NCBI RefSeq assembly: GCF_031181385.1
Contig: NZ_JAPSKV010000007.1
Coordinates: 62,001 to 126,000 of the forward strand
Reading direction: 5' to 3'
DNA length: 64,000 bases
From: Fredinandcohnia onubensis
GTDB lineage: Bacteria; Bacillota; Bacilli; Bacillales; Bacillaceae_L
The translations under genes and the position numbers were made by a program. The notes below the pieces were generated by a model. That model did no database searches and was not told the DNA's origin. It was given only the letters and a program-made list of their open reading frames with translations. Shown here one piece after another: positions 1-64,000 of this stretch. Position 1 is the stretch's first letter. Each line of letters opens with the position of its first letter.

Positions 1-336
1 CATAAAACCTGATGTAGATTTCACATTTGCTTCTTCTTCTCCTTGAACTAATACCTTATAGGCAATGAATAGAAGTAAAACTCCACCGATTAAATTAACA
101 AATGGAATTTTTAATAGGTAAACAATGATGGCTGCAAATAATATACGTAAAATAACAGCCCCTGCAGTTCCCCAAAAGATTGCTTTGTTTTGTTGATCTT
201 TTGGAAGGTTTCTAGTAGCCATTGCAATTACGACTGCATTATCCCCAGATAGAATAATATCAATTGCAATGATTTTTAATAAAGCGAGTGTCGCTCCAGA
301 AGATATTGCTATTCCGAGAATCGTTAGCATATCCAT
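1..336 (-). CDS. TerC/YjbE-family integral membrane protein (truncated by the window's left edge)
   Basis: Reverse-strand reading from 336 gives MDMLTILGIAISSGATLALLKIIAIDIILSGDNAVVIAMATRNLPKDQQNKA, with the TerC-type SGDNAVVIAMA motif; open to position 1. Confidence 0.85.
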   Translation of the reverse strand, partial: MDMLTILGIAISSGATLALLKIIAIDIILSGDNAVVIAMATRNLPKDQQNKAIFWGTAGAVILRILFAAIIVYLLKIPFVNLIGGVLLLFIAYKVLVQGEEEANVKSTSGFM

Positions 337-584
337 AGGGTAATTCCCCCTTAGTATAAGTATATTAAAATAATAAAAAATTTATCCCATAAACTAGAAT
401 ACTCCTATTTTTTGTCATGTTCAATATATCCACCTAAATTCTTGTATGCAAAACCACCAGAATTATCCATATCATTCATGCTCATACTACATATGAAATA
501 CTATTGACATAACACCTTTTGGTTTCATATAATCAAAACATGAAACCAAATGGTTTTATTTCTATTCAAAAGGGAGATTTTATT

Positions 585-1001
585 ATGACAAAAACACCTG
601 ATATAACACAAACTGTTTTAATTGAAGCACCTATTGAAAAAGTATGGGACCTTGTATCAAACGGGGAAGGAATCGGAACTTGGTTCATGCCAAATGATTT
701 AGTAGCGGAGGAAGGCCATGAATTTCATGTCCAATCTCCATTTGGACCCTCTCCATGTAAAGTTTTAAAAGTAGAAGCGCCACATCGTCTTACTTTTGCC
801 TGGGACACGGATGGCTGGGTTGTGGAGTTTCTTTTAAAAGAAATCGATGGAAATACAGAGTTCACCCTCATACATGGTGGTTGGAAAGATTCTGAAGAAA
901 TCATTGGTAAGGCAAATCGCAAAGCTTCTGAGATCCGCGAAACAATGAATAGCGGTTGGGCAGGTATTGTGCAAAAACTTCGTCAGGTGGCGACTAATTA
1001 G
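585..1001 (+). CDS. SRPBCC/AHSA1-family protein (START-like)
   Basis: ORF 519..1001; likely start ATG 585 after AGGGAG. Contains [24 protein letters not shown]...GGW, typical of AHSA1/SRPBCC. Confidence 0.85.
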
Positions 1002-1372
1002 TGTCAGAGTCTGCCGGGAAATATGATGTATTTCAAGCGATTGCTGATCCAACACGTAGAGAGGTGCTCCGTTTACTTTCAAATAAGGAACTCCCTATTT
1101 CAGAGATCACAAGTCACTTTTCGATGAGTCGGACAGCCGTGGCAAAGCATCTTCACATTCTTACTGAGGCCAATTTAGTGAGCGGCAAAAAGGTTGGTAG
1201 AGAAAAACGCTATCGCCTTCAGCCCGAATCGTTATCAGATCTGCGCGAGTGGCTCTCGTATTTCGATCAGTTTTGGAATAATAAGCTATCGGTGTTAAAA
1301 CATATTGCCGAGAATGGTACAGACGGTGATTGTGGATTAAAAGCTGTGAAGCCACCGGATTCGGATGACTAA
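1001..1372 (+). CDS. ArsR-family winged-helix transcriptional regulator
   Basis: FQAIADPTRREVLRLLSNKELPISEITSHFSMSRTAVAKHLHIL is an ArsR HTH. GTG start overlaps the upstream stop by 1 nt (TAGTG). Confidence 0.92.
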   Translation: MSESAGKYDVFQAIADPTRREVLRLLSNKELPISEITSHFSMSRTAVAKHLHILTEANLVSGKKVGREKRYRLQPESLSDLREWLSYFDQFWNNKLSVLKHIAENGTDGDCGLKAVKPPDSDD

Positions 1373-1392
1373 GTTCATGATGTGTCTTGTGT

Positions 1393-1420
1393 AAGGTCTT
1401 CATCAGTTGATGAAGACCTT
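1393..1420. terminator. Bidirectional hairpin terminator AAGGTCTTCATCA-GT-TGATGAAGACCTT
   Basis: Perfect 13-bp stem 21 nt after the ArsR stop, followed by a short T run. Confidence 0.75.
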
Positions 1421-1463
1421 AACTTTTAATAAGAGCAAACTTATCGAGCTCATTGATGTTGCC

Positions 1464-1663
1464 ATGAAGGACTTTGCGCGCGGGCTCTGCTGGTGTGCGG
1501 GACTTCATCAACCCCATGAAGGACTTTACGCGCGGGCTCAGCCGGTGTGTGGGACTTCATCAACCCCATGAAGGACTTTACGCGCAGGCTCAGCCGGTGT
1601 GTGGGACTTCATCAACCCCATGAAGGACTTTACGCGCAGGCTAGCCTGCGGGTGGGACTTCAT
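1464..1663. repeat. Tandem array of four about 52-bp units with inverted arms (ATGAAG...CTTCAT)
   Basis: ATGAAGGACTTT starts at 1464, 1516, 1568 and 1620 (spacing 52 each); last unit internally shorter. Confidence 0.93.
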
Positions 1664-1719
1664 CCCCTATACTCTCTACAATCCCCAAGCAAAAAAGTCT
1701 TCATCCCTGATCATGACCT

Positions 1720-2910
1720 TCAGCTAATTAGCGGTAATGAAATTTCAATGGTTGTGCCTTTGGTTTCCTCGCTATCGATTGTTAGTTGGCCTCCGTGTTC
1801 TTGGATAATCGTTTGGCAGATCATTAAGCCAAGGCCGGTGCCTTTTTCTTTTGTTGTGAAAAACGCCTTGCCGATTTTCTCGAGCTTGTCCTTTGGGATT
1901 CCACGTCCATTGTCAGCAAAGCGAAGTATCGCATTATTCCTTTTCGGATATAACGTAATATCGATAATTCCTCCATCATCGATTGCCTCGATACTATTTT
2001 TCAAAATATTAATAAAGACTTGCTTCAGTTTATTTTCCTCACAATTGATGAACGCATTTTTTATTTCATCCTCATAGGCTGTTTTGATTCGGATATTATG
2101 AAGAATTGCCTGCGTATCTAATAGAAACACCACTTCATTCAAGATTGTTGTGAGCTTTCGTTGCTTAAGCTCAAGTTTTTTTGGCTTTGCGAGTAATAAC
2201 ATTTCATCAACAATGGTGTTAATCCGGTCTATTTCGGATACCATGATATCGGAGTAACCGTTAATCATTTTTGTCGCTTTCTCATCCTGCAAAAGTTGCG
2301 TAAACCCCTTTAAGCTTGTAAGCGGATTTCGAATCTCGTGGGCAATCCCTGCTGCCATTTCACCAATCATCGAAAGTTTATCGGATTGTTGAATAAGCTC
2401 TTGGCTCTTTTTCACTTCCGTTATGTCACGGACGACAACATATTGGCAACTTTCTCCTTGGTAGGTAATCGGCATTACTTTGAGCTCAACAAAGATTTCC
2501 CCTAATGACGGATGGTTAACCGTCCCTTCTGTTATCTTTTTAAACTTATGTCCTTTTTCTATTTTTCTTGTTGTCTTTTTGGAGTCATATTCGATAAAAT
2601 CATACAACGTATGGCCAACGACCGATTTATCATCCGAAGCTCCTATAAGAAATTTACCCGTATCATTTATATAGAAAATTTCCTCTTGGCGCATCAGGAT
2701 AATCGCATATGGAGCATTTTCCACCAAAAAGCGGAACTCTCGATTTTTTCGTGATTCATAAAAGGAAAATAATGATGCTATTATTACGAATAGTAACAGA
2801 TATATTTCTAATCGATTCATGAGTCCTACATAAAAGACTTGGCCCAAAATTAAAATCAAACTACACAGAAATATCGAAAAATTCAACGCCTTCCATCTTC
2901 TCTTTCCCAT
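1720..2910 (-). CDS. PAS-domain sensor histidine kinase, sporulation-kinase-like
   Basis: Two N-terminal TM segments, PAS domain, HisKA HEIRNPLTSLKGFTQLLQ and HATPase DNGRGIP/GTGLGL boxes; SD GGGGAG before ATG 2910. Confidence 0.9.
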   Translation of the reverse strand: MGKRRWKALNFSIFLCSLILILGQVFYVGLMNRLEIYLLLFVIIASLFSFYESRKNREFRFLVENAPYAIILMRQEEIFYINDTGKFLIGASDDKSVVGHTLYDFIEYDSKKTTRKIEKGHKFKKITEGTVNHPSLGEIFVELKVMPITYQGESCQYVVVRDITEVKKSQELIQQSDKLSMIGEMAAGIAHEIRNPLTSLKGFTQLLQDEKATKMINGYSDIMVSEIDRINTIVDEMLLLAKPKKLELKQRKLTTILNEVVFLLDTQAILHNIRIKTAYEDEIKNAFINCEENKLKQVFINILKNSIEAIDDGGIIDITLYPKRNNAILRFADNGRGIPKDKLEKIGKAFFTTKEKGTGLGLMICQTIIQEHGGQLTIDSEETKGTTIEISLPLIS

Positions 2911-2953
2911 TTCTCCCCAACCTTTTCTCTATTTTTTTGTAAAAAAAAGAAAA

Positions 2954-2985
2954 ATGGCCTAACCTCATAATAGAAGTTAGGCCAT
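2954..2985 (-). terminator. Terminator-like hairpin A (ATGGCCTAACTTC...GGTTAGGCCAT + T-rich run)
   Basis: Read on the minus strand: ATGGCCTAACTTCTATTATGAGGTTAGGCCATTTTTCTTTTTTTT. Confidence 0.8.
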
Positions 2986-3029
2986 GACGTAGGCTTGTCC
3001 AAATAAGACATCCTCGCATTTACCATTTT

Positions 3030-3710
3030 TTATTTCAATATAAAACAGATTAAACTGTTATCTTCTTTAAAATCCCAATCAACAAATATATCAGCGACTG
3101 GCTGCGAAAATATTTGTTCATACTTTCCATATCGATGCAGATAGCTTTTTTCAAGATTGTCCTTTGTAAAAAGAAGTTCCTTCTCAAAGCCTCTTTTTAA
3201 TAACGCCTTTTCAATGGGTACCAAGATTCCATCTCGTTTCACAATAAGAATCCTTGGAGAAATTTGAAAACTGGATGTTTTCTCAGGTATCTTTTGGACT
3301 AGTTTACTAATCCTATCGATTTCGGATTCAAGAAGTGCAAAATCAATTGCTTTATCCTTTTCCATTTTATTTAACGGACTTTCTAATTCTGCGATAATAA
3401 CACCCGTGTTATTTGGAAAGTTCCAATCGTCGTAAAAGTTTTTTACCTCTATCTCAAGCGTGACCTGAAGAGCTCCTTTTAATTCAGCTAATATACTTTG
3501 AATCACAACATTCCTTGCATAATCCACTTCAATATCCTTATTCTCCTGTAAAAGAACCTCTTCCATCGGAGAAATAAAACCACGGATTTGCAAAACTAAA
3601 AATTGATCAGCTGTAACCGCAAAACAAGACTCAGGTCCCCGTCCAAATTTATTTCGGAGTAGTTTGCTTGTATAACTGCTTATGTATTTTAAACTTTCCT
3701 GTAAATCCAT
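3030..3710 (-). CDS. MpsC/DUF2294-domain protein (paralogue 1)
   Basis: ISSYTSKLLRNKFGRGPESCFAVTADQFLVLQIRGFISPMEEVLL; homologous by eye to the 3852..4541 product. Confidence 0.75.
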   Translation of the reverse strand: MDLQESLKYISSYTSKLLRNKFGRGPESCFAVTADQFLVLQIRGFISPMEEVLLQENKDIEVDYARNVVIQSILAELKGALQVTLEIEVKNFYDDWNFPNNTGVIIAELESPLNKMEKDKAIDFALLESEIDRISKLVQKIPEKTSSFQISPRILIVKRDGILVPIEKALLKRGFEKELLFTKDNLEKSYLHRYGKYEQIFSQPVADIFVDWDFKEDNSLICFILK

Positions 3711-3851
3711 GTGATTCCCACCTTTAGGGAATTCACTACAATAACCAATGACCTTCTATTCATCGGTCTTTATTATTGTAGCATTGTTTCCCTTTCATTT
3801 CCATGTACACCATATAGTTTGTCAATTTTGGTAGGAATTATTAGGAAATTA

Positions 3852-4541
3852 TTACTTACAATAAAAAACCTTATAGCTTACATCTTTGTCGTAATGCCAA
3901 ATCATAAAGATATCTTCTATTTCTTTGTTTGTAATTTTGTTGAATCTCTTTATATTCGCATAGTAATTTTTTCGAACTCTGTTTTCTCTTTCTGAGAGAA
4001 TGTGCATACCTTTTTCGATTAGCAGTCTTTCAATTGGCAGTAAATAGCCTGCACATCTAATGATATAAATCGTTGAACCAATTTTCGTCAAATCAAGCTC
4101 TTTTGGCTGATATTGATAGAATTCACTTTGTCTGCTAATCTCGTTTCGTAGCAACATAAATTCAAGCGAATTTTCCGTTAGTGTCCTCTCTTCCTGATCC
4201 ACTTCCGCCAGAAGCACACCCGTGTTTCTTTGGAAGTTCCAGTCTTGATACATTTGGTTGATCTTTATATTCAATAGCCCCTCTAACGTTTCCTGAATAG
4301 GCTCATAAAGATCTACCATTATATTTTTTCGGATCCTCTCTGCGGTTTCAATATCCTCTTTTTCAACGAGCTCATATTCAATTTTTGTCATGAATTTTTT
4401 TATGTGAACCACAATGTATTGTTCCGAAATCGACGTAAAGCAGGTTTCTGGACCTTTTCCAAATTTGGATTTTATTTGTTTGCTCACATAACTGCTGATT
4501 TGTGTTAATTCTTCCTGTTTTGTAATGTAACTCCTCGTCAT
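3852..4541 (-). CDS. MpsC/DUF2294-domain protein (paralogue 2)
   Basis: ISSYVSKQIKSKFGKGPETCFTSISEQYIVVHIKKFMTKIEYELV; likely ATG 4541 after AGGAGG. Confidence 0.75.
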   Translation of the reverse strand: MTRSYITKQEELTQISSYVSKQIKSKFGKGPETCFTSISEQYIVVHIKKFMTKIEYELVEKEDIETAERIRKNIMVDLYEPIQETLEGLLNIKINQMYQDWNFQRNTGVLLAEVDQEERTLTENSLEFMLLRNEISRQSEFYQYQPKELDLTKIGSTIYIIRCAGYLLPIERLLIEKGMHILSERENRVRKNYYANIKRFNKITNKEIEDIFMIWHYDKDVSYKVFYCK

Positions 4542-4574
4542 GCGATCTATTATCCTCCTAAAACGCAATAAAAA

Positions 4575-4611
4575 ATGGCCTAACCTCTACACAAAATAGA
4601 AGTTAGGCCAT
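4575..4611 (-). promoter_or_regulatory. Terminator-like hairpin B, nearly identical to hairpin A, directly upstream of DUF2294 paralogue 2
   Basis: Minus strand: ATGGCCTAACTTCTATTTTGTGTAGAGGTTAGGCCATTTTTTATT, then TTTTAGGAGG and the start codon. Confidence 0.65.
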
Positions 4612-4776
4612 GGTTAGACTTATTTGTATTCTACCATTTACCAATCTTTTCGAAAAATGAATTTTAATATTTTAAAAGATACTACTTTATTAGTTTCAAA
4701 TATTGAGACTAATGACTGCTAGACATTAATCATGCTCATTGTATCACGAAGTTACTATAAAGACAAATAAAACAAA

Positions 4777-6105
4777 CTATGAAGCCGTGTGTAGAAACTT
4801 GATCGAGAATATGGAGACACCAATTTTCCTACAGATTGTTACGTAATGCAGAAGGGCAAGTAAAACAGCACCCATATTCATGCCTATGATGATCCCTTCC
4901 ATTTGCAGTGTTTGAAGGGACCCTAAGGCGAACATAATCCCAAAAGATACGACAGTTGACCATACATTATGGATAAATGCATCCTTTACCAACCCTAACC
5001 CGATTAAATAGGCTTGCATCGGGATTAAGAAGAAATGGAATAAAAAATATGGCCACAACATTTGCAAATACACGGTGGCTGATGATGATTCAAAGAATAT
5101 ATGTGTAAGTGGTTCTGCAAAATAGTAAAAAATCACACAGGCTGGAACCCCGTATAGGAAGGTCATTCTCATTACCTGTTTGAGTAGGTTTTGCAGCATT
5201 GACATATCTCTCTTCGAATAGGCTTCTGATACGGTTGGAATTAACACGATTAGCAATGAATGGGCAATGAACGCTGGAAAAAAGCCTATTGTTAATGCGA
5301 CCCCTGTCATCAATCCAAAATGCTCCGTTGCGACCGCTGCGGGCATGCCTGCTTTTAGAAGAGCCGCTTTAATTAAAAATGGTTGAACGGCATGTGAAAT
5401 CGCATGAAAAATCCGCATTCCAGTTGTCGGTAAGGAAACAGCCAGTAGGTTTTTGCGTACAGCTTTTCCACTTAATGATGATGTCGGCCGATGGCCTAAT
5501 CTGCGATAGTGAATGAGATATTCATATCCTAAATAACCAAATACGATTAAATCACTTGCAACAAGTGTACATAATGCGATAAGGATTGAAGTATGAATTT
5601 CAAATTCAAGTAATTGATAAATAAACACTAACAAGATTAACTGGACTGCTTTACGAAGGAAATTCGCAAATGCAATTCGCCCCATCGATTGAATGCCCAT
5701 AAAATATCCCCTGGCAATTGATAGAAACGAGACGATGGGAATAAACAAGATGACGAGCCATCTAACAAATGGATGGTAATCATCGAAAACGGGGATAACT
5801 GGCAGAATCACAAATGCAAACGAAATAATAATCGCTGTAAATACAGTTGTTAAAACGGTGGCATGCTTTAGCATACTCTTGTGATACCTGTCCTCTTTTT
5901 CGGCAATAAATTTGGATATGGAAATAGGCAGCTCAAGACTTGCCAATATGACAACTAAAAAGATTGAAGGCAAAATGGTCATATATAATCCCATTCCGTG
6001 CCCACCGAGCTCTTTTGCCAGAACGAGATTGATTAAGAACTCCACACACTCACCAATAAATGCTGCGATAACCAGTAATAATGTTCCTTTAAAGAATGTA
6101 TTCAT
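4777..6105 (-). CDS. SpoVB/MATE-like polysaccharide biosynthesis (flippase) protein
   Basis: MNTFFKGTLLLVIAAFIGECVEFLINLVLAKELGGHGMGLYMTILPSIFLV..., multi-TM SpoVB-type; start chosen at ATG 6105. Confidence 0.85.
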   Translation of the reverse strand: MNTFFKGTLLLVIAAFIGECVEFLINLVLAKELGGHGMGLYMTILPSIFLVVILASLELPISISKFIAEKEDRYHKSMLKHATVLTTVFTAIIISFAFVILPVIPVFDDYHPFVRWLVILFIPIVSFLSIARGYFMGIQSMGRIAFANFLRKAVQLILLVFIYQLLEFEIHTSILIALCTLVASDLIVFGYLGYEYLIHYRRLGHRPTSSLSGKAVRKNLLAVSLPTTGMRIFHAISHAVQPFLIKAALLKAGMPAAVATEHFGLMTGVALTIGFFPAFIAHSLLIVLIPTVSEAYSKRDMSMLQNLLKQVMRMTFLYGVPACVIFYYFAEPLTHIFFESSSATVYLQMLWPYFLFHFFLIPMQAYLIGLGLVKDAFIHNVWSTVVSFGIMFALGSLQTLQMEGIIIGMNMGAVLLALLHYVTICRKIGVSIFSIKFLHTAS

Positions 6106-6257
6106 CCTGTAACCCCTTATTATTTTTTTCAGTACTAAATAGATATGAGACAAGTCCAAAAATTATTTAACGAAAAGAAAATTTTTACTGTACTACTAAT
6201 AAAGTACCCTTTCCAACCGCTTAATTTCTCGTTTATAATTATAATAATGTGTTTGGA

Positions 6258-6340
6258 AACCATAGGGACGGTTCTACTGGTCCCTATTGATTTTATTTTT
6301 TTGAAAATAAGTAACCAGGTGAACCGTCCCCCTGGTCCTA
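6258..6340. repeat. REP-like element of the GGGACGGTTC type, copy 1
   Basis: AACCATAGGGACGGTTCTACTGGTCC...AACCAGGTGAACCGTCCCCCTGGTCC, imperfect inverted repeat. Confidence 0.75.
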
Positions 6341-6367
6341 CTAAACTTATGAAAAAGGTGTAAATAG

Positions 6368-7924
6368 ATGAGTATATTAACAGTTTCAAATGTGAGCCAT
6401 GGTTTTGGTGATCGTGCAATCTTTAATGATGTTTCATTTCGTCTTTTAAAAGGTGAACACATAGGGTTGATCGGTGCAAATGGTGAAGGTAAATCAACAT
6501 TTATGAATATCATCACTGGAAAGCTTGAGCCTGATGCAGGGAAAATTGAATGGTCAAAAAATGTTCGTGTTGGATACCTTGACCAGCATACGGTTCTTGA
6601 AAAAGGAATGACCATCCGCGATGTATTAAATAATGCCTTCAAATATCTATTTGATATGGAAGCGGAAATGAATGAAATATACGGAAAAATGGGTGACGCA
6701 ACTCCTGAAGAACTTGAAAAAATGCTTGAGGACGTTGGAACTATTCAGGATACCCTTACAAACAATGACTTCTATGTTATTGATGCGAAGGTAGACGAAA
6801 TTGCCCGAGGGCTGGGTTTAGAGGATATCGGTCTTGAACGTGATGTTCAAGATTTAAGTGGTGGTCAGCGTACAAAGGTATTGCTTGCGAAGCTTTTACT
6901 TGAAAAGCCAGATATTCTATTACTGGATGAGCCTACCAACTATTTGGATGAGCAGCACATTATCTGGCTTAGACGTTATCTTCAAGAATATGAAAATGCG
7001 TTTATCCTGATTTCGCATGATATTCCATTTTTAAATAGTGTAATCAACCTGATTTATCATATGGAAAATCAAGAGCTTAATCGCTATGTTGGGGATTATG
7101 ATAACTTCCAGAAGGTCTATGAAGTGAAAAAACAACAGCTTGAGTCTGCTTATAAAAAGCAGCAGCAAGAGATTTCTGAGCTTAAAGACTTTGTTGCTCG
7201 AAACAAGGCCCGTGTTTCCACACGAAATATGGCAATGTCTCGCCAAAAGAAGCTTGATAAAATGGAAGTAATTGAGCTAGCGAAGGAAAAGCCGAAGCCA
7301 GAATTCAATTTTAGAACAGGTAAAACGTCAAGCAAGCTTATTTTTGAAACGAAGGATCTTGTGATTGGGTATGATGATCCACTTTCAAAACCGCTTAATC
7401 TTCGTATGGAAAGAGGTCAAAAGATTGCGTTGGTTGGAGCGAACGGAATCGGAAAAACAACTCTATTACGAAGTATCCTTGGTATGAACAAGCCACTATC
7501 TGGATCAGTTGAGCTAGGTGAGAACCAAGAAATCGGCTATTTTGAACAAGAAATTAAAGAAGCTAACTATAATACATGTATTGAGGAAATTTGGAGTGAA
7601 TTCCCTTCCTTCAACCAGTATGAAGTTCGTGCAGCACTCGCAAAATGTGGCTTGACAACAAAGCATATCGAAAGCAAGGTTGAAGTATTAAGTGGTGGGG
7701 AAAAAGCAAAAGTACGTCTTTGTAAATTAATTAATCGAGATACAAACATCCTTCTTCTTGACGAGCCAACAAACCATCTTGATGTTGACGCAAAAGACGA
7801 ACTTAAAAGGGCCCTTAAAGAATATAAAGGAAGCATCCTTATTATTTGCCACGAACCTGAATTTTACCACGATGTTGTGACAGATGTATGGAATGTTGAA
7901 TCTTGGACAACAAAAGTATTTTAA
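6368..7924 (+). CDS. ABC-F family ATP-binding protein (YfmM-like)
   Basis: Two ABC domains: GANGEGKST / LSGGQRTKVLLAKLL and GANGIGKTT / LSGGEKAKVRLCKLI, no TMDs, 518 aa. Confidence 0.92.
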   Translation: MSILTVSNVSHGFGDRAIFNDVSFRLLKGEHIGLIGANGEGKSTFMNIITGKLEPDAGKIEWSKNVRVGYLDQHTVLEKGMTIRDVLNNAFKYLFDMEAEMNEIYGKMGDATPEELEKMLEDVGTIQDTLTNNDFYVIDAKVDEIARGLGLEDIGLERDVQDLSGGQRTKVLLAKLLLEKPDILLLDEPTNYLDEQHIIWLRRYLQEYENAFILISHDIPFLNSVINLIYHMENQELNRYVGDYDNFQKVYEVKKQQLESAYKKQQQEISELKDFVARNKARVSTRNMAMSRQKKLDKMEVIELAKEKPKPEFNFRTGKTSSKLIFETKDLVIGYDDPLSKPLNLRMERGQKIALVGANGIGKTTLLRSILGMNKPLSGSVELGENQEIGYFEQEIKEANYNTCIEEIWSEFPSFNQYEVRAALAKCGLTTKHIESKVEVLSGGEKAKVRLCKLINRDTNILLLDEPTNHLDVDAKDELKRALKEYKGSILIICHEPEFYHDVVTDVWNVESWTTKVF

Positions 7925-7928
7925 TTTT

Positions 7929-7968
7929 AAAAACGCAAAGCACCCCATTCAGGTGTTTTGCGTTTTTT
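7929..7968 (+). terminator. Intrinsic terminator after the ABC-F gene
   Basis: AAAACGCAAAGCACCCCATTCAGGTGTTTTGCGTTTTTT. Confidence 0.85.
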
Positions 7969-7974
7969 CATATG

Positions 7975-8080
7975 AACCATAGGAACCATAGGGACGGTTC
8001 TATTGGTCCTCAATGGACACTATTATTAAATTACATCCACGGGAACCAGGGGAACCGTCCCCCTGGTTCTACCCTGGTTC
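7975..8080. repeat. REP-like element of the GGGACGGTTC type, copy 2
   Basis: AACCATAGGGACGGTTCTATTGGTCC...GAACCAGGGGAACCGTCCCCCTGGTTC, same family as 6258-6340. Confidence 0.8.
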
Positions 8081-8143
8081 TAAAAATAAAAATAGTTGCA
8101 AATTACAAGTATTTATTGTATAAATAAATCAGAGGTGAAAATA

Positions 8144-8599
8144 ATGGAAAATACGAACTTAAGAAGCTTATTTCAAATGATTGTAAGACGATTTGGTTTC
8201 CTAAATGAACAGTGCTGTGAAAATTGCTGTGGAGAAGAAATTAGCCTTTTACAAAGTCATATTTTATACGAAATAAAAAGACAGAATGATCCTTCCATGC
8301 AAGAAGTTGCTGGAGCTTTAGGTATCGATATAACGACATTTAGCCGTCAAATAAAAACACTCGTAGACAGAGAACTTGTTAAGAAAACGCCTCATCCTAA
8401 TGATAACAGAATCAATATTCTTTCACTTACAGAAAAAGGTGAAACAATGGAGCTTAATATCGATCAAGAAATGAATCATTATCTAAATCAAATCCTATCT
8501 CATCTAAGCGAATATGAGAGAGAATCAGTAATAAGATCTGTAAAATTATTAAACGATGCAATGAAAAAATCAGAAAGCTATTGTTGTCCTCCTAAATAG
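8144..8599 (+). CDS. MarR-family transcriptional regulator with N-terminal Cys cluster (CCENCCGEE)
   Basis: Winged-helix MarR pattern (SMQEVAGALGIDITTFSRQIKTLVDRELVKKTPHPNDNRINILSLTEKG); ATG 8144 after GAGGTG. Confidence 0.9.
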   Translation: MENTNLRSLFQMIVRRFGFLNEQCCENCCGEEISLLQSHILYEIKRQNDPSMQEVAGALGIDITTFSRQIKTLVDRELVKKTPHPNDNRINILSLTEKGETMELNIDQEMNHYLNQILSHLSEYERESVIRSVKLLNDAMKKSESYCCPPK

Positions 8600-8655
8600 G
8601 AGGACACTATTTGAAACAATACTTGCATTTTGCAAATAACAAAGGAGTGAATACA

Positions 8656-9522
8656 ATGTGGAAAGACGTATTTTTTGACTTTTTATCAATTGCTCTTGAA
8701 TTAACCGTGCTATTTTTTCTTATATCATTTGTCATAAGCATGCTTCAAGGATTAATTCCTTACGAAAAACTTGAGAAGTATTTATTTCATTCTAATAAAG
8801 TGGTAGGAGCAACTGTTGCTATATTATTAGCATTCATAACACCATTTTGTTCATGTTCGACCATCCCTATAGTTGTTGGAATGCTTCAGAAAAAGATGAG
8901 ATTCGGTTTTGTAATGGTGTTCCTGTTCGCATCTCCTGTTCTTGATCCAACCATACTTACTTTAATGGGCGCACTATTAGGTTGGAAAGTGGCTGTTTTA
9001 TACACGGTTCTTACCACTGTTTTTTCGATTATTATCGGATTTACACTTGAAGCACTTGGATTTGAAAGTGCTGTTAAAAATGTTATAGTCAAAGGCTTAA
9101 ACGAAGGAGCCACAAAGTTCAATATGAAAAAGGCTTGGGCAGAGACGTTATCCCTTATGAAAACAGTCTACCCCTATCTCATTATTGGTGCTTTAATTGG
9201 TTCTTTGATTCATGGGGCAGTTCCAACCGGTTTTATATCTACGTATTTTGGTGGAAATGAATGGTGGTTAATACCCTTGGCAGCGATCATTGGGATTCCA
9301 CTCTATATAAGGCTATCAACCATGATTCCAATCGCTCAAATTATGATTGCCAAGGGAATGGCTCTAGGTCCTGTGATGGCAATTATGATTAGTTCAACAG
9401 GTGCAAGTTTACCAGAAGTCGCTTTATTAAATTCCATTTTTCATAAACGATTGGTTGTCGCCTTTTTACTCTCGGTTTTTACAATGTCTACTTTGTCTGG
9501 TACTTTGTTCTACTTCATGTAA
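8656..9522 (+). CDS. ArsP-like permease (DUF318 family)
   Basis: TPFCSCSTIPIVVGMLQKKMRFGFVMVFLFASPVLDPTI motif, multi-TM; ATG 8656 after AAAGGAG. Confidence 0.85.
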   Translation: MWKDVFFDFLSIALELTVLFFLISFVISMLQGLIPYEKLEKYLFHSNKVVGATVAILLAFITPFCSCSTIPIVVGMLQKKMRFGFVMVFLFASPVLDPTILTLMGALLGWKVAVLYTVLTTVFSIIIGFTLEALGFESAVKNVIVKGLNEGATKFNMKKAWAETLSLMKTVYPYLIIGALIGSLIHGAVPTGFISTYFGGNEWWLIPLAAIIGIPLYIRLSTMIPIAQIMIAKGMALGPVMAIMISSTGASLPEVALLNSIFHKRLVVAFLLSVFTMSTLSGTLFYFM

Positions 9523-9578
9523 GGTATTAATCTTTTAAAAGGTTGATATAAATATTAATCCATTAGGAGGAGATTATT

Positions 9579-9716
9579 ATGTTTAAAGATTTTATGAGCA
9601 AATTTAGAAATTTTTCGAAGGAAGACTGCTGCTCCATTTCCATTGAAGAAGTTAAGGATGAAAAAACACAAGATGCAGCCGAATGCTGTGATAATCAGCA
9701 ATCTTGTTGTAGCTAA
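9579..9716 (+). CDS. 45-aa Cys-pair-rich miniprotein, absent from the ORF track
   Basis: Translation MFKDFMSKFRNFSKEDCCSISIEEVKDEKTQDAAECCDNQQSCCS; SD AGGAGGAG; directly downstream of the permease. Confidence 0.8.
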   Translation: MFKDFMSKFRNFSKEDCCSISIEEVKDEKTQDAAECCDNQQSCCS

Positions 9717-9718
9717 AT

Positions 9719-9750
9719 TAATGCCCCTCTTCCAATGAAGGGGGGCATTG
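9719..9750 (+). terminator. Hairpin after the Cys-rich operon
   Basis: AATGCCCCTCTTC-CAAT-GAAGGGGGGCATT; no strong T tract. Confidence 0.55.
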
Positions 9751-9778
9751 GCTTGGATCCTAGCTTACTAGGTCCATT

Positions 9779-12067
9779 TTATCCATCTACCTGATATAAC
9801 TCCTCATCCACTTTATCAAGCAAAAAGTTCGTAAGATCCGTTCCAAAAAAGTGAAGCCTGTGTAATGGACGGGTCATGGATACGTAGAGAAGCTTAATGT
9901 CTATTTCATTATTATCGAATACTTCCTCGTTCGAATAAACCAGCACCGCGTCAAATTCCAAGCCTTTTGACAGATTCGAACTGACAATGACGACCTCTTC
10001 CTTATTAATTTCATCATTTTCTTTTAAAAGCTGCACAGGGAGATCACTATATTTATTGAAGGCTTTCGCTAGTTTTTGGCACTCTTTATTGGTCTTGCCG
10101 ACGATCGCGATGGTTTTCATATTTTCATCATAAAGAGTCTTTATTACCTCAGTTATGGTGCGAACTGTTTCTTTCTCAGACATACTAATTTGATGAAAAA
10201 CAGGCTTATCTCCGTGGCGGACAACTGGCTCAACCATTGGTAGATTAAGGTGAAGTAGCTCAAGTAATTGGTTTGCTGCATTCATAATCTCAATGGTGGT
10301 TCGGTAGCTTTTTTGTAGGGTCTTATAGGTTGCCCTTGGAAAGATGTTATCCCTAACTGTTGCCCAGTTGTTAATGCCTCGGTAAGAGTGAATTCCTTGG
10401 GCTAAATCTCCTACAATTGTAAACATGTCGGTTTCAAGTGCTGTTTTTAATGCGGCTAGCTGAAAATAGCTATAATCCTGCGCCTCATCAATAACAACAT
10501 TGCGGGCCATCAGCTCCTTTTTCACCCCATAAAGCTTTGCCTTCAAATATAAAAGTCCAGCTAAATCCTCAAGTTCATATGATTTTTTAAGTTGTTTTTG
10601 ATAGTCCATAAAGAATTGTATTTGCTCATCGGTCAGAATCCCTGACGCGTAGGTTGGAAATAGTTCAGTCACAAACCTTTGAAAATAGTAGAAAACATCG
10701 TGATTTTGAAGCTTCTTAATATAGGTATTAACTGCCGTACGGGATTGCTTCGTGATTTCTTCAATAAGCTCTGCCTTTTTATCCAGCGCTTTTGTCACAT
10801 AACGACGGCGCTTTTCCGGGTCGATTTGCGTTTTGAATAATACGTTATCCAGCTTATCATCATAAAATTTTGTCACTTTATGAAGCATTTTTTTCTTTTC
10901 CAACCTGACTGTGTTTTGAAGCACTTTTTTCACTTTATCAATCCGCTTATAATATGGAAGATAGCGATATTCATAGGTCATTAAATGATGAATATCTCTC
11001 GCCTTATATAGCCGAAACTTTGATACAAAGAAGTCCTCTTTTGGTAGCAAGGAGCTTAAAATATCCTCTACATAATGCTCCAGCATATCCCGGTACTCAA
11101 GAGAACCTTTAAATGCTGATATCCATTTAATCATTTCAGGATTTTTATATTCATCATGGATGAATCCGAGTAGCTTCGCGTCTGCTTTCGCGAGCTTAAT
11201 CGGTTTTCCAAGGCATTTTTTCACAAAGTCAACAAACGTCGTTTGCTGGATGTGATCAACACCCAATTCTGGAAGCACCTCAGAAATATAATCGATAAAA
11301 AGGCGATTCGGTGCCAGAATCATCAGCTGGTCAGGAGAAAAATACTCTGCATAGGTGTAAATAAAATAAGAGATACGGTGTAGGGCAATAGTTGTTTTCC
11401 CACTTCCTGCGGCTCCTTGGACAATGATTGGTTTGTTGAGGTCCGCACGAATGATACTGTTTTGCTCCTCCTGAATTGTTGAGACAATATCAGTTAAGCG
11501 GTTACTTGCACTTTCAGACAACGACTTTTGCAGAAGCTCATCGGTAGTTGTTAAATCAACATCCCGAATTTCCGCGAGCGCCCCATCCTCAATGATGAAC
11601 TGTCGCTTTAAAGCTAAGTACCCTTTAAACTCCTCCCCCTCTGCCTTATATGAGACATACCCTAGGCGACCGTCATAATAGAGGTTAGCTACAGGTGATC
11701 GCCAATCCACAATAATTGGCTGTTGGGTTTCCTTATCAAAGAGAGAGACCTTCCCGAAGTAGAGAACCTCCTCTTTTCCCGTTTCTTCCCGATTAAAATT
11801 AATTCTCGCGAAGTATGGCTTGTTGCGGTTTCTCTTCAGATTTCGCACCTCTTCATGTGTTCTTCTTAGTAAGGTTGAATTCGTTAACATATTAAGGTAA
11901 CTCAAGCTACTGTCTTTGAAATCAACACCATCCAGGGCTCCCTTTAAATTTTCACGAAAGTTCTCCTCAGTTGACTCTGATGCCTGAATGACAATATCCA
12001 TGTACTTTTTCGTAAAATCCAACCGTTCTGTTTCCTCATCGAAGTTAGGATGTTTCTCCTCCATCAT
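9779..12067 (-). CDS. helD: HelD-like UvrD-family helicase (RNA polymerase-associated)
   Basis: Walker A QGAAGSGKTTIALHRISYF, DEAQDYS, SYRTT motifs; HelD-type N-terminal region and size; likely start ATG 12067. Confidence 0.88.
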   Translation of the reverse strand: MMEEKHPNFDEETERLDFTKKYMDIVIQASESTEENFRENLKGALDGVDFKDSSLSYLNMLTNSTLLRRTHEEVRNLKRNRNKPYFARINFNREETGKEEVLYFGKVSLFDKETQQPIIVDWRSPVANLYYDGRLGYVSYKAEGEEFKGYLALKRQFIIEDGALAEIRDVDLTTTDELLQKSLSESASNRLTDIVSTIQEEQNSIIRADLNKPIIVQGAAGSGKTTIALHRISYFIYTYAEYFSPDQLMILAPNRLFIDYISEVLPELGVDHIQQTTFVDFVKKCLGKPIKLAKADAKLLGFIHDEYKNPEMIKWISAFKGSLEYRDMLEHYVEDILSSLLPKEDFFVSKFRLYKARDIHHLMTYEYRYLPYYKRIDKVKKVLQNTVRLEKKKMLHKVTKFYDDKLDNVLFKTQIDPEKRRRYVTKALDKKAELIEEITKQSRTAVNTYIKKLQNHDVFYYFQRFVTELFPTYASGILTDEQIQFFMDYQKQLKKSYELEDLAGLLYLKAKLYGVKKELMARNVVIDEAQDYSYFQLAALKTALETDMFTIVGDLAQGIHSYRGINNWATVRDNIFPRATYKTLQKSYRTTIEIMNAANQLLELLHLNLPMVEPVVRHGDKPVFHQISMSEKETVRTITEVIKTLYDENMKTIAIVGKTNKECQKLAKAFNKYSDLPVQLLKENDEINKEEVVIVSSNLSKGLEFDAVLVYSNEEVFDNNEIDIKLLYVSMTRPLHRLHFFGTDLTNFLLDKVDEELYQVDG

Positions 12068-12411
12068 CAAACCACCTCCATTTATCAAGAAGAAAAAACC
12101 ATGAATTAGCTGATAATCCATGGTAAGTAATCTCAAAAGAACAAAGTTTTCCGATACAATATGTAAAAGACGTATTTTTGATTATAGTATACACCATTAA
12201 TGAAGGCAACCTATATTTCCCTTTTATGGAATATTCATTATTAACTTTGCTCGAAACACCTTAACTTAGAAAAATGTTTGCTATATAATTTTTAGCGCTT
12301 TCATCTTACGTATTAGTACAGAGTAGTGTATAATTTTAAGTAAGTTCACAAATTATCCACAATTACTGAAAAATAAAAATAGATTTTAAAATACATAAGG
12401 GGGAGCTAATA

Positions 12412-12636
12412 ATGATTCGGACAGGGATTGCCGCTTTTTTAAGTTTCTTTTTATTACTTTTTGAAGGCTTTATTGTAATTAAATTAAAAGGGTATACTGG
12501 CATTTATTTTGGAGATTTACATCTACTAGTTAGCGTGCTAGCAATGAATTTCTTCTTTGCATTTACTATACTAACTCATATTAAAATGTGGCATCAAAAC
12601 AAAGGCATTAAGGAATCTGAAGCGGAAGTAAAATAA
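12412..12636 (+). CDS. Small membrane protein, uncharacterised (74 aa)
   Basis: Two hydrophobic segments; SD AGGGGGAG; followed by a strong hairpin. Confidence 0.7.
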   Translation: MIRTGIAAFLSFFLLLFEGFIVIKLKGYTGIYFGDLHLLVSVLAMNFFFAFTILTHIKMWHQNKGIKESEAEVK

Positions 12637-12650
12637 GCGATCAAAACAGT

Positions 12651-12683
12651 GTAGGCGCATGAATGATTCATGCGCCTACTTTT
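12651..12683. terminator. Intrinsic terminator
   Basis: GTAGGCGCATGAATGATTCATGCGCCTACTTTTG. Confidence 0.85.
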
Positions 12684-12695
12684 GTGTCTACCTTA

Positions 12696-14138
12696 TTATG
12701 CTAATGGTGATGGCTCTACCCCTTTTGGAATAGGGCATTCATATGGATTTCCATCTAATTTTTCTTCCAATTCAACTTTTGCATCTTCAATTACCTCAGG
12801 ACGAAGGAACAAATCTAATGCTGTATTAGCTAACACCTTACCTGCTTGAAGCATTCCTTTATGAGCAATTGATGTTCTCCCTTGGGAAACTAACTGCCAT
12901 GAATGGAGTGGTGTTCCTAATACAAAGCATTCCCCAAAGAATTGTGCTGTTGGTACAATCCAACTTACATCCCCAACATCTGATGAACCAAACAAAATAC
13001 CATTCGATTCTTCATAAGGGGCAACAAGGTCGTTGAATGTTTTTGTTGCAAAGTCTCTTGTAATTAAATTTGCCTTTGATCCCGCAACTTTTTTCATTTC
13101 ATTAAGAGCATTGCTAACATCATCATCTGAAATTTGCTTTCTGATTTCTTCCGCATAACTCATTTCTTCTTCATTATATTCCGCAAGGCCTACACTCTCC
13201 AAATGATTATGTAACACTTGCCCTAGAGCATTATTTGGAATATAGTTTGAGCATGCTTTATCGAAAGTGACCTCGACTTTTGTTTCCGTCATTAGAGCTG
13301 CACCTTTAGCAATATTCACAACACGTTCATATATACTTCTTACATCCTTCATATGAGGTGCTCGAATTAAATAGAGAACTTGTGCTTCACTTTGGACTAC
13401 ATTCGGAGAAAATCCTCCTGTATTGGTGATGGAATAATGGACCCGTGCCTCAGGAATAATGTGTTCACGTAAATAATTGACACCTACATTCATTAGTTCA
13501 ACCGCATCTAATGCACTTCTACCTAGATGTGGGGAATTTGCAGCATGAGCAGCTACTCCTTTGAATGTAAAATAAACTTGATAGTTCGCTAGAGTTGATA
13601 GCGTAAATATTCCGCTCGTTGAATGTGGGTGCCATGTGAGGGCACAATCAATATCATCGAACGCACCTTCTCTGGCCATGAATGTTTTTCCTGAACCACC
13701 TTCTTCACCAGGGCATCCATAATATTTAATGGTACCAGATATATTGTTTTCCTCCATATATTGCTTAACGGCAATAACCGCTGCTAATGGAGCAGTTCCT
13801 AGCAAATTATGTCCACAACCGTGACCGTTCCCTTTTTCTTTGAGAGGTTCATATATGGTAGACCCTGCTTTTTGACTCATACCTGAAAGTGCATCATATT
13901 CTCCTAAAATCCCAATAACCGGCTTTCCACTTCCAAAGGTACCAGTAAATGCTGTCTTAACTCCACCTACTCCACGTTCAACCTTAAAACCTTCATTTTC
14001 AAGCGCCTGACATAAGACGTCTGCAGACTGATGCTCTTCAAATCTTGTTTCAGCCAAATCCCAAATTTGATCGCTAATTTTGATATATGTGTCTCTTTTT
14101 GCCTCTATATAGTCGTTTATTTTTTCAACAAAGTTCAA
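12696..14138 (-). CDS. M20-family amidohydrolase, AbgB-like (p-aminobenzoyl-glutamate hydrolase subunit B type)
   Basis: GILGEYDALSGMSQKAG...GHGCGHNLLGTAPL, DVGDVSW; next to an AbgA-like and an AbgT gene. Confidence 0.85.
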   Translation of the reverse strand: MNFVEKINDYIEAKRDTYIKISDQIWDLAETRFEEHQSADVLCQALENEGFKVERGVGGVKTAFTGTFGSGKPVIGILGEYDALSGMSQKAGSTIYEPLKEKGNGHGCGHNLLGTAPLAAVIAVKQYMEENNISGTIKYYGCPGEEGGSGKTFMAREGAFDDIDCALTWHPHSTSGIFTLSTLANYQVYFTFKGVAAHAANSPHLGRSALDAVELMNVGVNYLREHIIPEARVHYSITNTGGFSPNVVQSEAQVLYLIRAPHMKDVRSIYERVVNIAKGAALMTETKVEVTFDKACSNYIPNNALGQVLHNHLESVGLAEYNEEEMSYAEEIRKQISDDDVSNALNEMKKVAGSKANLITRDFATKTFNDLVAPYEESNGILFGSSDVGDVSWIVPTAQFFGECFVLGTPLHSWQLVSQGRTSIAHKGMLQAGKVLANTALDLFLRPEVIEDAKVELEEKLDGNPYECPIPKGVEPSPLA

Positions 14139-14145
14139 TTTTCTC

Positions 14146-15468
14146 TTACCCCCATTGTCGATTTTTCACTGATGTTAAGATGTGTAGAAATGATTCTACT
14201 CCAATTTTCATGACTGTTTCATCGATATCGAACTTTTCATTATGATGACCAGCTGCTAAAGTAGTTCCTAGAATGCTATAGGTTGCAAGTCCACCGTTTT
14301 CTTTCACTCTAGCCATCATATAGGTAGCATCTTCTGAACCTGCAGCAAAAGAAGACTCCTTTACGATCGAATGTACGCCTGTCACATTCCCGATGCTATC
14401 ATGCATAAATTCGATTAATTCTTCACTTGAATCACTTGTACGGGCTTCCCCAACAATCTCATAATCAACATCCACTCCATACATGGAAGCAGCACCATTC
14501 AATACATTTTTTGCACTTTCTAACATAAATTCATTTACTTCTGTATTGATCCCGCGAGTTTCAACCTTTAAATGGGCATGTTGAGGGATAATATTTCTTC
14601 CACTTCCAGCTTGAAGTACCCCGACATTTACTCTCGATGCCCCACCACTATGACGAGGTATACTTTGTAAGCCAAGAACAGCAGAAGCAGCAGCAAGTAG
14701 AGCATTTTTTCCTTCTTCTGGTTTTGCACCAGCATGTGCAGCTTTTCCAGAAAACTCAACATTTAATTTCGTCGTTGATAAAAATCCATTAGAACCACAA
14801 ATAACCTCACCTAATGGAACTCCTGTACCAACATGTGCTGCAATAAATAGATCAACATCATCGACGACTCCTGCTTCAACCATGGATTTTGCACCACGTA
14901 CGCCTTCTTCAGCCGGTTGAAAAATGAGTTTGATTTTACCTGTTAATTCCTCTTTCATTCCTTTTAAAAGCTTAGCAAGTCCTAGACCGATTGAAGTATG
15001 CGCATCATGTCCACAAGAATGCATCATCCCAGAATTAATAGACTGGAATGCTTGGCTAACAGGGAAATGATCTTCTGCATTAGATTCCTGAATATCTAGT
15101 GCGTCCATATCAAAGCGTAGTCCGACAGTTGGTCCTGGTTTTCCTGTGTCTAATACACCCACTACGCCTGTATATCCGCCTGATAAATATGGGAGCCACT
15201 CTTCTTTTGCTCCTTGCTCTAACGCTCTTTTTTCATGCATTTCAAGTACTGATTGCGGTGGTACACCCATTCGGGAGTTATGGTCGACTACTTCTTTACC
15301 AACCTTAACCTCATAACCCCATTCTGATAGTTTTGAAGCCACAATCGAAGCAGTTCGAAATTCGACCCAGCCAGATTCAGCGTATTTATGAAAATCTCGT
15401 CTCCATTCAACCATTGATGGATAAATCTCTTCTACCATTTGTGAAAAATTTCTTGACATCGCGGTCAC
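14146..15468 (-). CDS. M20-family amidohydrolase, AbgA-like
   Basis: WRRDFHKYAESGWVEFRTASIVASKL...MHSCGHDAHTSIGLGLAK; SEDATYMMARV. Confidence 0.85.
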   Translation of the reverse strand: MTAMSRNFSQMVEEIYPSMVEWRRDFHKYAESGWVEFRTASIVASKLSEWGYEVKVGKEVVDHNSRMGVPPQSVLEMHEKRALEQGAKEEWLPYLSGGYTGVVGVLDTGKPGPTVGLRFDMDALDIQESNAEDHFPVSQAFQSINSGMMHSCGHDAHTSIGLGLAKLLKGMKEELTGKIKLIFQPAEEGVRGAKSMVEAGVVDDVDLFIAAHVGTGVPLGEVICGSNGFLSTTKLNVEFSGKAAHAGAKPEEGKNALLAAASAVLGLQSIPRHSGGASRVNVGVLQAGSGRNIIPQHAHLKVETRGINTEVNEFMLESAKNVLNGAASMYGVDVDYEIVGEARTSDSSEELIEFMHDSIGNVTGVHSIVKESSFAAGSEDATYMMARVKENGGLATYSILGTTLAAGHHNEKFDIDETVMKIGVESFLHILTSVKNRQWG

Positions 15469-15554
15469 CCCTTTTAGACGTTGAAATATTTATAGGAGAA
15501 GGGCTTTAATCCCTCCTCCTAAAACAAGTAATCTACAACTTTTATAAAAACAAA

Positions 15555-17090
15555 TTAATTCATGTACATTTCAATTCCTGGTCCAATTGGAATACCAAAT
15601 AGGCCAAATACGAGTAGCATGACAATCCAGATTGCTAAAAATGCAATTGAGTAAGGAATCATCAGTGCCATTAATGTACCAATTCCAGCTTTTTTATCAT
15701 ATTCATTCATAAAGGCGAGAATAATCGCAATATATGGGTTAAGTGGTGTTAACATATTAGTAGATGATTCACCAATACGATAAGCAACCTGCACAAATGC
15801 TGGATGATAGTTTAATAGCATCATCATTGGAACAAAAATTGGTGCTTCGAGCGCCCATAATGCTGATCCACTCGTTACAAATAGACTGAGTAATGCAGTT
15901 AAAATAACAAAACCAATGATTACAGCTAAGCCAGAAATATTTGCATCACTTAGGATTTCTGCACTATTAACAGCAATCCATGTTGCGAGATTACTCCAGT
16001 TAAAATACGCAATAAACTGTCCAATCGCAAATACGAGTACGATATAAGGAGCCATTTCTGTAATAGCCTCAGTCATATACTTTGGTACATCAGACGTGCT
16101 TTTGATTTTCTTCATTGTCACCCCAAAAGTTATACCGACGACAACAAAGAAAAGGAAAATAATCGGAATGATACCACTTAGGAATGGAGAAGGAATTAAC
16201 CCTCCATCTTCATTTGTTAACGGGGAATTAGGAATATAGATCAAAGTTACAATAGCCCCAATATAAATAAGTGCAGCAATCAATGTATTTCTAAGTGCCT
16301 TCTTTTCTAGCGGATCAATTTCTTTTGATTTCTCGCTAACCGCGCCACCTTCATATTTTCCAAGCCTTGGTTCAACTATTTTATCGTTGACAAATACCCC
16401 AACTACGGTAAGAACAAATACAGAAGCACTCATGAAAAACCAGTTATCGACAGGAGTAACTACTACATTTGGATCTATTGTTTTTGCAACCTCTGTTGAA
16501 ATTCCAGATAGAAGTGCATCTGTACCAGCAATAAGGATGTTTGCCGTAAAACCAATCCCCGCACCCGCAAATCCAGCAGCTAAACCAGCAATCGGGTGTC
16601 TACCCATTGTATGGAAAATTACAGCTGCAAGTGGAGGAATGATAACAAATGCAGCATCAGATGCAATATTACCCATAATCGCTACAAAAAACACAGCATA
16701 GGTAATAATTGACTTATGCGCTTTCATGATTGATTGTTTTATTGCACTTTCAAGCAATCCAACCTTCTGAGCTAGTCCAATCCCTAGCATCATTGTTAAA
16801 ACGAGACCTAACGGCTTAAAGCCTGTAAAGTTATCCAACATTGTGGTTAACATAAACTGTAAACCTTCACCTGATATTAAGCTTTTAATTTCCAGTTCTT
16901 CTCCAGATCCTGGATGGATAACAGTTACATCAAATAGACTAACGACCCAGGAAAACAGAATCATAAATCCTGCTAAATATACGAATAACATAAATGGATG
17001 TGGTAGTTTGTTACCTAACACTTCAATAAAATTTAATATTCGCATATATCCTTTTTGATTGTTCTGAGTTTCAACTGTTGGTTGAGCCAT
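15555..17090 (-). CDS. AbgT-family transporter
   Basis: Multi-TM; NKLPHPFMLFVYLAGFMILFSW, IIPPLAAVIFHTMGRHPIAGLAAGFAGAGIGFTANILIAGTDALLSGIS; start at ATG 17090 after AGGTGATG. Confidence 0.92.
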   Translation of the reverse strand: MAQPTVETQNNQKGYMRILNFIEVLGNKLPHPFMLFVYLAGFMILFSWVVSLFDVTVIHPGSGEELEIKSLISGEGLQFMLTTMLDNFTGFKPLGLVLTMMLGIGLAQKVGLLESAIKQSIMKAHKSIITYAVFFVAIMGNIASDAAFVIIPPLAAVIFHTMGRHPIAGLAAGFAGAGIGFTANILIAGTDALLSGISTEVAKTIDPNVVVTPVDNWFFMSASVFVLTVVGVFVNDKIVEPRLGKYEGGAVSEKSKEIDPLEKKALRNTLIAALIYIGAIVTLIYIPNSPLTNEDGGLIPSPFLSGIIPIIFLFFVVVGITFGVTMKKIKSTSDVPKYMTEAITEMAPYIVLVFAIGQFIAYFNWSNLATWIAVNSAEILSDANISGLAVIIGFVILTALLSLFVTSGSALWALEAPIFVPMMMLLNYHPAFVQVAYRIGESSTNMLTPLNPYIAIILAFMNEYDKKAGIGTLMALMIPYSIAFLAIWIVMLLVFGLFGIPIGPGIEMYMN

Positions 17091-17150
17091 CACATCACCT
17101 CTTTTATTTTGGTTTATTTTCGGACACCTTATGTCCACTTCCTAATATAG

Positions 17151-17168
17151 TTTCTATCATAATAGAAA
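17151..17168. promoter_or_regulatory. Candidate operator TTTCTAT-CATA-ATAGAAA in the divergent abgT/regulator region
   Basis: Perfect 7-bp inverted arms, between the divergent starts at 17090 and 17260. Confidence 0.45.
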
Positions 17169-17259
17169 AAATAAATAATTACAATGTAAGATTCTGACTA
17201 TTTTCTATAATGTCTATTTTTGCTATAGTATAATAAAAGAAAAAACAAGGAGTTAATAG

Positions 17260-18588
17260 ATGTTTCAAATAGGCATCATCACTGCAAAAAATTCATTAAC
17301 GTGGATTCGAGAGTTAGAAAACTTTTTTGATAATCAATGTCAATTTACATTTCTTCCATACGAAAACTTTGATGAAATTAAAGAAATGTATGAAAAAAAC
17401 GCTCTATTTATGGACGGCATCATCTTTAGTGGTCAGGTCCCTTATTTTTATATAAAAAAGGAATTAAAGTACTTTGAAAAACCTACCATTTACTTTGATT
17501 TAAATGAAAGTGATTTTTATAAAACATTATGTAAAACGATTTTAAAAGAAAAGAATTTTGATATTTCAAGAACATTGATTGATTTTATTTTTGAGCAAAA
17601 TAATTTTCTAGGATTAAAGGAATGGTTAGAAGAAGAAGAATTTCCCTATTTTCATAACGAGGATATTGAGTCATTTGACACAGAGACAGTATATGATGAC
17701 GTGTTTCAGCAGCATATAAGCTTATTTAAAGCTGGCAAAATTGATCTTTCTTTTACGAGGATTAGTAGTATATCAAAAAAATTAACTGATAATGGCGTCA
17801 AACATGTTATTGTTAACCCTTCCTTAGAATCAATGATAAAAAAAGTGAATGATTTTATTAATCAAATCAAAATGATGCGTTTAACTGAAAATCAAGTAGC
17901 TATCGGGAATATTGCTATTTCACAAATAACAATAAGCCCTGACATGAATCATGACCTGGAACGGAAAATGTTACTGTTGAATCAAGCACTGTTAGATTAC
18001 AATACAAAAAAACAACACGGCTTTATTATCCAGAGGAACTTCTTAAATTTTGAAGTCATTACAAACTATAAGGCATTGAAAGACATTACAAATGAGTTTA
18101 CACAATGTTCGCTATTATCCTATCTTAAGCAAACATTACCTTACGAAATAGATATTGGTTGGGGAATTGGCAATTCGCTGCAAGAGGCTCGTCTCAATGC
18201 TGAACATGCAAACAAAGAAAGAAGAATGGATCGCGGGACATCCTATATTATGACCGAAGATGAACAATTAATAGGACCTCTAGGTGATGAGACATGTTTA
18301 CAGATTCCAAATCAACTGAACACTCAAATTGAGAAATTTAGTAGCCAAATAGGCATGTCAGCATTGCAGATACAAAAAATAATGGCCGTTTTGGAAAAAC
18401 TTCAAACAAATGAAATTGTTTCAGATGATCTTGCCATTCATTTTGGAATATCTCAAAGAGCAGCAAACCGTATCTTGCAAAAGCTTGAGGAAAAGGGAGT
18501 TGCTGAAGTTTCTTATAAAAAGCAAAAAAAATTACGGGGCAGGCCAAAGAAAGTTTATCATATCGATTTCTTAGCTAAATTATCTTAA
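17260..18588 (+). CDS. DNA-binding regulator with C-terminal winged HTH and a central nucleotide-cyclase/GCH-III-like stretch
   Basis: C-terminal SDDLAIHFGISQRAANRILQKLEEKGVAEVSYKKQKKLRGRPKKVYHI; central IDIGWGIGNSLQEARLNAEHANKERR; divergent from the abgTAB-like operon. Confidence 0.7.
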   Translation: MFQIGIITAKNSLTWIRELENFFDNQCQFTFLPYENFDEIKEMYEKNALFMDGIIFSGQVPYFYIKKELKYFEKPTIYFDLNESDFYKTLCKTILKEKNFDISRTLIDFIFEQNNFLGLKEWLEEEEFPYFHNEDIESFDTETVYDDVFQQHISLFKAGKIDLSFTRISSISKKLTDNGVKHVIVNPSLESMIKKVNDFINQIKMMRLTENQVAIGNIAISQITISPDMNHDLERKMLLLNQALLDYNTKKQHGFIIQRNFLNFEVITNYKALKDITNEFTQCSLLSYLKQTLPYEIDIGWGIGNSLQEARLNAEHANKERRMDRGTSYIMTEDEQLIGPLGDETCLQIPNQLNTQIEKFSSQIGMSALQIQKIMAVLEKLQTNEIVSDDLAIHFGISQRAANRILQKLEEKGVAEVSYKKQKKLRGRPKKVYHIDFLAKLS

Positions 18589-18626
18589 TCTTTGAAAAAC
18601 GGATACATTTTTTAATTAAAAACAAA

Positions 18627-18653
18627 AGCCGACTCCCAGAGTCGACTTTTTTA
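18627..18653. terminator. Convergent-gene terminator
   Basis: AAAAGCCGACTCCCAGAGTCGACTTTTTT. Confidence 0.75.
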
Positions 18654-19880
18654 TTGCGTAATCGGTAATATAATCTCTACCTTTGTTCCTTTTCCTGGTT
18701 TACTATTGATGGTAATTTTCCCATGATGGTCTTCGATGATTTTTTTAGAAACCATTAATCCTAAACCTGTTCCATAATCCTTTGTTGTAAAGAATGGTTC
18801 GAAAAGCTTTTCCTGTACATCCTCAGGAATTCCACAGCCCTCATCACTAATGAGAATTGATACCATGTTATTGGCGGTTTGGCTACCTCTAATCGTTAAC
18901 ATACCACCCTCTGGCATGGATTCAAAGCTATTTTTAATGAGATTTAAGAAAACCTGTTTTATTTGTTTCTCATCACAATCGATATCCAGAACAGCCTCAT
19001 CCATTTTCAGGTCAATTATAACATTCCTCGCGTTCTCAGATTGCTCAAAGATCGAAAGGACATATTCAATAAGTTTCTTTACATTACATTTCGTCACATT
19101 AATTTGCCTTGGTTTGCCGATAACCAGCAAATCATTAAGGATTGAATCAATTCGATCAATTTCTTGCTCCATGATCATATATTGCATTTCATCCTCTTTA
19201 TGTTTTTCCCGCTGAAGCTGGGTAAACCCTTTTAAGGACGCCAACGGATTACGAATTTCATGTCCAACCGTAGTCGCCATCTGCCCGACAAATGCAAGCT
19301 TTTCCTTCTTGCGGAGCTCCTCATGCGTTTCCGAAAGTGCTTCGATATACGAGTAGAAACGGGTTAGGAGGATGTAGGCAATAAGCGCAAACATACCAAT
19401 CAGTAGAATTATTGCCAATACAATACCATTTCCTAATAATAGACCAATCAATCCATATTTCATTACAATTGCAATTGTAACTGTCAAAAAGAATCTCTTA
19501 TTTATAAAGATGGGAGAGAATAGCAAAAAAGCAATTTCAGCTGCATTTCCACTCTTAAAAGGTTCATTACTCCCCCAATAAGTGACTACATCATCAATTC
19601 CAGTGACTAGAAGATAAGACAACACATAAAAATATTTGACTAAATGTAGCTTACCTATTTTCCTTAAATAGAATGAGACTGGAATAAGGACAATTATTAA
19701 GATATAGGCTCCATATGCAAAATCAGTAGGAAGACCAATCTTAGCGTTAATAAATATAGGGTATATAAAATAATAAAAGAAATCATATAACAGGAAAATG
19801 CTATAAAACAATATTAAATATAGACGTAGCGCCTTCTTCTCTTCATGTAAAAGAAGAGAGTTATGTTTTAGATAAGACAT
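18651..19880 (-). CDS. Membrane histidine kinase with the same multi-TM sensor as the 21286..22434 HD-GYP protein
   Basis: HisKA VGHEIRNPLASLKGFTQL, HATPase DEGCGIP/GTGLGL; N-terminus YDFFYYFIYP...SGNAAEIAFLLFSPIFINKRFF...AYILLTRFYSYIEALS. Confidence 0.9.
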   Translation of the reverse strand: MSYLKHNSLLLHEEKKALRLYLILFYSIFLLYDFFYYFIYPIFINAKIGLPTDFAYGAYILIIVLIPVSFYLRKIGKLHLVKYFYVLSYLLVTGIDDVVTYWGSNEPFKSGNAAEIAFLLFSPIFINKRFFLTVTIAIVMKYGLIGLLLGNGIVLAIILLIGMFALIAYILLTRFYSYIEALSETHEELRKKEKLAFVGQMATTVGHEIRNPLASLKGFTQLQREKHKEDEMQYMIMEQEIDRIDSILNDLLVIGKPRQINVTKCNVKKLIEYVLSIFEQSENARNVIIDLKMDEAVLDIDCDEKQIKQVFLNLIKNSFESMPEGGMLTIRGSQTANNMVSILISDEGCGIPEDVQEKLFEPFFTTKDYGTGLGLMVSKKIIEDHHGKITINSKPGKGTKVEIILPITQ

Positions 19881-19918
19881 ATCTATCCTCACTTAGTTAA
19901 ATGATTATGCATTTTTCA

Positions 19919-21121
19919 TTATATATTATTTTCCTCACCTGAGTATATAGTCCTATATTCTCTCTTACTTTCGAATTTTTTAAATAATGAGTAAGTAAGA
20001 AGCGGAAGGAAGATCAATATCTGCGCAGAGAAAACGAAAGCATCCCAGAACTTTAATGATGATAATGACTCAGTAAACCCTGGGAGAACATTTATCATAA
20101 TATATACTAATTGAGGTAAATAGTAAAAGCCAAACATAGAGAAGGTCAACAAAATTCCTATCAAAAAGAAAAAGGAATAGAAAACAATCACTCTGTTATC
20201 TGTTGCGTTTTGTTTTCTGTTAAATAGTCCTCTTATAAATTCAATACCACTTTCCATCAGATTATAATTCCCTGTACTATTTTCAAAAACATAATAAAGA
20301 TCTGTTTTCATATAAATACAGCATTGATAGATGATTCGAATCACAATATCGAAAGTAATCAAACCAATAATTCCATGAATAATCTCATTTGAAAATAGAT
20401 TAGACACTTTTAAGACTAGGGTAACTAAAAGTATGAAACTATCAAAATATATTCCTGCTAAAAATAATAGGTTTCGTTCCTTTGAAGAAAGCTTCCATGC
20501 TTGTGTAAGGTCCGTTTCGAACACGACAAAAAACAGTCGATTACCGATTTGCAATTTTGTTGGAAGATCAAATGAACGGATAGCCAAAATATGTCCACTT
20601 TCATGTAAAAAGATTAAAACAATTGAAATTCCGGCATACAAAAGAATATTAAACATCATTGTATCAAAGACAAATAAATCCTGATAACGAGGAAAAAGAT
20701 TAGGATCTTTCACAAATAGAAAGAGATTCACTAACAAAAATAATGGATAGAAAAAACGAGTAAACCGATTAAAGAAAACCTTCCCTAGTTTCGGTGATAT
20801 CCAATTAAATCCTAAGTCTTCATAATTACGTGTCTTTTCTATTCTTACTTTTGCTCCATCTACCATTTCTACTAAATCTAAATCCAGCAATTGTTGGCCA
20901 AAATCAAGTAGATCAATCTCTTCACCTGCATATTTTTCGATGAGTAGGTGTTCTATTTCACCAAGTGATAAACCTTTGTTAATCAACTCAATTGCATCAA
21001 CACAGACTACTGGCATTTCATAAAATTCATGAGTTACTAAATCTTCGATAATATAATTCTTATTATCTTTACGTATCACTAACTCGTGTAAACATAAAAT
21101 AGAATCAGCAGTTAATTGCAA
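19919..21121 (-). CDS. Membrane zinc metalloprotease (M50/YydH-like) with PqqD/RRE-like N-terminal domain
   Basis: TTG start after AGGTG; N-terminal VIRKDNKNYIIEDLVTHEFYEMPVVCVDAIELINKGLSLGEIEHLLIEKY resembles PqqD folds; HExxH-type LHESGHILA in a TM segment. Confidence 0.75.
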   Translation of the reverse strand: MQLTADSILCLHELVIRKDNKNYIIEDLVTHEFYEMPVVCVDAIELINKGLSLGEIEHLLIEKYAGEEIDLLDFGQQLLDLDLVEMVDGAKVRIEKTRNYEDLGFNWISPKLGKVFFNRFTRFFYPLFLLVNLFLFVKDPNLFPRYQDLFVFDTMMFNILLYAGISIVLIFLHESGHILAIRSFDLPTKLQIGNRLFFVVFETDLTQAWKLSSKERNLLFLAGIYFDSFILLVTLVLKVSNLFSNEIIHGIIGLITFDIVIRIIYQCCIYMKTDLYYVFENSTGNYNLMESGIEFIRGLFNRKQNATDNRVIVFYSFFFLIGILLTFSMFGFYYLPQLVYIMINVLPGFTESLSSLKFWDAFVFSAQILIFLPLLTYSLFKKFESKREYRTIYSGEENNI

Positions 21122-21149
21122 TCTTCACACCTACTTTTCTTCATAATAA

Positions 21150-21179
21150 AAGGATGCCCCATTTTTCGTAAGCATCCTT
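21150..21179 (-). terminator. Attenuator-like hairpin between the 25-aa peptide gene and the protease gene
   Basis: Minus strand AAGGATGC-TTACGAAAAATGGG-GCATCCTT followed by TTATT. Confidence 0.6.
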
Positions 21180-21189
21180 CTTTCATAAA

Positions 21190-21267
21190 TTATCCTCTTG
21201 GGCCTCCGGGTAAAAAAGCACACCACCAACAAGTAGCTTTGATTTTTTTAAGCTTTTTGATTATCAC
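21190..21267 (-). CDS. 25-aa candidate precursor/signal peptide MIIKKLKKIKATCWWCAFLPGGPRG (not in ORF track)
   Basis: GTG start 8 nt after SD AGGAGG, beginning 18 nt after the HD-GYP stop and ending 68 nt before the protease start; basic N-terminus and CWWC core. Confidence 0.7.
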   Translation of the reverse strand: MIIKKLKKIKATCWWCAFLPGGPRG

Positions 21268-21285
21268 TTTTTTCACCTCCTGCCA

Positions 21286-22434
21286 TCAAACTGGATTTTT
21301 TTGTATATCTATCCATTGCGGGTAAACCTTTTTAAATAATGCAACTAGATTAGGATCAAATTGAGTACCTTCCCCTTGAAGGATTCGATTATAAGCTTCT
21401 TCAACAGGTAGTGCTCCTCGATATGACCGGGATGAAGTCATTGCATCAAAGGCATCTGCTATTGCAGTGATTCGAGCATTTAAAGGAATATCATTTCCTT
21501 TTAGCTGGTCGGGATATCCTTTACCATCCCATCTCTCATGATGCGATCTAATAATACTTATACTCGAGCCAAGACCTTTCACATTTTTTACTGCTTCTTC
21601 TCCAACGACTGGATGTGTTTTTATAATTTCATACTCTTCATTCGTTAATTTTGCTGGTTTCATAAGTATAGAATCGGGAATATTGACCTTACCTATATCA
21701 TGCAGCAAACAAGCATAATTAAAAGATTTTAATTCATCCTGAGAAAAAGCTCCTAACTCTTTCGCTAATACCATTGCATATTTAGCAACTCTCTCACTAT
21801 GACCTCTAGTATAAGGATCTTTTAATTCAAGTGCTGCGATAACACCTTTTACTATCCCTTCCATCTGTTGATCATAAGCTGTGCTTAGTGCATTCACATA
21901 TCCATAAAATCTGTTAAGTAGTATATATGCAACTATAGCCAGTACCGTAGTTAATACAATTGGTAGAGCTACCATTGTAGTCCCAAGTATTGCTCCACTC
22001 AATATATATTTAACTGTTAATCCTATAGAAACTACCCAGAAATATTTTTTATTTACAAAGATTGGAGAAAATAGGACTAGAAAAACCTCAACTGCGTTCC
22101 CACTTGAGAACAATCCAGGTTTGTCCCAGTAAGTGATTAGATCATTAACAAAACTTAAAATAGTATATGCAATGAAAAAATAGTATTTTGTTAAATGCTG
22201 TTTATTCCTATGATTATTATAGAATATTACTGGAATTAGCATTGCCATAACTAGGTAAATAACGTATATAAACTTGTTAGGAAATCCTGTAGCTATAGCA
22301 GTCTCATCACTTGGATAAATAAAATAAAAAAAGATATCATATGCTACCAAGATAATAACAAATAAGATACTATACCATATAGTAGTTCTTTTCTCCTCGT
22401 ATAGTAATACCAATCTTTTATTCATTTTCTGCAT
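21286..22434 (-). CDS. Membrane HD-GYP phosphodiesterase with multi-TM sensor
   Basis: HSERVAKYAMVLAKELG...LLHDIGKVNIPDSIL...HHERWDGKGYPDQLKG is a canonical HD-GYP; N-terminus homologous to the 18651..19880 kinase. Confidence 0.92.
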   Translation of the reverse strand: MQKMNKRLVLLYEEKRTTIWYSILFVIILVAYDIFFYFIYPSDETAIATGFPNKFIYVIYLVMAMLIPVIFYNNHRNKQHLTKYYFFIAYTILSFVNDLITYWDKPGLFSSGNAVEVFLVLFSPIFVNKKYFWVVSIGLTVKYILSGAILGTTMVALPIVLTTVLAIVAYILLNRFYGYVNALSTAYDQQMEGIVKGVIAALELKDPYTRGHSERVAKYAMVLAKELGAFSQDELKSFNYACLLHDIGKVNIPDSILMKPAKLTNEEYEIIKTHPVVGEEAVKNVKGLGSSISIIRSHHERWDGKGYPDQLKGNDIPLNARITAIADAFDAMTSSRSYRGALPVEEAYNRILQGEGTQFDPNLVALFKKVYPQWIDIQKNPV

Positions 22435-22684
22435 CTCTTTTTCTCCATTTTCTCCTATATTTCTAGATATATATGCAATAATCCTTTTTTTATTACAAAA
22501 AAGGGTCAAAAGTCACAGACGCAATTCGTCAAATATCGACTTTTCAATTATAAACCATCTGTCCTACAAACTAAATAGTTAAATAGGTATAAAAATCTTC
22601 CTTTATCACATAAGTTATGGTAATTGGCATATAGGTCATTATGCTCACTTGATAAAAAACGTTCTTTTATTTTAATACAAAAAT

Positions 22685-22717
22685 AAAAACACAGATAGAA
22701 ATCTGCGTTTTTTGTCG
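22685..22717 (-). terminator. Terminator downstream of the LiaR-like gene
   Basis: Minus strand AAAAAACGCAGATTTCTATCTGTGTTTTTATTTTT. Confidence 0.8.
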
Positions 22718-22727
22718 AAAGAATATT

Positions 22728-23360
22728 TTATTTTACAAGAGAATGTTTAAATGCGTATATGACCGCCTGTGTTCGATCTTGTACCTCTAGCTTACTTAAT
22801 ATGTTACTAACATGCACTTTTACCGTTTTTAGCGCAATAAAAAGTTCGTCAGCGATCTCTTGATTCGTTTTTCCATCCGCGATTAAAAGCAAGATTTCCA
22901 TTTCACGGTTTGTTAATTCTTCATGTGGAAGCTGTTTTTCCTTTTGTCTCATTCGAACCATCATTTTCCCTGTAACTTCTGGCTCTAAAACTGACTGCCC
23001 ATGATAGGTTTTACGGACGGCTTCAGCAATTTCACTCGCCTTCGATGTTTTTAACATGTAGCTCGTTGCACCCGCTTCTAAAGCAGGATATACCTTTTCA
23101 TCATCAATAAAGCTTGTGACGATGATGATTTTTGCTTCAGGCCAGCTCTCAATGATTCTTCTTGTTGCCTCAATACCGTCCATTTCCTTCATTACGAGGT
23201 CCATTAATACAATGTCAGGTCGAAGCTCTAGTGCTAATTCAACCGCTATTTTTCCGTCATCTGCTTCACCTACGACTTCAATATCTGGCTGTGCAGATAA
23301 ATAGGAGGAAACTCCTATTCTTACCATTTCATGATCATCGACAAATAATACTTTAATCAT
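22728..23360 (-). CDS. liaR: NarL/LuxR-family response regulator, LiaR-like
   Basis: [32 protein letters not shown]; Lux[44 protein letters not shown]; lia-type operon context. Confidence 0.88.
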
Positions 23361-24393
23361 TTTCTCCACCCTCTAACACTGGTACTTTTACTTCAATCCG
23401 AGTTCCTTTGTCTTTAAGACTAACGGTCCGCATTGTACCGCCTATTTCCACTGCACGTTCATACATATTTTGAAGTCCATAGGAACCAGTCTTCGCTTGT
23501 TCCACATCAAATCCAATCCCATCATCAACGATTCTTAAAATGACAAATTCATCCCTTTTAATAAGCAGGACTTCTAACTGATTTGCTTTTGCGTGGCGGA
23601 GGGTGTTTGAAACTGACTCTTGAAGAATGCGAAATAAGTGGTCCTCGACCCCTTTATCAATTTGAAAGTCCTCAATCTTTGTTTCAATTGTTACGGGTAC
23701 CTTTTGTGATAATTCAACTAATAGCTCCTGAATTCCTTCTTGGAGTGTCTTTCCTTTTAATGCAACTGGACGTAAATGGAGTAAGAGTGCGCGCATTTCT
23801 AGTTGTGATTGATGAATCATTTCCTCAACAAGTTTAAACTGTTTTGCCTCACGTTCATCTTTTCGTGGCTTTGACTCATTAATAGCAGACATCATCATCG
23901 ACGCAGCAAAGAGTTGTTGGCTAACGGAGTCATGGAGTTCCCTCGCTAAACGGTTACGCTCATCGGAAACAATTTGTTGTATTCGTTTTTCCTGATCCTC
24001 AGCCTTTTCATTTGCAAGTTTTTGAGAAAGCTTCGTTTGCTCAGCGATATGAGTTTGTAGCTTTTTAATCCGCTCCCAAATGGTGTTGAATTCAGCTGTT
24101 TGGTTAACTGGGATGTCAGAAATGGACCTCCCTTGTTCAATTTGATAAATCGCGTTAGAGACAGAGAGTAGCTGTTTTCTCCATAAATACCCTGACAATA
24201 TCCCAAAAACAAGCCCAGCAATTAAGCTCAGACTTAAGGTTAAAATAATATAAGGTAAATCCATTAGCTTTGTTTGCCAAAGTGCGGCCCAATTTGCTAA
24301 AGGAAAGGCCATGAATGCAATGACATGAGCCAATACAAATAAAAACACCGAGACACAAATACCGACAATGATTTGTTTTTTTACGGTACTCAT
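23353..24393 (-). CDS. liaS: Sensor histidine kinase, LiaS-like
   Basis: HisKA_3 [23 protein letters not shown]; two TM; overlaps the flanking lia genes. Confidence 0.88.
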
Positions 24394-25124
24394 GCTCGTT
24401 TCACCTCAAGGTCCCCCACTCCAATCGAAGTGACTATCTTAAGCTTGGGTTCGACGTGATCATATTGTTCAGTCTGATAATGAAGTGTTTGGTTCACCGT
24501 TTTAGTGTCCTGATTTTCAAAGATCGTTGTGGCTCCATAAAGGACCGAATGATGTACCTTCACTTCAATTTCGTAAGGAACAAAGATTTGAACATTCCCT
24601 ATTACATTTCGAATAAAAATAACTGATTCACCTTTAGGTAAAACCGTATAGCTTAAATCAATAATCGTATCGCCGATTCCTGACTGAATGTTTACATCGT
24701 TCCATTCATACACATACTCTGGTGTTTTTTGTTGACCCAACACGATGTTTTGAAACAATGGTTGACGTCTAAGAATCGGTTCTTGTTTCGATGTTTTTTC
24801 CGATTCTTTTATTTCAGGTTTTATATAATGTGGTTTTTTCTTAGATTGTAAAAATTGAATAAGTAAATATATAAGAACGGCAAGAATCAAAAACTTTACT
24901 GTCATCATATTTAAAATGGTAAAAGCTAAACTAATCCATCCAAACCAAAACAGGATTTTACCAAATGTTCGCGGCAACTTTTTACGACCAATATAAATAC
25001 ATCCAAACGATATCACAAAAGAGAAAAGGACTCCGCCATTAAAAAACGTAACTTCAATGATTAATAAAATGATTCCAAGAAGAAAAAATGCATTAAGATT
25101 GTCTGATTTGATTTTATTTAACAT
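24390..25124 (-). CDS. liaF: LiaF-like membrane inhibitor protein
   Basis: N-terminal TM cluster plus C-terminal DUF2154-like region (SGIGDTIIDLSYTVLPKGESVIFIRNVIGNVQIFVPYEIEVKVHHSVLYGATTIF). Confidence 0.88.
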   Translation of the reverse strand: MLNKIKSDNLNAFFLLGIILLIIEVTFFNGGVLFSFVISFGCIYIGRKKLPRTFGKILFWFGWISLAFTILNMMTVKFLILAVLIYLLIQFLQSKKKPHYIKPEIKESEKTSKQEPILRRQPLFQNIVLGQQKTPEYVYEWNDVNIQSGIGDTIIDLSYTVLPKGESVIFIRNVIGNVQIFVPYEIEVKVHHSVLYGATTIFENQDTKTVNQTLHYQTEQYDHVEPKLKIVTSIGVGDLEVKRA

Positions 25125-25232
25125 ATCCGGATCCTCCCTTCATTTTCATTGAATGCATTGATTATCGCCCGTAAGGTAGAGGGGCTAAGAAGACGTAGAT
25201 TGTCTACGCCTTCTTAGAATACCATGTTTTCA

Positions 25233-25880
25233 CTATGAAATTGAATGTGTTTCTTCATTTTTCACTTCTTTTTCAAGCTGTGCAATTCTTGCATCGATTG
25301 TATTGCGATGATAAGAGGAATTCACTTGATGCTCGAGACGATCAAGATATGATTCCATATCTTCAAAAGTTCTTGAAGCATTATTCGTATATGCATTTGT
25401 GTCTAGCACTTGATTCATGCGATGATTAGCTCGTGCAATATTCTCACGCCCCATTAATTCCATACGCTTAATATGCATATCTTTAAGCTTGTGCTTCATT
25501 TCCTCATACTTTTTCTCAAGTCCGATAAGTTCTGTAGCCGTATTTTTTAATGCTTCCTGTAATTTAGCAGCACGTTCTTCATATGAAACTTGTTCCTGAA
25601 CAGCAAACTCATATAATTCTGTTTCACCAGCTCGCTGTGCTACACCCGCTTGGTATTTACGCTTTTCTGCAAGATCCGCCGCCTCACGGTGTTCTCTTGC
25701 AAATTGATCCTTTAGAGAGTGCTGACGCTCGACAAGCTTGCGAACCTTCTCAACTTCTGCCTCACATTGACGTAGATACTGGTTAAGCAACGCGATTGGG
25801 TTTTTCTTTTCTTTTTCATCTAACACTCCATGAAAATCAGCTAAAATAGTGTCCTTTATACGAGTTAATAGGTTTGCCAT
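25233..25880 (-). CDS. liaH: PspA/IM30-family phage shock protein, LiaH-like
   Basis: MANLLTRIKDTILADFHGVLDEKEKKNPIALLNQYLRQCEAEVEKVRKLVERQ; coiled-coil PspA pattern; SD AGGAG. Confidence 0.88.
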   Translation of the reverse strand: MANLLTRIKDTILADFHGVLDEKEKKNPIALLNQYLRQCEAEVEKVRKLVERQHSLKDQFAREHREAADLAEKRKYQAGVAQRAGETELYEFAVQEQVSYEERAAKLQEALKNTATELIGLEKKYEEMKHKLKDMHIKRMELMGRENIARANHRMNQVLDTNAYTNNASRTFEDMESYLDRLEHQVNSSYHRNTIDARIAQLEKEVKNEETHSIS

Positions 25881-25923
25881 TTGTATCATTCTCCTTTTTA
25901 ATGAGTATTCTTATTTCGAAAAA

Positions 25924-26271
25924 TTAATGTTTGTTCAATTCAGCCCATTGTCTTTCAAAGTTAGTGAATGGGTCAGTTGATTCAGATACGACTTCTTTTT
26001 TTCCTTTTTTCCAGTTTTTAATGACAACATAGAGGATGTATGCTGCAACGACGCCTAGAATTGCAGGTGCATTTGAAGCTGACGCAATAAGAGCGATAAC
26101 CCCGACAATTGCCCACAGTACCTTACCTAGTGTTGAATCAGTCTTCATAAACTGTTTAAATGCAAAATACAGAATGGCTAGGCTAATTGCTAAACCAATC
26201 AGTGGTCCAACCTGCGATAAAAGCACAATTGCTGCAATACCTCCAAGAATAAACAATCCGAATTTTTTCAT
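25924..26271 (-). CDS. liaI: Small membrane protein, LiaI-like
   Basis: Multi-TM MKKFGLFILGGIAAIVLLSQVGPLIGLAISLAILYFAFKQF, first gene before liaH. Confidence 0.75.
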   Translation of the reverse strand: MKKFGLFILGGIAAIVLLSQVGPLIGLAISLAILYFAFKQFMKTDSTLGKVLWAIVGVIALIASASNAPAILGVVAAYILYVVIKNWKKGKKEVVSESTDPFTNFERQWAELNKH

Positions 26272-26415
26272 GTTTACTTCCTCCTTTCATGATTCAATCT
26301 TATCCTGATTTTCGATTTGCTATAATGAGCCCCAGTTATATTTTTCACTAGGACCTGAGGCTTAGAAGACGTAAGTTATTATGAAAAAAGGGTCTGCTCA
26401 GGTACGAGCAAACCC

Positions 26416-27003
26416 TTATCTTTTGCGGGAAACAAACGGATTGTCAGTGATCCAATAACGCCACGGATAATCCTTGGCCTCACCTGTATTTTCGATTCCA
26501 ATTCGCGGGCCGATTGAGACATCTTCAGGAATATAGCCTTTCGTGATGTAAATAGGTGGTTCAAAAAATGGGCGTCCATAGTCCTCCATTGTTATCCCTA
26601 ATGCTTTCGTTAGTTTTCCTGGGCCGTTTGTTAGATTTTTGGCGGGCATTTGGCCGCGGCGTTCATACATAAGGCTAATTCCTCGGTCAGGCTCAACCGC
26701 TCGGATTAGAATCGCTTCTGGGATGTCAATTTCGTTACTGACTACATTCACGAGACAATGAGTGTGCATCTGATATGTATAGACATAGCCCGGTTTGCCG
26801 AACATCACCTCTGTTCGCTTCGTCCTTCGATTGTTAAAAGAATGTGCCGCACGATCAAGTGGGCCTTTGTAGGCTTCAGTTTCAACGATGTAACCTGATG
26901 CCACGCCTTGTTCGGTTTCTTTTATAAGCTTACATCCGAGGAGAGCTTTGGCAAGTTCTAATGTAGGTTGATGAAAAAATGATTCAGGCAGGATTTCCGT
27001 CAT
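26416..27003 (-). CDS. 3-methyladenine DNA glycosylase (AAG/MPG family)
   Basis: AKALLGCKLIKE...IVETEAYKGPLDRAAHSFNNRRTKRTEVMFGKPGYVYTYQMHTHCLVNVV; NGPGKLTKALGI. Confidence 0.93.
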   Translation of the reverse strand: MTEILPESFFHQPTLELAKALLGCKLIKETEQGVASGYIVETEAYKGPLDRAAHSFNNRRTKRTEVMFGKPGYVYTYQMHTHCLVNVVSNEIDIPEAILIRAVEPDRGISLMYERRGQMPAKNLTNGPGKLTKALGITMEDYGRPFFEPPIYITKGYIPEDVSIGPRIGIENTGEAKDYPWRYWITDNPFVSRKR

Positions 27004-27099
27004 GGCAGCTCCTTATTTGTTTCAGTTTTTAGGTTTAGTATGGGATTGGGTTGGTGGATGTATTCTAGAGGGCATTAAGGTGTTTGCATTCGGATGGGT

Positions 27100-27300
27100 T
27101 CGTACCATCACTTGGGTGACTCTGGACTTGTGAGGGTACGATAACTCCTTTTTCGTACCATCACTTGGTGGCTCTTGGCTGGTGAGGGTACGATTACTCC
27201 TTTTTCGTACCCTCACTTGGGTGGCTCTGAGCATGTGAGGATATGATTACCACCTATTCGTATCCTCACTGAACTCATTTTCAACAGTCGAGGGTACGAT
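27100..27300. repeat. Tandem array of about four 52-53 bp inverted-repeat units (CGTACCCTCAC...GTGAGGGTACG)
   Basis: CGTACC/CGTATCC units start at 27101, 27154, 27206 and 27259. Confidence 0.9.
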
Positions 27301-27551
27301 TACATCCTACTTTCATCTTTTTTATGTTTTAGGGTATGATCATGGCCAATCATTGGAAGGACTAGCCCCCAGTCTAACTAGCTTTTTATTGAAATTGGAC
27401 AATCGTTATGTTTTTCCTCATGGCAATTTTATTCTATCGATTTAGCACTTCACCAATCCACAACCGTAAAAAAAATTACGCTACAACGAAAATAATAATT
27501 GCATTCAAACGGAATTTAGATTACTTTAAAAAGTAACAGGAGGTGAAAATT

Positions 27552-28598
27552 TTGGAAGATATTCGACTCAATGTTTCTTTACTTCGTAGAAGAGTACCCA
27601 ATTTAACGACTGCTGCCCGTTCAGTAGGATTACGTCCGGCCACTGTTTCTAATCTGTGTACTGGAAAAATCCCCGTAGGTCGAGCAGAGGTACGCACACT
27701 TGTGGCGCTTGCTGATTTAGCTGAATGTAGTGTGGATGAATTATTAATTCGAGGGGAGAAAATGGAAATGATTGAAACTGGGATTAAAACGCTTGATGTC
27801 TTTGCTCCGTTAGCAAAAGGGGGGACAGTAGGTCTTGTCGCTCGCCCAGGAATGGGGCAGCTTGTAGTTCTTGCAGAATTATTCCATCGCTTGCGTAACA
27901 ATGATTTCACGACGGTATTACTTTTACCGGAAGGAGATCATCTTGGAGTTAATGATGTTTTAGATGAAGTTCAAATCCAAGTAAAAACAATTAAAGAAGC
28001 CTACGATGAAATCGCAAAGCTTGGGATGACGAAGGAAATTGTTTTTGCAGCGGACCGATCACATGTGATTACGGGAGATATCCAAACTCTGCAAGAAAAA
28101 TTTCATTCAATTGGAATTGACTCTGTCACTACGGTTCTTGTGGACTTAAAAGGTGAAGTTGTAGATGAGGATGTTCCATTTGGACCACTTGAAACATTAT
28201 GGCAATTTGACGCTGACCTCACTGCAAGACATCAATATCCTGCCATTAATCCAGTATACTCGACCTCTTCCGTTCTTGAAGGGGTACACCTAGACCAAAC
28301 ACATTTCACAATTCAACAGCGTGCAAAAAAACTATTACGAAGATACCGCGAGCTTCGTTCACTCGTTACGGTGCATGGGCTTGAAAAGCTACCCGAAGTC
28401 GAGGTTCAAACCTACAAACGTGGTGAGCGTCTTGAAGCATATTTAACTCAGCCATTTTATGTAGCCGAAGCCTTTACTGGTAAGAAAGGTGAATCGATTA
28501 GTTTACAGGATACTTTACTCGATATCCGCAAAATTCTTGATGGCTCTACCGACTCAAGCGATGTCTCAGAATTAGCCTACATCGGAAAACTAAATTAA
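27552..28598 (+). CDS. HTH domain fused to a degenerate F1-ATPase beta-subunit-like domain
   Basis: N-terminal LTTAARSVGLRPATVSNLCTGKIPVGRAEVRTLVALADLAECSVDELL (HTH); then ETGIKTLDVFAPLAKGGTVGLVARPGMGQLVVLAELF and a C-terminal NPVYSTSSVL...QRAKKLLRRYRELRSLVTVHGLEKLPEVE...LTQPFYVAEAFTGKKGESISLQDTLLDIRKILDG matching the AtpD C-terminus; TTG start after AGGAGG. Confidence 0.85.
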   Translation: MEDIRLNVSLLRRRVPNLTTAARSVGLRPATVSNLCTGKIPVGRAEVRTLVALADLAECSVDELLIRGEKMEMIETGIKTLDVFAPLAKGGTVGLVARPGMGQLVVLAELFHRLRNNDFTTVLLLPEGDHLGVNDVLDEVQIQVKTIKEAYDEIAKLGMTKEIVFAADRSHVITGDIQTLQEKFHSIGIDSVTTVLVDLKGEVVDEDVPFGPLETLWQFDADLTARHQYPAINPVYSTSSVLEGVHLDQTHFTIQQRAKKLLRRYRELRSLVTVHGLEKLPEVEVQTYKRGERLEAYLTQPFYVAEAFTGKKGESISLQDTLLDIRKILDGSTDSSDVSELAYIGKLN

Positions 28599-28602
28599 AT
28601 AG

Positions 28603-28632
28603 CAAAGGCAGGAATTCATTTCCTGCCTTTTT
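28603..28632. terminator. Bidirectional terminator
   Basis: AAAGGCAGGAATTCATTTCCTGCCTTTTTT between convergent genes. Confidence 0.85.
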
Positions 28633-29443
28633 TCATAAACAACCATGTTGCACTCAATCCGAAGATTAGTGCTTGTGTGATAAATAAGATGATGGCTCCG
28701 TTTTTTTGTTCTCCAACTGGTGGATACGGGAGTAGTGTTTCTAATAAATCTGGCGGAATCTCTTCACCGAGAGGCATACATAATGCCAGTGCAGCCAACA
28801 TTTGACTAGTGTCACTATATACTGAATACAATGCATCACCTGCAAGCCATAAAAACAGTGTAACTGGTAAAAACAATACAATGTTAACCACTATATAAAT
28901 ATGCTTTTTCTTAAAAGTCATCTGATCATGCTCTTTGATTGGTCCGATGATTGGCCACCACAGTAAGACTGCCGCTACTATCAAGCCAATTAAAAAGAAA
29001 TAGTTTGTAAAGTATCCTGTTCGAATCCAGTCAAACATAACAGGTACGTGATATCCAATTAACAAACCGTGGAAAAGAAGAATTGTAAACACGGGATGAG
29101 TTAAGACACGATAAACCTTTTTCACACTATTTTTTTGGAGCATTTTTTCAAGCAGATTTGTCTTTAACCCAATTACAATCAACGGTGCTGCAATAAGAAG
29201 TACAACAACAATCTGTATGATGTGAGCACGAAACAGCATCCGTCCTAATAGGTTCAAAGGACTTCCCACAGCCAATAAAATCAGCAGCATACTTCCGGCA
29301 AACGCCATTGATATATACTTCGGATGACCTTTTGGTGTTGGTAAAAGGAACATATATAAGACAATTAAAATCAAGGTAAAAAAGATGATACCCCCATTCC
29401 ATTGGGAGTGAAAACTAAAACCATCTAATATTTGACTAATCAA
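28616..29443 (-). CDS. ctaG: CtaG-family cytochrome c oxidase assembly protein
   Basis: Multi-TM; LRAHIIQIVVVLLIAAPLIVIGL-type region, HPVFTILLFHGLLIGYHVPVMFDW, MPLGEEIPPDLL. Confidence 0.85.
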   Translation of the reverse strand: MISQILDGFSFHSQWNGGIIFFTLILIVLYMFLLPTPKGHPKYISMAFAGSMLLILLAVGSPLNLLGRMLFRAHIIQIVVVLLIAAPLIVIGLKTNLLEKMLQKNSVKKVYRVLTHPVFTILLFHGLLIGYHVPVMFDWIRTGYFTNYFFLIGLIVAAVLLWWPIIGPIKEHDQMTFKKKHIYIVVNIVLFLPVTLFLWLAGDALYSVYSDTSQMLAALALCMPLGEEIPPDLLETLLPYPPVGEQKNGAIILFITQALIFGLSATWLFMKKGRK

Positions 29444-29620
29444 AATATCACCAGCTTTACGGATATTGGTTGCTCAGAAGGTCACAATCCTGCGCATTTG
29501 ACTTCTCCAAGCCAAAATACTTCTAAACATACTCTTCTACTTTCATTGTAAATCCTAACGTCCCTGCTGGAATATGATTTATATCACATGTCGTTTTTCA
29601 GACATTTTTCAGACAAAAAA

Positions 29621-29657
29621 AATCCATATTTAAACCAATAAGATTTAAATACGGATT
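29621..29657 (-). terminator. Terminator downstream of the GNAT gene
   Basis: Minus strand AATCCGTATTTAAATCTTATTGGTTTAAATATGGATTTTTTTT. Confidence 0.8.
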
Positions 29658-29663
29658 CTTCTT

Positions 29664-30335
29664 TTATAATGGAAGTAAGTTTACCGTTTCTTTTTCCGTT
29701 AGGCTGTTCACCATTTCCAGCCATTCTGCTGGTTTGTTTGGAAGAACGGTATAATACGTTGTTAAGAAATCAACGACCAATTGGCTTGGTAATTCAGTTA
29801 CTTGGTCATCACTAGGCATGAAGCATAGATCTAATCCCTTCACTGCTTCCCCGTCATTGTTCCAAGATGGATGAACATAGTCGAGCTCTATACGCTTATA
29901 ACCAAGATGAGACAGAACCTCACGGCGTACGAATGGATCCATTGGCTTAACTGTTCCAAATTCATAGTGCGCAACTTGATATGGGTCGTAGATTTCAGCA
30001 AACATTCCGAATAACTCTTTCCCGTTTGCAGCAGCTAACTCCTGTAAATCCTTACTGCGATTTTGTGCTAGAAAGCGACCGATACTCAATCCTGGTTGGC
30101 CGATGATCGTAAAATCAGTCATCGCAATATTCCAGTCTGGATAATAACGATATTCCGTTGTCCCAACGACCTCATCATCATGTACCGCAACGAAAACACG
30201 AATACTTGGGTCCTCAAGGGGCTCCTTCCAAAGTTCAAAATCTAGAACTTCCTCTTTAGGAAACACACTTTTCATTAATTCATGCATTTTAAAAAATAAC
30301 GGGTCATTGATGCTTGTTATTCTTTTATAGTCCAT
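29664..30335 (-). CDS. GNAT-type acetyltransferase-like protein
   Basis: VFVAVHDDEVVGTTEYRYYPDWNIAMTDFTIIGQPGLSIGRFL; start ATG 30335; follows the C-N hydrolase. Confidence 0.6.
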   Translation of the reverse strand: MDYKRITSINDPLFFKMHELMKSVFPKEEVLDFELWKEPLEDPSIRVFVAVHDDEVVGTTEYRYYPDWNIAMTDFTIIGQPGLSIGRFLAQNRSKDLQELAAANGKELFGMFAEIYDPYQVAHYEFGTVKPMDPFVRREVLSHLGYKRIELDYVHPSWNNDGEAVKGLDLCFMPSDDQVTELPSQLVVDFLTTYYTVLPNKPAEWLEMVNSLTEKETVNLLPL

Positions 30336-30354
30336 CTCATTCACTCTCTTTCGA

Positions 30355-31206
30355 TTATTTCCAATCAGGATATAGGTCCGTTCTACGGTCACGCCATGTT
30401 GTAACCGAACCGCGTTCACGCACTTCATAGAGAAGATCCAAATCAAGGTCTGCCGTCACAATCATGTCGTTGTTTACTTCGCCTTCCACTAAAATTCCTT
30501 TTGGTGGAAATGGAATATCATTTGGTGTAATAACTGCTGCCTGACCAAAGTTTGCACGCATAAAATCAACCGTTGGCAGAGTACCAACCGTGCCTGTTCC
30601 GACAACATAGACTTGATTTTCCACGGCTCTTGCATGGCTTGTATAACGCACACGATGGAAGCCGTGGCGGTCATCTGTACAAGATGGGCAAAAGATTACA
30701 TCTGCACCCTTTGCCTTTGCCATTCGAACAATTTCAGGGAACTCGATATCATAGCAAGTTAACATCGCAATGCGTCCTTTTTCTGTATCGAACACTCGGA
30801 AATCGTCTCCCGGTGTCATATTCCATTCGTTCACTTCCGTTGGGGTAATATGCAACTTGGCCTGCTCTCCAACTCGACCATCCGGATAGAATAAATGAGC
30901 TACATTGTTGAGATGATCGCCCTTTCGGATGACATGTGTTCCACCAATGATGTGGACATTGTATTGTTTGGCAAGGTTTAAAAAAAGTTCTCGGTAGCTT
31001 TCAGTAAAGCTTGGTAGATCATCAATAGTCAGACTTGAACCGTCCTCCCTGCCGATTGATAAAAGCTGTGTAGTGAAGAATTCTGGAAACAGAATAAACT
31101 CTGCATCAAATTCCATTGCAGTTTTTATATAATGCTCACATTGAGCCGCAAATTCATCAAAGGAACTGATTGTGTGAAGATGATATTGAACGGCTGAAAC
31201 CCTCAT
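30355..31206 (-). CDS. Carbon-nitrogen hydrolase (nitrilase superfamily)
   Basis: EFILFPEFFTT (Glu), KLHITPTE (Lys), MLTCYDIEFPEIVRMAKAKGADVIFCPS (Cys). Confidence 0.92.
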   Translation of the reverse strand: MRVSAVQYHLHTISSFDEFAAQCEHYIKTAMEFDAEFILFPEFFTTQLLSIGREDGSSLTIDDLPSFTESYRELFLNLAKQYNVHIIGGTHVIRKGDHLNNVAHLFYPDGRVGEQAKLHITPTEVNEWNMTPGDDFRVFDTEKGRIAMLTCYDIEFPEIVRMAKAKGADVIFCPSCTDDRHGFHRVRYTSHARAVENQVYVVGTGTVGTLPTVDFMRANFGQAAVITPNDIPFPPKGILVEGEVNNDMIVTADLDLDLLYEVRERGSVTTWRDRRTDLYPDWK

Positions 31207-31490
31207 TTTCAAATCGAGAATCCCCCTTCATTAAAAGTATGTTATAAGTGGATTATTAACTATTTTTATTGTTGAAACAAGTAAATTGTCCTATATTATA
31301 TTAGACTACGAGCATTCGATTCTCAAAAACCTTTTTTTTCCAAAATTTCTTCTTCCCCAAAACCTTTCCTTGTGATAAGATATGGCTTGTCTATACAAAT
31401 CTTGTAAAAATGTCGTAATAAAAGTGAAACATTTCTGCAATATAAGCGTCTTATATATTGAAGAATATCACAGCAAAGAAGGTATGCGTA

Positions 31491-32477
31491 ATGTCGAATG
31501 CGAGAAAAGTGAAAAAGAGCAACATTGTCAAAATTATTGCGTTGTTTGGCTTTATTGTGTTGTTACTCTTGTATTCTTTTTTTCTACTTAAAACTAAATT
31601 TTTTTTAGAAGCAGATGCATCTGAACCGGTAGTTGAGGTTGTTGCACCTGTTGAACCTCCTGAAAAAAATGAACCAATAGATGATGATGATCTTAGAGTT
31701 GATGACCAACCAAAAGGGAATATTGAAGTTGAAAAACCCGCTGAAGAAGAATCCGCACCTACAACTGAACCAACAAAAGAAACAGCTCCAGACCCAGTGC
31801 AACCAACCACTCCCGAAATAGACGAGGAACAGGAAGAAGATCAAGAACAGGAAGCACCAAAGGAAACACCTGCCCCACCTTCAAGGGCGGTTTATCTCAC
31901 TTTTGACGATGGTCCTCATAAGGTTTCAAAGGATATCCTTGCTTTACTCGATCAATATGATGCGAAAGCAACTTTTTTTATGTTAGACAACAATATGAAA
32001 AATTATCCTGATGCAGTCAAGGAAATGGCGAGTAAAGGACACAGTGTCGGTCTTCATGGAGTCACACATGATAAAAATAAATTCTATCAATCTTCGAAAT
32101 CCGTTGTTGGCGAAATGGACCAAACCCAACAGACGCTTTTCGAATTAACAGGAATTGAAACAGACCTCATTCGAACTCCATTTGGCAGTGCTCCACATAT
32201 GACAGATGCCTATAAGGACGCTGTAGAAGCGGCTGGCTACAAGATGTGGGACTGGAATATCGATAGCCGTGATTGGCAATTTCGTGATAGCCGGTATGTG
32301 GATAGTGTAATTGAACAGCTAACTAAATTGAATCGTGTGAATCAGCCAATTGTCATTCTACTGCACGAAAGACCCGAAACACTCGAACATTTACCAAAAC
32401 TACTAGACTATCTAAAGAAACAAGGCTACGAATTCAAAGCTTTAGAATCAACCATGCACCCGATACAGCTATATTAA
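31491..32477 (+). CDS. Polysaccharide deacetylase (NodB domain) with N-terminal TM and acidic/Pro-rich linker
   Basis: RAVYLTFDDGPHKVSKDILALLDQYDAKATFFML...GHSVGLHGVTHDK...RTPFGS. Confidence 0.92.
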   Translation: MSNARKVKKSNIVKIIALFGFIVLLLLYSFFLLKTKFFLEADASEPVVEVVAPVEPPEKNEPIDDDDLRVDDQPKGNIEVEKPAEEESAPTTEPTKETAPDPVQPTTPEIDEEQEEDQEQEAPKETPAPPSRAVYLTFDDGPHKVSKDILALLDQYDAKATFFMLDNNMKNYPDAVKEMASKGHSVGLHGVTHDKNKFYQSSKSVVGEMDQTQQTLFELTGIETDLIRTPFGSAPHMTDAYKDAVEAAGYKMWDWNIDSRDWQFRDSRYVDSVIEQLTKLNRVNQPIVILLHERPETLEHLPKLLDYLKKQGYEFKALESTMHPIQLY

Positions 32478-32566
32478 AAGATGGCCCACCGGCCATCTTT
32501 TATTACTGGTAAAAGGGATCGGCTTCGACATGGGCGGGCTTTGGGCTGGGTGGCCCGCGGGTCAGG

Positions 32567-32618
32567 GGGACAGGTCCCGTGTCCCAGGAAAAGTATGGTG
32601 GGACGCGGGACCTGTCCC
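32567..32618. repeat. REP-like palindrome of the GGGACAGGTCCC type
   Basis: GGGACAGGTCCCGTGTCCCAGG...TGGTGGGACGCGGGACCTGTCCC, about 20-bp near-perfect arms. Confidence 0.8.
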
Positions 32619-32682
32619 TTTGTCCTAAACGGGAATGTAGGGTAAACTAGATAGACAAATAATTGATGGAAGGGTTTTTGTG

Positions 32683-32877
32683 ATGAATGGGCAAAATCGT
32701 GCTGATATAGTACCGGGAATTGAGGTTCAAATTGTGTTAAAGAAAGACCAGCGTACTGGTATACTGACAAAAGGAATTGTGAAAGATATTTTAACAAAGT
32801 CTAGTTTTCATCCTCATGGGATTAAGGTTCGATTAGAGGATGGACAAGTTGGGCGAGTGAAGGAAATACTTCAATAA
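32683..32877 (+). CDS. YwbE-family protein (DUF2196)
   Basis: MNGQNRADIVPGIEVQIVLKKDQRTGILTKGIVKDILTKSSFHPHGIKVRLEDGQVGRVKEI. Confidence 0.88.
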   Translation: MNGQNRADIVPGIEVQIVLKKDQRTGILTKGIVKDILTKSSFHPHGIKVRLEDGQVGRVKEILQ

Positions 32878-32909
32878 ATTATTTTAAAATTAGAAATGAG
32901 GACATACAT

Positions 32910-33386
32910 ATGCTATCTTTCGAGGAAAAACTTAAGGTCATCGAATCATTCCCGGAATTGGAACGAAAAAATGTATCTTTAGGAAGAGTAAACTTTCACT
33001 ATAACGACAGCGTCTTTGAAAAGAAGATTGTTGTACAGCACCTACACCCAAATGGTAATGGTTTTGTATATGCCGGTAACCTTCAAAACTACGAAGTCGA
33101 TGCTAAGGGATTTATTAATATACGGGATTTCTCCGAAGCGGATTTACGACGAATCGTGAAGGAATCGATTCAATCCCTCTCTGCGAATTCTCCTTTAGCG
33201 AGGGAAAATGCCATCATTGGTGAAGGACAGGAAGAACGTTGGGTTAATGATGAGGGACATACTTTGCTACTTGTATTCGAAGATGAATGGTGGAATGTAT
33301 ATTCTGGCCTAAACTTAGAAGAAGCCTTTGGCTCCTATGATGAAGCGGAAGACTATTTATATGAAGAGGGCTTTAGACTTCAATAA
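32910..33386 (+). CDS. Conserved hypothetical protein (158 aa)
   Basis: Complete ORF with upstream GAGGAC SD and downstream terminator; no motif recognised. Confidence 0.75.
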   Translation: MLSFEEKLKVIESFPELERKNVSLGRVNFHYNDSVFEKKIVVQHLHPNGNGFVYAGNLQNYEVDAKGFINIRDFSEADLRRIVKESIQSLSANSPLARENAIIGEGQEERWVNDEGHTLLLVFEDEWWNVYSGLNLEEAFGSYDEAEDYLYEEGFRLQ

Positions 33387-33390
33387 CCAA

Positions 33391-33424
33391 AATCCAACCT
33401 CCCGATTAAATGAGGTTGGATTCT
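33391..33424. terminator. Intrinsic terminator between convergent genes
   Basis: AAAATCCAACCTCCCGATTAAATGAGGTTGGATTCTTTTA. Confidence 0.8.
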
Positions 33425-33433
33425 TTTATTTCA

Positions 33434-34507
33434 CTATTGAATTGGCATGAAGGCTACTTTCCAAACGCCGTTTTCGTCTTTTACCATTTGGAAGCCCATG
33501 TCTCCATTTTGATTACGAAAGGAAATATATCCTTGATACTCGTTCGTTTGATGAAACGTTCCTGAACCTAAACCATAAAATGGTTTCTTGTAGCTTTCGG
33601 GATCCCTTGTTTCCTCTTCCCAGTACTTCTTATCTTCCTCTTTTGACCACATCACCAACTCTTCTCTTGTTGTGTACAGGGAATATGAAGTTTCCTGATC
33701 ACCATCCGCATTCGCTTGGAGATATAATTTCGCAATACTGATTGGTTCTAGCGTTCTTATTGCCTCAGGGTCATGGTCAAGCTTGAATTCCTCATAAGCC
33801 ACTCTTTCTTCCTCGTTAAGTTCGAGATCATTTTTGACCTCTGGTACATACTCATCAAGAGGAGCATAAATTTCCACTGTTGCTTCGTCCCAGTAATTTA
33901 TATGAATATGATGGAGTTTTTCTACATTATTTTGTTTGTATGAAAAGACAATTTCTATACTAGGTTCTGCCTGACTTTCGTTAATCGAGCTAACAGCTAT
34001 GGAATTCACATCAATCCCCTTGTAAAAATCAAGTAAGACATCAACTTCCTTTTCCGAATTCGCCACAAAGAATACATTTTTCTTAAGGAATTCCTTATCT
34101 TCAACATGAAGTGCCTCAAAAAATTGGACAACGAGCTTACTAGCTTTATCTATTGTGGTTACCTTTAAGACTGATTCATACATTTGTTGATATGCAGGAT
34201 TCCCAGTTAACAATGCATCAAAATCCGGATTCACTACATTGGTAGTTTCCTTGGTTTCGGTTTCGGTTTCGACTGGCTGCTGCCCTTGTTCTTGATTACT
34301 TGTCACATAGGACATAGATATGATAGAGAACAGCATAACTGCCGCTGTTAGAGGGATCCACATTTTTAGCCCTGAAAAATTTCTTCTTTTTATTATCTGT
34401 TTTTCCTTTAGTGATTCTTTAAGCTCTTTTGCAAAAATGGGATTGGGTTCAAGGTCAGGACGTTTTTTTAAAGGCTGTAACCATTTCTCATCATTTCGAT
34501 TGTTCAT
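33434..34507 (-). CDS. Single-TM protein, probable regulator/anti-sigma partner of the ECF sigma factor
   Basis: Cytoplasmic N-terminus, one TM (MWIPLTAAVMLFSIISMSYV), extracytoplasmic domain; ATG overlaps the end of the sigma gene. Confidence 0.65.
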   Translation of the reverse strand: MNNRNDEKWLQPLKKRPDLEPNPIFAKELKESLKEKQIIKRRNFSGLKMWIPLTAAVMLFSIISMSYVTSNQEQGQQPVETETETKETTNVVNPDFDALLTGNPAYQQMYESVLKVTTIDKASKLVVQFFEALHVEDKEFLKKNVFFVANSEKEVDVLLDFYKGIDVNSIAVSSINESQAEPSIEIVFSYKQNNVEKLHHIHINYWDEATVEIYAPLDEYVPEVKNDLELNEEERVAYEEFKLDHDPEAIRTLEPISIAKLYLQANADGDQETSYSLYTTREELVMWSKEEDKKYWEEETRDPESYKKPFYGLGSGTFHQTNEYQGYISFRNQNGDMGFQMVKDENGVWKVAFMPIQ

Positions 34508-35024
34508 TGAGTCCCCACCCTTCCTCATCTACTCGAATATGCTTTTTCATTTGTTGAATACCTCTGTGGTAATCGACGCGCACTTTCCTTTCACTGCATC
34601 CCATGATTTCAGCGGTTTCTTTAACAGACATCTCTTTTAGTCCTCGTAAAATAATGATGGACCGATAGGTAGGCTTTAATTTTATGAGAGCTTCTTGTAG
34701 TTCTTCCCATTCCTTCTTTTGAATGGCCTTCTTTTCAGGTGTAGCTTCTTCCGATTCTTTTTCATAAATCCAGTCTGGTAAGAATTGAATAAACTTTTGT
34801 TTTCGTTTCAAGTCAATTGCGGTATGCTTTGTGATCGAGAAAATCCATGTTTTCAATCTTTCTGTTTTTTGTAGACTCCCTATGTTTTTCATAATTTTAA
34901 TAAAAGTTTCTTGTGTGATATCTTCTGCTTCTTGACGGTTATTCGTATAAAAGAGTGCAAAATGATAAACATCCCGGTAATACGTATCATAAATAGTTTC
35001 TATATCGAATGACATATTCTCCAA
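34491..35024 (-). CDS. ECF sigma-70 family RNA polymerase sigma factor
   Basis: YHFALFYTNNRQEAEDITQETFIKIMKNI; LKTWIFSITKHTAIDLKRK; SVKETAEIMGCSERKVRVDYHRGIQQMKK. Confidence 0.92.
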   Translation of the reverse strand: MENMSFDIETIYDTYYRDVYHFALFYTNNRQEAEDITQETFIKIMKNIGSLQKTERLKTWIFSITKHTAIDLKRKQKFIQFLPDWIYEKESEEATPEKKAIQKKEWEELQEALIKLKPTYRSIIILRGLKEMSVKETAEIMGCSERKVRVDYHRGIQQMKKHIRVDEEGWGLNEQSK

Positions 35025-35281
35025 TGCCTCGCCCCCAATCAGTAATAAGTCGTTTCAACTCCGAATTTGTTTCAACTTTATTAAAAAAATTTATCCTCAA
35101 CTACAATTCGTTATTAGTATCACATCTCCTGCTTTTTGGAAACGATTCACTATCCCAACAAAAAAAGCAGCAAAAGGAGGACATTATGTCTTCGTTTTGC
35201 TGCTTCTATGATAAGATGACTGTAAAAACATGGTAGGAAGCAGAGCCTGTCCCCGTGACCCCGGTCGGGCGACGGAACGAT

Positions 35282-36007
35282 TTATGCCCCTAGGATTCTT
35301 TCTGCGTTTTTGACGCGTTGTTCGGTTGGGGGTTCGACTCCTTTGAGTTTGTATTCCAGACCTAGGCTTTCCCATTTGTAGATACCAAGCTTGTGGTATG
35401 GGAGGACTTCAATTTTTTTCACATTTGTTAGGGTTTTTATAAACTCTGATAGCTTCGTAAGATCCTCATCATTGTCGCTAATTGTTGGAACAAGCACATG
35501 TCGAACCCAGACTGGCACATTTTTATCTGATAGATACTGAGTAAAGTCTAGTATATGTTCATTGCTTAAGCCTGTTAATTCCTTATGCTTCGTTGAGTCG
35601 ATTTCCTTAATGTCTAGTAAAATTAAGTCAGTTAGTGGCAGTAATTCCTCTAATTTTTCCATAAAATAAGGAGCACGTGTAAAGCATCCACCAGAACTAT
35701 CAATCGTGGTGTGAATCCCAAGCTTCTTGCATTCTGTAAACAACTCGATTAGAAAATCAAGTTGTAGCAAAGGCTCACCGCCACTTACAGTAACACCACC
35801 GCCCGACGCTTGAAAAAAGGGAAGATAGGTTTTGATATCATTGATGATCTCTGCAACACTCATTTCCTTCCCCATATTTAATTTCCAAGTATCTGGGTTA
35901 TGACAGAACTGGCAACGGAGCAAACACCCCTGAGTGAAAATAACATAACGTAGTCCTGGTCCGTCTACCGTCCCACAGGTTTCAATGGAATGAATGCGTC
36001 CGTTCAT
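35282..36007 (-). CDS. pflA: Pyruvate formate-lyase-activating enzyme
   Basis: Radical-SAM CLLRCQFCHNPDTW; HSIETCGTVDGPGLRYVIFTQGC; GGGVTVSGGEPLLQ. Confidence 0.95.
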   Translation of the reverse strand: MNGRIHSIETCGTVDGPGLRYVIFTQGCLLRCQFCHNPDTWKLNMGKEMSVAEIINDIKTYLPFFQASGGGVTVSGGEPLLQLDFLIELFTECKKLGIHTTIDSSGGCFTRAPYFMEKLEELLPLTDLILLDIKEIDSTKHKELTGLSNEHILDFTQYLSDKNVPVWVRHVLVPTISDNDEDLTKLSEFIKTLTNVKKIEVLPYHKLGIYKWESLGLEYKLKGVEPPTEQRVKNAERILGA

Positions 36008-36036
36008 GCTTAACGTCCTCCTCTTTTCTTACATCC

Positions 36037-38271
36037 TTACATGGTTTCGTGGAATGTTCGGTTTATAACATCAATTTGTTGTTCTCTTGTTAATTTGATA
36101 AAGTTCACGGCATATCCTGATACACGTATGGTTAATTGTGGATATAACTCAGGATGTTCCATTGCATCCATTAATGTTTCTCTGTCAAAGACGTTCACAT
36201 TTAAATGGTGACCTTTTTTCATCACGTATCCATCAAGCAAACCTGCTAGGTTACTAATTCTCGCTTCTTCCTCTCTTCCTAAAGCCTTCGGTACGATTGA
36301 GAACGTATTTGAGATCCCATCTAAAGCATATTCATATGGAAGCTTCGCAACAGAGCTCAATGAAGCAAGTGTACCCTTTGTGTCACGGCCATGGAGTGGG
36401 TTTGCACCTGGTGCAAATGGTTCCCCAGCTTTACGGCCATCAGGGGTGTTGCCTGTCTTTTTCCCATACACGACATTAGATGTGATCGTTAAAATAGATT
36501 GCGTGTGAACAGAGTCGCGGTAAGATTTATGCTTTTTAATCTTATTCATAAAACGCTTCACAAGCTCAACTGCGATGTCATCGACACGATCATCATTGTT
36601 CCCGTATTTCGGAAAGTCTCCTTCAATCTCGTAATCTACAACAATTCCATTTTCATCACGAATCGTTTTCACCTTTGCATGTTTGATTGCACTTAGTGAA
36701 TCGGCGACAACAGATAACCCCGCGATTCCACAAGCCATTGTTCGTAAACTCTCACGGTCATGCAGTGCCATTTCTAATCGCTCATAGCTGTATTTATCAT
36801 GCATGTAGTGAATGATATTTAATGTGTTCACATAAAGTCCTGCAAGCCATTCGAGCATTAAATCATATTTTTCAAGAACTTCCTCATAATCCAGATACTC
36901 TGAAGTAATCGGTGAGTATGTCGGACCAACTTGGATCTTCAGCTTTTCATCAATACCACCATTGATTGCATAGATTAAAGCTTTCGCTAGGTTCGCTCTT
37001 GCTCCGAAGAATTGCATTTGCTTTCCAATTGTCATCGCCGATACACAGCACGCGATGCCATAGTCGTCCCCATACGTTTGACGCATAATGTCGTCATTTT
37101 CATATTGAATAGAGCTTGTTTTGATAGACATTTTTGCACAATATTTCTTATAGTTTTCAGGTAACTTCACTGACCAAAGTACAGTTAGGTTTGGTTCAGG
37201 TGCTGGTCCAAGATTATCTAGAGTATGCAAGAAACGGTATGAATTTTTTGTAACCAATGGACGTCCATCAAGCGCAACACCTGCAAGAGATTCGGTTACC
37301 CAAGTAGGATCACCACTGAATAACTCATTGTAATCCGGTGTTCTTGAAAACTTAACAAGTCGTAGTTTCATAACAAAATGGTCAACAATTTCCTGTGCTT
37401 CTTGCTCAGTTAAAAGGCCGTTTTCTAAATCCCTTTCAATATAGATATCTAGAAATGTGGACACACGTCCTAAACTCATCGCAGCCCCATTTTGTTCTTT
37501 TATCGCTGCTAAATATGCGAAATATAGCCATTGAAATGCTTCTCTCGCATTTGTAGCTGGTTCTGAAATATAATAGCCATAAGAGACGGCTAGCTCCTTT
37601 AATTCCTGTAATGCACGAATTTGTTCAGAAAGCTCTTCTCTGTCACGAATGATGTCATCAGTCATGGTTCCATTTCCGGTTTCAAGAAGGTCTTTCTTCT
37701 TGTCTTCGATGAGTCGGTCGACACCATAAAGGGCCACTCTGCGGTAATCTCCAATAATTCTTCCACGACCATATGCATCAGGTAGTCCTGTAATGATACC
37801 CGCTTTTCTCGCAAGTTTCATTTCTGGTGTATAAACATCGAATACACCTTGGTTATGTGTTTTACGATACTCAGTAAAAATCTTTACAATCTCTTGGTCG
37901 ATTTCAAACCCATAGGATTTTGCAGAATCAACCGCCATTCTAATTCCACCATATGGTTGTAGTGAACGCTTAAACGGTTTATCCGTTTGGAAACCAACCA
38001 CTTTCTCCTTTTCCTGATCTAAGTAACCGGGACCATGTGAAGTAATCGTAGATACAATTTTCGTATCCATATCAAGCACTCCACCATTTTCTCGCTCCTG
38101 CTTCGTTAACTCCATTACCTGCTTCCAAAGCGTATTTGTTGCTTCCGTCGGTCCCACTAAAAATTCATCGTCACCGCTATATGGTGTAAAGTTCTCTATT
38201 ATGAAGTCACGTACATCAATGTCCTTTTGCCATTTTCCTTCTTTAAAACCAGCCCATGCTTTCATCATCAA
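36037..38271 (-). CDS. pflB: Formate acetyltransferase (pyruvate formate-lyase)
   Basis: [14 protein letters not shown] catalytic Cys pair; C-terminal [30 protein letters not shown] glycyl-radical motif. Confidence 0.96.
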
Positions 38272-38383
38272 TGACCTCCATTAAAAGGTTGTTAAATATA
38301 TATTTGTGATTAAGACTTAGTTTGCTCAGCACTGAACAAACTTTCTTACAAGTCAATCATACAACGGGATTCGTTTTGTGTCA

Positions 38384-38399
38384 TGTGAAATATTTCACA
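38384..38399. promoter_or_regulatory. Perfect palindrome TGTGAAATATTTCACA upstream of pflB, candidate Fnr/Rex-type site
   Basis: 16-bp perfect palindrome, 113 bp upstream of the pflB start; fits TGTGA-N6-TCACA and TGTGAA-N4-TTCACA. Confidence 0.65.
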
Positions 38400-38498
38400 A
38401 ATTAGTAGAGTTACCATTTTAGCCATATTTTCATCAAAATTTGGTCAAAATTATTTGGACGGAGCAAAACTAACCAGCTTAAACTCCTGAGATTGGGT

Positions 38499-39366
38499 GA
38501 CACTACTTTGCTGCTGGAATACCACCATCCTCCTAATATCTGGTTAGTGATGACACTCCAATCCTCCTGGAATACCACCATCCTCCTAATACCTGGATTG
38601 TAATGACACTCAAATGCCGCTGGAATACCACCATCCTCCTAATACCTGGATTGTGATGGTACTCCAATCCTGCTGGAGTACCACCATCCTCCTAATACCT
38701 GGATTGTAATGACACTCAAATGCCGCTGGAATACCACCATCCTCCTAATACCTGGATTGTGATGCTACTCCAATCCTGCTGGGGCACCACCATCCTCCTA
38801 ATATCTGGATTGTGATGGTACTCCAATCCTGCTGGAATACCACCATCCTCCTAATATCTGGTTAGTGATGGTACTCCAATTCGGCTGGAATACCACCATC
38901 CTCCTAATATCTGGTTAGTGATGGTACTCCAATTCGGCTGGAGTACCACCATCCTCCTAATATCTGGATTGTAATGACACTCAAATGCTGCTGGAATATC
39001 ACCATCCTCCTAATATCTGGATTGTAATGACACTCAAATGCCGCTGGAATACCACCATCCTCCTAATATCTGGTTAGTGATGACACTCCAATCCTCCTGG
39101 AATACCACCATCCTCCTAATATCTAGATTGTGATGCTACTCCAATTCGGCTGGAGTATCACCATCCTCCTAATATCTGGTTAGTAATGGTACTCCAATTC
39201 GGCTGGAATACCACCATCCTCCTAATATCTGGTTAGTGATGGTACTCCAATTCGGCTGGAGTATCACCATCCTCCTAATATCTGGATTGTGATGCTACTC
39301 CAATTCGGCTGGAGTACCACCATCCTCCTAATACCTGGATTGTAATGACACTCAAATGCCGCTCCC
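38499..39366. repeat. Tandem array of 16 units with an exact 53-bp period and inverted arms (GTACCACCATC...GATGGTAC)
   Basis: ACCACCATCCTCCTAATA units start at 38521, 38574, 38627, 38680, 38733, 38786 ... 39316 (15 x 53). Confidence 0.97.
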
Positions 39367-39479
39367 TAAGCTAAAAAGCTCATTGTTAGATTCCCTCACT
39401 GTCCCCATGTCTAGGCTGGTAATACTAGCTTGTCTGTATTATTATAAAATTAGTTAAATTCTGGTACTGGAGGTTCACC

Positions 39480-40436
39480 ATGGCAAAACTAGTAATTACG
39501 CAAAACATTGAAGAATTTCATTTAGATCAGATTAAAGAAATTGTTCCAGACTGGGAGATTGTTGCTGGGCGAGATTCGTCTGTTTGGATAGATCATTTAC
39601 AAGATGCCGAGGTTATTGTTGGCTGGAAAAAGGAAATTGCGGAGCATTCTATTTATGCCGACTCAAACCTTCGTTGGTTACAAAGCTGGAGCGCTGGAGT
39701 CAATAGTATGCCACTTGAGGAAATGGAGAAGAAAAATATTGTTCTGACAAGCGCAAATGGAGTTCACGCCTATCCGATTTCAGAAACTATTTTTGCCTTA
39801 ATGCTCGGGTTAACGAGAAAAATACATACATATGTCCGTAATCAACAGGTGAAAAAATGGCATCATGCTGATATGAATCTTGAAATTCATGAAAAGACGA
39901 TTGGGATTATTGGTGTCGGTCATATTGGGAAGGAAACGGCCAAAATTGCTAAGGCCTTTGGTATGAAGGTACTTGGAGTTCGCCACTCTGACCGAGATGA
40001 GGAATTTGTGGATGAGATGTATACAACGGCCCAGTTATCTGATGTTTTGCCTCGATGTGACTACGTCGTTATAACCTTGCCATTGACGGATGAAACGCAT
40101 CATTTATTTGGGGCTGACGAGTTTAAAAAGATGAAGTCATCTGCATTTTTCATTAATATCGGGCGCGGCGAGATTGTCGTTGAAGATGATATGATTGAAG
40201 CACTGCGTTCAGGTGAAATCGCTGGAGCTGGTTTGGATGTTTTTACGAAAGAACCACTTGAAGAAAATAGCCCGCTCTGGGAATTTGAAAATGTGATTGT
40301 GACACCGCATACATCTGGGTCAACAGAGCATTACACCAAGCGTGTCATAGAGGATATCTTTATCCCGAATCTAAAAAGCTACGCTCAAGGCGGAGTTCTA
40401 CCGAAGAATGTCGTGGACTATAAGAAGGGGTATTAG
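39480..40436 (+). CDS. D-2-hydroxyacid dehydrogenase (NAD-binding)
   Basis: EKTIGIIGVGHIGKETAKIAKAFGMKVLGV Rossmann motif; INIGRGEIVVEDDMIEAL; AGLDVFTKEPLEENSPLWEFENVIVTPH. Confidence 0.93.
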   Translation: MAKLVITQNIEEFHLDQIKEIVPDWEIVAGRDSSVWIDHLQDAEVIVGWKKEIAEHSIYADSNLRWLQSWSAGVNSMPLEEMEKKNIVLTSANGVHAYPISETIFALMLGLTRKIHTYVRNQQVKKWHHADMNLEIHEKTIGIIGVGHIGKETAKIAKAFGMKVLGVRHSDRDEEFVDEMYTTAQLSDVLPRCDYVVITLPLTDETHHLFGADEFKKMKSSAFFINIGRGEIVVEDDMIEALRSGEIAGAGLDVFTKEPLEENSPLWEFENVIVTPHTSGSTEHYTKRVIEDIFIPNLKSYAQGGVLPKNVVDYKKGY

Positions 40437-40485
40437 GGACAGGCACACTTCCCGGTAAAAAAAATGGTGGGACCTCTGTCCCACC

Positions 40486-40716
40486 TTAATCTTCATCTTT
40501 CACATCAATATCTTCTGGGATGGGTTCATTTAGCCATTCTACGTAGAGCTTTTTGTATTTTTCAAGCTGTTCGAGGGTAGCGTTGAATTGTTCTTTATTT
40601 AATAAGTATTGCTCCCCATCGAAAAGTGCACGTACCTTTTTTTCTTGGATTAGTTTTTTCACAAGCTCTTCTGGTATTGATAAATATTCTGCTGTTTCTT
40701 TAACTGTTAAATACAA
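40486..40716 (-). CDS. Excisionase/MerR-type HTH small DNA-binding protein
   Basis: MYLTVKETAEYLSIPEELVKKLIQEKKVRALFDGEQYLLNKEQF. Confidence 0.7.
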   Translation of the reverse strand: MYLTVKETAEYLSIPEELVKKLIQEKKVRALFDGEQYLLNKEQFNATLEQLEKYKKLYVEWLNEPIPEDIDVKDED

Positions 40717-40732
40717 CGTACTTCATCCTTCT

Positions 40733-40882
40733 TTATCTTCGAATTTTATAAGCCCGACGTTCGGCGTATTCCGAGCATGGAATGCACACCTTTATTGTAT
40801 TCCCTTTATCATCGACATACTTTCGTAAAGGCTTAATTTTTCTTTTACAAATCGCACATTTCGCACTCAAAAAAGAGAACAT
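40733..40882 (-). CDS. 49-aa zinc-ribbon-like miniprotein (not in ORF track)
   Basis: Translation MFSFLSAKCAICKRKIKPLRKYVDDKGNTIKVCIPCSEYAERRAYKIRR; GGAGGG SD; two CxxC pairs. Confidence 0.7.
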   Translation of the reverse strand: MFSFLSAKCAICKRKIKPLRKYVDDKGNTIKVCIPCSEYAERRAYKIRR

Positions 40883-40929
40883 TTTTACCCTCCTTTTGAA
40901 GAAAAAAATGAGAGATATGCTCTCTCATT

Positions 40930-42507
40930 TTATTTTACCGCGACAAACTGATCAACAAAATGCTGTGGATTTAGTCTTTCACCAGTGGCTCTTTCAATTT
41001 TTTCATTCCAATTATATAACGCACCTGGCTTAAAGAAATCATTCAACAAAAATTCGCCCACTTTTTCCGAGAAAAGATCCGTTGATATATTCGTCTCAAT
41101 ATGGCGCTGCAGCTGGGAAGTTGTTAACTCACCCAGTAAATAGTTTTGATAATACACCGGCACCAACGTAAAATGAATTTTCGCAGCCCAATGTGGATAA
41201 TCCTGATTTTCTGGCGGCGTTAACAATTGAACCTCACTGACAATCTTCCACCATAAACGATTCAAATCCTGATCCGGATTTTCATAAAGCTCACGTTCAA
41301 AAAACACAAATGTTATAATCCAACGGCCAGCAATCAGCATTTGGCGACGCAATGATTTTTCAATGAGTGGCTTCAACTCTTCAACTTGCGCTTGGTCTAA
41401 TCCTAAAAACTGCTGAAGCCATTCCGGATTTTTTCCGAAGCGACCATATAGCATCGCAATTGCTTCAGTTGTTAGCGTATGTGCTGGAGTGCGCAATAGG
41501 AACGGTAGATCACGGGGAATATATTTAAAATAAACCGCATGCCCGTATTCATGTAGCATCGTGTTTGACCAGTAATCAGAAGGCACATTGTTACTTAAGA
41601 CACGAACATCGCCATCACGATCAATATCGGTACAGAATGCATGCTGATTTTTCTTCTCTCTTGGATACAGATCACTTTTTTGCAGCATATCCTTAATATC
41701 CATACCCATTTTTGCAAAAGTCTGTGTTGATAATTCTTCAAGATTCTTCCCATCATAAAATGGATCCAAGTCTAATTCCTTTGATGGTGGCGCCTCTTGG
41801 AAAAAGGGATCTGCATAATGCCATGGACGCAGGTCCTCTACTTTGATACCAAACCGTTCAGCAAGCTCCTCATCCATTTCCTGCTTTAGTTCGCGGAATG
41901 GTTCATCCGAAAGCCGCTTAAGCTCTGTAAAAATAGAAAAAATCTCTTCACGGTCAAGTTCCTGTGATTCAAAACTCATTTGATGGAAATTTTCGAAACC
42001 TAGTGAACGGGCCGCTTCATTACGCTTTTTCACAAGTACCAGTAATTTTTCTTCTACTTCTTTTGCAATTTGCTTACTTGCATGCCATGCTTCTTCTCTT
42101 AGTTTAAGATCATTGCTTTTTATTAAAATTTGGCGCACATCATTTTCCGATACTTGCTTTCCGTTTAAAGTCGCGCGAAATGTATTAAATACACCTACTA
42201 ACTCTGTTGATAATTGAACCATTTCCTTTAGTTTATCTTCCTGGAGTTGGTTTTCAAGCATTTGTGAATAAAGTAGTTCTAGCTGGCGTTTTTGAACAGG
42301 GTCCTCTGTTTGTTCGAGGTATTTTTTCACCTGTTCAAAGCGCTCTTTATCTGAAAAATAAACACTGTATGCAGTATCCGCTTCTGCTGATTTTGCCTTC
42401 CACTCCTCGTCCCCAGTAGTAGCTGCCATCCATGAAGCTTCTGCACTAGTAATATGTAATTCGCGAATTGCTTTATTTTGTTCTTCTAAAAATTGCTCAA
42501 TTGACAT
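40930..42507 (-). CDS. M3/M2-like zinc metallopeptidase
   Basis: Active site TMLHEYGHAVYFKYI, 525 aa. Confidence 0.85.
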   Translation of the reverse strand: MSIEQFLEEQNKAIRELHITSAEASWMAATTGDEEWKAKSAEADTAYSVYFSDKERFEQVKKYLEQTEDPVQKRQLELLYSQMLENQLQEDKLKEMVQLSTELVGVFNTFRATLNGKQVSENDVRQILIKSNDLKLREEAWHASKQIAKEVEEKLLVLVKKRNEAARSLGFENFHQMSFESQELDREEIFSIFTELKRLSDEPFRELKQEMDEELAERFGIKVEDLRPWHYADPFFQEAPPSKELDLDPFYDGKNLEELSTQTFAKMGMDIKDMLQKSDLYPREKKNQHAFCTDIDRDGDVRVLSNNVPSDYWSNTMLHEYGHAVYFKYIPRDLPFLLRTPAHTLTTEAIAMLYGRFGKNPEWLQQFLGLDQAQVEELKPLIEKSLRRQMLIAGRWIITFVFFERELYENPDQDLNRLWWKIVSEVQLLTPPENQDYPHWAAKIHFTLVPVYYQNYLLGELTTSQLQRHIETNISTDLFSEKVGEFLLNDFFKPGALYNWNEKIERATGERLNPQHFVDQFVAVK

Positions 42508-42673
42508 TTATAAAACCCCTCCTCATGTCTATAATTCTAGAAAAATCGACAAAATCCTTTAAGCTCTCAATCCTTCAAACCCGACCTGTCCCCTCGACCC
42601 CAAAATTTTCCGCATAAAAAAAAGACCCTTAGTTTGGGACAGTTGACCTGTCCCAAAAGGTCTGGTTTGTTGG

Positions 42674-43393
42674 TTATTCGCCTAGGTCGACGTTGTGGTA
42701 GACTTGGCGTACGTCTTCGAGGTCTTCTAGTGCATCGATCATTTTTTCGAATTTTGCTTGTGCATCTTCTGGAAGGGTTACATCGTTTTGAGCAAGCATG
42801 GTTAGCTCTGCTACTGTAAACTCTGTAATACCAGCATTTTTAAATGCTTCTTGGACAGCATGGAATTGTTCTGGCTCAGCGTAGACGATTACAGATTCTT
42901 CTTCTTCTAAGATATCACGTACATCTAGATCTGCTTCCATTAACAATTCTAGTACTTCATCGGCTGTTTTTCCTTCGATACCAAATACAGCTGTTGCATC
43001 AAACATATAGGCTACTGAACCGCTGACACCCATGTTTCCACCGTTTTTACCAAATGCTGCACGCACTTCAGATGCAGTACGGTTCACGTTATTCGTTAAT
43101 GCATCAACAATAACCATTGATCCGTTTGGTCCAAAGCCCTCATAGCGAAGCTCATCGTAATTTTCTTCTGCGCCGCCTTTCGCTTTTTCAATCGCACGGT
43201 CAATGATTGCTCTTGGTACATTATATGTTTTTGCACGTTCAAGAACGACCTTTAAGTTTTGGTTTAACTCAGGATCAGGCTCGCCCTGTCTTGCTGCTAC
43301 ATAAATTTCACGTCCGAATTTTGCATAGATTCTACTTGTGTTTGCATCCTTAGACGCTTTCTTTTCCTTAATATTGTTCCATTTACGTCCCAT
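42674..43393 (-). CDS. YebC/PmpR (TACO1) family protein, YeeI-like
   Basis: [69 protein letters not shown]. Confidence 0.93.
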
Positions 43394-43511
43394 CTAGAAC
43401 ACTCGCTTTCAACTTTTGAATCATTTACATTATACATCAAACTTCTTATTAACAAAATATGTGATTGACAGGCTATATTGGGATTTTTTTCTTCATTCTA
43501 AAATATGTAAA

Positions 43512-43540
43512 AGCCCCGTCACTTTTTTGTGTACGGGGCT
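43512..43540 (-). terminator. Terminator downstream of glnA
   Basis: Minus strand AGCCCCGTACACAAAAAAGTGACGGGGCTTTTAC. Confidence 0.75.
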
Positions 43541-43585
43541 ACTATCATCGTTTTAGACAAATTTAGATTCAAAAAGTCTAAAAGA

Positions 43586-44923
43586 TTAATAAAGAGTCAT
43601 ATATTGGTCTCTTTCCCATGTGTCAACTTGAGTACGGAATTGATCCCATTCAATTCGTTTAGCTTCAATAAAATGGGTGCTAATATGTTCTCCTAATGCA
43701 CTTATGAGTAGCTCATTCTTTGAAAATGCTGTAATAGCTTCCTTAAGGTTTTCTGGAAGACTTTGAATTCCTAACGCCGCCATTTCGTCATCTGACATAT
43801 GGTAGATGTTTAGATTTACAGGATCCGCTAATTGCAGATTATTTTTAATCCCATCCAACCCTGCAGCAAGCATAGCAGCTAAGGCAAGGTATGGGTTAGC
43901 AGATGGGTCTGGATTTCTCAACTCAATACGTGTGCTTAAGCCTCGACTTGCAGGAACACGTACGAGAGGACTACGGTTTTTCGCTGACCATGCAATATAG
44001 CTTGGTGCTTCATATCCAGGTACTAGACGCTTGTAAGAGTTAACCGTTGGATTTGTGATTGCAGCAAAACTATGAGCATGCTTTAGAATTCCAGCTAAAT
44101 ACTGTTTCGCCGTTTCACTTAGACCTAATTCATCACTTTCGTCGTAGAAAGCATTCTCGTTCCCTCGGAAAAGGGATTGGTGACAGTGCATCCCTGAACC
44201 ATTTACACCAAATAGCGGCTTAGGCATAAAGGTTGCATGTAGACCATGTTTTCTCGCAATATTTTTTACAACAAGTTTGAATGTTTGGATTTGGTCAGCG
44301 GCATCAACCGCATCAGAATATTTGAAATCAATTTCATGCTGTCCAGGAGCCACCTCGTGATGGGATGCTTCTATTTCAAATCCCATATCTTCTAATGTGA
44401 GAACAATATCACGTCGGCAGTTTTCGCCAAGGTCAATCGGAGCTAAATCGAAATAGCCTCCATTATCATTTAATTCCATAGTTGGGTTGCCTTTTTCATC
44501 GGTTTTAAATAGGAAGAATTCTGGTTCTGGACCAACATTCATCGCTGTAAACCCTAAGGAGTTTGCTTCACTCAATACTCTTTTCAACACTCCACGAGGA
44601 TCGCCAGGGAATGGGTTCCCATCAGGTAGATATACATCACAGATTAGACGGGCAATTTTGCTTTCTTCTGCACTCCAAGGAAAGATAAGCCATGTATTTA
44701 AATCTGGGTATAAATACATATCAGACTCTTCTATTCTCACAAAACCTTCGATTGAAGATCCATCAAACATCATTTGATTATCCAGTGCCTTTTTCAATTG
44801 GCTAACCGGAATTTCTACATTTTTGATAATGCCGAATAAGTCTGTGAACTGTAAGCGAATATAGCGTACATTCTCTTCTTTTGCATTTTGTAAAATCTCT
44901 TCCTTCGTATAAGTTCTTCCCAT
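43586..44923 (-). CDS. glnA: Type I glutamine synthetase
   Basis: [74 protein letters not shown]. Confidence 0.95.
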
Positions 44924-45035
44924 AAAATTTTCCTCCTTTTATTTGTAATTAGTATCGCTACCGTTCACATAGTTGCTATTAACTCATCAAGGCATCAGAA
45001 TCTTTTGTCTAGATACGGGCGACAACTAATTAATC

Positions 45036-45920
45036 CTAGTTAATTTTTGTAATGTGCCTTGCTAAGGATGCCTGTACATCGATCTCACCATGACAAATGT
45101 ACTCAGCCGCCCCTTTTTTCCAAATATGGTTGTTCTCATCCCACCTGATTTCTAAATCACCTCCGGGAAGGTGAACTGTTACAGGTGTGTGTTTTGCTAT
45201 TTTCCCAGTTAACGTGGCTGCAACTACAGCTGCACATGCCCCTGTTCCGCAAGCCATTGTAATCCCGGAACCTCTCTCCCACACTCTATAGTCAATTTCA
45301 TTACTATTTCTAATCTGGACGATTCCCACATTTACTCTTTCCGGAAAGTGAGTTGAGTGCTCTATGGAAGGACCTAATTTCTCTAGCGGTACTTCATGAA
45401 CATCATCAACAAAAAGGATTGCATGTGGGTTTCCCATTGAAAGACAAGTCAGTTGATATTGATTATCACCAATACTCACAGTTTCATTGATTGTGGTTGA
45501 ATAAGGGTCACCCGCCATAGGAACCATTCCTTTTAGTAATTTAGGCTCTCCCATATCAACTGTGATTGACTCGACTACATTTTTGTGTCCAGTTGTAACC
45601 GTCACATACACAATTCCACCAAGGGTTTCGATCGAAAATGTGTTAGATTCAGCATACAAGTGATCGACCAGATATTTTGCAACACAGCGGAGTCCATTAC
45701 CACAGTTTTTTCCTTCTGATCCATCCTCATTAAAAATTCTCATTCTAAAATCCGCTACACTTGATGGACAAATGAGAATCATCCCATCAGAACCAATTCC
45801 AAAATTCACATCCGATACCGATTTGGCAAGACTAGTAAGGTCCTGTTCCCTCAAGGAGGATTCTAAGAGATTGAAAATGATATAATTGTTACCCAAACCA
45901 TGCATTTTTGTAAAAAGCAC
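45036..45920 (-). CDS. dapF: Diaminopimelate epimerase
   Basis: KMHGLGNNYIIFN; RIFNEDGSEGKNCGNGLRCVAKY; ERGSGITMACGTGACAA. Confidence 0.94.
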   Translation of the reverse strand: MLFTKMHGLGNNYIIFNLLESSLREQDLTSLAKSVSDVNFGIGSDGMILICPSSVADFRMRIFNEDGSEGKNCGNGLRCVAKYLVDHLYAESNTFSIETLGGIVYVTVTTGHKNVVESITVDMGEPKLLKGMVPMAGDPYSTTINETVSIGDNQYQLTCLSMGNPHAILFVDDVHEVPLEKLGPSIEHSTHFPERVNVGIVQIRNSNEIDYRVWERGSGITMACGTGACAAVVAATLTGKIAKHTPVTVHLPGGDLEIRWDENNHIWKKGAAEYICHGEIDVQASLARHITKIN

Positions 45921-45939
45921 TTACACTCACCTTCCTTCT

Positions 45940-47178
45940 CTAAAATATAAATTGAACTCTACTTAACCGTGATTTGATCTCATCGATGACTTGTGTTTCT
46001 TCTTCTCTATCCGCTTGGAAAGTCACTGAGAATCGAATATAGTTACCAACATCGTCCCATGGCACACTTGAAATAAGGTGCTCACGAATCAGGTACTGTC
46101 CAAACTCTTCTGCATTCGTAAAAGTCGGACCTCCGATAACTCCAGCAGGTATTTCCACGTAAAGGAAGAAGGAGCCCTTCGGTTTTTCCGCCTTAAATCC
46201 GCAATTACGAAGCGCGTTAACAAGTAATTCATGGCGGCGTGAATATTTTTCAGCTGTTTTTACTGTAATTTCTGGATGTGCTAGGGCATATGCTGCCGCT
46301 TTTTGGATAGGTATAAATTGACCTGAGTCACTATTGTCCTTAATCGTTGCAAATGCTTTAACTAAATTCGGATGTCCTGCGATAAAACCAATTCTCCATC
46401 CGGTCATATTGAAGGATTTTGATAAAGAATGAAGCTCTACACCCACTTCTTTTGCTCCAGGGATTGATAGAAAACTTAGTGGTTTCTCACCGTCAAATAC
46501 CAGCGCGGCATAGGCTGCGTCATGAACAACGATTAAGTTATTCTGATTTGCAAATGCAACTACTTCCTCAAAAAATTCTCTAGTTGCCGCAGCACCAGTT
46601 GGGTTATTCGGGTAATTTAAATAAAGCAATTTAGCCTTTTTCAATGTATCGCGATCAATTTGACTAAGATCCGGTAAGAATCCATTCTTTTCTAATAGGG
46701 GCAACTGTACGATTTCTCCCCCATAATATTTCGTATAAGTAGCTAGTACAGGGTAGCTTGGTGTTGGCATTAGTGTGATGTCACCTGGGTTGATAAAAGC
46801 TGCTGGCAACATCGCAAGTGCTGATTTGGAACCAATTACGTGATTGATTTCCGTTTCTGGGTCAAGGCCGCTTACACCAAATACCTCTTCCATGTAGCGA
46901 GCAGCCGCTTCCTTAAATTCAGAAATTCCATTGTCAGAGTAGAATCGATTTTCTGGTTTTGCAGCCTCCAGTGAAAGCTTTTCTACAACAGCTTCATCAG
47001 CCATAGCATCTGGTTCACCTACTCCTAAATCAATTAATTCAATATGAGGATTCTCTTTTAAGGCAGCTTTTTTAGCCCTTTTTATTTTTTCAAATTTAAA
47101 AATCTCATCTTTGAGTCCGAACGACGATCCACCGATTCGATCAGCAAAAAGTTGTTGGGTATAGTCTGTCAAAGTCAT
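45940..47178 (-). CDS. dapL: PLP-dependent aminotransferase, LL-diaminopimelate aminotransferase (DapL)-like
   Basis: DLGVGEPDAMADEAVVEKL; NYPNNPTGA; SLSKSFNMTGWRIGF; adjacent to dapF. Confidence 0.8.
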   Translation of the reverse strand: MTLTDYTQQLFADRIGGSSFGLKDEIFKFEKIKRAKKAALKENPHIELIDLGVGEPDAMADEAVVEKLSLEAAKPENRFYSDNGISEFKEAAARYMEEVFGVSGLDPETEINHVIGSKSALAMLPAAFINPGDITLMPTPSYPVLATYTKYYGGEIVQLPLLEKNGFLPDLSQIDRDTLKKAKLLYLNYPNNPTGAAATREFFEEVVAFANQNNLIVVHDAAYAALVFDGEKPLSFLSIPGAKEVGVELHSLSKSFNMTGWRIGFIAGHPNLVKAFATIKDNSDSGQFIPIQKAAAYALAHPEITVKTAEKYSRRHELLVNALRNCGFKAEKPKGSFFLYVEIPAGVIGGPTFTNAEEFGQYLIREHLISSVPWDDVGNYIRFSVTFQADREEETQVIDEIKSRLSRVQFIF

Positions 47179-47196
47179 TGGTACTCCTCCATATCT

Positions 47197-48666
47197 TTAG
47201 GTACTCATCAGGTAGTTGTGACAAGCTTCCGCAGCTTCTTTTCCTTCTTGAATAGCCCATACTATTAAACTCGAACCGCGGCGGGCATCACCTGCTATGA
47301 AGGTTCCTTTCTTGTTTGTCTGGTAAGGATCTTCTGATTTGTCGGCTCTCGTTGTGGTTTCTTCTTGGTTGAAATTCTCTAAGAGATCTTGATCCATCCC
47401 TTCAAATCCAACCGCTAATAAAATAAGCTGTGCTGGCCATTCTCTTTCTGATCCAGGGATTCTCTCTCTGATTTTCTCCCCGTTTTCATTCACTATTGTC
47501 CTAACTTCGATACTCTTAACACCCATTAAGTGCCCATTCTCATCTCCTATAAATTCAATAGCTGATGTCGCATATGCGCGGGGGTCACTTCCGAACCTTG
47601 CTAATGCCTCCTCATGCCCATGATCAAGCTTGTGAATGATTGGATATTGCGGCCAAGGATTCTCCTCAGTACGACTGGTTGACCGCTCCGGATAAATATC
47701 AAACTGGACTAGACTTTTACAATTATGTCGGAGAGCGGTTGATACACAGTCTGTTGCTGTGTCTCCCCCACCAATCACAATGACGTCTTTCCCTTCTGCA
47801 GAGATAAAATTCCCATCCGCGAAATTGGAATCCAACATGCTTTTCGTATTGCTATGCAAGTAATCCATTGCAAAATGGATACCTTTTAGATTTCTTCCTT
47901 CCGCCACCACATTCCGTGGTTTTGTTGCCCCAGTACAGATAATCACACTATCAAACTCTGAATCTAGTTTTTCCAATGGATAATCTTTACCAATCTCTGT
48001 ATTTGTCACAAACGTGATTCCTGATTCACTTAGAAGATTAATCCGACGATCCACGACATGTTGTTCAATTTTCATTTTGGGAATTCCATACGTTAGCAAT
48101 CCTCCAACTCGGTCGGACCTTTCAAACACTGTTACGGAATGTCCTTGTTGATTCAGTTCCGATGCACTTGCTAATCCTGCAGGTCCTGAACCGATAACCG
48201 CAACTTTCTTTCCTGTTCTATTCTTAGGAATCTGTGGAGTTACCCAACCTTCCTCAAAGGCTTTATCGATAATAGCCCATTCGATATTTTTTATCGTGAC
48301 AGAACTTTCATATAGTGACGCTACACACCCCGCCTCACAAGGGGCCGGGCAAGCCCTTCCAGTAAACTCCGGAAACGGATTTGTCTTACTTAATCTCTCA
48401 TAAGCCTCTTTCCAATTTCCCCGATAAACCAGTTCATTCCATTCTGGAATTAGATTATATAAAGGGCATCCGGTAGTCATCCCTCCAAGAACACTTCCGT
48501 TCTGACAGAAGGGGACTCCACAATCCATACATCGTGCCGCTTGGTTAACTAAATCTCTTGAAGGAGGCAGAACGGAGATTTCCTTCCAATCCTTCAATCG
48601 TTGCAGTGGTTCACGATAATTTGCGGGCTGCCGCTTATATTCTAAAAATCCTGTATGTTTTCCCAA
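47197..48666 (-). CDS. gltD: Glutamate synthase small subunit
   Basis: AARCMDCGVPFCQ...GCPLYNLIPEWN; GSGPAGLASA; GGGDTATDC. Confidence 0.95.
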   Translation of the reverse strand: MGKHTGFLEYKRQPANYREPLQRLKDWKEISVLPPSRDLVNQAARCMDCGVPFCQNGSVLGGMTTGCPLYNLIPEWNELVYRGNWKEAYERLSKTNPFPEFTGRACPAPCEAGCVASLYESSVTIKNIEWAIIDKAFEEGWVTPQIPKNRTGKKVAVIGSGPAGLASASELNQQGHSVTVFERSDRVGGLLTYGIPKMKIEQHVVDRRINLLSESGITFVTNTEIGKDYPLEKLDSEFDSVIICTGATKPRNVVAEGRNLKGIHFAMDYLHSNTKSMLDSNFADGNFISAEGKDVIVIGGGDTATDCVSTALRHNCKSLVQFDIYPERSTSRTEENPWPQYPIIHKLDHGHEEALARFGSDPRAYATSAIEFIGDENGHLMGVKSIEVRTIVNENGEKIRERIPGSEREWPAQLILLAVGFEGMDQDLLENFNQEETTTRADKSEDPYQTNKKGTFIAGDARRGSSLIVWAIQEGKEAAEACHNYLMST

Positions 48667-48707
48667 ATCGACACCTCTTTTCTTAGGAAATTAGTGTTAA
48701 GTAGTAG

Positions 48708-51700
48708 TTAAACCACTAGATTTTGCGTTTCAAGAATTAATTTATAATTCCGAGGGATTACTTTAATAAACTGTGCCGCTTCTTTTTTCCAATGTTGAAT
48801 TAAGCGATAAGCCAAAGGACTATTTGTGTATTCATAATATTCTTTCAAGAGACTGTAAACCATGTTCTTTTCATCAAGATCTTCTATGGATTCTAGTAGA
48901 ACTAGTTCTGGATTATATTCATGTTGGAAATGTTGATTAGCCGGTTCATATATATAAGCAATGCCTCCGGACATACCTGCAGCGAAATTTTTTCCAACTT
49001 CTCCTAGGATTAACGCCCTGCCTCCTGTCATGTATTCACAGCCATGTTCACCGACTCCTTCTACAACAACAGTTGCACCACTATTACGAACACAGAATCT
49101 TTCCCCTGCTTTTCCACGAATAAATGCCTTCCCGCTTGTTGCTCCATAAAAAGCCGCATTCCCTATAATCACATTCTCTTCTGCAACGAGTGAAGATAAA
49201 CTAGATGGGCGGACAATAATCTTACCCCCAGATAGACCTTTTCCAACATAGTCATTACTATCTCCTTCTACTTCTAGGGTGAGTCCACTCGGTATGAATG
49301 CCCCGAAACTTTGACCTGCTGATCCTTTGAATAGATAGTGAAGCGTATCCTCAGGTAAGCCAACTGCTCCAAATTGCTTTGATATCTCACTTCCGGTCAA
49401 TGTTCCCACAGATCGATCTGTGTTTGAAATTTGGAAAACATCCCTTGCAGTCTGGTGGTTTACCCACGCTTGGCTGCTGATTGGAAGTAGTTCTCGATAA
49501 TCGAGTGTTTGTTCCAGTTGATGGTCTTGCTTTTTAGATGAAACTCTCTCACCTTCATTTCTGACTAAAAGTGGAGACAAATCAAGATTTTGCAGTTTCC
49601 ACGCTTTAGGATTATCTATCTGGATGACGTCTGTGCATCCAATCATCTCATCCATCGTTCTGAAACCAAATTGAGCCATATATTCTCGAACTTCTTGCGC
49701 AATAAAGGTCATTAGATGAACAATATGTTCCGCTGTTCCCATCATTTTCTTTCGAAGTTCTGGGTTTTGAGTCGCAATTCCAACTGGACAAGTGTCCATG
49801 TGGCAAACTCTCATCATGATACAACCGAGTGAAACAAGTGGAAGAGTTGCAAAACCATATTCTTCTGCACCCAACAATGCTGCAATGACAACATCTCGGC
49901 CATTCATCAACTTTCCATCAGCTTCAAGCCTTACACTATTTCTAAGGCCGTTTAGCATGAGGGTTTGATGAGCTTCTGCTAATCCTAGTTCCCAGGGCAG
50001 ACCAGCATGTTTAATACTCGTCTTTGCTGCCGCACCTGTTCCACCATCATAGCCACTCACCAAAATAACATCGGCCTTTGCTTTGGCAACGCCCGCTGCA
50101 ATTGTTCCTACACCTGTACCAGAAACAAGCTTTACATTAATATCTGCACTTGGATTTGCATTTTTCAGATCATATATAAGCTGTTCTAAGTCCTCAATCG
50201 AATAGATATCATGGTGTGGAGGAGGTGAGATTAACTCGATACCAGGTGTCGATCCCCTTGTTTTTGCTACTGATATGGTGACCTTATGACCAGCAAGTTG
50301 ACCTCCTTCACCCGGCTTTGCTCCTTGTGCCATTTTTATTTGGATTTCATCACTATTCACAAGATAATGACTTGTCACCCCAAATCGTCCGGATGCCACT
50401 TGCTTCATCCTGCTTAATTTTGAATCCCCATTAACGAGCGGAATAAAACGTTGTGGATCCTCTCCACCTTCACCGGAATTGCTTTTTCCTCCAATTCGAT
50501 TCATGGCTATAGCAATCGCTTCATGAGCCTCTTTACTAATGGAGCCGTATGACATTGCTCCTGTTTTAAAGCGTTTAAAAATAGACTCAATTGGTTCAAC
50601 TTCCTCAATTGAAATAGGCTTCCTGTTACTCTTTAACTGGAACATGCCTCTGAGCGTAATACTCTTTTCGGTATCTTCCCCCATCATGTGACTGTATTTT
50701 TTATAAACCTCATAGTTACCGGTACGACAGGCATGTTGTAAGGTGTGGATGGTCTCTGGTCGGTACAAATGTGACTCTCCGTTTACACGCCATTGTAGGT
50801 CATCACCTTCATCTAAAGTTGGATCTTCATTTAGCCAAGCCTGGTTGTGACGACTAATAGTTTCTTTTGCAATATCTTCAAGTTGAAGCCCGCCTATTCG
50901 AGACGATGTGCGCGGAAAATACGTGTCGATTACCTCTTCACTAATCCCAACAGCCTCAAATATTTGAGCACCAATATAACTCTGAACTGTCGAAATCCCC
51001 ATTTTTGACATGATCTTCAGGATTCCTTTTGTAACTGCCTTTTTATAATTAGCGAATAACTTTTCACCTGTTAGTTGCGAAAGCGATTTGTATACTAGAT
51101 ATGGAAAGATGGCATTTGCGCCATATCCGAGTAGCACTGCAAAATGGTGAACTTCCCTAGGCTCTCCCGATGCTATTATGATGCTGACCTTGCTTCTAAG
51201 TCCTTGTCGTATCAAATGGTGGTGGAGAGCAGATACAGCTAGTAGGGAAGGAACTGCACCTTGATTTTGATTGATTCCTTGGTCGCTTAACACGACTAGA
51301 TTGCTTCCATCCCTTACTGCTTTTTCAGCAGCTGAGAGTATTTCGTGAAGACGGTCCTGAATCGCCATTCCTTTTACAGGTAAGAGAATCGAAATAGTCG
51401 ATACTTTCCAATCTTCGCTTTCCAAACTTTGTATTGTTCTCATTTCTTCTTCAGACAGGATTGGGGAGCTCAACCTTATTTTTTTGTAATCTTCAGTCTT
51501 CGGTTGCAATAAATTCCCCTCTGCTCCTAGTAAAACTTCCATTGATGTGACATATGCTTCGCGGATCGCATCAATTGGGGGATTGGTTACTTGGGCAAAA
51601 CGCTGTTTGAAATAATTAAATAGTAATTGAGGTTTTGATGATAGAATGGCTAGCGGAGCATCGTATCCCATAGAACCAATCGGTTCATTTCCTTCTTGCG

Positions 51701-53159
51701 CCATCGGCTTAATGATTTTATCCCACTCTTCATAGGTGTAGCCGAACGCTTTTTGAATACGTAATAGTTCCTCTTTGCTTTCTGTTGCCTCTTTCTTCTT
51801 TGTTGTAGGTAGATTTTCAATTGGGGTAATTGTCTCAGCTACCCAATCTTCATATGGATTTTCGTTTATAAATTGTTGTTTTACCTCTTCATCCAGTAGA
51901 AGCTTCTTCTTCTCAAAATCTACTAAAAGCATTTGTCCTGGTTTTAGGCGATCCTTTAGAATAATTTTTTCTTCTGGAATGTCTACTACTCCCACTTCCG
52001 AAGATAAACATAGGAAATCATCATCTGTAAGTATAATACGTGCTGGCCTTAACCCATTTCTATCTAGGCAAGCTCCAATCTGTTTTCCATTTGTAAAACC
52101 CATTGCTGCTGGACCGTCCCAGGCCTCCATGAGGCAACTATGAAACTGATAGAATGCCCTTTTCTTGTCAGATAGAAGTTTGTTATTCTGCCAAGGTTCT
52201 GGGATCATCAACATCATCGCTTTCGCGAGTGGCCATCCGGACATCACTAGATATTCTAGCGCGTTATCAAACATTGCAGTGTCACTACCATCAAGGTCAA
52301 TCACTGGGTGGAGAGCTTCATTATCTTCCAGAAGGTCGGAACGAAGAACTGGTTCCCGTGCAAGCATCCAGTTTACATTGCCTGTTATCGTATTAATCTC
52401 CCCATTATGCATTAATGTTCGGTTTGGCTGTGCTCTTCTCCAGCTAGGAAAGGTGTTGGTACTAAATCGGTTATGCACCATGGCCATCGCGGATTGGTAA
52501 TCATCTCTACTTAAATCTTCATAATAGCTTCTTAACTGGCTCGGTAAGAGAAGACCTTTATATACGATGGTTCTTGATGAAAAACTAACAATATAGCAAT
52601 CTTCCTGATTTACTTCTGCATCATTGAATTCTTTCTCTACTTTTCGACGTGCCATATATAACAATCGCTCAAATTGATCACTGTCTAGTTCCTTATTGGC
52701 GGAAGTAACGAATAATTGATGGACAGATGGTTGTGACTGTTTAGCCGTGCTTCCCAACTCTTCATCATTTGTTGGTACATTTCTCCATCCAAAAATCTCT
52801 AGACCCTCATTCTGCACGATTTCTTCTATTCTCAATTTATAATCTGTCACTTTGTCTAACTCTTGAGGTAAAAATAGCATCCCAACTCCGTAAGCACCCA
52901 TGAATGGAAGTTGTTTCCCTTTTAACTTCCATTCATTCACAAATAAATCGTGTGGGAGCTCAGTTAGGATTCCAGAGCCATCTCCTAATTTTTCACTACC
53001 AGTCTGACCCCCACGATGATTTAATCGTTCGAGAGCTGTTAGAGCCTGACTTACTAAGGAGTATGTTTTACCACCTCTAATATTTGCAAGCAAGGCGATA
53101 CCACAAGCGTCATGTTCAAACTGAGGATCATATAAACCATGTCTTTTTAATCGATGCAT
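48708..53159 (-). CDS. gltB: Glutamate synthase large subunit
   Basis: 1483-aa protein with [12 protein letters not shown]-terminal nucleophile, [24 protein letters not shown] and a gltB-type C-terminus. Confidence 0.96.
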
Positions 53160-53215
53160 TTGTATCACCCCTGTTCCTTATCTGTTTCGTTGTTAAGTTA
53201 ATAGTAGCACCGTTA

Positions 53216-53255
53216 TTTTGAAAGATATTTAAACTATTCGCTATAAAATTTACAC
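53216..53255 (-). promoter_or_regulatory. 40-bp element upstream of gltB, shared with asnB
   Basis: TTTTGAAAGATATTTAAACTATTCGCTATAAAATTTACAC, 32/40 identical to 55271-55310. Confidence 0.65.
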
Positions 53256-53324
53256 TGAATGACACAACTTGTTTTACATTCACGCTAGGATTTTCTCTAC
53301 CAAAACGCCTTTCGGAGCTCAAGT

Positions 53325-55175
53325 TTAATCAACAATATTCACATTATAAGAATCAAGCCACACATTGATTTGCACTAAATGTGCGATGAGCTGAGGTCCT
53401 GTCATTAGTTGCCCAAACCAAGGAACTTTGAATGATGCCCCGTCTGAATCAATGATATCTCTTACCTTTTGTTTCGAAACTAATTCTAGAATGGGAGAGT
53501 TCTTCTTCTCGATTACGCTAGTAAGCATATTTTTTACGAGATTCAAATAATCTGGATTATGAGTTTTCGGATAAGGATTTTTCTTTCTATACAGAATGGA
53601 ATTAGGTAATGTTCCCTCTAATGCTTTCCTTAAGATTCCTTTTTCCCTTCCTTCTAACATCTTCATCTCCCATGGGATATTCCACACATATTCAATGAGT
53701 CGGTGGTCCGCAAATGGAACCCGTACTTCTAGACTAGCCGCCATACTCATGCGATCCTTTCGTTCTAGCAGAGTAGACATGAACCAAATCATATTCAAAT
53801 AAAATATTTCCCTTCGTCTTGACTCTTCTGGACTTTCTCCATCTAATCGTGGAACCTCCCGTAATGTTTCATGGTATCGTTCTTGTACATAGTCTTTTAG
53901 ATTAAGTTTGTTTTGCCAATCAGGTAATAGAAGCTTATGTCTTTCTTCTTCAGACTTCATCCAAGGAAAATGGTTATCTTGCAGTAACTCTTTCTTATAA
54001 AACCAAGGGTAACCTCCGAAAATTTCATCCGCACATTCTCCAGATAAGGCAACCGTAAAGTCTTGTTTGATCTCCTCCGAAAACCAAAGGAGAGAAGAGT
54101 CAATATCCGCCATTCCCGGCAAATCTCTTCCTTTTACCGCGTCTTCTAATCGGCCAGCAAGTTGTTCCTGAGTAATAATTTTCGAATGATGATCGACACC
54201 TAAATATTGCGTCATCTTATCAATCCATGGTTTGTCTTCATCCACTTGAAATAAGCTTGATTTGAAAAACTCGCTATTCCGCTCATAGTCAATCGAATAC
54301 GTGTGGAGCTTTCCTCTTCCTTGTTGGTTAAAGTAGTTCGAGGCAATCGCACTTATTGCACTAGAATCTAATCCACCTGACAAAAATGTACAGACCGGAA
54401 CATCTGCAACTAGTTGTCTTTCAACGGCATCTTTCACTAGAAATCGTACTTCTTCCACCGTATCGTCTAATGAATCAGAATGTTTGCGGCTTTCGACATT
54501 CCAATAACGTTTCATTTTTAGTCCATTCCGATCAAACATTAGAAGATGTGCCGGCCTTAATTCTTGTATACCTCGATAAATACCATGCCCTGGTGTACGG
54601 GATGGTCCTAACCCAAAAACCTCTTGAAGACCTTCGCGATCTACTTCCGCCTTCACATTTGGATGTGCCAAAATGGCTTTAAGCTCTGACCCAAACAAAA
54701 GGGTGCTATCTGTATGTTTGAAAAATAACGGTTTGACCCCAAGTCGATCCCTTGCAATAAAAAGTTTTTCTTGCCGATGGTCCCAAATTGCAAAAGCAAA
54801 AATACCATTTAACCGCTCAACACATTCTTCTCGCCACTCAATATAAGAAGTAAGAAGTACTTCCGTATCGGAGTGGGATTGAAATGTATACCCACGGCTT
54901 AGCAATTCCTTACGTAAATCCTCTGTATTATAAAGTTCTCCATTATAAACCATTGAAAAAGCATGCCCGCTTTTTGATCTCCTTGTCATCGGCTGTGTTC
55001 CTCCGGAAGGATCCACAACAATTAATCTTGTATGACCCAGTGCAGCATGATGATCACTTAAAACATTAGAAGCATCTGGACCACGCTTTACTAATGCCTG
55101 CGCCATCTTACCGACGATTTGTTCTTGGTGTTTCAAATCCTGTTGCCAATCAATCCATCCTGTAATTCCACACAT
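53325..55175 (-). CDS. asnB: Asparagine synthase (glutamine-hydrolysing)
   Basis: MCGITGWIDWQ; LGHTRLIVVDPSGGTQPM; VCTFLSGGLDSSAISAIA. Confidence 0.96.
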   Translation of the reverse strand: MCGITGWIDWQQDLKHQEQIVGKMAQALVKRGPDASNVLSDHHAALGHTRLIVVDPSGGTQPMTRRSKSGHAFSMVYNGELYNTEDLRKELLSRGYTFQSHSDTEVLLTSYIEWREECVERLNGIFAFAIWDHRQEKLFIARDRLGVKPLFFKHTDSTLLFGSELKAILAHPNVKAEVDREGLQEVFGLGPSRTPGHGIYRGIQELRPAHLLMFDRNGLKMKRYWNVESRKHSDSLDDTVEEVRFLVKDAVERQLVADVPVCTFLSGGLDSSAISAIASNYFNQQGRGKLHTYSIDYERNSEFFKSSLFQVDEDKPWIDKMTQYLGVDHHSKIITQEQLAGRLEDAVKGRDLPGMADIDSSLLWFSEEIKQDFTVALSGECADEIFGGYPWFYKKELLQDNHFPWMKSEEERHKLLLPDWQNKLNLKDYVQERYHETLREVPRLDGESPEESRRREIFYLNMIWFMSTLLERKDRMSMAASLEVRVPFADHRLIEYVWNIPWEMKMLEGREKGILRKALEGTLPNSILYRKKNPYPKTHNPDYLNLVKNMLTSVIEKKNSPILELVSKQKVRDIIDSDGASFKVPWFGQLMTGPQLIAHLVQINVWLDSYNVNIVD

Positions 55176-55270
55176 TGAGATCACTCTTTCTTAAGAAATT
55201 TTCTGGCTTCCTTCTATACGTAAAAGCCAAACATGTATATTGATCTGTCATTTTAATCGTATCATCCTCT

Positions 55271-55310
55271 TTTCGAAAAATATTTAGACTATTCTGTGTA
55301 AAGTTTGCAC
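55271..55310 (-). promoter_or_regulatory. 40-bp element upstream of asnB, shared with gltB
   Basis: TTTCGAAAAATATTTAGACTATTCTGTGTAAAGTTTGCAC. Confidence 0.65.
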
Positions 55311-55374
55311 TTTTTTACATAATTTTTCCTTTTTGAATAATTAATCTGTTAAAAGGACAAATAGCACGATTAAA

Positions 55375-55860
55375 TGGTGCTCGCAGTCAGAATAGGTTCG
55401 GGATTCTGACTGTAAGCATGAAAACATGGGTCTCTGAGTCAGAATAAGGCTGGGATTGCGACTAGCTTTATGATCAAACGGTGCTTGCAGTCAGTATAGG
55501 TTCGGGATTCTGACTGCAAGCTTGAAAACATGGGCCTCTGAGTCAGGATAAGGCTGGGATTGCGACTAGCTTTATGATCAAACGGTGCCCGCAGTCAGAA
55601 TAAGTGGGGGATTCTGACTGCAAGCTTGATAACATGGGTCTCTGAGTCAGAATAAGGCTGGGATTGCGACTAGCTTTATGGACCAAACGGTGCTTGCCAG
55701 TCAGAATAGGTGGGGGATTCTGACTGCAAGCTTGATAACATGGGTCTCTGAGTCAGAATAAGGCTGGGATTGCGACTAGCATTATGGTCAAACTGTGCCC
55801 GCAGTCAGAATAGATTCGGGATTCTGACTGCAAGCTTGAAAACATAGATCTCTGAGTCAG
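55375..55860. repeat. Tandem array with 52-bp period and about 104-bp higher-order unit; inverted arms GCTTGCAGTCAGAAT...ATTCTGACTGCAAGC
   Basis: GTCAG occurs at 55386, 55438, 55490, 55542, 55594, 55646, 55700, 55752, 55804 and 55856. Confidence 0.96.
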
Positions 55861-55907
55861 TTCAGTGCAGAATTCGAACAGATTGTTTAACACAGCTCAA
55901 TAAAAAA

Positions 55908-55937
55908 AGCACCTAAACCACAATGGTTAGGTGCTTG
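55908..55937 (-). terminator. Terminator after the AraC-type gene
   Basis: AAGCACCTAAACCACAATGGTTAGGTGCTT with an adjacent A/T run. Confidence 0.8.
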
Positions 55938-55949
55938 TTATTGCTGTAT

Positions 55950-56753
55950 TTAACGAACTTCAGAAGGGCTTTTCCCTGTGTATTTTTTAAACTGTCGACT
56001 AAAAAAGTGCAGATTATCATAGCCTAACGCTTGAGCCACTTCAGTTACTGTCATTCCTGTATAATGAAGGAGATGCTCCGCCCTCTTAATACGAGATTCT
56101 ACTATATAGGTTCGCACTGACTTACCAATAATCTCCTTAAACTTCAGTGAAAAATACCTTGGAGAAAAGTTCGCACGAGAGGCTAAGCTCTCTAACGTAT
56201 GGCCTTCGCCGGGATGTTGCTGCACATAATTTGCCACTTCCCTAATGGCTGACAAGAGAGAAGTTTGAGCTTGCTCGTTTTGTTCTTCAACCTGTTGCTC
56301 CTCTCGTAAAAGCTGAATCATCAATTGTTTAAGGATTAGCTTGGCCTCCGTTTCTGCCCCAAATGTTTTGATTAAAAATAACCGAACATATTGTGTTAAG
56401 AGAGACTCAAAAGGAATTGAGTCTTGAACAATGCGATAAGAAGATGGTAGTAAAGTAGGCTCATTGTCTAAGTCGAAATGAATGTAGGTAATTGTAAGTG
56501 GATTCTGAGGATTCTGGGTGGCAGTCGTCCAATCGCCCGGAAGGAATAAAAAGCAACTTCCCCGTTTTATCGAATAATCTTGACCGTTTAAGTTTAAATT
56601 TCCTTCACCGCTCCAAACATAAAACAAATCATAGTTCGGAATAGGCTCTTTTCGCTTCCATTGCCAGTTTGGTTCACAGCTTATTGTTGCAAGAGATGGT
56701 TTCAAAATAAATTCCTCAGGATTAATATTCAGCACACCGCTCACCTTCCTCAC
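55950..56753 (-). CDS. AraC-family transcriptional regulator
   Basis: N-terminal cupin-like domain, C-terminal HTH LESLASRANFSPRYFSLKFKEIIGKSVRTYIVESRIKRAEHLL...VAQALGYDNLHFFSRQFKKYTGKSPSEVR. Confidence 0.93.
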   Translation of the reverse strand: MRKVSGVLNINPEEFILKPSLATISCEPNWQWKRKEPIPNYDLFYVWSGEGNLNLNGQDYSIKRGSCFLFLPGDWTTATQNPQNPLTITYIHFDLDNEPTLLPSSYRIVQDSIPFESLLTQYVRLFLIKTFGAETEAKLILKQLMIQLLREEQQVEEQNEQAQTSLLSAIREVANYVQQHPGEGHTLESLASRANFSPRYFSLKFKEIIGKSVRTYIVESRIKRAEHLLHYTGMTVTEVAQALGYDNLHFFSRQFKKYTGKSPSEVR

Positions 56754-57035
56754 AAGTAAGGTATATTATAACTATTTATAGGGGCAGATCCATTCATTAA
56801 TAAAATCTAGACCTATAAATGAATCATATCCCCTAGAAAATATTGTATAACTTCTTAATCAATCTAACAAATATTATTTTTGAATAAAATTAATCTCATT
56901 TTTAGATTAATAAGAAATAAATTCGTCTAAGATTTTCCCTATTGGTAACTGAAACGTAATTGTTACCACCCCTTATTCTTTATACCCTTTTATATATTCG
57001 TAATGCTACATTGCATTCCCTTTTTAGGTAAAAGA

Positions 57036-57068
57036 AAATGTGCAAAACCATGAAGGCTTTGCACATTT
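57036..57068. terminator. Terminator near the DsbA-like gene
   Basis: AAATGTGCAAAACCATGAAGGCTTTGCACATTT. Confidence 0.7.
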
Positions 57069-57071
57069 ATA

Positions 57072-57794
57072 TTATTTATCTGTAGGAATTTCACAGCCTT
57101 CATCTGTGCAAACTGCACCTTGGTCACCAGAGAGGTCTTGGAGTTTTGGTGCTGGATGTTCTTCTTCCCAAACCTGTTGGAGTGCACCAAGGAATGTAGA
57201 AGTTGGCTGTGCACCAGAAATGGAGTATTTTTGATTGATTACGAAAAATGGAACGCCGGTAACACCGATTTGTTGTGCAATCGCCTCATCAATTCGTACA
57301 TCATTCGCATATTTCTTTTCGTCTTTTAACACATCTAACGCTTCCTGGTGCTCAACTCCCACAGAATCCGCAAGACCCGCTAGTACATCATGGTCACTGA
57401 TGAGTTTTCCTTCCACGAAATACGATTGAAGAAGAATCTCAGTGAGTTCTTTTTCTTTGCCTACGGTCGCTGCATACTTTGTAAGACGGTGGGCGTCGAA
57501 GGTATTTGTGTTTTTCATTTCATCAAAATTATAGTTTAGACCAAGTTCCGCGGCTTGCTGACCAAGATTTTCGTTCATTTCCTTAGCTTGCGCCACTGGC
57601 ATACCATATTTTGAAGCAAGTAATTCATGGATACTTTGACCTGAATATGGCTTTGCATTCGGATCTAGCTCGAAGCTTTTGAATTCCACTTCGACTTGAT
57701 CACGATGTGGAAATTGCTCAAGTGCTTGTTCCAAGCGTCGCTTTCCTATATAACAGAATGGACATACATAATCTGACCAAACCTCAATTTTCAT
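57072..57794 (-). CDS. DsbA-family oxidoreductase (FrnE-like)
   Basis: MKIEVWSDYVCPFCYIGKRRLEQAL; GVTGVPFFVINQKYSISGAQP. Confidence 0.92.
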   Translation of the reverse strand: MKIEVWSDYVCPFCYIGKRRLEQALEQFPHRDQVEVEFKSFELDPNAKPYSGQSIHELLASKYGMPVAQAKEMNENLGQQAAELGLNYNFDEMKNTNTFDAHRLTKYAATVGKEKELTEILLQSYFVEGKLISDHDVLAGLADSVGVEHQEALDVLKDEKKYANDVRIDEAIAQQIGVTGVPFFVINQKYSISGAQPTSTFLGALQQVWEEEHPAPKLQDLSGDQGAVCTDEGCEIPTDK

Positions 57795-57918
57795 TTATTT
57801 ACACCTCATTTAGATTATTTTTCACCATGGTAACATAATTGGTTAGTAAATGCTCATGGTTTAGTAACGTTTCTCTCCGTAAATATTCTAAAAAAGACCG
57901 CACAATGGCGGCCACATT

Positions 57919-59307
57919 TTACTTTTCTGTTATTTTTCCTTCTTTTAAAAAATAGGTTTTTCCACATTGTGGTAATAATTGTATCCCATTTTTCGGTTTT
58001 AATCTTTCTGGATAAAAGCTGTGAAGTGGGATAAGTGTAGCTGGATCCAATTCATCCACTATATATTTTAAATGCTGGGGAATCGCATGTCCTCCAGTTC
58101 CAATTAGTACTCGTTCAAGTCCAATAATCTGCAATACCTTCTCTAGGTTTTGAAATGCTGGATCAAATGAACCTAACGGAACTCCATTTGAGTGAAGATA
58201 TACTCCATTCTCTACATTCAAATCAAAAAGCTCCAAAGAACGGTCATAGGAATTTTGGACAAAATATTGATCTGGATGTTGGTTGATTTGTTTATATGAA
58301 ATCGTAGAAATCATATTAAATAATTGAGTTTGCCATTTCGGAATAGAAGTTTGTCTCATTTCTTCGGATTCATACACTAGGAAATTTTTTGCGCCTAAAT
58401 GGTTTAAGGCGATTTGAGCGGTTCCAGCTTCTAACACAACTTTACGACCTGATTCAATTCCCGCCTGTAAGATTCCGTGTATTCGGTCAATATTTCGGTG
58501 GTAGATATTAAAAATACCTATACCTTTTGTTTCTTTTAATACCTCTGCTAATTTGACAGGAATCATTGTTTCTGTGATTAAATCTTCGGGAAGTTCCTTG
58601 TTAGCGAAAAGCGATTCTTCAGATAATTCTTCTTCGCTAGATAAAGTGGTTCCTTCCATAATGACAGCATCAAATCCAATTTCTCTTGCTTTCTGAATAA
58701 ACGATTGAATTCGTTCTGGATGTGCACCGTGCATTCTCAAATCTCCGGTATAAATGATAGCTCCATCAGGTGTTTGAATATGAAAGGCACAAGCCCCTAA
58801 AACATCATGGTCAACTTGAATCGGTGTAATTGTAATTTTACCTACTGAAAAAGGCTGATTGTACTTACATGAACGATAATCTCGATTTTCTTGTACTCCC
58901 TCACCAATTACGTCCAATGTTTGATACAAATTCAAAGAATCCTCGGTCATATATACAGGTATCGAGGGGTCAATCAATCCCATTGCTCCCATATGGTCTA
59001 AATGTAAATGAGAAATAAGAATAGCGGTATTACCAGGATAGTTATCAGCTGAAATGATAGATGAATGTTCTGGAAGAGCTTCCTTGCTGTACACTCCATC
59101 AATACCTGGAATTAGTTCAAGCTTTAAATAATCTCTCAAAACGGCACTTTTCCTCAGTTTGATTTGTCCATCAAATATATGATTTTGAGGATTATATACG
59201 AGCCCGAAATCGAAGATGATTCGAGAATCACCATAATGTAAAGAGATGATGGTTCCACCAATTGTCTTTAGGCCACCATAAAAAGTAAGAGATGTTTTAT
59301 GATTCAT
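57919..59307 (-). CDS. MBL-fold metallo-hydrolase, RNase J/CPSF-like
   Basis: LISHLHLDHMGAMGLI; IYTGDLRMHGAHPE; LIGTGGHAIPQHLKYIVDELDPATLIPLHSFYPE. Confidence 0.85.
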   Translation of the reverse strand: MNHKTSLTFYGGLKTIGGTIISLHYGDSRIIFDFGLVYNPQNHIFDGQIKLRKSAVLRDYLKLELIPGIDGVYSKEALPEHSSIISADNYPGNTAILISHLHLDHMGAMGLIDPSIPVYMTEDSLNLYQTLDVIGEGVQENRDYRSCKYNQPFSVGKITITPIQVDHDVLGACAFHIQTPDGAIIYTGDLRMHGAHPERIQSFIQKAREIGFDAVIMEGTTLSSEEELSEESLFANKELPEDLITETMIPVKLAEVLKETKGIGIFNIYHRNIDRIHGILQAGIESGRKVVLEAGTAQIALNHLGAKNFLVYESEEMRQTSIPKWQTQLFNMISTISYKQINQHPDQYFVQNSYDRSLELFDLNVENGVYLHSNGVPLGSFDPAFQNLEKVLQIIGLERVLIGTGGHAIPQHLKYIVDELDPATLIPLHSFYPERLKPKNGIQLLPQCGKTYFLKEGKITEK

Positions 59308-59331
59308 GCTATTGCCACCTTCTGTAAAATA

Positions 59332-59365
59332 AAATTGAAGGAACCTGTACGTCCAGGCTCCTTCA
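59332..59365 (-). terminator. Hairpin between the substrate-binding protein and MBL genes (attenuator/processing site)
   Basis: Minus strand TGAAGGAGCCTGGACGTACAGGTTCCTTCAATTTTATTTT. Confidence 0.65.
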
Positions 59366-59387
59366 TGTTTAACTACGAAACTATCTA

Positions 59388-60722
59388 TTACTGACCAAGC
59401 TCTCTTTTGGCAGCATTTTCTGCATTTTTTAAGCCTTCTTCAACAGAAATCTCACCAAGCAATACTCGGTCAAGCTCTTTTGCAACTGCATTTTTTAATG
59501 CATAAGCTCCTTTAATACGAGGATCATAGAAACCAGCATCAAATTGTTGTTCACCTACGCCATATTCCGGTTTTTCTGCAGTGTATGCTTTCCATTCTTC
59601 GCTTTCTAAAGCAGAATAACGAATAGGCAGGTAACCAGATTGCATTGCCCAGTAAGTTGTATTCTCAGTGTTAATTAAGAATTTAATATATTCCCAAGCA
59701 GCAAATTTTTCTTCATCTGTAGCAGATGCGAAGACAGATACGTTTGTTCCTGCAAATGGAGTTGCTGCTTTTTCACCTTTGGGTAATACTGTTGCCGCCC
59801 AATTTATTCCGTTTTCTTCAGCAGGTGCAGCGACATAAGGGATTCCAGCAGAAGACCCAATATAAAGTCCTACATCCCCACGTGCAAATGGTTCAGACAT
59901 ATATCCATCTTCACCAGCTGTACGTGCAATACCATCTTCAATCATTCCGTAAACAAATTCCAATGCTTTTTTTCCTTCAGGGGAATTCATCATAAATTTC
60001 TCTGATTCTTCATCAAAATAGACACCACCAGCTTGATGAACCCACTGGTTAAACTCTAGTGTTACAGAGTTTTCTAAGCCGAGCCCGATCACATTCTTTC
60101 CATCTTTTTCGCCTGTTAATTTTTCAGCTACTGTATAAAGCTCGTCCCAAGTAGTTGGAGGTTCAACACCAGCTTCCTCTAAATAATCCACATTGTAGAA
60201 CAAGATACGAGTACTTTTGTTAAAAGGCATTCCATAATATTTACCATCCCAAACATTCATTTCACGGAAAACCTCGACGATATCATTCAATTCATCATCA
60301 CTGAAACCAACTTCAGGATGAGTTACATAAGGAGTTAAGTCTGCTACTAGATCATTTTCTAAATACTCAGTAATCCAGTCTTCATAAGCTTGAGTTAAAA
60401 CAGGAAGATTCTTCGCTTTCGCTGCAGCCATATTTTTAGTAGACAAGTCACCATAGCTACCCTGATTTACTAATTTAACAGTAATCATTTCTTGAGATTC
60501 GTTAAAATCATTGGTGATTTTTTCTAATGCTTTCTCGTGTCCACCACTCATAGCATGCCAGAATTCAATTTCAACTGCTTTATCTAATGAAGTTACAAGA
60601 CCATCTGTGGTATTTTTATTTTCGGCTTCTTTGCTATCTGTGTTTGTTTTTTCTCCACTGCTACATGCCACTAATGTCACCACTAATATTGTAAAAAGCA
60701 TTGTTAGTAAGAATTTTTTCAA
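59388..60722 (-). CDS. ABC transporter substrate-binding lipoprotein (UgpB-like)
   Basis: Lipobox VTLVACSSGEK; EIEFWHAMSGGHEKALEKITNDFNESQ. Confidence 0.9.
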   Translation of the reverse strand: MKKFLLTMLFTILVVTLVACSSGEKTNTDSKEAENKNTTDGLVTSLDKAVEIEFWHAMSGGHEKALEKITNDFNESQEMITVKLVNQGSYGDLSTKNMAAAKAKNLPVLTQAYEDWITEYLENDLVADLTPYVTHPEVGFSDDELNDIVEVFREMNVWDGKYYGMPFNKSTRILFYNVDYLEEAGVEPPTTWDELYTVAEKLTGEKDGKNVIGLGLENSVTLEFNQWVHQAGGVYFDEESEKFMMNSPEGKKALEFVYGMIEDGIARTAGEDGYMSEPFARGDVGLYIGSSAGIPYVAAPAEENGINWAATVLPKGEKAATPFAGTNVSVFASATDEEKFAAWEYIKFLINTENTTYWAMQSGYLPIRYSALESEEWKAYTAEKPEYGVGEQQFDAGFYDPRIKGAYALKNAVAKELDRVLLGEISVEEGLKNAENAAKRELGQ

Positions 60723-60836
60723 AGTAGTTTCCTCCTATAAATCAACATAATATTTTTTATTGAGATGAATTTTTGTGGAGCCAATGTTAGATGACTAGAT
60801 TTTGTGAGTATCACCTCCTTAAAGAATGAGACCTGG

Positions 60837-61682
60837 TTAACCTTTGATACCAGCTTTCGCAACACCTTCAATAATGTACTTCTGTAGGATGATATAAAGG
60901 ATAATCATAGGTAGAATAATCATGGTCGATGCAGCCATTAATAATTCATAAATCGTACCTGCTTCTGTACTAAAGGAGGTAAGTCCAACAGGAAGAGTTC
61001 TCATTTCTTTTGATTGAGTCACAATTAAAGGCCATAGAAATGCATTCCAGCTACCGATTGCTTTTAATAATATAATGGTAATGAGTGCGGGTTTCGCTAA
61101 TGGCACCATAATCGTCCACAGAAATCGAAAATCACGGCAGCCATCAATTTTTGCAGCATAAGACAATTCTTTTGGTATTCCCAAAAAGAATTGTCGCAAT
61201 AAAAAGATCGAGAAGATACTAGCAAGCCATGGAACAATTAATGCTTCATATTGGTCAATCCAACCGAGATTCGATAGGGTTACATAGTTTGGAATTAACA
61301 AAACTTCCCCTGGAACCATCATGGTCCCTAGTAATATGGCAAATATAAAATCACGTCCATAAAAACTCACCCGTGAAAATGCATAGGCTGCAAGGATCGT
61401 CGTTAGTAACTCCCCAATTGTTGATAGTATTGTTACTATGACACTATTGATGAAATATTTAACAAAAGGTGCCATCTTAAAGGCTTCTGCATAGTTCTCC
61501 CACTTGAAGTTCTCTGGAATCCAAATAGGAGGCATTGATGTTACTTCACCGGAAGACTTTAAGGATGTACTAAGCATCCAAATAAAAGGCAATAGCATTA
61601 ATAAGCTTCCAAGAATCAATATGAGATAGATAAAACCTTTAGAAAATGCTGCTTTTTCCTGCATCTTTCTTTCCCCCTCCAA
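60837..61682 (-). CDS. ABC transporter permease (UgpE-like)
   Basis: EAA-type loop ELSYAAKIDGCRDFRFLWTIMVPLAKPAL. Confidence 0.92.
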   Translation of the reverse strand: MEGERKMQEKAAFSKGFIYLILILGSLLMLLPFIWMLSTSLKSSGEVTSMPPIWIPENFKWENYAEAFKMAPFVKYFINSVIVTILSTIGELLTTILAAYAFSRVSFYGRDFIFAILLGTMMVPGEVLLIPNYVTLSNLGWIDQYEALIVPWLASIFSIFLLRQFFLGIPKELSYAAKIDGCRDFRFLWTIMVPLAKPALITIILLKAIGSWNAFLWPLIVTQSKEMRTLPVGLTSFSTEAGTIYELLMAASTMIILPMIILYIILQKYIIEGVAKAGIKG

Positions 61683-62573
61683 TCAGTAAGTCACCCTGCG
61701 TTTTCCAATGTATAATTGGATAAGGGTAAAGATGAATATGATGATAAATAAAACATAGGCAGCTGCAGAGGCAATACCAAATTCCCACTCGTTATAAAAC
61801 TTTTCATAAATATAATAAACGAGCGTTTGAGCGCTATAAGCTGGACCGGGTTTACCATCAAACAAAGCAAAGATTTCATCGAATACTTTAAAGTTATTAA
61901 TAATAGCCACAATCGAAACAAAGAATGTTGTGGGTGATAAGAGTGGCACAGTAATATGTAAAAATCGTTTAAAAGGTTTGGCACCATCAATCTGTGCTGC
62001 TAAATAATATTGCTTGTCTATATTCTGTAAGCCTGCTAAGAATATAATGATGTTATAACCTAATCCTTTCCAAATACTCATGATGATCAGAGCTGGCATT
62101 GCCCACTGCGGATCCGTTAACCATTTAATCGGTTCGATGCCGAAGAAACTAAGAAAATAGTTCATTAACCCATATTCTGTATGGTAGATCCAGCGCCAAA
62201 CGATAGAGACGGCTACTACTGAGGTAACAAATGGAATAAAGTATATAGATCGAAATAAACCCTTTAATTTAATATTTGAGTTTAATAGAATAGCAATTCC
62301 AAGTGAAATTAATATAGATAGAGGAACTACACCAAGAACGAAAATAAAGGTGTTTTTGATAGCTACCCAAAATTCCTCATCCTGAAAAATATAGGTGAAA
62401 TTAGCAAACCCATATTCTTTTACAACGTCATTAAAGTAGTCATAGTCTGTATAAAAGCTCATTAAAAAGGATTTAATGATCGGATAAAAGTTGAATACAG
62501 CTAATATGATAAGTGCGGGTGCTAAGTATAAGAGAGCTTTTAATGTACTAGATAATGTTGGTTTTTGATTCAA
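61683..62573 (-). CDS. ABC transporter permease (UgpA-like)
   Basis: EAA-type loop QYYLAAQIDGAKPFKRFLHITVPLLSPTT. Confidence 0.92.
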   Translation of the reverse strand: MNQKPTLSSTLKALLYLAPALIILAVFNFYPIIKSFLMSFYTDYDYFNDVVKEYGFANFTYIFQDEEFWVAIKNTFIFVLGVVPLSILISLGIAILLNSNIKLKGLFRSIYFIPFVTSVVAVSIVWRWIYHTEYGLMNYFLSFFGIEPIKWLTDPQWAMPALIIMSIWKGLGYNIIIFLAGLQNIDKQYYLAAQIDGAKPFKRFLHITVPLLSPTTFFVSIVAIINNFKVFDEIFALFDGKPGPAYSAQTLVYYIYEKFYNEWEFGIASAAAYVLFIIIFIFTLIQLYIGKRRVTY

Positions 62574-63678
62574 CCAAAAGCCCTCCTTGTAACTTATTTA
62601 CGTTCAGATTCACTTCAGATTGAGCATCAAATAAATGAAATCTGTTGTTTCGAACGGATAACTCCACATGGTCACCAGGCTGAACCTCAACCTCCGGGCT
62701 AACTAATGCTCGGATGGTGTGTTCACCTATAGTTGCACTTAATAATGTATCTCGTCCAATCCGCTCAACCATTTCTACTTTTGCTTTCAGAGAAAAAGTC
62801 GCGTTATGATCCGTGATTGTCCAATCTTCGGCACGTACACCTAGAATCATTTTGCTTGATGTAGAAAATTCTGTATTAAAAGGCAGGTCAATTGTAAAAG
62901 ACTCGTCCGATTTATCAACCGTAAAAACGGATTGTTCCTGATTATATGAAACTTGAATAATATTAATAGGTGGGCTTCCCATAAACTTTCCAACAAAGGC
63001 ATTGACCGGATGATCATACATTTCTTGTGGTGGACTATACTGCTGATATTTTCCGTCCTTCATTAATAAAATTCTGTCGGAGATGCTCATGGCTTCTTCC
63101 TGGTCATGAGTAACGAAAATCGTTGTTATACCGACTTCCTGCTGTATCCGACGAATTTCTTCACGCATTTCTAAACGTAAGCGTGCGTCTAGATTTGAAA
63201 GAGGCTCATCCAAAAGTAATAATGATGGCTTTTTAACAAGAGCACGTGCTATCGCAACACGTTGTTGCTGTCCACCAGAAAGTTGTTTTGGTTTACGGTC
63301 AAGTAGATGATCAATTTGAACAAGCTTTGCCATTTCAATGGCTCTTTCTTCAGCTTCTTTTTTTGGTATTTTAGTCATTTTTAAAGGAAACATGATATTT
63401 TTAAGCACCGTCATATGTGGATAAAGTGCATAGTTTTGGAAAACCATGCCAATTCCTCGGTTTTCTGGTTCAATGTTATTTACTAATTTATCACCGAAAT
63501 ATAACTCACCCGAAGTTGGCTTATATAAACCTGCTAACATGAATAATGTTGTACTTTTACCGCATCCACTAGGTCCAAGAAGACAAACGAGTTCACCTTC
63601 ATTAATTGTGACATTTAAATTATCAACCGCGGTCACATCATCAAATTTCATGGATATATCTTTTAACTTTAGTTTCAA
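62548..63678 (-). CDS. ABC transporter ATP-binding protein (UgpC/MalK-like)
   Basis: GPSGCGKSTTLFMLAGL; LSGGQQQRVAIARALVKKPSLLLLDEPLSNLD; C-terminal TOBE-like region. Confidence 0.94.
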   Translation of the reverse strand: MKLKLKDISMKFDDVTAVDNLNVTINEGELVCLLGPSGCGKSTTLFMLAGLYKPTSGELYFGDKLVNNIEPENRGIGMVFQNYALYPHMTVLKNIMFPLKMTKIPKKEAEERAIEMAKLVQIDHLLDRKPKQLSGGQQQRVAIARALVKKPSLLLLDEPLSNLDARLRLEMREEIRRIQQEVGITTIFVTHDQEEAMSISDRILLMKDGKYQQYSPPQEMYDHPVNAFVGKFMGSPPINIIQVSYNQEQSVFTVDKSDESFTIDLPFNTEFSTSSKMILGVRAEDWTITDHNATFSLKAKVEMVERIGRDTLLSATIGEHTIRALVSPEVEVQPGDHVELSVRNNRFHLFDAQSEVNLNVNKLQGGLLVESKTNII

Positions 63679-63854
63679 GGTGAAACCTCCCCAATAAAAT
63701 GTAATACCAAAGTCAACATTTCCATTTTATAGGTATTTTTTTAATCCCTTGTAAATAATTTGTAAAATAATAGTATGTAATCTTAATATTGCAGCTATTC
63801 AAGATGAGCTAAGTGAACAATAGAATTTGTAAAATACGTGAAAATGCGTGATTT

Positions 63855-63929
63855 TGTCTGAAGTCGAGCTAACTTCAGACAAGCAAGAGGAGAAACCGCG
63901 AGACTGTGTCTAAAGCCGAGCTAACTTCG
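63855..63929. repeat. Two-unit 52-bp repeat with inverted arms TGTCTGAAGT...ACTTCAGACA
   Basis: TGTCTGAAGTCGAGCTAACTTC at 63855 and TGTCTAAAGCCGAGCTAACTTC at 63907 (52 bp apart). Confidence 0.85.
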
Positions 63930-64000
63930 TTCGTTGTTTTCCAGTATCCCCTTCGCCCAAAATACAACTTTTGAACATTTAGTGAAATATATTTGACAAT

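Follow-up and report, generated by a model that had tools for sequence, protein, structure and literature searches.

In Agr systems, a short cationic precursor is matured by a dedicated membrane protease and sensed by a multi-TM receptor, and peptide and receptor alleles are exchanged. In the Eep/RseP pheromone systems (the enterococcal sex pheromones and SHP/Rgg), a precursor of about 20 aa is cut by an M50 site-2-type protease and its C-terminal peptide is active; this protease is a general one encoded elsewhere, and the receptor usually lies in the cytoplasm. The ComQXPA locus is polymorphic and forms communication groups (PMC4008528, PMC4408185). Further, quorum-sensing ligands are known that act directly on c-di-GMP enzymes, as for RpfR (BDSF) and the AI-2 dCACHE cyclase, while no peptide ligand of a c-di-GMP enzyme is listed in the review covering them (PMC8846402). 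Here, we analysed an operon in a 64,000-nt stretch of Fredinandcohnia onubensis DNA (the window). We consider it likely that this operon is a peptide-pheromone, that is, self-sensing, system matured by an RRE-M50 protease and sensed by MASE12, a reading favoured by the hypervariable peptide tail, the covariation of this tail with MASE12 and the cassette-like exchange of receptor and peptide.

We found that the four minus-strand ORFs of an earlier note on this DNA (HD-GYP, peptide, M50 and kinase) all lie where it had placed them, with 18 nt between the HD-GYP stop and the GTG of the peptide, and AGGAGG just ahead of this start. The gene 3′ of the kinase, according to the ORFs of the window, is on the opposite strand, and the kinase gene has no cognate response regulator gene in the operon. 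The earlier note had stated that radical SAM, ABC exporter and response regulator genes were missing nearby. This held for radical SAM and ABC genes in the operon, but not for the regulator, since a LiaSR-type response regulator (22728-23369) is encoded about 290 nt upstream; it is part of an adjoining LiaFSR/PspA-type module that is separate from the operon and, among the 24 loci first inspected, lies beside it only in close relatives of the window. A modifying enzyme, an immunity gene and an ABC exporter are absent from the operon, and no exporter gene is linked to it. A mobile or viral origin was rejected, as no relative of the protease was found in IMG/VR viral contigs.

Table. Positions of the operon genes and associated elements in the window.
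Feature	Position	Strand	Basis
MASE12-HD-GYP gene	21286..22434	-	ORF; Pfam MASE12 and HD_5/HD
Peptide gene, 25 aa, MIIKKLKKIKATCWWCAFLPGGPRG, GTG start	21190..21267	-	SD AGGAGG upstream; leader pN/pS 0.17, tail 0.88
Terminator-like hairpin in the peptide/protease gap	21148..21181	-	GGATGC...GCATCC, then T-rich
RRE-M50 intramembrane protease gene, TTG start	19919..21121	-	motifs, domain profiles and fold
MASE12-HisKA-HATPase_c histidine kinase gene	18651..19880	-	Pfam domains
Spo0A-box-like TTTGACGAA, one mismatch to TTTGTCGAA	22525..22533	-	upstream of operon; sequence read

Across the Bacillales, the gene order MASE12-HD-GYP, peptide, protease was found in 53/53 loci with a full-length MASE12-HD-GYP gene, and again in 22/22 cases when the sample was ascertained by MASE12 alone. 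Against the possibility, raised with the earlier proposal, that the peptide might not be conserved beside homologous proteases, all 53 of the 53 loci retain the peptide, complete with SD, leader and a CWWC or closely similar motif. A degenerate DNA pattern for the peptide matched 35 of 398 genomes, while the reversed control matched none; the peptide is conserved far more than chance would give. The expected co-occurrence of sensor and protease was borne out in both directions: MASE12 was present in 22 of the 23 genomes with a CWWC-type protease, the remaining one being truncated at the end of a contig, and the protease was present in 22 of the 25 genomes with MASE12. Around the constant HD-GYP-peptide-protease core the kinase position is variable, upstream in Neobacillus, downstream in the genus of the window and missing in others, and some genomes carry a MASE12 kinase without the peptide. 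Taken together, these results support the earlier reading of an operon of peptide, protease and two putative receptors, in which the peptide would be secreted and signal in an autocrine mode.

The protease carries an RRE at about residues 1-88 and, as claimed from the sequence, a membrane-embedded HESGH (residues 173-177, in a predicted TM helix), of which H173, E174 and H177 are invariant among homologues; CCIYMKTD is likewise invariant at 267-274. The N-terminal RRE suspected before was recovered by NCBIfam WgkC (9e-4), by Pfam PqqD in 6/25 homologues and by fold, the model having the bbb-aaa topology of a winged helix and matching RRE-leader complexes (best PDB matches: TbiB1-leader complexes and PqqD 5sxy). 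Given that the precursor leader is conserved, the RRE may well bind it. The window protein scored 15.5 bits against the Pfam Peptidase_M50 cut-off of 27.2, and matches to this family appeared in 23/25 homologues at E values up to 0.1 (best 2.7e-5); motif and fold, rather than the Pfam threshold, place the protease in M50 as a divergent member. Similarity to YydH/LiaK was weak and confined to 2/25 homologues. A PDB sequence search with the protease gave no match, and the combination of RRE, M50, quorum sensing and kinase was not found in the literature.

The common membrane sensor attributed to the first and last genes was identified as Pfam MASE12 (PF20971), with E values of 1.6e-37 and 2e-33 and scores of 129.6 and 116.2 bits against a curated cut-off of 27. 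In the HD-GYP protein, MASE12 occupies about residues 13-173 and the HD-GYP domain about 195-365. H245-D246 and HHERWDGKGYP were kept in 25 homologues, and the HD-GYP domain of the AF2 model matches 4mcw, 4r8z and 9rbz, while no PDB structural match to the protein was found outside this domain. The protein is a predicted c-di-GMP phosphodiesterase with intact catalytic motifs, in a genome with 19 GGDEF matches. Its MASE12 is the proposed peptide receptor; a functional description of MASE12 as a sensor domain was not found among the papers searched, and neither of the two titles listed for MASE12 uses the name in this sense.

The peptide follows a fixed design of conserved leader, CWWC and hypervariable tail of 2-10 aa, in a very short precursor (18-26 aa) with a cationic N-terminus and a hydrophobic C-terminus. 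The pN/pS values of 0.17 for the leader, 0 for CWWC and 0.88 for the tail show by computation that the leader is under protein-level selection. There were 47 distinct tails among 52 sequences, the second tail position being F/W/Y in 48/52, and two members carry CWVC or CWIC instead of CWWC. Neither the CWWC motif nor the leader string was found in the literature.

We found that tail distance covaried with the divergence of MASE12 in the HD-GYP protein (partial r -0.29, p 0.0005, conditioned on HD domain, M50 and RRE), while it did not track M50 (0.01), RRE (0.01) or the HD domain (-0.06). The signal stops near residue 190 and survives thinning. The MASE12 of the kinase tracked the tail weakly (-0.19, and -0.06 once conditioned on the other MASE12). 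Covariation of a variable signal with the sensor domain of its putative receptor, as expected of a peptide pheromone (pherotype) system, was thus found here. Moreover, between the window and loci L009/L010 of close relatives the DNA identity was 77-79% in MASE12, 85-89% in the HD domain and 74-82% in the peptide plus hairpin, in contrast to 92-96% in RRE, M50 and kinase and 95-97% in the upstream genes. In this comparison the HD-GYP and peptide genes form a mosaic block of 74-89% DNA identity inside flanks of 92-97%, like a swapped pherotype cassette.

These data bear on two other explanations. The product could be a cell-autonomous micropeptide that is never exported and binds MASE12 in its own membrane, its removal by M50 setting receptor activity. 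The missing linked exporter and the very short peptide with its cationic and hydrophobic ends agree with this, and the HD-GYP and peptide genes are directly adjacent or overlapping (median gap 4 nt, overlap in 24/51 loci), so that co-translation and co-insertion are possible. However, the 47 tails and the cassette exchange between close relatives are what between-strain specificity would lead us to expect, and diversification of a regulator confined to its own cell would serve no obvious purpose; we regard this explanation as unlikely. Alternatively, MASE12 senses something unrelated and the covariation is mere genetic linkage of a recombining cassette, given that the peptide and HD-GYP genes adjoin and exchange together. 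This seems quite unlikely to us, because controlling for silent-site divergence of the same gene still leaves a partial r of -0.25 (p 0.001) for MASE12, against -0.03 for the HD domain, which separates MASE12 from the peptide. Linkage alone could produce the covariation and the cassette exchange alike, a likelihood that the silent-site control lowers.

It might also be argued that the operon makes a modified antimicrobial peptide of the epipeptide or daptide kind, with the MASE12 proteins as self-sensors of the producer. In favour of this, the protease is similar to those of RiPP systems (daptide HExxH, YydH/LiaK), YydH is thought to cleave YydF in B. subtilis (PMC7026026), and the window operon adjoins the LiaFSR/PspA envelope-stress module. 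However, the operon has none of the modifying enzyme, immunity gene and ABC exporter, the receptor that co-evolves with the tail bears signalling outputs, and the Lia neighbourhood is not kept outside close relatives of the window, which makes this explanation improbable. The hairpin between the peptide and protease genes (-14.4 kcal/mol, z -5.0 in the window) was above the best shuffled control in 48/52 loci. Although tandem Trp codons precede this terminator-like hairpin, a Trp/Cys attenuator, in which expression of the protease gene would depend on a terminator and on Trp-Trp codons in a leader ORF, was rejected as hardly credible, since the leader is conserved as protein, the CWVC and CWIC members lack tandem Trp codons, words of the hairpin 3′ arm occur in the ORF end in 0/52 (no antiterminator word), and the downstream gene is unrelated to Trp or Cys synthesis.

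For the kinase part, AtoS scored 250 bits and KinD 213 bits in the HMM comparison, and the higher AtoS score weakens an assignment to KinD. Spo0F is present in the genome (82% identical to the B. subtilis query) and is probably fed by the orphan MASE12 kinase. Given the weak tail tracking and the MASE12 kinases without peptide, the kinase may have a ligand other than the peptide. The Spo0A-box core TGTCGAA lies upstream of 26/53 operons compared with 17/431 other genes (p 2e-17) and ranks top among 630 anagrams in enrichment; it is absent upstream of half of the operons. In the window it sits at -285, near the end of the upstream gene, and the evidence for a Spo0A box in the window itself is weak. 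In the proposed reading, Spo0A would control the operon.

For the peptide-pheromone reading, we infer the cleavage, the export, the mature peptide, the receptor binding, the signal polarity and the phosphorelay wiring, in the following scheme. The precursor, with its cationic leader, CWWC and variable tail, would be made in excess because of the partial terminator 3′ of its gene. The conserved leader would be held by the RRE of the membrane-bound protease, whose M50 domain would cleave in or at the membrane; the C-terminal peptide set free would most probably consist of CWWC and the tail. MASE12 of the HD-GYP protein would recognize the mature peptide and thereby change c-di-GMP hydrolysis, while the orphan MASE12 kinase would respond to this ligand or one like it and probably signal to Spo0F/Spo0A; Spo0A in turn may bind upstream of the operon.

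If so, MASE12 gains a likely ligand class, peptides, and the operon would link quorum, c-di-GMP lifestyle and sporulation entry, three central decisions of Bacillus. To our knowledge, no peptide signal acting directly on a c-di-GMP enzyme was known before, and this would be the first. The chances seem about even that this is a new Bacillales peptide quorum-sensing family, in which a pheromone directly gates a membrane c-di-GMP phosphodiesterase, a lone RRE-M50 protease does the maturation with no modifying enzyme or linked exporter, a second receptor leads in parallel to the sporulation phosphorelay, and the alleles of peptide and phosphodiesterase receptor are swapped as pherotype cassettes. 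The 47 natural tails with their cognate receptors are open to swaps, and the precursor can be recognized in any genome by its conserved leader.

Among related loci, the sister loci L126-L136 (ThiF/MoeB-type, RRE-M50 and tandem peptides) have a homologous protease and a similar MKIxVxKxEKL leader, but an adenylating enzyme replaces the receptors, the peptide genes are repeated, and CWWC and MASE12 are absent. This sister family hints at a broader set of such precursors, 20-25 aa long and associated with RRE-M50 proteases, most of which lack annotation. With YydFGHIJ epipeptides, daptides and WgkC the operon shares RRE/PqqD-like recognition and M50-type maturation proteases; it differs in lacking an ABC gene and any modifying enzyme, radical SAM or otherwise, and in a product tied to receptors. 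The yyd layout, with its radical SAM epimerase and ABC exporter, was thus correctly excluded in the earlier note, and so were the com layout (ComQ isoprenyl transferase and ComA are absent) and the agr layout (no operon protein matches the AgrB family, and the protease is M50-like). The operon resembles ComQXPA in its short precursor with a conserved N-part and a variable, Trp-containing and presumably active C-terminus, in its multi-TM receptor and in its polymorphic locus. Unlike ComQXPA, it has no isoprenyl transferase and would mature its peptide by an RRE-M50 protease, its main proposed receptor is an HD-GYP enzyme rather than a kinase, with no cognate response regulator, and its precursor has 18-26 aa instead of 52-73. 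The cationic short precursor, dedicated membrane protease, multi-TM receptor and allele exchange are shared with Agr; however, a zinc M50 protease with an RRE stands in place of the cysteine protease AgrB, so that there is no acyl-enzyme thiolactone route, and the operon has a HisKA kinase and a c-di-GMP output. As in the Eep/RseP systems, a precursor of about 20 aa meets an M50 site-2-type protease and a C-terminal peptide is proposed to be active, while the operon differs in linking a dedicated receptor to a dedicated protease that carries an RRE of its own. Finally, RpfR and AI-2 dCACHE answer to fatty-acid or AI-2 ligands in Gram-negative hosts, whereas the proposed ligand here is a peptide of Bacillales.

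We found all four co-directional genes described in the earlier note at its coordinates, and Pfam assigned MASE12 to both end proteins of the operon (E 1.6e-37 and 2e-33), in agreement with the claim that the first and last genes carry the same membrane sensor. The peptide starts 18 nt past the HD-GYP stop and is preceded by an AGGAGG Shine-Dalgarno sequence. The statement that no response regulator lies nearby did not hold: a LuxR-type regulator and a HisKA_3 kinase sit just upstream, forming a separate module with LiaF-like and PspA-like genes. This LiaR/LiaS/LiaF-like plus PspA/LiaH-like envelope-stress module (22728-26271, minus strand, immediately upstream) adjoined the operon in none of the 24 loci first inspected except those of the window's close relatives. 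Modules of this kind react in B. subtilis to YydF, an epipeptide processed by YydH, and the adjacency, though unconserved beyond close relatives, may therefore be more than chance.

Coordinates of the operon genes in the window
Gene	Position	Strand	Order
MASE12-HD-GYP	22434-21286	minus	first of four
Peptide	21267-21190	minus	second
RRE-M50 protease	21121-19919	minus	third
MASE12-HisKA-HATPase	19880-18651	minus	fourth

A protease search of genome contigs yielded 24 loci in Fredinandcohnia, Neobacillus, Gracilibacillus, Ornithinibacillus and Bacillus, and all 24 carry the peptide MKIRKLKK(V/I)K(T/A)T-CWWC-tail or a close variant; the proposed peptide ORF is thus conserved next to homologous proteases. 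In an independent MASE12 family search, 25 of 200 genomes of the order scored above the cut-off, and a phylum-wide search of 399 genomes gave two matches, both from the same order. Peptide and protease lay behind MASE12-HD-GYP in 22/22 genomes of the order sample that encode it, and the CWWC-type protease, found in 23 genomes by a profile search, was accompanied by MASE12 in 22, the remaining genome being cut by a contig end, which bears out the co-occurrence of sensor and protease in both directions. The peptide was present in 53/53 loci with a full-length MASE12-HD-GYP, pooled from three kinds of search; only for the 22/22 count were the loci ascertained independently of protease and peptide. 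Of 398 genomes, 35 matched a DNA pattern of the leader and CWWC, and none matched the reversed control. The MASE12 kinase occurred alone in three genomes of one genus in the order sample. Two loci from this genus, L075 and L085, have flanking genes 69-85% identical but differ by the whole HD-GYP-peptide-protease block, which one of them lacks; the MASE12 kinase is present in both, with a sensor only about 29% identical.

At L020, one of the 24 loci, a group II intron (RT plus maturase, 4599-5888) separates the peptide gene from the protease gene (about 3990-6000), and the four system genes are still open. In two Gracilibacillus genomes (L025, 7190-8251; L027, 7254-8249), the place of the kinase gene right after the protease is taken by a gene for a subtilase (Peptidase_S8), which could be an extra processing or degrading protease. 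L079 (7907-9514) has a divergent MASE12-PAS-HisKA-HATPase kinase adjoining the core operon, with PAS added to the same sensor. L082 has tandem MASE12-HD-GYP genes (7638-8783 and 9020-10216), a duplication of the putative receptor, with one peptide behind the second and no linked kinase.

The 52 distinct sequences encode 50 different peptides, whose tails, 2-10 residues long, come in 47 versions. Among the 48 sequences of standard length, pN/pS was 0.17 for the leader and 0.88 for the tail, and CWWC showed no amino-acid change; tail position 2 is F, W or Y in 48/52. With tails as short as two residues, CWWC is probably part of the active peptide. A hairpin (GGATGC...GCATCC) with a T-rich end, 3' of the peptide stop, beat the best shuffle at 48/52 loci (z -5.0 in the window), which would fit a higher level of peptide than of protease transcript.

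Mean pairwise identity within the HD-GYP protein is 42% for the MASE12 part and 71% for the HD-GYP part. Tail distance was correlated with MASE12 divergence when the effects of the HD domain, RRE and M50 were removed (partial r -0.29, permutation p 0.0005), and partial correlation across loci showed none with HD domain, RRE or M50 divergence. Along the HD-GYP protein the correlation stops near residue 190, the sensor/enzyme boundary. It was -0.19 (p 0.001) with the loci thinned to 40, and -0.25 (p 0.001) with silent-site divergence of both gene halves controlled, compared with -0.03 for the HD domain. Since such permutation leaves some effect of relatedness, we regard the tail-MASE12 covariation as strong but not final. 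The kinase MASE12 tracks the tail weakly, and therefore may recognise either the part of the peptide that is conserved or a different ligand. DNA identity between the window and its close relatives L009 and L010 was 77-79% for MASE12, 85-89% for the HD domain and 74-82% for the peptide plus hairpin, compared with 92-96% for RRE, M50 and kinase and 95-97% for upstream genes; silent divergence showed the same step. Receptor and peptide were swapped jointly, and protease and kinase were not.

HExGH and a CCIYMKTD segment are invariant in the protease alignment. In the AlphaFold model (pLDDT 80) the N-terminal domain folds as bbb-aaa. RRE-leader complexes of TbiB1, a lasso peptide protein, topped the Foldseek ranking, and SpoIVFB and PqqD came lower; E-values were modest (0.06 and above), with RRE match probabilities near 1. 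Sequence libraries agreed weakly (daptide HExxH protease 14/25, WgkC 8/25, PqqD 6/25, YydH/LiaK 2/25). More distant RRE-M50 genes, mostly in genomes without MASE12, adjoin a ThiF/MoeB-type enzyme and one or several genes for peptides of ~20 aa, with a leader related to that of the CWWC peptide, indicating that the family generally accompanies very short precursors. Eleven such loci in other Bacillales genomes (L126-L136) combine a ThiF/MoeB-type adenylating enzyme and RRE-M50 protease with 1-5 peptide genes. These genes are often arranged in tandem and share their leader but not their tails (e.g. MKIEVKKTEKLKPTFMPYGG, MKKIKIKKVEKLVPLICHYR, MKKIVVRKLETVSVPQLRPGT); the loci may represent an MccB-like RiPP family not yet described.

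Turnover of c-di-GMP is a plausible output of the operon, because HD and HHERWDGKGYP are conserved in the HD-GYP protein and the genome has 19 GGDEF matches. The kinase is an orphan whose kinase part resembles KinD, with AtoS scoring higher, and the genome encodes a Spo0F that is 82% identical to the B. subtilis query. TGTCGAA, the core of the Spo0A box, lies no more than 300 nt upstream of 26/53 operons versus 17/431 other genes of the same loci (p 2e-17), ranking first of 630 anagrams upstream of operons; in most Neobacillus loci it lies about 105-125 nt ahead of the kinase start. Since the window's own box is only the one-mismatch TTTGACGAA, a link to the phosphorelay is no more than plausible.

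No description of this operon was found in the mostly open-access literature searched. According to a 2022 review of c-di-GMP inputs, the quorum ligands with direct evidence are BDSF and AI-2; no peptide is listed (PMC8846402). In the pherotype systems ComQXPA and Agr, the active end of the peptide is the most variable part (PMC4008528, PMC4408185). The operon would work in the manner of a pherotype system; it lacks the defining genes of either, as it lacks those of the Eep-processed pheromones, with which it shares the use of an M50 protease.
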